Origin: Frankia sp. AgB32
GTDB taxonomy: Bacteria; Actinomycetota; Actinomycetes; Frankiales; Frankiaceae
Length of the DNA: 38,213 bases
Assembly: GCF_023243045.1 (NCBI RefSeq)
Contig: NZ_JALKFX010000087.1
Span: 1-38,213 of the forward strand
Reading direction: 5' to 3'
Under the pieces are notes generated by a model. It saw only the letters and a list, made by a program, of their open reading frames with translations, ran no database searches and was not told the origin of the DNA. Numbering within the stretch: the stretch's first letter is position 1; the number at the start of each line of letters is the position of its first letter. Below, in pieces: positions 1 to 38,213 of this stretch. A program made the position numbers and the translations under genes.

Positions 1-117
1 CAGCTCGGGTAGCCGGCGGCGCAGCTCGGCCACGTAGCCGGCCAGCCGCGGCCGCTGCGCGGCGAGTTCCGCCGCCGCGGCGGCCCGCGCCGCCGCCGCG
101 ACCACCCCCGCCGGCAC
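1..117 (-). CDS. 5' end of an unidentified divergent gene (runs off the left edge)
   Basis: Only the first 39 codons are visible, and I do not recognise the product. The reading frame is open through the window edge with G or C in nearly every third position, and it encodes an Ala/Arg-rich helical N-terminus (ending ...AGYVAELRRRLPEL). I chose the GTG at 117 because a strong purine-rich Shine-Dalgarno sequence (GGAGGAGG, 126-133) sits 8 nt upstream of it. The gene is divergent from the AftD-like gene that starts at 174, so the 56 bp between them would have to carry both start regions. The frame is also open upstream of 117, so an earlier start is possible. Confidence 0.5.
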   Translation of the reverse strand, partial: MPAGVVAAAARAAAAAELAAQRPRLAGYVAELRRRLPEL

Positions 118-173
118 GGCACCGGCCTCCTCCGGCGCGCGCCGGTGGTCGAGGTGACCAGCCCGGTGATCCG

Positions 174-3100
174 GTGACCCTGACGTCGTCCTCCTCCGGC
201 CAGCCAGGTCCGCCCGACCCCGGCCAGGGCGGCACGGGTTCGACCAGCACGGCTCGGCCAGGACCCGCAGGTCCCGCGGGACCTGGCGGCGCACCGGCGG
301 CCGGGACGGGCCCGCGCCGGCCCGGCGGGGCGTCACCGGCCGGCCGGGCGGGCTCGCTGGTGCGCCGGCTCGTACCGTCCTGGCCGACACTGGTGCTGGC
401 CGCGATCGCCTACGTGCCGCTGCTGTTCACCCAGCCGGGGAAGATCGGCGCGGACACCAAGGCGTACCTGTACCTCGATCCGGCCCGGATGCTGCGCCGC
501 GCGGTCTCGATGTGGGATCCCGCGATCGGCATGGGCACGGTCACCCACCAGAACATCGGCTACCTGTACCCGCAGGGCCTGTTCTACTGGCTGGCGCAGG
601 TCGCCGGCCTGCCCGACTGGGTGGCGCAACGGCTGTGGACCGGCTCGATCCTGTTCGGCGCGGGCGCCGGGGTGCTGTTCCTGCTGCGCTCGTTCCGCTG
701 GCCGAACCGGTTCGCGTTCGTCGCCGCGCTCGGCTACCTGCTCTCGCCGTACATCCTGGAGTACGTGGCCCGGATCTCGGCGATCCTGCTGCCCTACGCC
801 GGGCTCGGCTGGCTGATCGGGATCACCGTCCGGGGCCTGCGGGAGGCGGCGCCCGGACGGGCCGGCTGGCGGCCGGTGGGCTGGCGTTTCCCGGCCGCGT
901 TCGCCCTGGTCGTGACGACTGTGGGCAGCATCAACGCGTCAAGTCTGATCTTCATCCTGTTCGCGCCGCTGCTGTGGATCCCGTTCGCCGTGTGGGGCAC
1001 CCGGGAGGTCCGCCTGGGCGCGGCGGCCGGGATGGCCACCCGCGCGGTGCTGGCCATCATCGTGACCTCGGCGTGGTGGATGGCCGGGCTGTACACGCAG
1101 GCCGGTTACGGCCTCAACGTGCTCGCGTTCACCGAGACGATCGAGACGGTCGCCAGCAGCTCGCAGGCCTCCGAGGTACTGCGCGGGCTCGGCAACTGGT
1201 TCTTCTACGGCCAGGACGCGCTGGGACCGTGGATCGGCCCGGCGACCCGCTACACCCAGGTCCTGTGGCTGATCGTGGTCAGCTTCGCGGTGCCGATCCT
1301 CGCGCTGGCCGCCGCGTCCGCCGTCCGCTGGACCCACCGCGGCTACTTCGTCGCGCTGATCCTGCTGGGCACCACGATCGCCGTCGGGGTGTACCCGTAC
1401 GACCATCCCTCCCCGTGGGGGAAGCTGTTCAAGGACTTCGCGGAAGGCTCGACGGCCGGGCTCGCGCTGCGCTCGCTGCCCCGGGCCGTGCCGATGGTCG
1501 CGCTCGGCCTGTCCGTGCTGCTGGCCGGGGGCCTGGCCGCGCTCGAGGAACGGTACGAGGCCCGCGCCGCGAGCCCGCGGCGCGGGCGGTCGCCCGGCCG
1601 GCGCCGTCCGGCGGTCCCGGCCCTGTCCATGGGCCTCGTGCTCGCCCTCATCCTGCTGAACATGACGCCGCTGTTCCGCGGGGAGTTCGTCGACAAGCTG
1701 CTGGTGCGCCCGGAGAACATCCCGGCCTACGAGACGGAGCTGGCGAAGTCCCTCGACGCCAGCGGCGACCGCTCACGGGTGCTGGAGCTGCCCGGCGCGG
1801 ACTTCTCCCACTACCGCTGGGGCAGCACCCTGGACCCCGTCACCGAGGGTCTGATGGACCGGCCGCTGGTCCTGCGGGAACTGATCCCCTACGGCGAGGC
1901 CGGCAGCGTCGACCTGGTCCGCGCGCTGGACCGCCGGATGCAGGAAGGCGTGCTGGAGACCTCGGCGATCCCGGACCTGGCCCGCCTGATGGGCGCCGGC
2001 GACGTGGTGCTGCGCAGCAACCTCGCCTACGAGCGGTACCGCACCCCCCGGCCCCGGTCGACGTGGAACCTGTTCACCACCACCCGACCGGACGGGCTCG
2101 GAACGCCGAAGACGTTCGGCCCGCCGATCGCCGAGGACCCGGGGATCCCCTTCACCGACGAGATCACCCTGGGGACACCGACCTCCGTACCGGACCCGCC
2201 GGCGCTGGCCGACTTCCCGGTGTCGAACACCCAGCCGATCCTGCGTACCGCCACCACGAACCGTCCGCTGCTGGTCAGCGGCAACGGGGAGGCGCTGGTC
2301 GACGCGGCCGCGTCGGGGCTGCTCGCCGGGCCCGTCGCCGACGGCCGGGCGATCCTCTACGCCCCCGAGCTGGCCACCAGGCCCGGCGAGCTCAAGCAGG
2401 CCCTCGACGACGGCGCCGACCTGCTCGTGACGGACACCAACCGGCTGCGCGCCGAGCGCTGGACCGGGGTGCGGGAGAACTTCGGCTACGTCGAGCAGCC
2501 CGGAGTCGCACCGCTGAAGAAGGACCCCAACGACAACCGGCTGGAACTGTTCCCGGGCGAGACGACCGCCGACGAGACGACGGCGCGGCTGTCCGCGCCC
2601 GACTCGCCCGCGAAGGTCGCCTCGGTGACGGCGTCGGGCTACGGCAACTCGTTCGCCTACGGCCCGTGGGACCGGCCGGTGCGCGGCATCGACGGCGATC
2701 TGACCACGGCCTGGCGGGTCGGCGCGTTCACCGACCCGACCGGTGAACAGTGGCAGACGACGCTGGCCACGCCCACCACCACCGACCACATCCGGCTCAC
2801 CCAGCCGATCACGGGTCCGCGCAACCGCTGGATCACCCGGGCGACGCTGACGTTCGACGGCGGCTCCCCCGTCACCGTCGATCTCACCCCGTCCTCGCGC
2901 ACCGAGGCCGGGCAGATCGTGAACTTCCCGGCCCGGTCGTTCCGGACGCTGAAGATCCAGATCGACGCGACGAACCTCGGCCGCCAGCGCAGCTACGACG
3001 ACGTATCCGCGGTCGGTTTCGCCGAGGTCGAGATCCCCGGGGCGGACGGAAAGCCGCTGACGGCCGAAGAGGTTCTCGCGATGCCCAGCGACAGCCTGGA

Positions 3101-4895
3101 CGCTGCCGGCGCCTCCTCCCTGGCGCACCGGCTGGCGCTGCAGATGTCGCGCGACCGGGCCAACCCCGCGGAACCGTTCAAGCAGGACACCGAGGACGTC
3201 ATCGGCCGCTCGTTCTCCCTGCCGACGGCCCGCACGTTCGCCCTGACCGGCACCGCCAGGATCTCCGCCTACGCGTCCGACCCGACCATCGACCAGGTGC
3301 TGGGCCGTCCGTCGAACCTGCCGGTGATCTCGTCGTCCGGCCGGCTTCCCGGGTCGATCGCGGACCGGTCGGCGGCGGCGTTCGACGGCGATCCGAGCAC
3401 CGTGTGGAGCCCCGGGATCGGCACCCAGACCGGGAACTGGATCCAGGCGGTCAGCCCGACGTCGGTCTCCACCTCCTCGGTGACGATGTCCGTGGTCGCG
3501 GACGGCCGGCATTCGGTGCCGACGCGGATCGGCGTCGTCGTCGACGGCCGGAACGTCGCCTCGGTGCCGGTCCCGCCGGTCAGCGACACCGACCAGCGGG
3601 GCGGCACCCGGCAGGTCACCCTGAACTTCCCCGCCGCCACCGGCAGCACCTGGCGGTTCGTCGTCGACGACGTGCGGACCGTGCGCAGCCTGGACCCGAT
3701 CAGCCGGACCCCGCTGGCGATGCCGGTGGGGATCGCCGAGATCGGCCTGCCCGGGGTGGCCGGGGTGGCCGGGGTGGCCGGGACGCCGCAGGTGCCCTCC
3801 CAGCTCGCGGGTACCTGCCGCAACGACCTGGTCAGCGTGGACGGCAAGCCGGTCGGGGTCCGGATCGACGGGACGACCGCGGACGCCGTGAACCGCCTTG
3901 GCCTGCGGGTGTCGACCTGCGGCGAGACCGTCACCCTGGGCCCGGGCCAACACGTCGTGCGCACCGGTGCCGGCGCCGCGCTCGGCGTCGACATCGACCG
4001 GCTCCTGTTCGCCTCGGACGCCGGCGGCGGCCCCTGGCTGGGCGCCGGCGACACCGGCACGCCGAGCACGGCGGCCACCTCCGCGACCGTCCCCGGCTCC
4101 ACGCCGCGCGTCTCCGTCCAGTCGACCTCCGCCACGTCGTTCACCGCGCAGGTCACGGGGGCGACGACGGGCACGCCGTTCTGGTTGGTGCTCGGCGAGA
4201 GCCTGTCCCGCGGGTGGAGTGCAACGGTCAACGGGGTGGACGCGGGCGCCCCGCGGCTCGTCGACGCGTATGCCAACGGCTGGCGGATCACGCCCACGGC
4301 GACCAGCTTCACCGTCACGCTGACCTGGACGCCGCAGCGGATCGTGCGCTACTCCCTGGTGTTGTCCGCGGTGGCGGTCGTGTTCCTCCTGGCCCTGTTG
4401 CTGATCACCACCGGTCGGGTCCGGCGGCGACGGGAGGCGGCTGGGACGGTGGCCGCGGCCGCGGGGCCAGACCTGCCGACGTTCGACCCGTGGCGCACGC
4501 CGCCGCCGCGACCGGGCGCGCGGACGACCGTGTTCGCCGCCCTGGGCGCCGGCCTGCTGGCCACCGTCCTCGTGTCGGTGCCGGCGGGAGTCGTCGTGGC
4601 GGTCGCCACGGTGATCGCGCTGGTGGTGCCACGGGGCCGGTGGTTGACCCGGCTCGGGCCGGCGGCCTGCCTGCTGGTCAGTGCGCTGTACGTGCTGGAG
4701 GTGCAGGACCGGCACCACCTGATCACGAACGGCGACTGGGTGTCGGACTTCGGCAAGGTCGCCACGGTGTCCTGGCTGGCGGTTCTGCTGCTGGCCACGG
4801 ATCAGCTGGTGGCGGCGCTGGGAGCTCGCCGCTCGCCGGCAGGCGGGCCGGCCACCGGCGGCGAGTCGGCCACCGAAGGTACGCACGTACAGTAA
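174..4895 (+). CDS. AftD-like alpha-(1->3)-arabinofuranosyltransferase, large membrane protein (DUF3367 family)
   Basis: This 1573-residue protein begins with a Pro/Gly/Ala-rich cytoplasmic tail of about 60 residues. A polytopic GT-C-like membrane half follows (about residues 65-510), with a family-typical early segment: an extracytoplasmic ADTK stretch, LDPARMLRRA, then YLYPQGLFYWL. The middle is a long extracellular portion with two galactose-binding/F5-8C-like discoid segments (each with a D-GD-x-T-x-W pattern, near residues 838-850 and 1072-1083). Two or more hydrophobic helices close the C-terminus (about 1390-1415 and 1450-1555). Mycobacterial AftD transfers arabinofuranose to arabinogalactan and lipoarabinomannan; outside mycolic-acid bacteria the acceptor is unknown. 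The GTG start lacks an ideally spaced ribosome site, so the exact start is uncertain. Three tandem 9-bp units (3753-3779) encode GVAGVAGVAG. The downstream secreted glycosidase suggests a shared role in envelope glycans. Confidence 0.85.
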   Translation: MTLTSSSSGQPGPPDPGQGGTGSTSTARPGPAGPAGPGGAPAAGTGPRRPGGASPAGRAGSLVRRLVPSWPTLVLAAIAYVPLLFTQPGKIGADTKAYLYLDPARMLRRAVSMWDPAIGMGTVTHQNIGYLYPQGLFYWLAQVAGLPDWVAQRLWTGSILFGAGAGVLFLLRSFRWPNRFAFVAALGYLLSPYILEYVARISAILLPYAGLGWLIGITVRGLREAAPGRAGWRPVGWRFPAAFALVVTTVGSINASSLIFILFAPLLWIPFAVWGTREVRLGAAAGMATRAVLAIIVTSAWWMAGLYTQAGYGLNVLAFTETIETVASSSQASEVLRGLGNWFFYGQDALGPWIGPATRYTQVLWLIVVSFAVPILALAAASAVRWTHRGYFVALILLGTTIAVGVYPYDHPSPWGKLFKDFAEGSTAGLALRSLPRAVPMVALGLSVLLAGGLAALEERYEARAASPRRGRSPGRRRPAVPALSMGLVLALILLNMTPLFRGEFVDKLLVRPENIPAYETELAKSLDASGDRSRVLELPGADFSHYRWGSTLDPVTEGLMDRPLVLRELIPYGEAGSVDLVRALDRRMQEGVLETSAIPDLARLMGAGDVVLRSNLAYERYRTPRPRSTWNLFTTTRPDGLGTPKTFGPPIAEDPGIPFTDEITLGTPTSVPDPPALADFPVSNTQPILRTATTNRPLLVSGNGEALVDAAASGLLAGPVADGRAILYAPELATRPGELKQALDDGADLLVTDTNRLRAERWTGVRENFGYVEQPGVAPLKKDPNDNRLELFPGETTADETTARLSAPDSPAKVASVTASGYGNSFAYGPWDRPVRGIDGDLTTAWRVGAFTDPTGEQWQTTLATPTTTDHIRLTQPITGPRNRWITRATLTFDGGSPVTVDLTPSSRTEAGQIVNFPARSFRTLKIQIDATNLGRQRSYDDVSAVGFAEVEIPGADGKPLTAEEVLAMPSDSLDAAGASSLAHRLALQMSRDRANPAEPFKQDTEDVIGRSFSLPTARTFALTGTARISAYASDPTIDQVLGRPSNLPVISSSGRLPGSIADRSAAAFDGDPSTVWSPGIGTQTGNWIQAVSPTSVSTSSVTMSVVADGRHSVPTRIGVVVDGRNVASVPVPPVSDTDQRGGTRQVTLNFPAATGSTWRFVVDDVRTVRSLDPISRTPLAMPVGIAEIGLPGVAGVAGVAGTPQVPSQLAGTCRNDLVSVDGKPVGVRIDGTTADAVNRLGLRVSTCGETVTLGPGQHVVRTGAGAALGVDIDRLLFASDAGGGPWLGAGDTGTPSTAATSATVPGSTPRVSVQSTSATSFTAQVTGATTGTPFWLVLGESLSRGWSATVNGVDAGAPRLVDAYANGWRITPTATSFTVTLTWTPQRIVRYSLVLSAVAVVFLLALLLITTGRVRRRREAAGTVAAAAGPDLPTFDPWRTPPPRPGARTTVFAALGAGLLATVLVSVPAGVVVAVATVIALVVPRGRWLTRLGPAACLLVSALYVLEVQDRHHLITNGDWVSDFGKVATVSWLAVLLLATDQLVAALGARRSPAGGPATGGESATEGTHVQ

Positions 4896-4910
4896 TCATC
4901 GGCGGAATCC

Positions 4911-4945
4911 AGGGCGGCACATTGTGCCGCCCTGTTCCGTTTTCG
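4911..4945 (+). terminator. Rho-independent terminator after the AftD-like gene
   Basis: A perfect 10-bp stem (AGGGCGGCAC / GTGCCGCCCT) closes on a 3-nt loop (ATT) and is followed by a T-rich stretch (TTCCGTTTT). It begins 15 bp after the TAA stop at 4893-4895. This is the clearest intrinsic terminator in the window, and it separates the AftD-like gene from the glycosidase gene. Confidence 0.85.
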
Positions 4946-4995
4946 GGGTGAATTACCTGGCGCCCTCGACACGCAGAGGCGGCGCCACCCGCTAC

Positions 4996-5017
4996 AGAGA
5001 GTTATAACGATCTCTCT
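4996..5017. promoter_or_regulatory. Inverted repeat upstream of the secreted glycosidase
   Basis: AGAGAG and CTCTCT arms flank an AT-rich core containing TTATAAC, unusual in this GC-rich context. It lies about 85-105 bp upstream of the glycosidase start, where a promoter or operator would be expected. The core could serve as a -10 element. Functional assignment is inference. Confidence 0.35.
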
Positions 5018-5099
5018 TTCTGCCTACGATCCCGCCGTTAGCGACTGGCCAGCGACCGACGTACGTCGATTTCGATGTCCGATTGCATCAGGCGGGGGA

Positions 5100-6650
5100 A
5101 TGAATTCAACAATGCGCGCAAGGCCGCCCGTGGGACGCCACCGGCGGGGAATCCGGACACGGGGCCGTGACGCGGCCCGGGCCACGGGGATGGCGACGGG
5201 AGGAGTCCGCGGCCGTCGGCGGGGAGTCCGCCCATGGCTGCTCCTCACCACACTCTGTGTCGCCCCGATGTTTCTGGTGGGAGGAGGGACAATCCCGGCG
5301 CTTGCCGCGTTCGAGCAGACCGGCACGATCGAGGACGACAGCCCGCAGGTCCACTACGTGAATCTGTGGAGCACGTGCGGCGGCTGCGCGCCACCGACGG
5401 ACAACAACAGCTACCGGTATTCCGTCGCCCCCGGCTCCACGGCTGCGATTCGGTTCACCGGCAACCAGATCGACCTCTACGGCATCCGTTCGCCGCAGGG
5501 CGGCCTCATCTCGGTCAGCATTGACGGGCACACCCCGTACGTGGCGAACACCTTCGCGCCGAACCCGACAAAGGCGCTGGTCTACCGTTCATCGACACTC
5601 GGCAACGGGCCACACATCGCCTTCGTCGTCAATCTCGGGCGAAGGTCGGGCGGGTCAACGGGAACCTGGGTCGGTTTCGACCAGGCGGGCACGTTCCGCG
5701 AGGTGATCCAGAACCCGGCGCCGCAGAACCGTTCCGGGCTGCCCTGGCTTTCCGGAGTGAACGGCGACCCGAGCATGATCCCGCAGAACGTCGACGGCTT
5801 CTGCACCAGTCGCGGCGCTCCCTGCGACCTGTCCCACGTCTTCGTGACCCGCGACAGTTGGCAGAACATGGTCGCCCCGTCCTGGGCCGAGACGAACTTC
5901 GACGGCTGGCCGGGACGGCTGGTGCTGTCCGTCCCGCCGTTCCCGGAGAACGTGGGCGCGACCATGCAGGACTGCGCGGGCGGCGCCTACGACAACTACT
6001 GGCGCGAGTTCGGCCAGACACTGAACACCACCCACCGGCAGAACTCGATCGTCCGGATCGCCTGGGAGGCGAACGGCAACTGGTATCCCTGGTCCGGCAC
6101 CGATCCGACCGCCTACGTCAACTGCTGGCGGCACATCGCCGATGACATCCGGGCCACGGCGAACCCGGATCCCCTGCTCGACTGGTCGATCAACGCGCAC
6201 GGCTCGCAGAACCCGCCGAGCCACGACCCGAGAGACCTCTACCCCGGTGACCACTGGGTGGACATCATCGGCATCGACGCCTACGACCACTACCCGCCGT
6301 CGCCCACCCAGCAGGCGTTCGACCAGCAGGCGAACGACATCGGCGGCATCACCTGGCTGTACGACTTCGCCCGGGCGCACGGAAAGCTCTTCGGCGTCGG
6401 CGAGTGGGGCGTCGTCAGCGGTAACGACGACGACGGCGCCGGGGACAATCCCAACTACATCCAGTTCATGTGGGACTGGATGCGGCAACGGGCCGGCCGG
6501 GGTCTCTACTACGAGAACTACTTCAACACGTGCGAGCCGCCGAACGTCGGCTCGAACCTGTTCCGGCCACTCGACAGCGAGCACTGCCTGTTCCAGAACA
6601 CCCAGTCCGCCGCCCGCTACGCGCAGCTCTGGGGTAGCCACACGCGTTAA
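5100..6650 (+). CDS. Secreted GH26-like glycoside hydrolase with N-terminal carbohydrate-binding-like domain
   Basis: The 516-residue protein starts with a long Arg-rich N-region and a hydrophobic stretch ending IPALAA (about residues 44-70), a secretion signal. Residues about 71-200 form a beta-rich domain (RFTGNQIDLYGIR, then SVSIDGHTP) of the kind found next to bacterial glycosidase modules. Residues about 210-515 resemble GH26 (beta-mannanase/lichenase clan A). The pattern WEANGNWYPW supplies the probable acid/base Glu323, and GVGEWGV supplies the probable nucleophile Glu435. The substrate cannot be read from sequence; proximity to the AftD-like enzyme hints at an envelope or exopolysaccharide glycan. 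The start may instead be the in-frame ATG at 5112 or 5190. Its TAA stop overlaps the stop of the convergent DUF3037 gene. Confidence 0.75.
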   Translation: MNSTMRARPPVGRHRRGIRTRGRDAARATGMATGGVRGRRRGVRPWLLLTTLCVAPMFLVGGGTIPALAAFEQTGTIEDDSPQVHYVNLWSTCGGCAPPTDNNSYRYSVAPGSTAAIRFTGNQIDLYGIRSPQGGLISVSIDGHTPYVANTFAPNPTKALVYRSSTLGNGPHIAFVVNLGRRSGGSTGTWVGFDQAGTFREVIQNPAPQNRSGLPWLSGVNGDPSMIPQNVDGFCTSRGAPCDLSHVFVTRDSWQNMVAPSWAETNFDGWPGRLVLSVPPFPENVGATMQDCAGGAYDNYWREFGQTLNTTHRQNSIVRIAWEANGNWYPWSGTDPTAYVNCWRHIADDIRATANPDPLLDWSINAHGSQNPPSHDPRDLYPGDHWVDIIGIDAYDHYPPSPTQQAFDQQANDIGGITWLYDFARAHGKLFGVGEWGVVSGNDDDGAGDNPNYIQFMWDWMRQRAGRGLYYENYFNTCEPPNVGSNLFRPLDSEHCLFQNTQSAARYAQLWGSHTR

Positions 6651-7167
6651 CCCGGCCCGCCACCCGGCCCGTCCGGGGGACCATCACCTCCGGTGGCCCC
6701 GCCTGGACGGGCCGGGCCCGGCGGGTCCACCAGCACCCCCGCGAGCCGCTCCAGCTCGGCCATCGGCTCCTCCGTCAGCCCGGTGTGCACCGGCGAGGTC
6801 TGCATGACAGTGCTGCGTGGCGCCGTCAGCCAGCGGAAACGCTCCCCCGGGCTGAGCCGGCCGGCCGGGCCGGCCGCCCGCCCCCCCCCGCGCCCCCCCG
6901 CGCACCCCCCCCCCCGGGGGCGCGCGGGCGGGCCGGGCGGGCCGCCGGCCCGCCGCGGCAGACCGCGGCGAACCCGGCGAGATGCGCGACGACCTCCGAC
7001 ACGTCGAGGTGCGGATCGAGCGCGGCGAGGCGGCTCTCGTCGACCCGGCAGCGCAGGTCGAGAAACCGGGAACGCTGGCAGTACAACATCACCCCGACGT
7101 TGACGAACTCGCCGCGTTCGACCCTGGGCACCAGCCGGATCACCGCGTACTCGAACAGCTCACGCAT
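6647..7167 (-). pseudogene. DUF3037 family protein, reading frame broken at poly-C/G tracts
   Basis: The N-terminal part (MRELFEYAVIRLVPRVERGEFVNVG, written here as 7167 downward) is a typical DUF3037 start. Its ATG overlaps the end of the HipA-like gene by 8 bp, so the two are translationally coupled. After about 70 codons the frame enters C9, C7 and C11 runs (6881-6915). On the far side the family's C-terminal sequence resumes in another frame (LSPGERFRWLTAPRS, then SPVHTGLTEEPMAELERL) and ends with TAA at 6647-6649. The whole span is 521 bp, not divisible by three. Either the homopolymers contain a sequencing or assembly indel or the gene is genuinely frameshifted. DUF3037 proteins are commonly encoded next to HipA-like kinases in actinobacteria; their function is unknown. 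Confidence 0.75.
6881..6920. repeat. Homopolymer-rich tract (C9, C7, C11-G5)
   Basis: Runs of nine C (6881-6889), seven C (6893-6899) and eleven C followed by five G (6905-6920) occur within 40 bp. They lie inside the DUF3037 gene exactly where its frame is lost. The surrounding predicted peptide is Gly/Ala/Arg low complexity and unlike the family, so this is an expansion, a slippage hotspot or a consensus error. Confidence 0.8.
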
Positions 7168-8071
7168 CGCGGTTCCCCTGGGCCGGCGCGCCGGAGATGC
7201 GCAGCCAGTCCCCGGCCCGCAGCCAGTCCGGGCGTGCCGACCCCGCCCTGGCGCCACCGACGTGATCCGGTCCGCGCCGGCCGTCGGCCGCCCGCCCCGT
7301 GCCGGCGGCCGCTGCCTCGTCGAGCGCGGCGAGAACGCCGCCGCGCCAGCCTTCGCGGTCGGCGATCCGCGCGCCCAGCCAGTCGACGTAGCCGGATCTG
7401 GGCACCTCCAGCCAGTCCTCGGGAACGCGGCCGACGACGTCGGCGAGCAGCCCCGCATCGATCCGCCGCGCGAACGCGGCGTCGACCGCGACGAACGCGG
7501 CCCGGTCCGCCGCCGCGGCGCCCAGCAGGACATGTTCGGCGACGCCCGGCAACGCCCTGGCGACCGCCGCACCGGCACTCGGCCAGTCATGATGCGGATA
7601 GAGCGCGGCGCCGTGGTCGATCAGCCACAGCTGTCCACCCCACACCAGCAGGTTCGGGTTACGCCACGACCGGTCAACGTTCAGGGTCAGGGCGTCGAGC
7701 CAGAGCACCTGCGCGGCGACGGGCGCCGAGACCTCGACGGCCAGCGGGTCGTAGGTGATCGAGCCGGGCAGGTAGTCCATCCCGAGGTTCGGTCCGGCAC
7801 TGGCCCGCAGCAGGTCCTGGACCTCCTGGTCGGGCTCGGTGCGGCCGAGTTCGGGATCGACATCGACGACGACGAGCTCGGGCACCGCGAGCCCCAGCTC
7901 CCGCGCGAGCTCCCCGACGATCACCTCGGCGACCAACGCCTTCGCCCCCTGCCCGGCGCCGCGGAACTTGACCACCCAGGTACCGAGGTCGTCGCCGTCC
8001 ATCAACCCGGGCAGGCTGCCGCCCTCCCGCAGCGGCGTCGCATACCGCACCGCCGTGACATGTCGCAACAT
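7160..8071 (-). CDS. HipA-like (phosphatidylinositol-kinase-fold) protein kinase
   Basis: About 303 residues from the ATG at 8071, the start that matches the family (MLRHVTAVRYATPLREGGSLPG). Visible kinase features are Lys35 in WVVKF (ATP-binding), Asp133 with Asn138/Asn140 in LNVDRSWRNPN (catalytic loop) and Asp152 in LIDHGA (metal-binding). This is the short actinobacterial HipA-like family, which lacks the N-subdomain-1 and HipB antitoxin partner of E. coli HipA. A GTG at 8113 would add 14 residues but has no clear ribosome site. It overlaps the DUF3037 gene by 8 bp and lies 62 bp after the cyclase-like gene, suggesting a four-gene operon. Substrate unknown: classical HipA phosphorylates glutamyl-tRNA synthetase, but that cannot be assumed here. 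Confidence 0.8.
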   Translation of the reverse strand: MLRHVTAVRYATPLREGGSLPGLMDGDDLGTWVVKFRGAGQGAKALVAEVIVGELARELGLAVPELVVVDVDPELGRTEPDQEVQDLLRASAGPNLGMDYLPGSITYDPLAVEVSAPVAAQVLWLDALTLNVDRSWRNPNLLVWGGQLWLIDHGAALYPHHDWPSAGAAVARALPGVAEHVLLGAAAADRAAFVAVDAAFARRIDAGLLADVVGRVPEDWLEVPRSGYVDWLGARIADREGWRGGVLAALDEAAAAGTGRAADGRRGPDHVGGARAGSARPDWLRAGDWLRISGAPAQGNRDA

Positions 8072-8133
8072 CCCGCCAGTCTGCCGCAACACCCTGATCC
8101 GCCGGCCGGACACCGCCGGTCAGGCCCCGCCGG

Positions 8134-8847
8134 TCAGCGAGCGTGTCGCGATGCTGGCGCCGCTTGCCCTGACCGCGCCGCGACGAGCGACAGGCGCGGG
8201 GCCTGGCCAGCACTGGCAGCGGCGGGTCGGGCGCCCGGCCCGGATCCCCGTCCGCCGGCGCCGACCGAAACGAGAACCGGTACCGGCGCGCCGACTGTCA
8301 GCAGCCAGGCGTCCACGCGTTCGCCCGCCGGCAGCCGCACCCGCGCGCGCCGGAAGTCGCGACCACGCAGGTCCGGGTAGTCGTGTTCCACCACGTCGTC
8401 GAACAGTTCCGCCGAGACGGCCAGCGCGAGATCGGCGGCAGGGTATCCGCGCAGTTCCGCGCGTAAGGCGGAACAGTCCCGCAGGGCGGCGACCTTGCGC
8501 ACCGCACGTCCGCCGAAACCCGATTCGTCGAGCTGCGTGATTCCCTGGTGCAGGGCCACCCGCACGCGCAGCCGTTCCGCTCCGGCCACCATGTTCAGCC
8601 GCGCCAGAACCGACCGCGTCGCGCCGACGAACGCAGCGACGAAACCGCCCTCGTCGATGCCCGGCGGCAGCACCGCGATCTCGCCGCCGTTGCCGGCTGG
8701 CGGGTTCCAGTGCGCCCCCTCGAGCTCACCGAGTCCACGTTCACGCAGCTCGTCGATCACGGACTCCAGATTTCGGCGCCATCGAGGCGAGCGCGGTACA
8801 CCGGACGCGGCGGCCGTGTTCTCATCGACCTCCATCGCAATGCACAT
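8134..8847 (-). CDS. Nucleotide-cyclase-fold protein lacking catalytic residues
   Basis: About 237 residues from the ATG at 8847 (another in-frame ATG at 8835). The layout follows class III adenylate/guanylate cyclases: a segment in the GDG position reading PAGNGGEIAVLPPG, a helix ending LNMVAGAERLRVRVALHQG, then FGGRAVRKVAALRD where active enzymes have the V-N-x-A-A-R-L motif. The metal-binding Asp of the GDG turn is replaced by Asn, and the transition-state Asn is replaced by Arg, so catalysis is unlikely. The Pro/Gly/Ala-rich tail after about residue 185 is probably disordered. Similar conserved hypothetical proteins are widespread in streptomycetes and Frankia. It is encoded 100 bp downstream of a cyclic-nucleotide-binding-type regulator, which makes a signalling role plausible. 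An N-terminal extension reading back to 9027 looks non-coding. Confidence 0.65.
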   Translation of the reverse strand: MCIAMEVDENTAAASGVPRSPRWRRNLESVIDELRERGLGELEGAHWNPPAGNGGEIAVLPPGIDEGGFVAAFVGATRSVLARLNMVAGAERLRVRVALHQGITQLDESGFGGRAVRKVAALRDCSALRAELRGYPAADLALAVSAELFDDVVEHDYPDLRGRDFRRARVRLPAGERVDAWLLTVGAPVPVLVSVGAGGRGSGPGARPAAASAGQAPRLSLVAARSGQAAPASRHAR

Positions 8848-8947
8848 CCGCCGGATTCCCGGTGGTCTTTCCCGCACGCCGAAACCTCCGTGAGTCGGGG
8901 CCACGGAGATCAGTATTGGAGCGGGCGACGGCCAGCGCCCCGTATTC

Positions 8948-9685
8948 TCACGGGTTCGCCGCGGCGGCCCGCAACGCTTCGACGTCCTGGATCTCGAGCG
9001 TGCGGTAGCCGGTGGCGAGCACCCCACGCCTACGCAGGTCCCGCAGGACCTTGTGCACCGTGGGCTCGGCGGCGCCGACCAGAGCGGCCAACTCCGGCTG
9101 GGTGAGGGACACGCCGACCGAGCGCCCGCCGTCAGCGGCCGTGCCGCCGTAGGCCCGCTCCAGCTCGAGAATCACCCGCGCCACCCGGACGGCGACGGAA
9201 CAGCCGCCGAACTCGACCCGCCGCCGGGTCGCCGAGCGCAGCTTCGCGCCGATCGTGCTGCTCACCACCTGATGCGCGTCCGGATGGCGGCGCAGGAACG
9301 CGACGAACGCGTCCGCGCGAACAACCTTCGCGAGCACCGCGCCGGCGGCGGTCACGGTCGCCGAACGGGGCTCGGAATCCAACCCGGCGAGTTCGCCGAT
9401 GAGATCCCCGCCGTGCCGGATCGCGAGCAGCGCGAAGCCGCCGTTCTCCGTCGCCGCCGTCACCTTCGCCCAACCGTTCAGCAGCACGACGACGAAATCA
9501 GTCTCGTCGCCCTCCCGCAGGACGGTTTCCTCGCTCGCATACTCCCGATAGCTGCCGAGCTGGAGGATTTCGGCCCGAGCATCTGCCGGAATCCGCCCGA
9601 GAACGCTTGCTGCCGGCCATTCCATCCGCCGTGGCGACGGCCCGCCCACCGGTCCGCCCATCGTCGGCCTGAGCTCCTGCAACAT
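8948..9685 (-). CDS. Crp/Fnr family transcriptional regulator
   Basis: 245 residues. An N-terminal cyclic-nucleotide-binding beta-roll (about 27-140) contains the phosphate-binding-cassette pattern GELAGLDSEPRSATV, with Glu98, Arg107 and Ser108 where cAMP receptor proteins contact cyclic nucleotide. Ligand binding therefore looks possible. A dimerisation helix (about 140-178) and a winged helix-turn-helix follow (about 188-232; SLTQPELAALVGAAEPTVHKVLRDLRRRGVL). There is no Fnr-type cysteine cluster. The ATG at 9685 has a good ribosome site (AAGGGGG, 4 nt upstream). It is the first gene of the minus-strand cluster with the cyclase-like, HipA-like and DUF3037 genes and probably controls that cluster or itself. 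The 250 bp upstream (9686-9934) hold no further gene. Confidence 0.85.
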   Translation of the reverse strand: MLQELRPTMGGPVGGPSPRRMEWPAASVLGRIPADARAEILQLGSYREYASEETVLREGDETDFVVVLLNGWAKVTAATENGGFALLAIRHGGDLIGELAGLDSEPRSATVTAAGAVLAKVVRADAFVAFLRRHPDAHQVVSSTIGAKLRSATRRRVEFGGCSVAVRVARVILELERAYGGTAADGGRSVGVSLTQPELAALVGAAEPTVHKVLRDLRRRGVLATGYRTLEIQDVEALRAAAANP

Positions 9686-9934
9686 GACGCCCCCTTCGCC
9701 GCCCGCGTCCGGCCGGCCGGCGGCGGCGCGGGCTACCGCAGCCGACCGTCCCGCCCACGCGGGCGGGTGGGACGGTTGTTCCGAAACGGCGCCGCCCCTT
9801 GTCGGGACCCCGTGATCCGACCACGATCCAGCATACGGGGGCCTTGTTGTGACGACGCCATTCCTGTCAAAAAGCGAGCGATCTGCCTGAATTGTGCGCC
9901 TGGTTCCCGCTCGGGTCGTGGGCGGGCAGCCGGG

Positions 9935-10903
9935 TCAGACGCGGTGCGGCATGAGGGCGTTGTCGGGAATGACGCCCAGGCGGCCCGCCTGGTAGTCCGC
10001 GACCGCCTGCGCCAGCTCCGCGCGGGTGTTCATGACGAACGGCCCGTACGCCTCGACATGTTCGCGGATCGGGCGACCACCCAGCACGAGGACCTCCAGC
10101 TGCGGCGTCACCGAGTCCTGGCGCTCGTCCGCCACGAGGGTGATGAGGTCGCCCGCGCCGAGCACGGCGAGCTGCCCACCCTCGATCGCGGTGCCCGCCG
10201 GGCCGACGGTCCCGCGCCCGCCGAGCACGTAGACCAGCGCGTTGAAGTCGGGATTCCACGGCGCGTGCACGGTCGCGCCCGGGCTCACGGTGGCGTGGAC
10301 GACCGAGATCGGTGTGTGCGTCGCGCCGGGGCCCTGGTGACCGGCGACGTCTCCGGCGATGACGCGCAGCAGAGCGCCGCCGTCCGGGGAGGCCGCGAGC
10401 ACCACCTGGCCCGCCTCGAGGTTCTGGTAACGCGGCGGGGTGAACTTGTCCTTCGCCGGCAGGTTGACCCACAGCTGGATGCCGTGGAAAAGCCCGCCGC
10501 GCACGACCAGCTCCTCCGGTGGCGTCTCGATGTGCAGGATGCCGGCACCGGCCGTCATCCACTGCGTGGCGCCGTCGGTGATGAGGCCACCGCCGCCGTG
10601 CGAGTCCTGGTGCTGGAAGATGCCGTCGATCATGTAGGTGACGGTCTCGAAGCCCCGGTGGGGATGCCACGGGGTGCCCTTTGGCTCGCCGGGACCGTAG
10701 TCGACCGCACCCATCTGGTCCATGTGGATGAACGGGTCGAGGTCGGCGAGGCGCACGCCCGCGAACGCCCGGCGTACCGGGAAGCCCTCCCCCTCGAATC
10801 CGCTGGGCGCGGTGGTGATCTTCCGGACCGGCCGGTCGACGGCGCCGAGGGTCGACTCGGCCAGGCGCGGGAGCTGGACGGTATCGGCGGTGACGGCGGG
10901 CAT
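9935..10903 (-). CDS. Pirin family protein (bicupin, quercetinase-like)
   Basis: 322 residues from the ATG at 10903, chosen because AGGAGG lies 5 nt upstream. The N-terminal cupin carries the pirin metal site: His80 and His82 in WHPHRGFETVTY, and His124 with Glu126 in GILHIETP. The second cupin spans about 185-300. Pirins bind Fe(II); some bacterial members oxidise quercetin, and others modulate pyruvate or acyl-CoA dehydrogenase. The length is slightly above the usual 230-300. A perfect palindrome just upstream (10962-10981) suggests single-gene control by a MarR- or similar-type repressor that is not encoded nearby. Confidence 0.9.
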   Translation of the reverse strand: MPAVTADTVQLPRLAESTLGAVDRPVRKITTAPSGFEGEGFPVRRAFAGVRLADLDPFIHMDQMGAVDYGPGEPKGTPWHPHRGFETVTYMIDGIFQHQDSHGGGGLITDGATQWMTAGAGILHIETPPEELVVRGGLFHGIQLWVNLPAKDKFTPPRYQNLEAGQVVLAASPDGGALLRVIAGDVAGHQGPGATHTPISVVHATVSPGATVHAPWNPDFNALVYVLGGRGTVGPAGTAIEGGQLAVLGAGDLITLVADERQDSVTPQLEVLVLGGRPIREHVEAYGPFVMNTRAELAQAVADYQAGRLGVIPDNALMPHRV

Positions 10904-10961
10904 GTCGTCCTCCTGGCTACGCATTTCGGCCACCCGGCGGGTCTCGCCGCCGGCTCAGCTA

Positions 10962-10981
10962 GTAGTTGCAACCACAACTAC
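10962..10981. promoter_or_regulatory. Palindromic operator candidate upstream of pirin gene
   Basis: GTAGTTG and CAACTAC form perfect 7-bp arms around CAACCA, 59 bp upstream of the pirin ATG. The size and symmetry fit a dimeric MarR/HxlR-type repressor, the class that often controls pirin genes. No such regulator is encoded within the window next to it. Confidence 0.55.
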
Positions 10982-11087
10982 CTGTCGGCCTCAACCGCCG
11001 GCCTGCCCGGATTCTTCCCGCGGGCAGGTCCCACCACCACCGTTGCGTGAGAGCGCCGGGTGATGCGGCGCGGCGGCGGCGAGGTGA

Positions 11088-11370
11088 TCATCTTGGCAGG
11101 CCGAGGACGCGCTGGGCGACGATGGTGCGCTGGATCTGCTGGGTCGAGCCCTCGGAGCCGGGCAGGGAGCCGTCCAGCCGGGAGGACAGCGTCCGGGCGA
11201 CGTGCAGCGCAGTGCCTCCAGCGTCACCCAGGCGCGGGCCACCTGCCGGCGGCCGGTGTCGTCGGTGACGACCCGCCCGCCTCGGATGTCCTCCTCCAGC
11301 AGGGCGGGCATGCGCAGGGCGTGCTCGTCGCCGAGCACCCGGTGTATGACCCGAGGGACAGCGTAGATCA
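11088..11370 (-). pseudogene. Acyl-CoA dehydrogenase C-terminal remnant
   Basis: The minus strand ends with the signature C-terminus of acyl-CoA dehydrogenases (GSEGSTQQIQRTIVAQRVLG, stop TGA at 11088-11090). The upstream part (ALLEEDIRGGRVVTDDTGRRQVARAWVTLEALR) is in a different frame. Joining them needs a single-base correction near 11205, after the codons for EALR. No catalytic domain remains upstream before the tRNA-His gene, so both a 5' truncation and a frameshift are present. Probably a decayed gene; the left boundary of homology near 11370 is approximate. Confidence 0.65.
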
Positions 11371-11455
11371 GCCGTGCTACCCGATGACCATGACCGGTGC
11401 TACCCACACCGTGCTACCCGACCCGAAGGGCCTGGTAGCGGCGGTGGAAGCGTGG

Positions 11456-11529
11456 GGTGGATGACGGGACTTGAACCCGCGGCCACCGGGACCACAACCC
11501 GGTGCTCTACCAACTGAGCTACATCCACC
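11456..11529 (-). tRNA. tRNA-His (anticodon GTG)
   Basis: The minus strand folds as a complete tRNA: acceptor GTGGATG pairs with CATCCAC, the D arm contains AGCTCAGTTGGTAGAGC, the anticodon arm reads CCGGG-TTGTGGT-CCCGG, and the T arm has GGTTCAAGTCC. The extra G at -1 (C at 11529 on plus) faces C73 (G at 11456), the identity pair specific to tRNA-His. It sits between the acyl-CoA dehydrogenase relic and oligoribonuclease, an order seen in other actinomycetes. Confidence 0.95.
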
Positions 11530-11686
11530 ACGTGCGATGTCGGTGCCGGACGCGCCGGGCGGGGCGGCCGGTGGCGTAACCATCAGCGCGGATCCCGATT
11601 GTGGCACCTGGAGCGTCGTACCGAGCGAAGCCATCGTACCGGTCCCCAGTGCCGTTCGGGCAAGGGGGTTGGTGGTGATGTGGATG

Positions 11687-12406
11687 TCAGGGCGCGTGGG
11701 TGCCGCGACTCGGCTCGGCGGCACTCGCGGCGGGCAACGACGACGCCGTGGAGGTGGGCGCGGGGGCCACGGCGGGATCGGCGGCGGCCAGGGCGGCGTG
11801 GGCCGCGTCGGTCTGGGCCCGGACCTCGGTCGCGATGGCGCGGGCCTCCTCGGTGCCGGGGCCGGGAGCGGAGACGAACAGCGCGGTCCGGTAGTACCGC
11901 AGCTCCTCGATGCTCTCCTGGATGTCGGCGAGGGCGCGGTGGCCGCCGCGCTTGGCCGGCGCGGCGTAGTACGTCCGCACGTACCAGCGGCGGGCGAGTT
12001 CCTTGATCGACGAGACGTCGATCATCCGGTAGTGCAGGTGGGCGTCCAGCGACGGCATGTACCGGGCGAGGAACGTGCGGTCGGTGGCGATCGAGTTGCC
12101 GCACAGCGGCGCCTTGCGCACCTCCGGGACCCTGGCGCGGACGTAGTCGAGCACGATCCGCTCCGCGTCGGCGAGCGAGACGGTGGATCTGCGGACCGCT
12201 TCGGTCAGGCCGGACGTCTGGTGCATCTCGCGTACCACGGGCACCATCGCGTCCAGGGCCTCGTCCGGCGCCGAGATCACCAGGTCGACACCTTCGTCGA
12301 GCACGTTGAGCTCACTGTCGGTAACCAGACAGGCGACTTCCAGCAGCAGGTCCGAACTGGCGTCCAGGCCCGTCATCTCGCAGTCGATCCACACCAGACG
12401 ATCCAT
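11687..12406 (-). CDS. orn: Oligoribonuclease (3'-5' exoribonuclease, DEDDh)
   Basis: 239 residues from the ATG at 12406 ([15 protein letters not shown]). Orn degrades 2-5 nt RNA and pGpG to mononucleotides and is usually essential. All DEDDh catalytic positions are visible: Asp8 and Glu10 (DCE), Asp109 (SIATDRTFL), His156 and Asp161 (GGHRALADI). The exonuclease domain ends near residue 180. A Pro/Ala/Ser-rich tail of about 55 residues follows, longer than in E. coli Orn (181 residues) but usual in high-GC actinobacteria. It is transcribed away from the Ig-like membrane protein gene only 80 bp upstream, on the same strand. Confidence 0.95.
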
Positions 12407-12485
12407 CCCGCTCACACTAAGGTCTGCTGCCCGTGTCGTCACGCGCACCCCCACCGGCGGCGTCGGAGGGTTGAGGCGTGGGCGA

Positions 12486-12983
12486 CTACCATGCACCGAA
12501 GGCGTCATGAGGATTACTCACCGTGAAGGACACCGAGATGGCGGCATTGGCGATCTCGGTCGGGATGGCGGTGAGGGTGTACTGCCCGTTGGGGACGGCC
12601 GTGGTCTGCCAGCCACCGACCTGGGGCGAGAAAATGTAGGGCGCACGGCCGACGACGGTCAGAAACGGCGAGATGGGGCCGTTCAGGACGTACTCGATCG
12701 AGCCGGAGTAGCGTTCGGACTCGATCTGGATCTGCCGGAATCCCTCGATCGTCTCGTCCTTGCGGATGCCGGTGAACGCGAGGCCGGCGTCGGTCGGCGC
12801 CGGGCTGGCCAGCGCGCCGAGCGGATCGATGGTCGCGGTGGGGGCCGGCGCGCCCACGGACACCGGATCGGCACCACCGCCGGGCGAGTTACTCCGGTCG
12901 TATCCATAGACCAGGATCGGCATCAGCACGAGCGCCGCGAGGAAAAGCGCCAGGCCGATCCAGCCTCGCCGCAGGGAGTCCAT
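12486..12983 (-). CDS. Membrane-anchored protein with extracytoplasmic Ig-like domain
   Basis: 165 residues from the ATG at 12983, which has a GGAGGGG ribosome site a few bases upstream. A single N-terminal hydrophobic helix (residues 8-27) anchors a Pro/Ala-rich linker (about 35-68). A beta-rich domain follows (70-160) with the pattern [26 protein letters not shown], which resembles bacterial Ig-like adhesion domains (W-x-T-T-x-V-P-x-G-x-Y-T-L-T-A). No enzyme motif is visible. It probably faces the cell wall. It may be co-transcribed with orn, 79 bp downstream. Function unknown. Confidence 0.65.
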
Positions 12984-13446
12984 CGGGCCCCTCCGCCGAC
13001 TCGGCACTGGGACTCGATCACTCTAGCCGGCAATCATGTGACGGGAGTAATCGGGCTCCCCCGCACAGGGGCACCCCGGACGAACGCCGCGGAGCCACGA
13101 CGCGCCTGTCCGACAGCCGCGCAGACGCTGCCGTGGCGGGCCGGCCGGGCCGCCGGCGGACCGCTCAGCGCGTGCGGCGGCGGCGCCGGCCCGGTGGCCG
13201 GCTCGGTAGGTGCGCGGGGCCGCGGTTGTCGCGCGGGCGTTGACGCACCCCCCGGCGGCCGAGCGCGAGAATGCGCTCCTGTACAACGCGCTCCTGCCGA
13301 AGACAGCGGCGACGATCCACGCCCCGACCGTAACCGTGATCCGGCTCTCCTGCGGCCTCGTCACATGCTGTTTACCTCGTCCACGGCGTGTCGCTCACGA
13401 GACGTGTACGACCTGTTTTCCGACCAACCGCCCGCAGCCGCCGAAG
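12984..13446. other. Gene-poor interval between lon 3' end and the Ig-like gene
   Basis: Open frames exist on both strands, but none shows convincing codon bias, a ribosome site or a recognisable protein. The interval presumably carries the promoter of the Ig-like gene on its left side. Confidence 0.5.
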
Positions 13447-13487
13447 CGCCGGTTCGGGTGACCCGGGATGGGCCGCCCGAACCGGCG
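13447..13487 (-). terminator. Hairpin terminator downstream of lon
   Basis: Perfect 12-bp arms CGCCGGTTCGGG (13447-13458) and CCCGAACCGGCG (13476-13487) surround a 17-nt loop that itself contains a CCCGGG. The hairpin begins 13 bp after the lon stop. There is no U-tract, as is usual for actinobacterial hairpin terminators. Confidence 0.7.
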
Positions 13488-13500
13488 GGCAGGTCGGGGC

Positions 13501-16029
<2,529 letters not shown>

Positions 16030-16052
16030 GTGGTCCACCCTCACATCGGGAA

Positions 16053-16073
16053 GTTGAGTCAACCACACTGAAG
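16053..16073. promoter_or_regulatory. HAIR-like HspR operator upstream of lon
   Basis: GTTGAGT-N7-ACTGAAG matches the HspR-associated inverted repeat (CTTGAGT-N7-ACTCAAG) with one mismatch per half and exact 7-bp spacing. It lies 24 bp upstream of the lon start codon. HspR is known to repress lon, clpB and the dnaK operon in Streptomyces through this element. Confidence 0.7.
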
Positions 16074-16341
16074 TCATGTCACCCCGGTCTTGTTCCCGAG
16101 GTTTATCGCCCTCGGCGAACATGCGGGGATGGCCGTCACGGCGCGACCCGACGCCGCATCAGTCCTCGCGGCCCTTGGACCGGGTCCGGCCGATCATGGT
16201 GGCGACATCCGGCCCCCGACCCCTCCCGAGCGACCAGCCGGCAGCACACCCGGTCTCACTAAGAGACAAACCGAACATCCGAGCCCAGCGACCAGCTAGC
16301 AGCGCACTCGTTTCCCACCACCATGATCGACCGGACACGGC
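16074..16341. other. Intergenic, no gene seen
   Basis: The 268 bp between the lon operator and the methyltransferase stop contain no convincing reading frame, repeat or terminator. Base composition is less biased than in the flanking genes. Confidence 0.5.
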
Positions 16342-17187
16342 CTAGTCCTTGCGGCCGACCCCGCCGTAGATCGCGACCTCGGCGTCGGTCAGGCCGTCCT
16401 CGGCCTCGGCGTCGGGCCGCCAGCGATGGACGACCTGGACGCCGGGCTCGACGAGTTCGAGGCCGGCGAAGAACCGCTCCACCTCGGCTCGGCAGCGGGC
16501 CCGCGAGGCGATGTCGCCGGCGGCGTAGGCCCACCACGCCTGCCGACCCCCGACCGGGTCGAAGTCGGCCGTCCCGTGGGTGAGGGTCAGGTAACTGCCG
16601 GCGGGCAGGGCGCCGACGAGGCGCCGGACGAGGCCATAGGCGTCCTGCTCGTCGGGGATGAAGTGCATGATCGCGATGAGCGACACCGCGACGGGGCGCG
16701 ACAGGTTGAGCGTGTCGTGCAGTTCGGCGGCAGTGAGGATCGTGTCGAGGTCGCGCACGTCGGCGTTGAGGTAGGCGGTGCGCCCGGCCGCGCCGCTGGC
16801 CAGCAGGGCACGCGCGTGGGTCAGCACGATCGGGTCGTTGTCGGCGTAGACCACCCGCGCGTCCGGGGCGACCCGCTGCGCGATCTCGTGCAGGTTCGGG
16901 CTGGTGGGGATGCCGGTGCCGAGGTCGATGAACTGATGGATCCCCGCCTCGGAGGCCAGGTAGCGCACCGCCCGGGCCATGAAGGCCCGGTTCGCCCGGG
17001 CCGTGATCCGGACGTTCGGGAATGCCTCGAGCACCCTCTCGGCGGCGTCCCGGTCGGCCGGGAAGTTGTCCTTGCCGCCCAGGAAGTAGTCGTGGATGCG
17101 GGCCGAGTGGGGCTGGTCGGCGCGCAGGTCCACCGGATCGAGATCCCGGCCCCGCCGCGTCCAGCTCGTGTCGCTCTTCTCCGCCAC
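16342..17187 (-). CDS. SAM-dependent methyltransferase, DUF574/Methyltransf_19 family
   Basis: 281 residues from the GTG at 17187, chosen because AAGGAG lies 4 nt upstream. The family signature is clear: SARIHDYFLGGKDNF (about 28-42), motif I FIDLGTGIPT (86-95) for the SAM-binding loop, and YADNDP (114-119) for the acidic residue contacting the ribose. The C-terminal half contains VSLIAIMHFIPD and PAGSYLTLTHGTAD, typical of the fold. This family is greatly expanded in Streptomyces, Frankia and relatives; substrates are mostly unknown. Transcribed alone, with more than 150 bp on each side. A relatively AT-rich stretch upstream (about 17290-17330) may hold its promoter. Confidence 0.9.
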   Translation of the reverse strand: MAEKSDTSWTRRGRDLDPVDLRADQPHSARIHDYFLGGKDNFPADRDAAERVLEAFPNVRITARANRAFMARAVRYLASEAGIHQFIDLGTGIPTSPNLHEIAQRVAPDARVVYADNDPIVLTHARALLASGAAGRTAYLNADVRDLDTILTAAELHDTLNLSRPVAVSLIAIMHFIPDEQDAYGLVRRLVGALPAGSYLTLTHGTADFDPVGGRQAWWAYAAGDIASRARCRAEVERFFAGLELVEPGVQVVHRWRPDAEAEDGLTDAEVAIYGGVGRKD

Positions 17188-17389
17188 TGGACTCCTTTTC
17201 GACGACGCGCCGAACGGCACAGCCTGCGCCCAACCGTACCGACCCGGCTGCGGAACGCGGCAGGCCCACGCAGCTATCCGTCCCACCCGACCGCAAATAC
17301 GGTCAAATTAGACAAAAACGTGATACCGGTCCGGCTATTGCGTTACGGTTCAAGCCGGGCGCCCACCCGCCGGCCGCGGGCACCGGACA

Positions 17390-18106
17390 TCACTCGATGT
17401 CGAACAGCCCCTGCCGAACGGCGTACATCACGGCCTCCATCCGCGAGTGCAGCTGGAGCTTGTCCAGGATGTTCCGTACGTGGTTTTTCACGGTGTTCTC
17501 GCTGATGAAGAGCTTGCGGGCGATCTCCCGGTTGGCCCGGCCCTCGGCGACGAGCTTGAGCACCTCCAGCTCCCGGGCGGTCAGGTGCGGCGCGGGCGCG
17601 CGCGGGCGGTCCTCGGTGCCGCGCGCCATCGTGGCGAACTCCACCATCAGCTTGGAGGCCATCGACGGGCTGATCAGACTCTGCCCGTTGTGCACCGCCC
17701 GGACCGCGCCGGCGACCTCGTGCGGCGGGATGGTCTTCAACAGGTACCCGACCGCGCCGGCCTTGATCGCCTCGAACAGGTCGGACTCCTCGTCGGACAC
17801 CGTGAGCATGACGATCCGCGTTCGCGGCACCGCGCGCCGGATCGCCCCGGCGGCGGCGATGCCGTCCCGGCCGGGCATGCGCACGTCCATGAGGACGATG
17901 TCGGGCAGCGTGCCGGACGCGAGGGTCAGGGCCTCCTGACCGTCCCCGGCTCGACCGACGACACTGATGTCCTCCTCGATCTCCAGCACGGTCTGCAGGC
18001 CCTGCAGAAACAACTCATGATCATCTACCACGAGGACCCGGATCGGCGCGGAGCCCTCGATGGTGTCGGCTTCAGCGGCCGACGGCGGCACGACACTGGC
18101 CGTCAT
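17390..18106 (-). CDS. NarL/FixJ-type response regulator
   Basis: About 238 residues from the ATG at 18106 (a GTG precedes it at 18109). Receiver domain about 22-140 with acidic pocket Asp29/Asp30 (VVDDHE) and phospho-acceptor Asp75 (VLMDVRMPG), counting from 18109, then Thr in VMLTVSD and Lys in YLLKTIPP. LuxR-type helix-turn-helix at about 172-235 (LTARELEVLKLVAEGRANREIARKL is the recognisable core). No sensor kinase is encoded on either side, so this is an orphan regulator within this window. The 300+ bp upstream (18110-18454) contain no gene and could carry its promoter. Confidence 0.9.
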   Translation of the reverse strand: MTASVVPPSAAEADTIEGSAPIRVLVVDDHELFLQGLQTVLEIEEDISVVGRAGDGQEALTLASGTLPDIVLMDVRMPGRDGIAAAGAIRRAVPRTRIVMLTVSDEESDLFEAIKAGAVGYLLKTIPPHEVAGAVRAVHNGQSLISPSMASKLMVEFATMARGTEDRPRAPAPHLTARELEVLKLVAEGRANREIARKLFISENTVKNHVRNILDKLQLHSRMEAVMYAVRQGLFDIE

Positions 18107-18109
18107 CAC

Positions 18110-18575
18110 TCACCCGGGAATCAGGAGCGAATCGTCCGGGGGACGACGCGGACACGAACGAAAGATGGTTCGGACACTCTTCCACTCTACGTGATGAAGC
18201 ACATACCAGAGGTCGTGGCCAGGACCGAGAGGCGGCGGCGTCTCCCCCCATTAACGCATCCGACATGCCGGAAATAATACGCGCCAGATCGACCCCGGAG
18301 CCCGCGTATCACCGCCTTCGACCCCGGCAGGGCAGCCGTTTCGGCCGGTGAGCGCCGCGATGGCAAATCCGGAGTGCCCGCTCCCCACTCTCCGGTCAAG
18401 GATCACCGACAATCAGCCGCACGGTGCCCACATCCGCAATGAACGGCGGTTCCGCCAATGACTAGTAGTCATTGGGTCGACCCGGTTATCCAATGGCCAT
18501 CGAAATACCGGATGTACCGTTTGCACCACACTCGGCTGGTGGCAAGTTCGCCCGTCGACCGTCAATCTCATCTCT
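18110..18575. other. Divergent intergenic region with a large palindrome
   Basis: 466 bp separate the response regulator (minus) and the aldehyde-dehydrogenase-like gene (plus). I see no protein frame with actinobacterial codon bias. Composition is noticeably lower in GC from about 18410 to 18575. The one clear element is the 21-bp palindrome reported separately. Confidence 0.6.
18455..18475. promoter_or_regulatory. Perfect 21-bp palindrome, operator candidate
   Basis: Ten-bp arms CCAATGACTA and TAGTCATTGG meet on a single central G. It ends 100 bp upstream of the aldehyde-dehydrogenase-like gene. The low GC content, exact symmetry and length suit a TetR- or GntR-type dimer site. No cognate regulator gene is adjacent; the response regulator on the other side is the only local DNA-binding protein. 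Confidence 0.6.
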
Positions 18576-20147
18576 ATGACCGCGCTGACGAGCAGTCCCC
18601 AGCCGCGACTACACCTCAAGACGGGCACCTCGTGGACCGACGCGTTCACCCGATGCCGCGAGATCGCCCCGGAGGCGTTCGACGACGACCGCCTCCGCAA
18701 CCTCTGGGGCGGCGAATGGCACCGCAGCGGTACTCCCCTGCACAGCCTCTCCGCCGTCGACGGCACGCCGATCTCCGGCCCGCCGATGATCGACCAGGCG
18801 GAGGCCCGGGAGGCCATCCGGGCCACCCTCGACGATCACAAGAAGTGGCGCGACGTCGCCCTGCCCGAGCGCCGGGCCCGGGTCCGGGCCGCCGTCGACG
18901 CCATGACGGAACATCGTGAGCTGCTCGCGCTGCTGCTTGTCTGGGAGATCGGCAAGCCCTGGCGCCTCGCCCTCACCGACGTCGACCGGGCCCTCGACGG
19001 CGCCCGCTGGTACGCCGAGGAGATCGAGGCGATGATCGACGGCCGGGTGCCGCTGCCCGGCCCGGTGAGCAACATCGCGAGCTGGAACTACCCGATGAGC
19101 GTGCTCATGCACGCGATGCTCGTCCAGATGCTCGCCGGCAACGCCGCGATCGCCAAGACCCCGACCGACGGCGGGGCCGCCTGCCTGACCCTCGCCTGCG
19201 CGCTGGCCCGCCGGGAGGGCCTGCCCGTCTCGCTGGTGTCCGGCTCCGGCTCCCGGCTGTCGGGCGCGCTGGTCCGCGCCCCGGAGATCGGCTGCCTGGC
19301 CTTCGTCGGCGGCCGCTCGGCCGGTGGGCAGGTCGCCGCCGCCCTCGTCGACACCGGCAAGCGGCACTTCCTCGAACAGGAAGGTCTCAACGCCTGGGGC
19401 ATCTGGGAGTTCTCCCAGTGGGACCTGCTGGCCGCCCACCTGCGCAAGGGCTTCGAGTACGCCAAGCAGCGCTGCACCGCCTACCCGCGGTACGTCGTCC
19501 AGCGCCAGCTGTTCGACCGTTTCCTCGAGATGTACCTGCCGGTGGTGCGTGGCGTGCGGTTCGGCCACCCGCTCGCCGTCGCCGACGACGCCGACCCGCT
19601 GCCCGAGCTGGACTACGGGCCGGTCATCAACCACGACAAGGCCACCGAGCTGGCCGCGAAGATCGACGAGGCGATCACGAAGGGCGGGGTGCCGCTCTAC
19701 CGCGGTGACCTCGCCGACGGCCGGTTCATCGCCGGGCAGGACACCGGCGCCTACCTGCCGCCGGTGGCGATCCTCAGCCCGCCGGCGTCCTGCGGGCTGC
19801 ACCACGCCGAGCCGTTCGGTCCGGTCGACACGATCATCGTCGTCGACTCCGAGGCCGAGCTGCTGGCCGCGATGAACGCCTCGAACGGGGCCCTGGTCGC
19901 GTCGGTGGCCAGTGACGACGAATCCCTCGCCGGCCGACTCGCCGAGGAGCTGGCGGCGTTCAAGGTGGGGATCAACGCACCCCGGTCCCGCGGCGACCGC
20001 GACGAGCCCTTCGGCGGGCGCGGCGCCTCCTGGAAGGGTGCCTTCGTCGGCGGGGCGCACCTGGCCCGCGCGGTCACCGTCGGCCCCGACCCGAACGAGC
20101 GCCTGGTCGGCAACTTCCCGAGTTACTCGCTGTATCCGGAGGTCTGA
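18576..20147 (+). CDS. Aldehyde dehydrogenase superfamily protein
   Basis: 523 residues. The ALDH fold is clear: oxyanion Asn171 in SWNYPMSV, cofactor-binding Lys194 in AIAKTPTDGG, general-base region EQEG (Glu267/Glu269 in place of ELGG), catalytic Cys300 in KQRCTAYPR, and a C-terminal HAEPFGPVDT loop. NAD(P)-dependent oxidation of an aldehyde or reductive formation from an acyl donor are both possible. The segments around Glu267 and Cys300 depart from standard ALDHs (EQEG not ELGG, RC not GQ-C), so the specificity is not predictable; related proteins are annotated as proline dehydrogenase/P5C- or acyl-CoA-reductase-like. The ATG at 18576 has only a weak ribosome site. Monocistronic: the next gene is convergent (20210, minus). 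Confidence 0.75.
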   Translation: MTALTSSPQPRLHLKTGTSWTDAFTRCREIAPEAFDDDRLRNLWGGEWHRSGTPLHSLSAVDGTPISGPPMIDQAEAREAIRATLDDHKKWRDVALPERRARVRAAVDAMTEHRELLALLLVWEIGKPWRLALTDVDRALDGARWYAEEIEAMIDGRVPLPGPVSNIASWNYPMSVLMHAMLVQMLAGNAAIAKTPTDGGAACLTLACALARREGLPVSLVSGSGSRLSGALVRAPEIGCLAFVGGRSAGGQVAAALVDTGKRHFLEQEGLNAWGIWEFSQWDLLAAHLRKGFEYAKQRCTAYPRYVVQRQLFDRFLEMYLPVVRGVRFGHPLAVADDADPLPELDYGPVINHDKATELAAKIDEAITKGGVPLYRGDLADGRFIAGQDTGAYLPPVAILSPPASCGLHHAEPFGPVDTIIVVDSEAELLAAMNASNGALVASVASDDESLAGRLAEELAAFKVGINAPRSRGDRDEPFGGRGASWKGAFVGGAHLARAVTVGPDPNERLVGNFPSYSLYPEV

Positions 20148-20209
20148 CGGAGACCCGGCCGGGCGAGGAGGCAGCAGGAGACCGAGACGGAGCAGCCTGG
20201 CGGCCCGGC

Positions 20210-21007
20210 TCAGGCTGACTCCGGGGAGCGGCGCGGCGACGGCGCCAGACCATGCGGCAGACCGTGCTCGGCGAGCGGGCCCAGCCGCAGGCCGGCGTCG
20301 TCGCAGCGGGCGGCGAGCTCGGGCAGGGCGCCGAGCGCACTGTGCCACGCGCCGGGCGCGGAGGTGCAGTCGCAGTCGTGCAGCAGCACCGTGGCCCCGC
20401 CCCGCAGGTCGGGGGCCAGGGTCGCCAGGACGCTGCGCGGCGTCGCCTCCGCCGTCCAGTCCCGGCCCCAGGCCGACCACAGGACCGGGGTCAGCTCCAG
20501 CCCCCGCGCCGCGACCAGCACGCCGGCGGACAGCACGCCGTGCGGCGGGCGCAGGAAGCGGGGGACCTGGCCGGTGCACTGCGCGACCAGGTCACGGGTG
20601 CGGGCCAGCTGGTCGTAGGTGGACCGGGGGCCGCGCAGCAGCATCGGCCGGTGGTCCCAGCCGTGCACGGCGAGCTCGTGGCCGGCGGCCACCATCTCGC
20701 GGGCCAGCTCCGGCGAGCGTTCCAGCAGGCTGCCGAGCACGAAGAAGGTGGCGTGCACCTCAAGCTCGGCCAGGACATCGAGGAACAGCGGCGTCGAGGC
20801 GGGATCAGGCCCGTCGTCGAAGGTGAGCGCGACATGGTCCGCGATACCGATGCCGGCCAGGCCGGGCGCCAGCCGCACCCGCAGTCGGCGCAGGGTGGCC
20901 AGGGACGGCAGGCCGTGGACGAGACCGGCCGTCGCCCCCAACGTCACCGCCGCGCCCGCGACGCGACGGCCCGCGACGAACCGGTGTGTCTCGACAGACC
21001 GGGCCAT
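20210..21007 (-). CDS. Polysaccharide deacetylase (NodB domain, CE4 family)
   Basis: 265 residues. An uncleaved N-terminal hydrophobic stretch (about 16-34) may tether it to the membrane. The NodB domain (about 55-240) has motif 1 TFDDGPD (Asp64 base, Asp65 metal), motif 2 HGWDHR (His115 and His119 metal ligands), motif 3 RPPHG (153-157, His replacing the usual Tyr) and motif 5 LLHDCD with the catalytic His. Predicted to remove N- or O-acetyl groups from a cell-wall polymer. It is divergent from the TerD fusion gene across 226 bp that contain three imperfect tandem repeats, so the two may share regulation. Confidence 0.9.
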   Translation of the reverse strand: MARSVETHRFVAGRRVAGAAVTLGATAGLVHGLPSLATLRRLRVRLAPGLAGIGIADHVALTFDDGPDPASTPLFLDVLAELEVHATFFVLGSLLERSPELAREMVAAGHELAVHGWDHRPMLLRGPRSTYDQLARTRDLVAQCTGQVPRFLRPPHGVLSAGVLVAARGLELTPVLWSAWGRDWTAEATPRSVLATLAPDLRGGATVLLHDCDCTSAPGAWHSALGALPELAARCDDAGLRLGPLAEHGLPHGLAPSPRRSPESA

Positions 21008-21050
21008 GAGAAGACTCTTTCACACCATCCAGCGCCTCCTCACCGACACC

Positions 21051-21112
21051 CTGTCAGGAGTGGCGGCCGCCTGTCGGGAATGGCAGCCACCCCGTCCGGC
21101 GTGGCAGCCCTC
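21051..21112. repeat. Three imperfect ~21-bp tandem repeats in a divergent promoter region
   Basis: Units start CTGTCAGGAGTGGCGGC (21051), CTGTCGGGAATGGCAGC (21071) and CCGTCCGGCGTGGCAGC (21092). The shared core is YGTC-NGG-NRTGGC-RGC. A repeat period of 20-21 bp, two helical turns, places the cores on one face of the DNA, as in cooperative regulator sites. They lie 44-106 bp upstream of the deacetylase start and 122 bp or more from the TerD fusion start. Confidence 0.5.
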
Positions 21113-21233
21113 ACGGCACCGCCGACCAGGGCGGATCTCGCCGGACGACCCGCCGCTTCGGACCGGATCGACATACATTCTCCTGCGAACGGCCGCATCC
21201 GCCCCGGCCCTGGCGCAATGACGGAAAGGCCCC

Positions 21234-23087
21234 ATGACCCTGGCACCAGCCCTGCGGAAGGGCGCCAACACGCCTGTTCCCACCGGCGTGCTGCGGGTCG
21301 TGGTCGGCTGGACCCCGGGGCGGACGGTGGACGTCTGCGCCGTGCTCCTCACGGAGCTGGACCGGGTCCGCTCGGACGACGACTTCGTGTTCTACAATGC
21401 GCCGACGCACCCCTCGGGCGCCGTGTCGCTCGCCGCCTCCGCGCCGGGCTCGGCGGGCGTGGTCGCGACGCTGCCCCGGGTGCCGCCGGAGGTCGCCCGC
21501 ATCATCGTCGCCGGCTCCCTGGAGGACGGGGCCTTCCCGCTGCTGGCCGACCTGACCGTCACCGTGACCGACGGCGCCGGCCAGGCGGTCGCCCGCTTCG
21601 TGCCGGAACCCGACGAGCCGGTCACGGCGCTGGTGTTCGGCGAGGTGTACCGCCGCGGCGGCGGCTGGCGGTTCCGCGCCGTCGGTCAGGGCTGGGAGAG
21701 CGGCCTGGCCGGCCTCGCCCGTGGTTTCGGCATCCACATCCAGGACACCGACGACGCCGAACGACGTGACGACGCCACACCAGGCAGGCCGGCCGCGCGC
21801 CGTGAGGAGGCCGAGCCTGCGGGCGACCCGCCTGACACGCGGGTGCTGCCCGAGGTCGAACCGGACGAGGCCCGCCCGGCCACCCGGCCGACCCGGGACG
21901 CACGCGACGACCCGGCCGCGGACGACGAGCGCACCCTCGACGAAGCGACCGCGCGCCCGTGGATCCGGCCGGACTGGTACGGCGATCCGGTGCGACCGGA
22001 CCACATGCGCTGGTGGGATGGCCGCAGGTGGCAGGGCGGCCCGGTGCCGATGCACGTCGAGTCGGACGCGACCTGCGGGCGGTGCGGCGCCGAGAAGCGG
22101 TGGCGGTTGTTCGGCGGGCCGCCGGTCTGCGAGGCCTGCACCGAGGAGGTCCGTGCGTTCCTGCGGGACTGGCGGGACCGGCTCGGCACGGCGCTGGCCG
22201 CGGGCGACGCCGACCCGAACGACGCCAACCCGAACGGCGGCGAACCGAACGAGGCCGGGCCAGGTGGCTTCGAGGTGCGTGCCATCGACCTGGAGCCGTT
22301 CTGGGTCGAGCTGCGCTACCAGCGGATCCCGCAGTCGGTCGGCTGGGAGATCGTCCGCTCGGACGGGCTGGCGCACCTGGAACGGCTGACGGCGTTCGCC
22401 TTCTCCGACGGGGTGGTCGAGGCCGACGAGGTCGCGCGGATCGAGTCGGTCGCCGACCGGCTGCGCCTCGCCGGGCCCGAGGTGGACGCGCTGCGGGCCC
22501 GGCTCGCCCGCGGTCTGGAGCTCAGCCGGATCGGGGCCGGTGAGCTGCCCCGACTGCCGGAGGACGGCCTGCACCTCGAACTCGACGAGATCCTGCACCT
22601 TGATGTCCCGGCGACGTTGGTGCGACCGGCGGCGGACGGGCCGCGCCAGACGCCGGGTCGCCTGATCGGCACCAACCGCAAGCTGCGCTTCCTCGGCGAG
22701 ACCGGACGCGGCACCGAACTCGGCCTGCCGAAGATCGTCGAGGTGGAGGTCCGGGGCGGCGCCGTCGAGATCGCCGCGACGACGGCCCGCGGCTCCGGCG
22801 ACTACCTGGTCGAGGACCCGGAGTACGTCGCCGCGGTGCTGGTCGGCATCCTGCGGGTGGCCCGCCGGCAGGTGATCGCGCCGGGTAGCCGGGCGAGCCG
22901 GGCGATCCCGCAGGCGGTGAAGGCCGAGGTGTGGCGGCGCGACCGCGGCGTGTGCGTGGAGTGCGGCGGCGGCGAGCACCTCGAGTTCGACCACGTGATC
23001 CCGTTCAGCCGGGGCGGGGCGTCCAGCGTGAACAACCTGCAGTTGCTGTGTCGAGGGTGCAACCGCGCGAAGGGCGCACGGATCTGA
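21234..23087 (+). CDS. TerD - zinc ribbon - TerB-like - PH-like - HNH endonuclease fusion
   Basis: 617 residues with at least five modules. Residues 1-170 are a TerD domain (VLLTELDRVRSDDDFVFYN and RIIVAGSLEDG mark the Ca2+-binding fold). A charged, disordered linker spans 171-240. A short Trp-rich DUF2510-like stretch (247-267) precedes a zinc ribbon, Cys281/284 with Cys299/302. Residues 375-430 (LTAFAFSDGVVEADEVARIE) look like a TerB helical bundle, and 445-540 like a PH-type domain (LIGTNRKLRFLGE). The C-terminus (556-613) is an HNH nuclease: Cys574/Cys577, EFDHVIPFSRGG (His587), Asn601, Cys606/Cys609. Ter proteins are predicted to sense stress at the membrane; fusions to nucleases suggest a DNA- or RNA-cleaving output. 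It starts a gene set with the PLD (25 bp downstream) and SGNH genes. The ATG has GGAAAGG upstream. TerB-like and PH-like calls are my pattern readings. Confidence 0.8.
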   Translation: MTLAPALRKGANTPVPTGVLRVVVGWTPGRTVDVCAVLLTELDRVRSDDDFVFYNAPTHPSGAVSLAASAPGSAGVVATLPRVPPEVARIIVAGSLEDGAFPLLADLTVTVTDGAGQAVARFVPEPDEPVTALVFGEVYRRGGGWRFRAVGQGWESGLAGLARGFGIHIQDTDDAERRDDATPGRPAARREEAEPAGDPPDTRVLPEVEPDEARPATRPTRDARDDPAADDERTLDEATARPWIRPDWYGDPVRPDHMRWWDGRRWQGGPVPMHVESDATCGRCGAEKRWRLFGGPPVCEACTEEVRAFLRDWRDRLGTALAAGDADPNDANPNGGEPNEAGPGGFEVRAIDLEPFWVELRYQRIPQSVGWEIVRSDGLAHLERLTAFAFSDGVVEADEVARIESVADRLRLAGPEVDALRARLARGLELSRIGAGELPRLPEDGLHLELDEILHLDVPATLVRPAADGPRQTPGRLIGTNRKLRFLGETGRGTELGLPKIVEVEVRGGAVEIAATTARGSGDYLVEDPEYVAAVLVGILRVARRQVIAPGSRASRAIPQAVKAEVWRRDRGVCVECGGGEHLEFDHVIPFSRGGASSVNNLQLLCRGCNRAKGARI

Positions 23088-23112
23088 CGCGCGAGAGAGG
23101 GATCGGGGTTCG

Positions 23113-24780
23113 ATGACAGGCACGGTCGACGAGGCGCCGGACGCGCCGCCGCTCGCGGCACCGCCAGCCGAGGACGGCCTGCTGCGCGCCTGGTTTCTGA
23201 CCGCCGAGGAACGCGGTAACCCGGACACCGAGCTGGACCGCCGGCACCCGGACGACCGCTCGTGGACGACCGGCAACCTCGTGGTCGCGCTCATCCACGG
23301 CCGGGAGTACTTCAGCCGGTTGCTGACGACGGTCGAGAAGCTCGACCGGGGCGATCTGCTGCTGTTCACCGACTGGCGCGGGGATCTCGACCAGCGCCTC
23401 GACGGCGCCGGCTCGGAGGTCGGCGAGGTGCTGGGCCGCGCGGCGCGGCGCGGGGTCGTGGTGCGCGGGCTGGTCTGGCGCTCGCATCTGGAGCTGCTGT
23501 CGTTCAGCTCGAAGCCCAACCGGCTGCTCGCGGAGCGGCTGACCGAGTCGGGTGCGCAGGTGGTGCTCGACCACCGGGTCCGTCGCAGCGGCAGCCATCA
23601 CCAGAAGCTGGTGGTGGCGCGGCCGGCCGGCGACCCGTCGGCGGGCGTCGCCTTCGCCGGCGGCATCGATCTCTGCTACAACCGGCGCGACGACGCCGCC
23701 CACGCGGGCGATCCGCAGGGTCAGCCGATCGCCGCCGAGTACGGCGACGCCCCGCCCTGGCATGACATCCAGGTCGAGGTGCGGGGCCCGGCCGTCGGCG
23801 ACCTGGAGCACACGTTCCGCGAGCGGTGGGACGATCCGGCCAGCCTGGACACCCCGAATCCGCTGCGGCGGCTGTTCTACCGGATCCGGCCGGTGGCCAC
23901 GCGCACGGACCCGCTGCCCGCGGTGCGGGCCGATCCGCCGCCGGTCGGCTCGCACAACGTGCAGATCCTGCGGACCTATCCGCGCCGACTGCGGCCGCCG
24001 TACCCGTTCGCCCCGGTCGGGGAGCGGTCGATCGCCCGGGCGTACCAGAAGGTGCTGCGCCGCGCCCGCCGGCTGATCTACCTGGAGGACCAGTACATGT
24101 GGTCCACGGAGGTCGCCCGGCTGTTCGCCGACGCACTGCGCCGCGCCCCGGACCTGCATCTGATCATCGTGGTGCCGCGGTACCCGACCCAGGGTGGACC
24201 GCTGTCGCTGCCCCCGAACCTGGTGGGCCGGGAGCAGGCCCTGGAGGTCTGCCGGGCCGCCGGCGGCGACCGGGTGGCCGTCTACGACGTGGAGAACCAC
24301 GCCGGCACCCCCGTCTACGTGCACGCGAAGGCGGTGACGGTGGACGACGTGTGGGCGTCGGTCGGGTCGGACAACCTCAACCGCCGGTCGTGGACGCACG
24401 ACAGCGAGCTGGCGGTCGCCACGATCGACGACGCGCTGGACCCGCGCGAGCCGCGAGACCTGGGCGGCCTCGGCGACGGCGCCCGGGTGTTCGCCCGGGA
24501 CCTGCGGCTGCGGCTGTGGCGCGAGCACCTGGACTGGGACGGTCCGGATGACGACCTGCTCGATCCGGCGGCCGGTTTCGCCGCGTTCCGCCGGCGGGCC
24601 GAGGATCTCGCCGCCTGGCATGCCGGCGGCCGGGTCGGCGACCGGCCACCCGGCCGGATAGTGCCACACACCCCGACCCGACTCGGCCGTCTGCGCCGCG
24701 CGTGGGCCGCGCCTCTTTACCATGCGATCTACGATCCCGACGGACGGCCACGCCGCATGCGTTCCGCCGGCCAGTGGTGA
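23113..24780 (+). CDS. Phospholipase D superfamily protein (two HKD motifs)
   Basis: 555 residues, bilobed PLD fold. First HKD motif: His163-Gln-Lys165 in SGSHHQKLVVAR, followed by GGIDLCYNRRDD. Second: His404-Ala-Lys406 in VYVHAKAVTVDD, followed by VGSDNLNRRSW with the usual Gly-Ser and Asn. Both active-site halves are intact, so phosphodiester hydrolysis or transphosphatidylation is expected. There is no signal peptide (the N-terminus is acidic and Pro/Ala-rich), implying a cytoplasmic or peripheral membrane location. The substrate could be phospholipid or nucleic acid, as both occur in the superfamily. The 25-bp gap to the TerD/HNH gene, with GAGAGAGGG as ribosome site, indicates co-transcription. 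Confidence 0.85.
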   Translation: MTGTVDEAPDAPPLAAPPAEDGLLRAWFLTAEERGNPDTELDRRHPDDRSWTTGNLVVALIHGREYFSRLLTTVEKLDRGDLLLFTDWRGDLDQRLDGAGSEVGEVLGRAARRGVVVRGLVWRSHLELLSFSSKPNRLLAERLTESGAQVVLDHRVRRSGSHHQKLVVARPAGDPSAGVAFAGGIDLCYNRRDDAAHAGDPQGQPIAAEYGDAPPWHDIQVEVRGPAVGDLEHTFRERWDDPASLDTPNPLRRLFYRIRPVATRTDPLPAVRADPPPVGSHNVQILRTYPRRLRPPYPFAPVGERSIARAYQKVLRRARRLIYLEDQYMWSTEVARLFADALRRAPDLHLIIVVPRYPTQGGPLSLPPNLVGREQALEVCRAAGGDRVAVYDVENHAGTPVYVHAKAVTVDDVWASVGSDNLNRRSWTHDSELAVATIDDALDPREPRDLGGLGDGARVFARDLRLRLWREHLDWDGPDDDLLDPAAGFAAFRRRAEDLAAWHAGGRVGDRPPGRIVPHTPTRLGRLRRAWAAPLYHAIYDPDGRPRRMRSAGQW

Positions 24781-24813
24781 CTGTTCGCCGCAGAGAGAGG
24801 AAAAGAGAAAAAA

Positions 24814-25641
24814 GTGCGGATCGGACGATTGGGGCCGATCGGCTGGATGTTCGTGGCCGCGATCGCGCTGGTGCTGGGCGCCCTCGTGATCGACCATGCC
24901 TCGCCCGGCCCGCGCACGCGGGTCGCGCTGTGGGGGGACTCGCTGGCGTGGGAATCGGAGGCGTCGTTCGCTCAGACGGTGACGGCCGAGCATCGCGACT
25001 CCGCCCCCGCCAAGGTGCTCGTGCGGACCTGGGGCGGCACAGCGCCGTGTGACTGGCTCACCGACATCCGTGACCAGTCCCGGCGCTGGCATCCCACCGT
25101 GGCCGCGCTGGCGTTCTCCGGCAACCAGGGCAGCGACTGCATGCGCGGCCGAGATCTGCTCACCGCCTACCGGCAGGACGTGACGGCCGCAGTCGAGCGG
25201 CTCACCGCCGCGGGAACGACGGTGCTGCTGGTCGAGGCACCGCCGCGCAGTGACCAGTCGGTCGACGCCGCCGGGCTGACGCCGCTGGACCGGTTGTGGC
25301 AGGAGATCGCGGCGGCGCACCCGCACACTCTGGTCGCGCCCGCCGGCCGGGTGGTCAGCGCCGATGGCCGGTTCGCGCCGACGCTGCCGTGCGACCAGGG
25401 CGAGACGTGCGGTCCCGGCGGGATGGTGACTATCCGCAGCCCCGACGGGACGCACTTCTGCCCGTACATCGAGCCGCCGATGACGCCGTGCCCGGTGGCG
25501 TCGCCCGGCGCCGCCCGCTACGGCGCGGCGATCGCCCGCGAGGCGCTGGCCGCCGCGGACGGCGCCGCGGCGGACACGACACCCGGTGACGAGCGCCGGA
25601 TCGCCAACGCGGGCGCGGGCGCCGCGCTCCCGGGTGGTTAG
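24814..25641 (+). CDS. Membrane-anchored SGNH hydrolase
   Basis: 275 residues from a GTG preceded by a purine-rich ribosome site. One N-terminal membrane helix (residues 9-27) exports the catalytic domain. SGNH blocks: GDS with Ser43 (ALWGDSLAWES), Gly74 in RTWGGTAPCDW, Asn104 in AFSGNQGSD, and Asp211-x-x-His214 (SPDGTHFC). Several cysteines (79, 109, 193, 199, 216, 226) suggest extracytoplasmic disulphides. Such domains often occur attached to acyltransferase-3 proteins and act on O-acyl groups of surface polymers. It follows the PLD gene by 33 bp on the same strand and is likely the third gene of that operon. Its stop overlaps the stop of the convergent small gene at 25638. Confidence 0.75.
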   Translation: MRIGRLGPIGWMFVAAIALVLGALVIDHASPGPRTRVALWGDSLAWESEASFAQTVTAEHRDSAPAKVLVRTWGGTAPCDWLTDIRDQSRRWHPTVAALAFSGNQGSDCMRGRDLLTAYRQDVTAAVERLTAAGTTVLLVEAPPRSDQSVDAAGLTPLDRLWQEIAAAHPHTLVAPAGRVVSADGRFAPTLPCDQGETCGPGGMVTIRSPDGTHFCPYIEPPMTPCPVASPGAARYGAAIAREALAAADGAAADTTPGDERRIANAGAGAALPGG

Positions 25642-25955
25642 GCGACGGGCCGGTGGGCGTTGGCGATGCGCCGGCCGGTGACGGGCCGGCGGTGGATGCC
25701 GAGCTCGTCGCGCCAGGAGAGACAGGTCCGGTCCGGCATGCCGATCATCGAGAGCTGGTCGGCGAGGTCGGCGGCGAACGCCTCCACGTCCGCGGGCCGG
25801 CGGACGAGCACGGCCAGGCCGTTCTCGTCGACGGCGGCGATGCCGGCACGGTCACTCAGGCCCGCGCCCAACTGGTCGGCGAGCTCCTCCGGCCCGGTGA
25901 GCTGGCGGGGCAGTTCCGGCCAGGCGACGTCGACCAGGAGCGTGTCCGCCGGCAT
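25638..25955 (-). CDS. Small protein of unknown function (105 residues)
   Basis: I do not recognise a family. The gene has a textbook ribosome site (AAGGAGG, 5 nt from the ATG at 25955) and strong GC3 bias, so I consider it real. The protein is acidic in the first 75 residues (MPADTLLVDVAWPELPR, then a helix-rich Ala/Asp/Leu stretch) and ends with a basic segment rich in Arg and His (RRPVTGRRIANAHRP). One Cys (in RTCLSWRDE). No signal or membrane helix. It lies between the SGNH gene (overlapping, convergent) and the ABC exporter gene (same strand, 94 bp upstream of the small gene), so it may be translated from the exporter transcript. Confidence 0.65.
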   Translation of the reverse strand: MPADTLLVDVAWPELPRQLTGPEELADQLGAGLSDRAGIAAVDENGLAVLVRRPADVEAFAADLADQLSMIGMPDRTCLSWRDELGIHRRPVTGRRIANAHRPVA

Positions 25956-26048
25956 GATGGCCTCCTTCGATACGTCCCGATCGTCGCCGCACCGGAACGA
26001 TGGCGGCGACCGCGCATCGTCGGCCTCCCCCGGCCGTCGAACGCCGAA

Positions 26049-29000
26049 TCATGACACCGCGGAATGCTCCGCGTCCGGCGGCGCGGGCACGGCACCGGTG
26101 TCGGGCATCGCACCCGTGTCGGGAATGGCATCTGTGTCGGAAATGGCATCCGTGTCGGGAATGGCATCCGTGCCGGGCGCGGCCGTCGGGTCGGCGCCGG
26201 CCGTGAAGGCCGCCCACAGGCGGGCGTAGGCGCCGCCGGCGCGGACGAGCTCGGCGTGGGTGCCCTGCTCGGCGATGCGGCCGTCGGCCATCACCACGAC
26301 CCGGTCGGCGCGGGCGGCCGTGGTGAGCCGGTGGGCGATGACGATCGTGGTCCGCCGGGTGGTGACCGCCTCCGCGGCGGCCGTCACGGCGGCCTCGGTG
26401 GCGAGGTCGAGGGCGGCCGTCGCCTCGTCGAACAGCAGGATGTCCGGGTCGGCGAGTTCCGCGCGGGCGAGTGCGAGCAGTTGGCGCTGGCCGGCGGACA
26501 GCCCGCGGCCGCGCTCCCCCACCGCCTGGTCGTACCCGTCGGGGAGGGCCTCGATGAACGCCTCGGCGCCGACCGCGTGGGCGGCGGCGCGCACCTGCTC
26601 GTCCGAGGCGTCGGGGCGGGCGTAGGCGATGGCGTCGCGGACCGTGCCGGAGAACACGAACGGCTCCTGCGGGACGACCCCGAGGCGGCGCCGGAAGGCG
26701 GACAGGTCGAACTCGCGCACGTCGACGCCGTCGATGCGCACCGCCCCACTGGTCACGTCGTAGTAGCGGGCGATGAGCTTGAGCATCGTCGACTTGCCCG
26801 CGCCGGTCTCACCGACGAAGGCCACCGTCTCGCCGGGCGCGATCCGCAGGCTGACGCCGTCCACGGCGTTGCCCGCCGTCCGGGTACCGCCCGCCGGCCC
26901 GCCGGCGCCGGGCCGGGCGGCGACCGTGTAGGCGAAGGTCACGTCGTCGAGCACGACCTCACCGGTGAGCCGGCCGACGGCCCGGGGACGCTCGGCCGGC
27001 GGGGTGGACGTCGGGGTGCGCAGCAGGTCGGACAGCCGCCGCAGGCCCACCATGGCCTGCTGATAGCCGTCGAACACCTGGGACAGCTGCTGGACGGGTG
27101 AGAAGAACAGGTTCACATACAGCAGGAACGCGAGCAGCGCGCCGGCGGAGAGGTCGCCGTGCACCGCGAGGTGGGCGCCGATGCCGAGGACGAGCGCGCC
27201 GGCGATCCGGGAGAGGAACTCCACCCCCGGGAAGTAGAACGCGATCATCTGCTGGGCCCGCATCCGGGACCGCCGGTAGGAGTCGGCGAGCGCGCGGAAG
27301 CGCTCCTGGTTGACCTCCTCGCGGCCGAACGCCTGCGCGACCCGCAGCCCGGTGAGGTTCTCCTGCAGGGACGCGTTGACGGCGCTGACCCGCTCCCGCG
27401 CCTCGGTGTACGCGATCGACGACCGCCGCCGGAAGATCACCGTTGCGACGATCAGTACCGGCAGGACGGCGACGACGACCAGGGCGAGCTCGGCGTCGAG
27501 GATCAGCAACGCGATCAGGACGCCGAAGAACGACAGCAGGCTGACGATGGCGGTGGTCAGGCCGGTCTGCAGGAACGTCGACAGGGCGTCGACGTCGGTC
27601 GTCATCCGGGTCATGATCCGCCCGGCGAGCTCGCGCTCGTAGTAGTCCAGCCCGAGCCGCTGGAGGTGGGCGAACGTCTTCACCCGCAGCACGTAGAGCA
27701 GCCGCTCGCCCATCCGCCCGGTGACCCGGGTCTGGTAGACCTGGGTCACCCAGTCGGCCAGGGTGATCGCGAGGGCGATCCCCGCGGTGCCGAACAGCAC
27801 CCCCCGGGCGTGGTTGGTCACGCCCGCGTCGACGGCGTGGCGCACCAGGGCCGGCAGGGCGAGCCCCGCGACGGCGTCGAGCGCGACGAGCAGCAGGCCC
27901 ACGACGAGCGGGACGCGCACCCACGCCAGCAGCCGCCCGAGGGTGAAGCCCGGATCGGGCGCTGCGGCGGCCGCCTGGTCGACGGACGGGTCGTCCTCGG
28001 CCGGCGGGAGCGCGTCGACCTTGGCGAGCAGCTCCGGTGTCGCCGGGACGTCCCCGAACGCCCCACCACCGCCGATCGCCCGCCCGCCGGGCCCGCCGAA
28101 CGCCCGCGCCCCACCACCGACCCCGCCGGAGCCGCCGCCGAATCCACGCCCGCCACCCGTCCCCGCCGCGACGGCGCCGTTGCGGTGTCCGCCCGCAGCA
28201 GATCCCTGCCCACCGATCCGGCTCCCGAGGACGGCCGGCACAACCAGCCCTGAGCCAACGGCCGGCCCTGGGACCGCGGCTTCGCTCGCGGCCGACCCGG
28301 CCACCTCCGCCTGTGTCACGGCCGCCTGCGGCACGGCCGCCTGCGGCACGGCCGCCTGCGGCACGGCCGCAGCGGTTCCAGCCGCATCGGTCCGGCTGGC
28401 GGTGCCGGCGGGATCGGGTGGGGTCTGGTCGGCGAGGGTGTCGCCGGGGCCGGCGAGCAGGGCGCGGAACAGCGGGCTGCGGACGGCCAGTTCGTCCTCG
28501 GTGCCGAGGTCGACGATGCGGCCGGCGTCGAGGACCGCGATGCGGTCGGCGAGGTGCAGCGTCGAGCGGCGGTGCGCGATGAGCAGGGTGGTGCGTCCGC
28601 GCATGACCTCGGCGAGGGTGGCGTGGATGCGCGCCTCGATGCCGGCGTCGACCGCGGAGGTGGCGTCGTCGAGGATCAGCACTGTCGGGTCGCTCAGCAG
28701 CGCGCGGGCGAGCGCGACGCGCTGGCGCTGGCCGCCGGAGAGGGTGAGCCCCTGCTCGCCGACGACCGTGTCGTAGCCGTCGGGCAGGTCGCGGATGAAC
28801 CCGTCGGCCTGGGCGGCCCGCGCCGCGGCGACGACCTGGTCCTCGGTGGCATCCGGCCGACCGTAGCCGATGTTCGCCCGGACGGTGTCGGAGTACAGGA
28901 AGCTGTCCTCGAACACCATCCCGAGCTGCGCGCGCAGCGACCGCAGCGTCAACGTGCGGACGTCGTGGCCGTCGAGGCGGACCGCGCCGGCCTGCGGGTC

Positions 29001-30281
29001 ATAAAAACGCGGCAGCAGCTGGGAGATCGTCGACTTGCCGGAGCCGGACGTGCCCACCAGCGCGACGGTCTCCCCCGGCTCGATCCGCAGGCTGACGTCG
29101 CGCAGCACCGGCCGGTCCGGCTGGTAGCCGAAGGTGACGCCGTCCAGCTCGACCAGCCCGCGGGCGGAGTCGAGGGTGACGGCGTCCGGCGGGTCCGTGA
29201 TCGTCGACCGGGAGTCGATGATCTCGAAGATCCGCACGGTGCTGGCCCTGGCCTGCTGGCCGACGGTGAGCAGACCCGCGAGCGTGCGGGTCGGGCCGAT
29301 CAGCGCACCGAGGTAGGTGCTGAACGCGAGGAACGTGCCGAGGGTGATCCTGTCCGTGAGCGCCAGCCACCCGCCGAGCGCCAGCACGGCGACCTGCCCG
29401 AGGGCCGGCACCGCCTGCATCGCCGCCCCGAACCGGCTGGTGATCCGCACCGCCCGCATCCGCAGCGCGAACAGCACCCGGGCGTGCGCGGACACCCGGT
29501 CGAGCTCCCGCGGCTCCTGCCCGAACCCCTTCACCACCCGCACGCCCGCGACGGCCTCCTCGACCGCGCCGGCGACCTCACCCGCCTGCTGCTGCGCCGC
29601 CCACGTCGCGGGGAAGACCGTGTGCCGCGCCCGCGCCCCGAGCAGGAACAGCGCCGGCCCCATGGCCAGCGCGATCAACGTCAGGACCGGCGAGAGCCAC
29701 GCCATCGCGACCAGCGACACGATGAACAGCACCAGGTTGCCGGACACCATCGGCAGATACGACAACAGCCCCTGGATGACCGTGACGTCCGAGATCGCCC
29801 GGCTCACCACCTGCCCGGTGGACAGCGCGTCCTGGCGCGCCCCGTCGAGCCGCTCGATCGTGCCGAACACGGCGTCCCGCAGGTCGTACTGGACGTCGAG
29901 CGACAGCTTCCCGCCGTAGAAACGCCGCAGGAACGCCGCTCCGAAGATCACCACACCGGACGCGAGCAGCATGATCAGGTACGGCGTGAGCGAATGCCGG
30001 TGCGTCACCACGACGTTGTCGATCACCTGCCGCTCCACCAGCGGCACGGCGGCGGTCACCAGCGTCGCGAGCAGCGCGCCCCCGAACGCCAGAACCGTGT
30101 TGCGGCGATACACCCACAACTGCCGCCCCAGCCGCCGCACCCACCCGACGGGCTCGGCCACCCTGGTCACCGACTCAGGGCCGGAGGCGGATTCCGGGCC
30201 GGCTGCCGGTACCTCCCGGGTGCGGGGCGGACCAGCGATGTGGGGCGCGTCCCGGCGGTCCGTCGGAGCGGGAATGGTCAT
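26049..30281 (-). CDS. Fused heterodimer-type ABC exporter (TMD-NBD-TMD-NBD)
   Basis: 1410 residues containing two complete ABC-B exporter halves in one chain. First TMD about 60-345, with Walker A GTSGSGKST (410-418), LSGGQ (514-518), Walker B VLILDD (534-539) and H-loop His570. The usual catalytic Glu after Walker B is Asp539, the hallmark of a degenerate ATP site. A Gly/Ala/Pro/Gln linker of about 150 residues follows, with AVPQA repeats. The second TMD spans about 790-1080. NBD2 has Walker A GETGAGKST (about 1155), signature LSAGQ (about 1260) and consensus FDEAT (about 1283). The combination of one degenerate and one consensus site matches TM287/288-like heterodimers, normally two genes. 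The C-terminal tail carries 18-bp repeats. Substrate unknown; drug, lipid or peptide export are possible. Confidence 0.93.
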   Translation of the reverse strand: MTIPAPTDRRDAPHIAGPPRTREVPAAGPESASGPESVTRVAEPVGWVRRLGRQLWVYRRNTVLAFGGALLATLVTAAVPLVERQVIDNVVVTHRHSLTPYLIMLLASGVVIFGAAFLRRFYGGKLSLDVQYDLRDAVFGTIERLDGARQDALSTGQVVSRAISDVTVIQGLLSYLPMVSGNLVLFIVSLVAMAWLSPVLTLIALAMGPALFLLGARARHTVFPATWAAQQQAGEVAGAVEEAVAGVRVVKGFGQEPRELDRVSAHARVLFALRMRAVRITSRFGAAMQAVPALGQVAVLALGGWLALTDRITLGTFLAFSTYLGALIGPTRTLAGLLTVGQQARASTVRIFEIIDSRSTITDPPDAVTLDSARGLVELDGVTFGYQPDRPVLRDVSLRIEPGETVALVGTSGSGKSTISQLLPRFYDPQAGAVRLDGHDVRTLTLRSLRAQLGMVFEDSFLYSDTVRANIGYGRPDATEDQVVAAARAAQADGFIRDLPDGYDTVVGEQGLTLSGGQRQRVALARALLSDPTVLILDDATSAVDAGIEARIHATLAEVMRGRTTLLIAHRRSTLHLADRIAVLDAGRIVDLGTEDELAVRSPLFRALLAGPGDTLADQTPPDPAGTASRTDAAGTAAAVPQAAVPQAAVPQAAVTQAEVAGSAASEAAVPGPAVGSGLVVPAVLGSRIGGQGSAAGGHRNGAVAAGTGGGRGFGGGSGGVGGGARAFGGPGGRAIGGGGAFGDVPATPELLAKVDALPPAEDDPSVDQAAAAAPDPGFTLGRLLAWVRVPLVVGLLLVALDAVAGLALPALVRHAVDAGVTNHARGVLFGTAGIALAITLADWVTQVYQTRVTGRMGERLLYVLRVKTFAHLQRLGLDYYERELAGRIMTRMTTDVDALSTFLQTGLTTAIVSLLSFFGVLIALLILDAELALVVVAVLPVLIVATVIFRRRSSIAYTEARERVSAVNASLQENLTGLRVAQAFGREEVNQERFRALADSYRRSRMRAQQMIAFYFPGVEFLSRIAGALVLGIGAHLAVHGDLSAGALLAFLLYVNLFFSPVQQLSQVFDGYQQAMVGLRRLSDLLRTPTSTPPAERPRAVGRLTGEVVLDDVTFAYTVAARPGAGGPAGGTRTAGNAVDGVSLRIAPGETVAFVGETGAGKSTMLKLIARYYDVTSGAVRIDGVDVREFDLSAFRRRLGVVPQEPFVFSGTVRDAIAYARPDASDEQVRAAAHAVGAEAFIEALPDGYDQAVGERGRGLSAGQRQLLALARAELADPDILLFDEATAALDLATEAAVTAAAEAVTTRRTTIVIAHRLTTAARADRVVVMADGRIAEQGTHAELVRAGGAYARLWAAFTAGADPTAAPGTDAIPDTDAISDTDAIPDTGAMPDTGAVPAPPDAEHSAVS
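26098..26169. repeat. Four tandem 18-bp repeats in the exporter C-terminal tail
   Basis: Units such as GTGTCGGGAATGGCATCC repeat at 26098, 26116, 26134 and 26152 with few mismatches, followed by a decayed fifth. On the coding strand they give hexapeptides of the form DT-(D/G)-A-(I/M)-(P/S). The repeat is in frame, so copy number changes only lengthen the acidic tail. Confidence 0.85.
28321..28365. repeat. Three perfect 15-bp repeats in the exporter inter-domain linker
   Basis: GCCGCCTGCGGCACG occurs three times without mismatch, flanked by degenerate copies. The coding strand reads AVPQA pentapeptides between the first nucleotide-binding domain and the second membrane domain, in a flexible Pro/Gly/Ala linker (about residues 612-770). 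Confidence 0.9.
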
Positions 30282-30775
30282 CCCGCCCTCGGCTGTCGCC
30301 CCGACCTGGCGCTGATCCGGCTCACGGGCGGGAGACGGCGGAACCGACGTCCCACTGGTGCGCTGGGACGCCTCAGGCGCGGAGGCGGATGCTTCGGTGC
30401 TCGCGGCGGACCTCCTGGTCGACGGTTACGACGGACCGGCCGAGAGGGCACGCGCCCTCCGCTCCGACCGTACGTCCCTCGGCAGCCGCGCACGACCCAC
30501 TCCGTACCTGTCAGCGCAACATCCCGGCAACCCGTTTGATGCCCGCCCCGCTCCGCCCCAGACCACACCTCGCCCCGCCGCCGACCGCTTCCAGCAAGCG
30601 ATCATGGTGTTCCGCGGCACCGCCGACCTCCCGCCAGGATGTCCCAGCTCGCCCACCCTCCGCGACCGGGACCAACCTGTCCCGGATGTGCACCCACCCC
30701 CCATCCACGCTCCGACGGAGACCTGGTACAGTTCTCGATGTCGACGCGGTAACCGACAGGGAACGCGCAGGCAAC
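30282..30775. other. Intergenic region upstream of tRNA-Lys, no gene seen
   Basis: Roughly 490 bp separate the ABC exporter start and tRNA-Lys. Frames open in either direction lack family resemblance and ribosome sites. The right end must contain the tRNA-Lys promoter; TTCTCGATGTCGACG at about 30731 precedes the tRNA by 40 bp, but I cannot assign boxes with confidence. Confidence 0.5.
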
Positions 30776-30848
30776 GCGCCGTTAGCTCAATTGGCAGAGC
30801 AGCGGACTCTTAATCCGCGGGTTCGGGGTTCAAGTCCCTGACGGCGCA
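30776..30848 (+). tRNA. tRNA-Lys (anticodon CTT)
   Basis: A complete 73-nt tRNA: acceptor GCGCCGT pairs with ACGGCGC, D arm TAGCTCAATTGGCAGAGCA, anticodon stem GCGGA/TCCGC around CTCTTAA, and T arm GGGTTCAAGTCCC. Discriminator A. No CCA is encoded. The 3' portion from the anticodon loop onward is the left attachment sequence of the integrated element to the right, and the integration left the tRNA intact. Confidence 0.97.
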
Positions 30849-30852
30849 CCCG
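30807..30852 (+). repeat. Left attachment repeat (attL), 46 bp
   Basis: A perfect copy of 37382-37427. It starts at nucleotide 32 of tRNA-Lys (anticodon loop) and ends 4 bp past the tRNA 3' end. Use of a tRNA 3' half as the identity segment is standard for tyrosine-integrase elements. Confidence 0.95.
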
Positions 30853-30936
30853 CTCCCATCAGCCCATACGGCACGGTCCTGCCGTAGCGCTGATCCTTCT
30901 TGGCAGCCACGCTGGCAGCCAGAGGGCACACAGCAG

Positions 30937-31390
30937 TTATTCGGCCTCTGGCTCCTCCTCCGTTTCTTCCTCTGACTTCGGCTGGGGCTTGTCACTGTTC
31001 GTGGTGTCCCACAGCGTCGCTGCCATCCGGTCCGCGGCGTCGGTGGACAGCTCCGGCGCAACGTGGCTGTAGGTGCCGAGCGTCAGGCTGATCTGTGAGT
31101 GCCCCATGATCTCCATGACGACCCGCGGGTGGACCTTCTGCGCGAGCAGAAGGCTTGCCATCGTGTGACGCGCGTCGTGCAACCGGGCAGCCCGAACGCC
31201 CGCAGCGTCGAGGAGCGCCTTCCAGGCCCGGTGATCGGCACTGGGGTCGATCGGGTGGCCAGTCGGCTGCGTGAACACCAAATCGTGCTCGTTACGCCAT
31301 GCGCTGCCGGCCGCTTCCGCTTCCTGGCGTTGCGTCGCACGGTGCGCGGGCGAGCCGCGCAGAGCCGGCAGGCCAAGCGGACGGGCCGGT
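30937..31390 (-). pseudogene. Tyrosine-type site-specific integrase, C-terminal remnant
   Basis: Only the C-terminal half of the catalytic domain remains: ATQRQEAEAAGSAWRNEHDLVF is the recognisable start region, then HDARHTMAS (H-x-x-R box), MGHSQISLT (His) and nucleophile Tyr in GTYSHVAPELS. The protein ends in an acidic Glu-rich tail (stop at 30937). The N-terminal arm-binding domain and first catalytic Arg region are missing, and the frame runs instead into unrelated sequence derived from a TetR gene. It cannot be active. It lies 84 bp from attL in the expected orientation. The junction near 31390 is approximate. Confidence 0.85.
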
Positions 31391-31946
<556 letters not shown>

Positions 31947-32125
31947 CGTGGCGCCACCTCGGTGCGGCGGTCCGCACACGGCTACCCGCGGGCGCCCTCG
32001 AGGCTGTCCTTTCCCGCGGCCCTCCCCGCGCGGTCGGTCGAGCGATGCCGTCGGACGCGCGGACCAGGACACCGCCCGCGACCGCGCTACCGCCGCGGGC
32101 CGCTCGAACCCGTCGCGGGCGGAGG

Positions 32126-33328
32126 TCAGTCGGCCGTGGGCGCTGGCGCGCAGGCGACGACGGCGTGGCGCAGTTCGTAACTCCCCAGGCCGTCGAACCA
32201 GGTCAGGTCCGGCGCACGCTCCAGGTGGATGCCGGGCACGGCGAACAACCCGTCCAGAAAGATCCGTGACTCGGCCATCGCGACCTGCGCGCCGGGGCAG
32301 CGGTGGCTGCCGTCGCCGAAGCTCAGGAACGAGCCGACCTGCTTCTGCTTCGCCCCCCGGTCCGGGTCGAGCGCGTGCGGGCAGGCACCGACCGCCGCCG
32401 GGTCGACGTTGGCCGCGCGGATGTTGATGGCGAGCACGTCGCCCGCGGCCGCGACGGCGCCGGTGAACGCGACGTCACGCTCGGCCCTGCGGTGCAGCAT
32501 CGCCGCGACGGGCTCCAGGCGCAGGATCTCCTCCAGGATCGCGGTCTGGTCGGCCGCGTCCGCCGCGACGAAACGGGCCCGCAGCGCGTCGTCCTCGAAC
32601 AGGTGCCAGGCCGCCATCACGATGAACTCACGCGTCGTGACCATGCCGGCTACCGCGTAGGTCATGCACTCCACCAGGATCGCCCGGTCCGGGTAGCTCT
32701 CGTCGATCAGGTGCGAGATGACGTCGTCGCGCCGCTCGGCCCGGCGCGCCCTGATCGCCGGACGGACGTCCCGCAGGTAGAACCGCCCCGCGTGGAGCGC
32801 GGACACGAGCCCGACACCGAACCGGACGGCCTTGTTCCTGGAACCGACCCGCGTGGCGAACAACGAGGCCTCGATCCGGCCCGCCATCATGGCCTGGTCA
32901 CTGCCGGTCAGCCCGATGATCTCCGCCGCGACTGCGACGGCGAGTTCGTAGCTGAGCTCGTCGAGACGAGCGGTACCGGTCGCGCGCAGCCGGCCGAGCA
33001 GCCGCTCGGTGGTGCGCTCCATGACCAGCCGGTGGTGGGTGTTGATGGCCTTGGGGGTGAAGTAGCGCGCGATCGCGGTCCGCGCCTTCTTGTGCCGCTC
33101 GCCGTCGAGGAAGAACACCGGGCAGAACCTGTCCTCCGGGGAGAACCGGTCACCGCTCACGCCAGCCTGCAGCATCTGGCCGCTGCGCAGGACCTCCCGG
33201 CCTAAGCCGAAACCACCGACTTCCCTCGCCCCGGGCTCAGGCCGGACGCGCCCGGCGGCGATCTTCGCCGACTTTTGGTCGTCGTGCGTCGGGTCCATCG
33301 CGTCCGCGGGGAGCTCCGTTGTCGTCAC
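32126..33328 (-). CDS. Cytochrome P450
   Basis: 400 residues from a GTG at 33328, with TGGAGA a few bases upstream (an ATG at 33298 is the alternative). Diagnostic P450 features: I-helix AGMVTT (227-232), K-helix Glu267-x-x-Arg270 (EEILR) and heme loop SFGDGSHRCPG with axial Cys344. The length and soluble N-terminus match class I bacterial P450s, which need separate ferredoxin and reductase; none is encoded nearby. The substrate is not predictable. The I-helix lacks the usual acidic residue before Thr (AGMVTT instead of AGxDTT), a variation seen in several actinobacterial P450s. Divergent TetR gene at 33555 is the likely local regulator. Confidence 0.92.
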   Translation of the reverse strand: MTTTELPADAMDPTHDDQKSAKIAAGRVRPEPGAREVGGFGLGREVLRSGQMLQAGVSGDRFSPEDRFCPVFFLDGERHKKARTAIARYFTPKAINTHHRLVMERTTERLLGRLRATGTARLDELSYELAVAVAAEIIGLTGSDQAMMAGRIEASLFATRVGSRNKAVRFGVGLVSALHAGRFYLRDVRPAIRARRAERRDDVISHLIDESYPDRAILVECMTYAVAGMVTTREFIVMAAWHLFEDDALRARFVAADAADQTAILEEILRLEPVAAMLHRRAERDVAFTGAVAAAGDVLAINIRAANVDPAAVGACPHALDPDRGAKQKQVGSFLSFGDGSHRCPGAQVAMAESRIFLDGLFAVPGIHLERAPDLTWFDGLGSYELRHAVVACAPAPTAD

Positions 33329-33402
33329 GATCGTCTCCAGACACCGGTCACCCGGTACATAGCGGACAAGGTGCGTCGAGCGTAAGCCATCTCAAGCAAG
33401 AT

Positions 33403-33431
33403 GTCTCGCACGAGATTGCCCCATGCGAGAC
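33403..33431. promoter_or_regulatory. Inverted repeat between P450 and TetR genes, operator candidate
   Basis: GTCTCGCA (33403-33410) and TGCGAGAC (33424-33431) are perfect 8-bp arms separated by 13 bp. The left arm also starts a shorter TCTCG-CA-CGAGA palindrome. Its position in the divergent P450/TetR gap fits a TetR-type operator controlling both genes. Confidence 0.55.
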
Positions 33432-33554
33432 GCCCCGACGCCGGCGACCCACTCACGCGCCAGCGTGCGCGCGACTAGATTCGTCCCTGCGCTCGCGCCG
33501 GCCGCCACCAACGGCCACGCTGACGAGCCACCGGCGACGCGGACGGGAGACCAG

Positions 33555-34247
33555 GTGGCGGGCTCGACCAACGCGCAGGACCCCGACTCCTCTCGCCGCG
33601 CCGCGGCCCGCCCGCCGCGCGCCCGCGTCTACGAGAACTCGCAACGGTCCCGGCAGGCCGCGGCCACCCGGGAGCGGATCCTCACCACGGCGACCCAGCT
33701 GGTGCATGACCTCCCGAACTGGGACTGGCGAAGCCTGACCGTCCGCGCGGTCGCCCGCCAGGCCGGCGTGAACGAGAGCACCGTCTACCGCCATTTCGCC
33801 ACGGAACGGAATCTGCACGACGCCGTCCTGCGCCGGCTCGAGACCGAGGCCGGCGTCGAACTCGCGTCGATGCGCCTGGAGACAATCGGCCACACGATCA
33901 GCCAGACCTTCGCCTACCTCAGCAGGTTCCCCATCGAGGCCCGGCCCGTCCACGACCCGACCTTCGCGGCACTCGACCAACGCCGTCGCGACGCACTGCG
34001 CGCGGCGGTCAACCAGGCGGCCGAGGACTGGCCCGACGACGAACGCGAGATGGCGACCGCCGCGCTGGACGCCTACTGGAGCGTGCCCACCTTCGAACGC
34101 ATGGTCACAACCTGGAACCTCGACCCAACGGCCGCGGCGGACGCCGCCACCTGGGTGATAGGCCTCATCGAGACGGCCATCCGCGCCGGCCACCGGCCAC
34201 CCCGCCACGCGAACGCTCCCGGAAGCGCCACGCCCCCGCCCGACTGA
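33555..34247 (+). CDS. TetR family transcriptional regulator
   Basis: About 230 residues from the GTG at 33555, preceded by GGGAGA at a suitable distance. An in-frame ATG at 33423 would add 44 low-complexity residues but lies inside the putative operator, so I prefer the later start. The TetR N-domain has ATRERILTTATQLVHD and the helix-turn-helix LTVRAVARQAGVNESTVYRHF. The C-terminal ligand-binding half (about 115-215) is not recognisable beyond fold. Divergent from the P450 gene, which it probably represses along with itself. Confidence 0.88.
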   Translation: MAGSTNAQDPDSSRRAAARPPRARVYENSQRSRQAAATRERILTTATQLVHDLPNWDWRSLTVRAVARQAGVNESTVYRHFATERNLHDAVLRRLETEAGVELASMRLETIGHTISQTFAYLSRFPIEARPVHDPTFAALDQRRRDALRAAVNQAAEDWPDDEREMATAALDAYWSVPTFERMVTTWNLDPTAAADAATWVIGLIETAIRAGHRPPRHANAPGSATPPPD

Positions 34248-34375
34248 CGTCGCCAGCCACCCGGGCGGACCTCAGCACCCCGTCCCCACACCACCGGCCA
34301 GGCCTTCACCCGCCGAGACCAGCACCTCTCGTGGGTGCGGGTCGCTGGCGCGCCGATTCTGTCGTACCCGTGCGC

Positions 34376-34690
34376 TTACATGCGGCTGTCTGACCGGGTG
34401 CAGGTCGGACCTTGAGACCGATCGGCGACACGGCACCACTCCCGCTCCTCTGCCGCGCGGCGGGGCCGACTGCCGAGCTCGCTCCACCGCGCGAGGTCCG
34501 CGCCCAGCCGACGCGTCCGCTCGGCGTCGTATTCAGCACGAAATCCGTCGCCCGCACCGACTCCGGCGATATGGACGACGCCGGTGACCCGGTCGGGGAA
34601 ACGCGCGGCATAGCGCAGGGCGAGTTCGGCGCCCCAGGAGTGCCCGACCACACCCCAACGGTCCACGCCCACGGCGGCTCGAGCTCCGCA
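34376..34690 (-). pseudogene. Alpha/beta-hydrolase (proline-iminopeptidase-like) fragment
   Basis: About 100 codons show the nucleophile elbow GHSWG within VGVDRWGVVGHSWGAELALRY, followed by RFPDRVTGVVHIAGVG and a segment RRLGADLARWSELG typical of prolyl aminopeptidase-like hydrolases. Upstream of VGVDRWG the homology stops, in frame change, and downstream the lid and the Asp/His of the triad are missing. This is an internal piece of a roughly 300-residue enzyme, so the gene is dead. Confidence 0.65.
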
Positions 34691-35244
34691 CGGCCGCCGG
34701 GGTGCGCCGGGTCGACGTCGATCAGCCGCACCTGGAAGTCCGCCACGGGTGTGCCGGCAACGTCGGCCAGGATGACGGGCAGCCAGGCAGACACCAAGGA
34801 CGTCACCATACGGTGATCGTCGCCGGTCACCGTCGCGGGTTCAAGGCCTACGAGGCGGCGAGAGCGCGGCAACACCATTCCCACAGCCGGCAACGATCAA
34901 CAGTCGTGATCCAGGGAACCCAGCTCCATCGCACACGCGACTCCGCCAGTCTCGGGCCCCGAATCCGACATGATCGAGTGACAGTCGCACGATCGGATCA
35001 GATGTCGTCCTGCCAGGACAGTAACGCACCCGCCGCCGCTTCTTCGATCAACGCTGCTGTTCTGGTGGCCGGTTGGCGGCGCAGTCCCCCGGCAACCCGG
35101 TGAGGCCCCCCGGATTCGATGGAGCCCCTGATACACAACCTCGAACCAGATGCCGGATTCGGCCCGGTTTTTCTGCTGGTGCGCCGCGGCCGGCCGACAC
35201 CAATCATATAAAGAGTGCATGGATAATTACTCAGGGGCGCGGCG
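34691..35244. other. Non-coding or decayed stretch within the element
   Basis: I see no intact gene in these 550 bp. Codon bias is weak in all frames, GC is lower than in the chromosome outside, and no terminator or repeat stands out. It may contain further eroded pieces of the hydrolase gene on its left side. The right end must hold the promoter of the gene at 35245. Confidence 0.45.
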
Positions 35245-35973
35245 ATGAGGCTCTCGAACGTACCGTCCTGGCGGCTGGAGGTGGGCGGGGCACAGGTCCT
35301 GGACATGGCCCTGTTCCTGCGAGACGTCGCCCAGCTGATCGTCCCACAGGCCGAGGACGCACCCTCGGGGCAGGTGGCTCGGTCGGCAGGTGATGCTGGC
35401 GCCGTCCCCGCATCCGGCCCAGCCGGCTACCCGCTCAACGCGGACGATCGCCGCACAGTCGGCGCGGACTGGCTTCGCTGGTGGCGCGAACTCGTGAGAT
35501 TCGAGGCCGATCCAGAGCCGACCCATGACCCGGAATCGGTGCCAGAATCAGCAGCCTCCGCCGCGCGGTCTCCTGGAGCCCGGTGGCGGCGCCGGCAGGC
35601 CAGGCAGGAGAACGTCTTCGATCCGCCGACGTTCGCCGCACTCGAACCGTGGCCACACCTGCGCCGACTGGCCGCCCTCGGCTTCACGGACGCCCGCGAC
35701 TGGAGCAACCAGGCCAGCCAGGCCCCCGCAGGGACCAACTCCCCCGCCCTGGTGAGCTGGGACCTGATCAACGAGGTTGTAGCCGCCACCATGAGCGATC
35801 ATCATCTCGCCCCGGACCAGATACACGGGAAGCTCATTGTTCTGAACGTCACGGACGACTGGTCACATCGCCCGAGGCCCGGCATCGCCCTGTGCTCGCT
35901 GTCCGTCGCCCACGATCCAGCCACCGTCAGCACATTGCTGCGTGACACGCTTGCTCCGGGCAACCATCAGTAG
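35245..35973 (+). CDS. Protein of unknown function in the tRNA-Lys element
   Basis: 242 residues; I do not recognise a family. The ATG is preceded by CAGGGGCGCGG, a fair ribosome site. The N-terminus (MRLSNVPSWRLEVGG) leads into a short amphipathic helix (about 18-34), a Pro/Ala-rich linker (35-65), an RWWREL-containing helix and an Arg-rich patch (ARWRRRQARQENVF). A compact C-terminal domain ends LCSLSVAHDPATVSTLL. No signal peptide or membrane helix, so it is cytoplasmic. The later part (about 125-235) has beta-alpha character (GKLIVLNVTDDW). Codon use is less GC3-biased than the chromosome outside the element, consistent with acquisition. Confidence 0.55.
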   Translation: MRLSNVPSWRLEVGGAQVLDMALFLRDVAQLIVPQAEDAPSGQVARSAGDAGAVPASGPAGYPLNADDRRTVGADWLRWWRELVRFEADPEPTHDPESVPESAASAARSPGARWRRRQARQENVFDPPTFAALEPWPHLRRLAALGFTDARDWSNQASQAPAGTNSPALVSWDLINEVVAATMSDHHLAPDQIHGKLIVLNVTDDWSHRPRPGIALCSLSVAHDPATVSTLLRDTLAPGNHQ

Positions 35974-36319
35974 CGGCACCTTTTCACTGACGGCCCAGGC
36001 GGCGCCAACCCGCCCTGGTACGCCGCTTCGCAAGCAGACTACCGACTCCACCTCTCAGCGGGACGCCCCACCTTCGACGCAGACCCGCCCACCTGCACCG
36101 ATCGAACAGTCCGACCGACCTACACCCATCCTCCACCTGCAGCCGTCAGTGCGCATTGTCATAGACGGTCGACAGCGAAGCTCCCTGCTGCGGAGACATA
36201 CGAAAATCGATCCCCACCCAGGGTCTAAATACCCTTTTTGTGCCACGTAGACACCTCTAGCCTCCCCCGCACAGGTCCGAAATGACCAGCATCAGGTGCT
36301 ACGAAGGGGCTTGACCATC
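35974..36319. other. Intergenic, promoter region of the secreted protein
   Basis: No gene seen in about 345 bp. An AT-rich patch near 36228-36242 (AAATACCCTTTTTGTG) is a plausible promoter core for the downstream secreted-protein gene. Confidence 0.45.
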
Positions 36320-36940
36320 ATGAAGTCTGCTCGCAGACTGCTCGGAGGGCTGGCAGTGGCAGCCGCAGCACTGCTCCCGCTCCTGGGCTCCGGAACTGCC
36401 GAGGCAGCGCCAGCCAGCGGCAGCTCCGATATGGCGCTCTCTACGATAACCCGCGTCATCAGTGGTCCGGATGCCGACGGAAAAGACCAGGTGGCGCTGT
36501 CGTCCGGCCAGACCATAAAACTGCCGGCTACTGCGGTGGCCCAGGCCCAGCGCCTGAGCGGTGGCAGTACCACGCCGGGCGGGGTAACCACACAGAACAC
36601 CGTGTCGGGAACCTGCGGGAGCTCGTATATTTATCTGTACGAGCGCTCAGATGGGACTCCGGTGAGAATGGTGACCGGATTCAATCTGAGCGGGGGCCGG
36701 CGGGCCATCTCGTACGGCTGGGGCGCAGAGATCATCGGACCGAGTGGATCCGGGTACCAGTATGAATACGGTGCCAGCGGATCCCTTGCGTTCCGGACCA
36801 GCTGGCAGGGCAGCCACAACAGCGGCAAGGCGTACGCCCGCGGGGATTATTTCGCCTACGTCTTCAGTGATTCCTACGCCCTGCTCGATAATGGTTCGAT
36901 CTGCACCTCCGAGGAGCCGTCCCAGGAGACATTCCTATAG
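36320..36940 (+). CDS. Small secreted protein of unknown function
   Basis: 206 residues from the ATG at 36320, with GAAGGGG about 10 nt upstream. A classical Sec signal peptide is present: MKSARRLL, a hydrophobic core LAVAAAALLPLL and cleavage after about residue 28-30 (GTAEAA). The mature part is Ser/Gly/Tyr-rich with little charge, and has two cysteines (SGTCGSS and SICTSEE) that could form one disulphide. Regularly spaced aromatic strands (YIYLYERS, YGWGAEIIG, YQYEYGAS, YFAYVFSDSY) suggest a beta-sandwich. No catalytic motif. Similar small secreted proteins with no assigned role exist in streptomycetes. A strong hairpin terminator follows at 36998. Confidence 0.7.
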   Translation: MKSARRLLGGLAVAAAALLPLLGSGTAEAAPASGSSDMALSTITRVISGPDADGKDQVALSSGQTIKLPATAVAQAQRLSGGSTTPGGVTTQNTVSGTCGSSYIYLYERSDGTPVRMVTGFNLSGGRRAISYGWGAEIIGPSGSGYQYEYGASGSLAFRTSWQGSHNSGKAYARGDYFAYVFSDSYALLDNGSICTSEEPSQETFL

Positions 36941-36997
36941 CAGCAACACCCGCATGCCACGTCCACTCGTCACATCCGGTCCACGCCGCGGGCGGTC

Positions 36998-37039
36998 GGG
37001 GTGAGGTGCCGTACCCCCTCGGGTTCGGCACCTCACCCC
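36998..37039 (+). terminator. Hairpin terminator after the secreted-protein gene
   Basis: Perfect 14-bp arms GGGGTGAGGTGCCG (36998-37011) and CGGCACCTCACCCC (37026-37039) around a 14-nt loop, 57 bp past the stop codon. No U-tract follows. The remaining 340 bp up to the right attachment repeat contain no gene I can support. Confidence 0.75.
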
Positions 37040-37381
37040 AGAAGGACGTGATGATGGGTATGAGAAGATCCAATTGCGTAGCGGTGATCCCGGTGGCGTG
37101 GCCGGCGGTCGCCGGCCGGCAGACGTCCACGGACGGCGGTGGTCGAGGGTAGGACCGGCGTCCAGATCTGACGGACGCTGCGCACAGACATGGACGTCAG
37201 CGGACGGACCGAACCGACTTTGCAAGGCAGGGGCCGAAGAACGGTCGGGACCGGTGGCAGCCAGCACGGCAGCCAAGCCCACGAACAGCAGTGGACGGCC
37301 ACGGAACCCAGCGGACGACGCCGAGCAGACGACCAGCACCGGCGCACGGCCACGGACGTTGACAGACGAACCACCGATGAT

Positions 37382-37427
37382 CTCTTAATCCGCGGGTTCG
37401 GGGTTCAAGTCCCTGACGGCGCACCCG
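37382..37427 (+). repeat. Right attachment repeat (attR), 46 bp
   Basis: Identical over 46 bp to 30807-30852, so it carries a copy of the tRNA-Lys 3' half from the anticodon loop onward plus 4 bp. The sequences diverge immediately on both sides. There is no 5' half, so this is not a second tRNA gene. Confidence 0.95.
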
Positions 37428-37462
37428 TACGCAGGTCTCTGACCTGCTGGTTTGCATCAAAG

Positions 37463-37735
37463 TCATCCTCTCTTTCTCGGTTCTTGATCGTGGTGGGCGA
37501 CAGGTGGGCGGCGAGGCACCGCGGCTGTGATTTTCTCGGCCACATCCCGGCCCACGGGCCGTGGCATGTGCGTGTACAAGTCGCTCGTCACCCGGGTCGA
37601 GCTGTGCCCGTGCCCCTTCGACACGAGCACCAGATCCACGCCCGCGCCGAGCTGGATACTCGCGCTCGAATGCCGAAGGTCGTGGAGCCGACGCCGGGAC
37701 AGCAGGCGCTCGCCGAGTTCGTCACCGGCCCGTAA
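37463..37735 (-). pseudogene. Second tyrosine integrase, C-terminal remnant
   Basis: The minus strand encodes LHDLRHSSASIQLGAGVDL (His-x-x-Arg box), then KGHGHSSTRVTSDLYTHMPR with His and the nucleophile Tyr, followed by a basic tail and a stop at 37463. Sequence differs from the first integrase fragment (HDLRHSSAS versus HDARHTMAS), so it is not a simple duplicate. The part upstream of the H-x-x-R box loses homology within about 25 codons, so most of the enzyme is missing. Its C-terminus lies 35 bp from attR, the same geometry as the first integrase and attL. Confidence 0.75.
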
Positions 37736-38207
37736 CGCGAACGGCAACGGCACGGTGAAAGTGAGCATCGCGCCCGAGCTGCGGCGCCGGGCGAACTTCG
37801 CGACCGACAACCGTGCCGATCGGCTCCCGGTCCCGGTGGACCGTCCACGTGCCCTCCGGCGCGAAGTGGCGGCGCCCGACGTCCACCGACCACGCGCCCG
37901 GCTCGACATCGGCGACGATGCGGGTACACAGACCGACCCGGCGATCGACGAGGCGGCCGAGCAGCTCGCCGGGCTGCGGGTCGACACGGCCGTGGAGCGG
38001 CAGCTCTCGGACGTCTCCGCGACGGCGTCCGGCACCGCCCCGGCGCCGGACGAGCCGACCGTCGACCCCAGCACCACCACGGCCCCCGGCCGGCCGCAGA
38101 TCTCTCGCGGGTGGCCGGGGGCCGTTTCGGCATGCCCGGGTCAGATCGGGCCCTGGCGGCGCTCCCCCGACCGGGGTCAGGCAGGACCAGCAGGCCGCGT
38201 CTCCCAC
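37736..38207 (-). pseudogene. Coding-like fragment of uncertain origin at the right edge
   Basis: One minus-strand frame shows strong GC3 bias over about 37770-38020 and encodes VDPQPGELLGRLVDRRVG and TWTVHRDREPIGTVVGRE. It overlaps the integrase remnant out of frame and has no clear start or stop. The first phrase faintly resembles the opening of YcaO-type cyclodehydratase domains, but I would not assign it on this evidence. Probably a truncated gene of the second element or of the original chromosome. Confidence 0.3.
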
Positions 38208-38213
38208 CCGGAG

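What the first reader, a model, noticed from the sequence alone, without database searches (positions are those of the whole stretch)
21234..25641. TerD/HNH multi-domain fusion in an apparent operon with a phospholipase D protein and a membrane SGNH hydrolase
One protein combines a TerD stress domain, zinc ribbon, TerB-like bundle, PH-like module and an intact HNH nuclease (Cys574/577, His587, Cys606/609). It is followed after 25 bp by a PLD with both HKD motifs and after 33 bp by an exported SGNH hydrolase. Ter-domain proteins have been predicted to form membrane-linked stress or antiviral complexes. Here sensing (TerD/TerB), DNA or RNA cleavage (HNH) and membrane or envelope remodelling (PLD, SGNH) sit in one transcript. 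The domain calls for TerD, HNH, PLD and SGNH rest on visible motifs; TerB-like, PH-like and the defence or stress role are inference.
Basis: partly seen in the sequence, partly recalled or inferred. Interest (0 to 1): 0.75.

Follow-up and report, generated by a model that had tools for sequence, protein, structure and literature searches.

The report
Stand-alone TerD–HNH nuclease, not three-gene operon
A Frankia protein joins a bacterial stress-sensing domain to an intact DNA-cutting domain; its two downstream neighbours look like unrelated residents, but distant relatives of the protein hint that it may be a cutting arm of the still mysterious Ter (tellurium-resistance) stress system.

Summary
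Relatives occur in Frankiaceae, Nocardia, Gordonia, Dactylosporangium, Virgisporangium, Deinococcus and a predicted provirus.

The three-gene 'system' is not supported. PLD and SGNH sit beside a deacetylase gene in six relatives that lack TerD-HNH at that site (one has a broken PLD), and none of 25 other TerD-HNH or core loci has PLD or SGNH in its fetched flanks (one has almost no flank).

Relatives give a better clue. In Deinococcus radiophilus the gene sits inside a Ter operon (the D. radiodurans copy stands alone). Seven of seven non-Frankiaceae actinomycete genomes searched with the fusion carry Ter PRTase_2, against 57 of 358 in a class sample; they are not independent, and most PRTase_2 genomes lack the fusion. 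HNH is the most constrained domain (dN/dS 0.05-0.08; TerD about 0.4).

Best reading: a stand-alone, horizontally mobile, signal-gated nuclease working with the Ter pathway. Cutting, gating and any defence role are inferred. Novelty: new variant of a known kind; interest 0.5.

The parts
21234..23087 (+). TerD-linker-DUF2510-zinc ribbon-TerB-like-PH-HNH protein, 617 aa
21249..21728 (+). TerD domain (residues 6-165)
   Evidence: Pfam 6.9e-30; model residues 16-169 match 3ibz TerD, Z 21.7, rmsd 2.0 over 154
21975..22043 (+). DUF2510 module (residues 248-270)
   Evidence: Pfam 1e-4, slightly under cut-off; 11 of 12 aligned sequences match at E<=1, best 2.3e-11
22062..22145 (+). zinc ribbon (C281, C284, C299, C302)
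   Evidence: positions; in 11 of 12 aligned sequences
22284..22541 (+). helical, TerB-like bundle (residues 351-436)
   Evidence: AF2 models; TerB assignment weak here, better in the D. radiodurans homologue
22551..22883 (+). PH-fold module (residues 440-550)
   Evidence: AF2 models and fold match, 5yqr Z 12.8
22887..23084 (+). HNH nuclease module (residues 552-617; H587, N601, N610; C574/577/606/609)
   Evidence: Pfam 3.2e-12; invariant residues; dN/dS 0.079 vs L041 and 0.047 vs L039
23113..24780 (+). phospholipase-D-like protein, motif 1 atypical (HxKx4R), motif 2 HKD; neighbour, not part of the nuclease unit
24814..25641 (+). DUF459/SGNH-like hydrolase with an N-terminal hydrophobic stretch; partner of the PLD gene also where TerD-HNH is absent
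20210..21007 (-). polysaccharide deacetylase, other side of the site where TerD-HNH sits
   Evidence: Pfam 1.6e-31; syntenic

Best explanation
A stand-alone, horizontally mobile effector of the Ter stress pathway. The N-terminal TerD domain (with the TerB-like and PH modules as further ligand, protein or membrane contacts) senses a Ter-pathway signal or metal/stress state and releases the C-terminal HNH domain to cut nucleic acid, probably DNA. It came to lie between a polysaccharide deacetylase gene and a PLD-SGNH pair in the ancestor of one Frankia clade, so the three genes are neighbours, not a dedicated system. Shown here: the anatomy, intact catalytic and zinc residues, an architecture conserved across two phyla, separability from PLD/SGNH, and location inside a Ter operon in one Deinococcus. 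Inferred: nuclease activity, gating by TerD, the identity of the signal, any stress or antiviral role, and that the gene was gained in this clade rather than lost from the site in the others.
For: Architecture in 12 aligned sequences, one of them compact. HNH catalytic and Cys4 residues invariant. HNH is the most constrained domain in two pairwise comparisons (dN/dS 0.079, 0.047), TerD much less (0.38, 0.42). TerD and PH folds supported by models. PLD-SGNH block without TerD-HNH at the site in six relatives, four of which carry TerD-HNH elsewhere; no PLD/SGNH at 25 other loci. D. radiophilus pRadio2: TerD-HNH followed by TerD, VWA, TerD, TerD, DUF475/TerC and divergent from ATP-grasp, PRTase, HAD, AIM24, StiP. 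Ter PRTase_2 in 7 of 7 non-Frankiaceae actinomycete genomes with the fusion that were searched against 57 of 358 non-Frankiaceae genomes of the class sample, and in 17 of the 18 Frankiaceae genomes with the core. The window genome has relatives of the PRTase, StiP, HAD, HpcH, TerD and DUF475 proteins on contig C225. Mobility: differing neighbourhoods, a tree placing G021 (genus g5) among g7 genomes, a copy in a predicted provirus.
Against: No activity data. The cis link to a Ter operon rests on one of two Deinococcus records; the D. radiodurans copy stands alone. Most PRTase_2 genomes lack the fusion: 39 of the 57 outside Frankiaceae are of one family and genus (f18, g24) with no core match, and within Frankiaceae PRTase_2 is near-universal (34 of 35), so it does not track TerD-HNH there. 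The 7 of 7 genomes are not independent (three share a genus) and not drawn at random; no ATP-grasp or AIM24 relative was found on the parts of C225 searched. TerD is not the least constrained domain: DUF2510/ribbon and linker are looser, and the helical bundle too in one of two comparisons. TerB assignment is weak. The full model has pTM 0.44 and pLDDT under 50 at 547-554 and 591-596, at and inside the HNH part, so no domain arrangement is shown. Neighbours of stand-alone copies look largely metabolic. The Deinococcus TerD domains lack the actinobacterial DDDFVFYN motif.
Confidence: 0.5

Rival explanations
1. One reading: TerD-HNH, PLD and SGNH hydrolase are one transcript and one membrane-linked stress or antiviral system.
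For: 25 and 33 bp gaps, same strand; all 8 clade-A loci keep the order; in several of them the PLD frame is open up to or across the TerD-HNH stop, so a tight first junction is possible there too.
Against: The surrounding block is equally syntenic in the clade; the block exists without TerD-HNH at the site in six relatives; 25 other TerD-HNH or core loci lack PLD/SGNH in the fetched flanks; PLD-SGNH gap is 237-329 bp in six of eight clade-A loci.
Confidence: 0.08
2. A DNA-processing or repair protein for general DNA-damage or metal stress, without a defence role.
For: Presence in two Deinococcus species, a genus known for radiation resistance; neighbours of stand-alone copies largely metabolic; no strong PADLOC match of the protein itself.
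Against: Patchy distribution, differing neighbourhoods, a transfer and a provirus copy look like accessory or conflict genes.
Confidence: 0.25
3. A restriction-like or homing-like HNH nuclease that uses the TerD-to-PH part only as a scaffold and cuts constitutively or by DNA recognition.
For: HNH part matches McrA-, IscB- and Cas9-type HNH sequences; similar HNH tails occur in other proteins.
Against: No methyltransferase, modification-reader or RuvC domain among the Pfam matches; TerD is present in all 12 aligned sequences.
Confidence: 0.13

Closest known systems
Ter stress-response/anti-phage systems (Anantharaman, Iyer, Aravind 2012: not held, not read; seen through passages in PMC7824862, PMC3710099, PMC7159879, PMC5822837)
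   Same: TerD domain, TerB-like module, Ter genes in cis (D. radiophilus) or in trans (Frankia).
   Different: TerD and TerB-like modules are fused with zinc ribbon and PH to an HNH nuclease in one polypeptide; stand-alone at the actinomycete loci examined.
HNH endonucleases of the McrA/IscB/Cas9 type (Pfam PF01844)
   Same: Cys4 site and DH...N...CN motif.
   Different: No RuvC or methyl-DNA-reader domain among the Pfam matches; IscB model far below its cut-off.
Streptomyces TerD structure 3ibz and Klebsiella TerD 2kxt
   Same: Fold (Z 21.7 and 16.2) and sequence over about 145 residues.
   Different: Those chains are short TerD proteins (191 and 200 residues) without the other modules.
Eukaryotic-type phospholipase D (6ohr, 6kz8)
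   Same: Gene 2 matches in sequence (2.2e-17); HKD motif 2 intact.
   Different: Motif 1 lacks the Asp; no PX, PH or C2 domain among the Pfam matches.

Membership tests
Ter system component (TerD family) | TerD domain | tested here: met
   Pfam 6.9e-30; 3ibz Z 21.7
Ter system component (TerD family) | gene sits with Ter partners (TerC/DUF475, biosynthetic genes) | tested here: inconclusive
   Not in this window; relatives of several Ter genes on contig C225; in cis in D. radiophilus, not in D. radiodurans
Ter system component (TerD family) | metal or ligand binding by TerD | not testable with these tools
   acidic DDDFVFYN motif present; no binding data
TerB | profile match over cut-off | tested here: inconclusive
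   0.17 here; 1.4e-4, 22.6 vs 24.4 bits, in the D. radiodurans homologue; hhalign probability 12% and 5%
PH-like fold | seven strands plus C-terminal helix | tested here: met
   AF2 model, Z 12.8; lipid or peptide binding not tested
HNH endonuclease | catalytic His, Asn and Cys4 zinc site | tested here: met
   H587, N601, N610, C574/577/606/609 invariant in 12
HNH endonuclease | nucleic-acid cleavage | not testable with these tools
   no assay
IscB RNA-guided nuclease | whole-protein score over the curated cut-off | tested here: not met
   36.4 of 175 bits, HNH part only
HKD phospholipase D (gene 2) | two complete HxKxxxxD motifs | tested here: not met
   motif 1 HQKLVVAR, motif 2 HAKAVTVD
known PADLOC defence system | strong whole-protein match | tested here: not met
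   best hit 2.7e-5, HNH part only

The most novel reading that the evidence does not exclude
The Ter system is a signalling immune or stress pathway with a nuclease arm: its ATP-grasp/PRTase/HAD enzymes make a nucleotide-like signal that is read by the TerD domain of this fusion, which then unleashes the HNH domain on DNA, in trans from a stand-alone, transfer- and provirus-borne effector gene.
Probability: 0.25. Interest if true: 0.8.

Novelty: new variant of a known kind. Interest (0 to 1): 0.5.

Why it matters
What Ter operons do is a long-standing question (the mechanism 'remains to be elucidated' in PMC5822837, passage). A conserved, Ter-linked protein with a likely catalytic readout (HNH) would give a direct test: add candidate Ter metabolites or metals and look for cutting. 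Removing PLD and SGNH from the model prevents a false lead.

Tried and rejected
Three-gene system: rejected on synteny and separability. An argument from widening gaps was cut back on checking: it holds for PLD-SGNH (33 and 27 bp in two loci, 237-329 bp in six) but not for TerD-HNH to PLD, where possible PLD starts run from inside or next to the TerD-HNH stop to over 100 bp downstream (the 100-388 bp came from my gene caller). The gene caller is home-made; it missed the TerD-HNH gene itself in L051 and L067, so absence of PLD/SGNH was re-tested by tblastn without it (three control loci gave the expected hits).

Defence island around stand-alone copies: 98 of 118 neighbour genes were scanned (20 dropped: 9 short ones and the 11 of loci L057 and L198). 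The most frequent Pfam family reached 3 of 98; only 25 of 141 families are shown. PADLOC matched 54 families at 1e-8, 25 shown, each in 1-2 members. I traced 10 of the 98: one kinase-like protein in L196 accounts for the PD-T4-6, mad6 and C3a189 rows, and one L068 protein matches PDC-M43B. The mad3, mad8, Cas12f/Cas12u4 and Csx1 rows were not traced and no control set was run, so 'no defence island' is only indicative.

Phage or plasmid origin: among 197 phage records with a match none covers 80% of the core; of 23 plasmid records with a match two do, both Deinococcus. The viral scan gave one full-core locus, a predicted provirus, and one HNH-only locus. PF15632 (ATPgrasp_Ter) rang in 13 of 14 control genomes (12 over cut-off), so it was not used as evidence of Ter by itself. 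PRTase_2 was over its cut-off in 1 of 14 controls.

Fold searches: TerB was not among the hits shown; PH and TerD chains fill those lists, so this says nothing against it. The phylum survey gave, beyond genomes already known, only HNH-tail matches (6 of 396 genomes).

Literature: 'TerD-HNH', 'TerD family protein' and 'TerD domain' were searched (21 papers hold at least one, 20 listed; 'TerD-HNH' occurs 0 times in each listed). The listings showed no description of the fusion. Passages on TerD and HNH in PMC12363816 treat them as separate genes. The key 2012 paper is not held, so priority is open. Passages were seen of PMC3710099, PMC7159879, PMC7824862, PMC5822837 and PMC12363816; of all others only search listings.
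Full report
What is there. The window belongs to a Frankia-type genome (G000, 6.68 Mb in 274 contigs; the nearest named hits are Frankia). Gene 1 has TerD at 6-165, a linker of low model confidence (pLDDT under 50 at 170-241), DUF2510 at 248-270, a Cys4 ribbon at 281-302, a helical bundle at about 351-436, a PH-fold module at 440-550 and HNH at 552-617. The TerB call remains weak in this protein but is better in the D. radiodurans homologue (Pfam 1.4e-4, just under cut-off). The full-length model has pTM 0.44, so it shows domains, not their arrangement. Gene 2 matches eukaryotic-type PLD chains (2.2e-17), yet its first HKD motif has Arg in place of Asp in all 14 homologous loci examined. Gene 3 is DUF459/SGNH-like.

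Is it constrained. In the 12 sequences aligned, C574, C577, D586, H587, N601, C606, C609 and N610 are invariant. Against ortholog L041, dN/dS is 0.08 for HNH, 0.19 for PH, 0.38 for TerD, 0.46 for DUF2510 plus ribbon, 0.49 for the helical bundle and 0.52 for the linker, with 0.19 and 0.16 for the neighbouring PLD and SGNH genes; against the more distant L039 it is 0.05 for HNH, 0.22 for PH, 0.37 for the bundle, 0.42 for TerD and 0.51 for DUF2510 plus ribbon. A conserved cutting part behind faster-changing parts fits an effector, but these are two simple pairwise estimates.

Is it a system. The evidence says no. Eight clade-A loci (window plus seven) share deacetylase(-) | TerD-HNH, PLD, SGNH | 105-aa gene(-) and form one clade (support 100/100). 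The deacetylase|PLD-SGNH block exists without TerD-HNH at the site in G008, G012, G016, G017 and G021, and in G007 with a broken PLD; in G012 the SGNH match is in two pieces of different frame. G008, G016, G017 and G021 carry TerD-HNH elsewhere. None of 25 TerD-HNH or core loci outside the clade has a PLD or SGNH match at 1e-3 in its fetched flanks, while three control loci do. The 25 are 13 Frankiaceae loci (L056 with almost no flank, L057 truncated), four named actinomycetes, five stretches of other class genomes (one, L198, without TerD), the provirus and two Deinococcus. The PLD-SGNH gap is 33 and 27 bp in the window and L041, 237-329 bp in the other six clade-A loci; the TerD-HNH to PLD gap cannot be set in several of them. 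Co-transcription in this strain is therefore possible but is no sign of a conserved unit. Reading the pattern as a gain in clade A rather than repeated loss is parsimony over these genomes, not a formal test.

Distribution. In the class sample the TerB-PH-HNH core reaches 1e-20 in 18 of 35 Frankiaceae and 5 of 358 other genomes. Of those five, G064, G135 and G361 carry the full TerD fusion, G333 has the core without TerD in the same frame, and G192 has only the HNH tail. Named full-length members occur in Nocardia takedensis, Gordonia amarae, Virgisporangium ochraceum (no DUF2510 or ribbon) and Dactylosporangium aurantiacum. The tree places G021 (genus g5) among g7 genomes, suggesting transfer. 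One copy lies in a predicted provirus (L239) about 3.7 kb from an integrase gene, with a tail-fibre-type gene further in; provirus borders are predictions.

The Ter link. On D. radiophilus plasmid pRadio2 a TerD-...-HNH gene is followed by TerD, VWA, TerD, TerD and DUF475/TerC genes, and diverges from ATP-grasp, PRTase, HAD, AIM24 and StiP genes. This resembles the Ter components listed in PMC7824862 (passage: PRTases and HAD enzymes, TerB/TerD ligand-binding proteins, TerC, vWA). The D. radiodurans copy has no such neighbours. PRTase_2 (PF15609) is over its cut-off in 34 of 35 Frankiaceae, in 91 of 393 class genomes, hence 57 of 358 outside Frankiaceae, and in 7 of 7 whole non-Frankiaceae actinomycete genomes with the fusion (three of them are of one genus and are counted among the 57). 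Against this: 39 of the 57 belong to one family and genus (f18, g24) with no core match, so the module does not need the fusion. The window genome's relatives of PRTase, StiP, HAD, HpcH, TerD and DUF475 lie on contig C225; ATP-grasp and AIM24 relatives were not found on the stretches searched. Any cooperation in Frankia would be in trans. G009 has the fusion but no PRTase_2 over the cut-off (draft of about 1200 contigs).

Mechanism. The most likely reading is a Ter-pathway effector: TerD senses, HNH cuts, with PH and the helical bundle giving further contacts. Steps shown: domains, folds, residues, one operon context. Steps inferred: cutting, gating, ligand, biological role. Defence is possible (mobility, provirus copy) but not shown; DNA-damage or metal stress is the main rival.

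Novelty. The annotated Deinococcus records call both copies 'TerD family protein'. No description of the fusion was seen in the held-library listings or in the passages opened, but the central 2012 paper could not be read. Its title, as given in the reference list of PMC5822837, includes DNA processing, so it may already mention such fusions. Hence 'new variant of a known kind'.

Noticed in passing
30776-31692: tRNA-Lys (30776-30850, +) is followed at once by a short integrase-type gene on the other strand (PF00589, 1.7e-13, matching only the C-terminal half of the profile): possibly the scar of an element integrated at the tRNA.
   Followed up: partly
6826-8050: DUF3037 gene and HipA_2-like kinase gene side by side on the minus strand.
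   Followed up: no
25638-25955: 105-aa gene without a Pfam match at 0.001, syntenic in all 8 clade-A loci and also next to SGNH in L159 and L160.
   Followed up: no
L165:894-1283: PLD gene left only in pieces in genome G007 while its deacetylase, ALDH and SGNH neighbours remain.
   Followed up: no
L239:1514-4194: Two adjacent genes (430 and 463 aa) between the provirus integrase and TerD-HNH; the first without a Pfam or PHROG match, the second with only a weak MIP-T3_C hit.
   Followed up: no
L185:1498-2505 (G333): Ribbon-TerB-like-PH-HNH protein without a TerD domain in the same open frame, suggesting that the C-terminal part is a separable module.
   Followed up: partly
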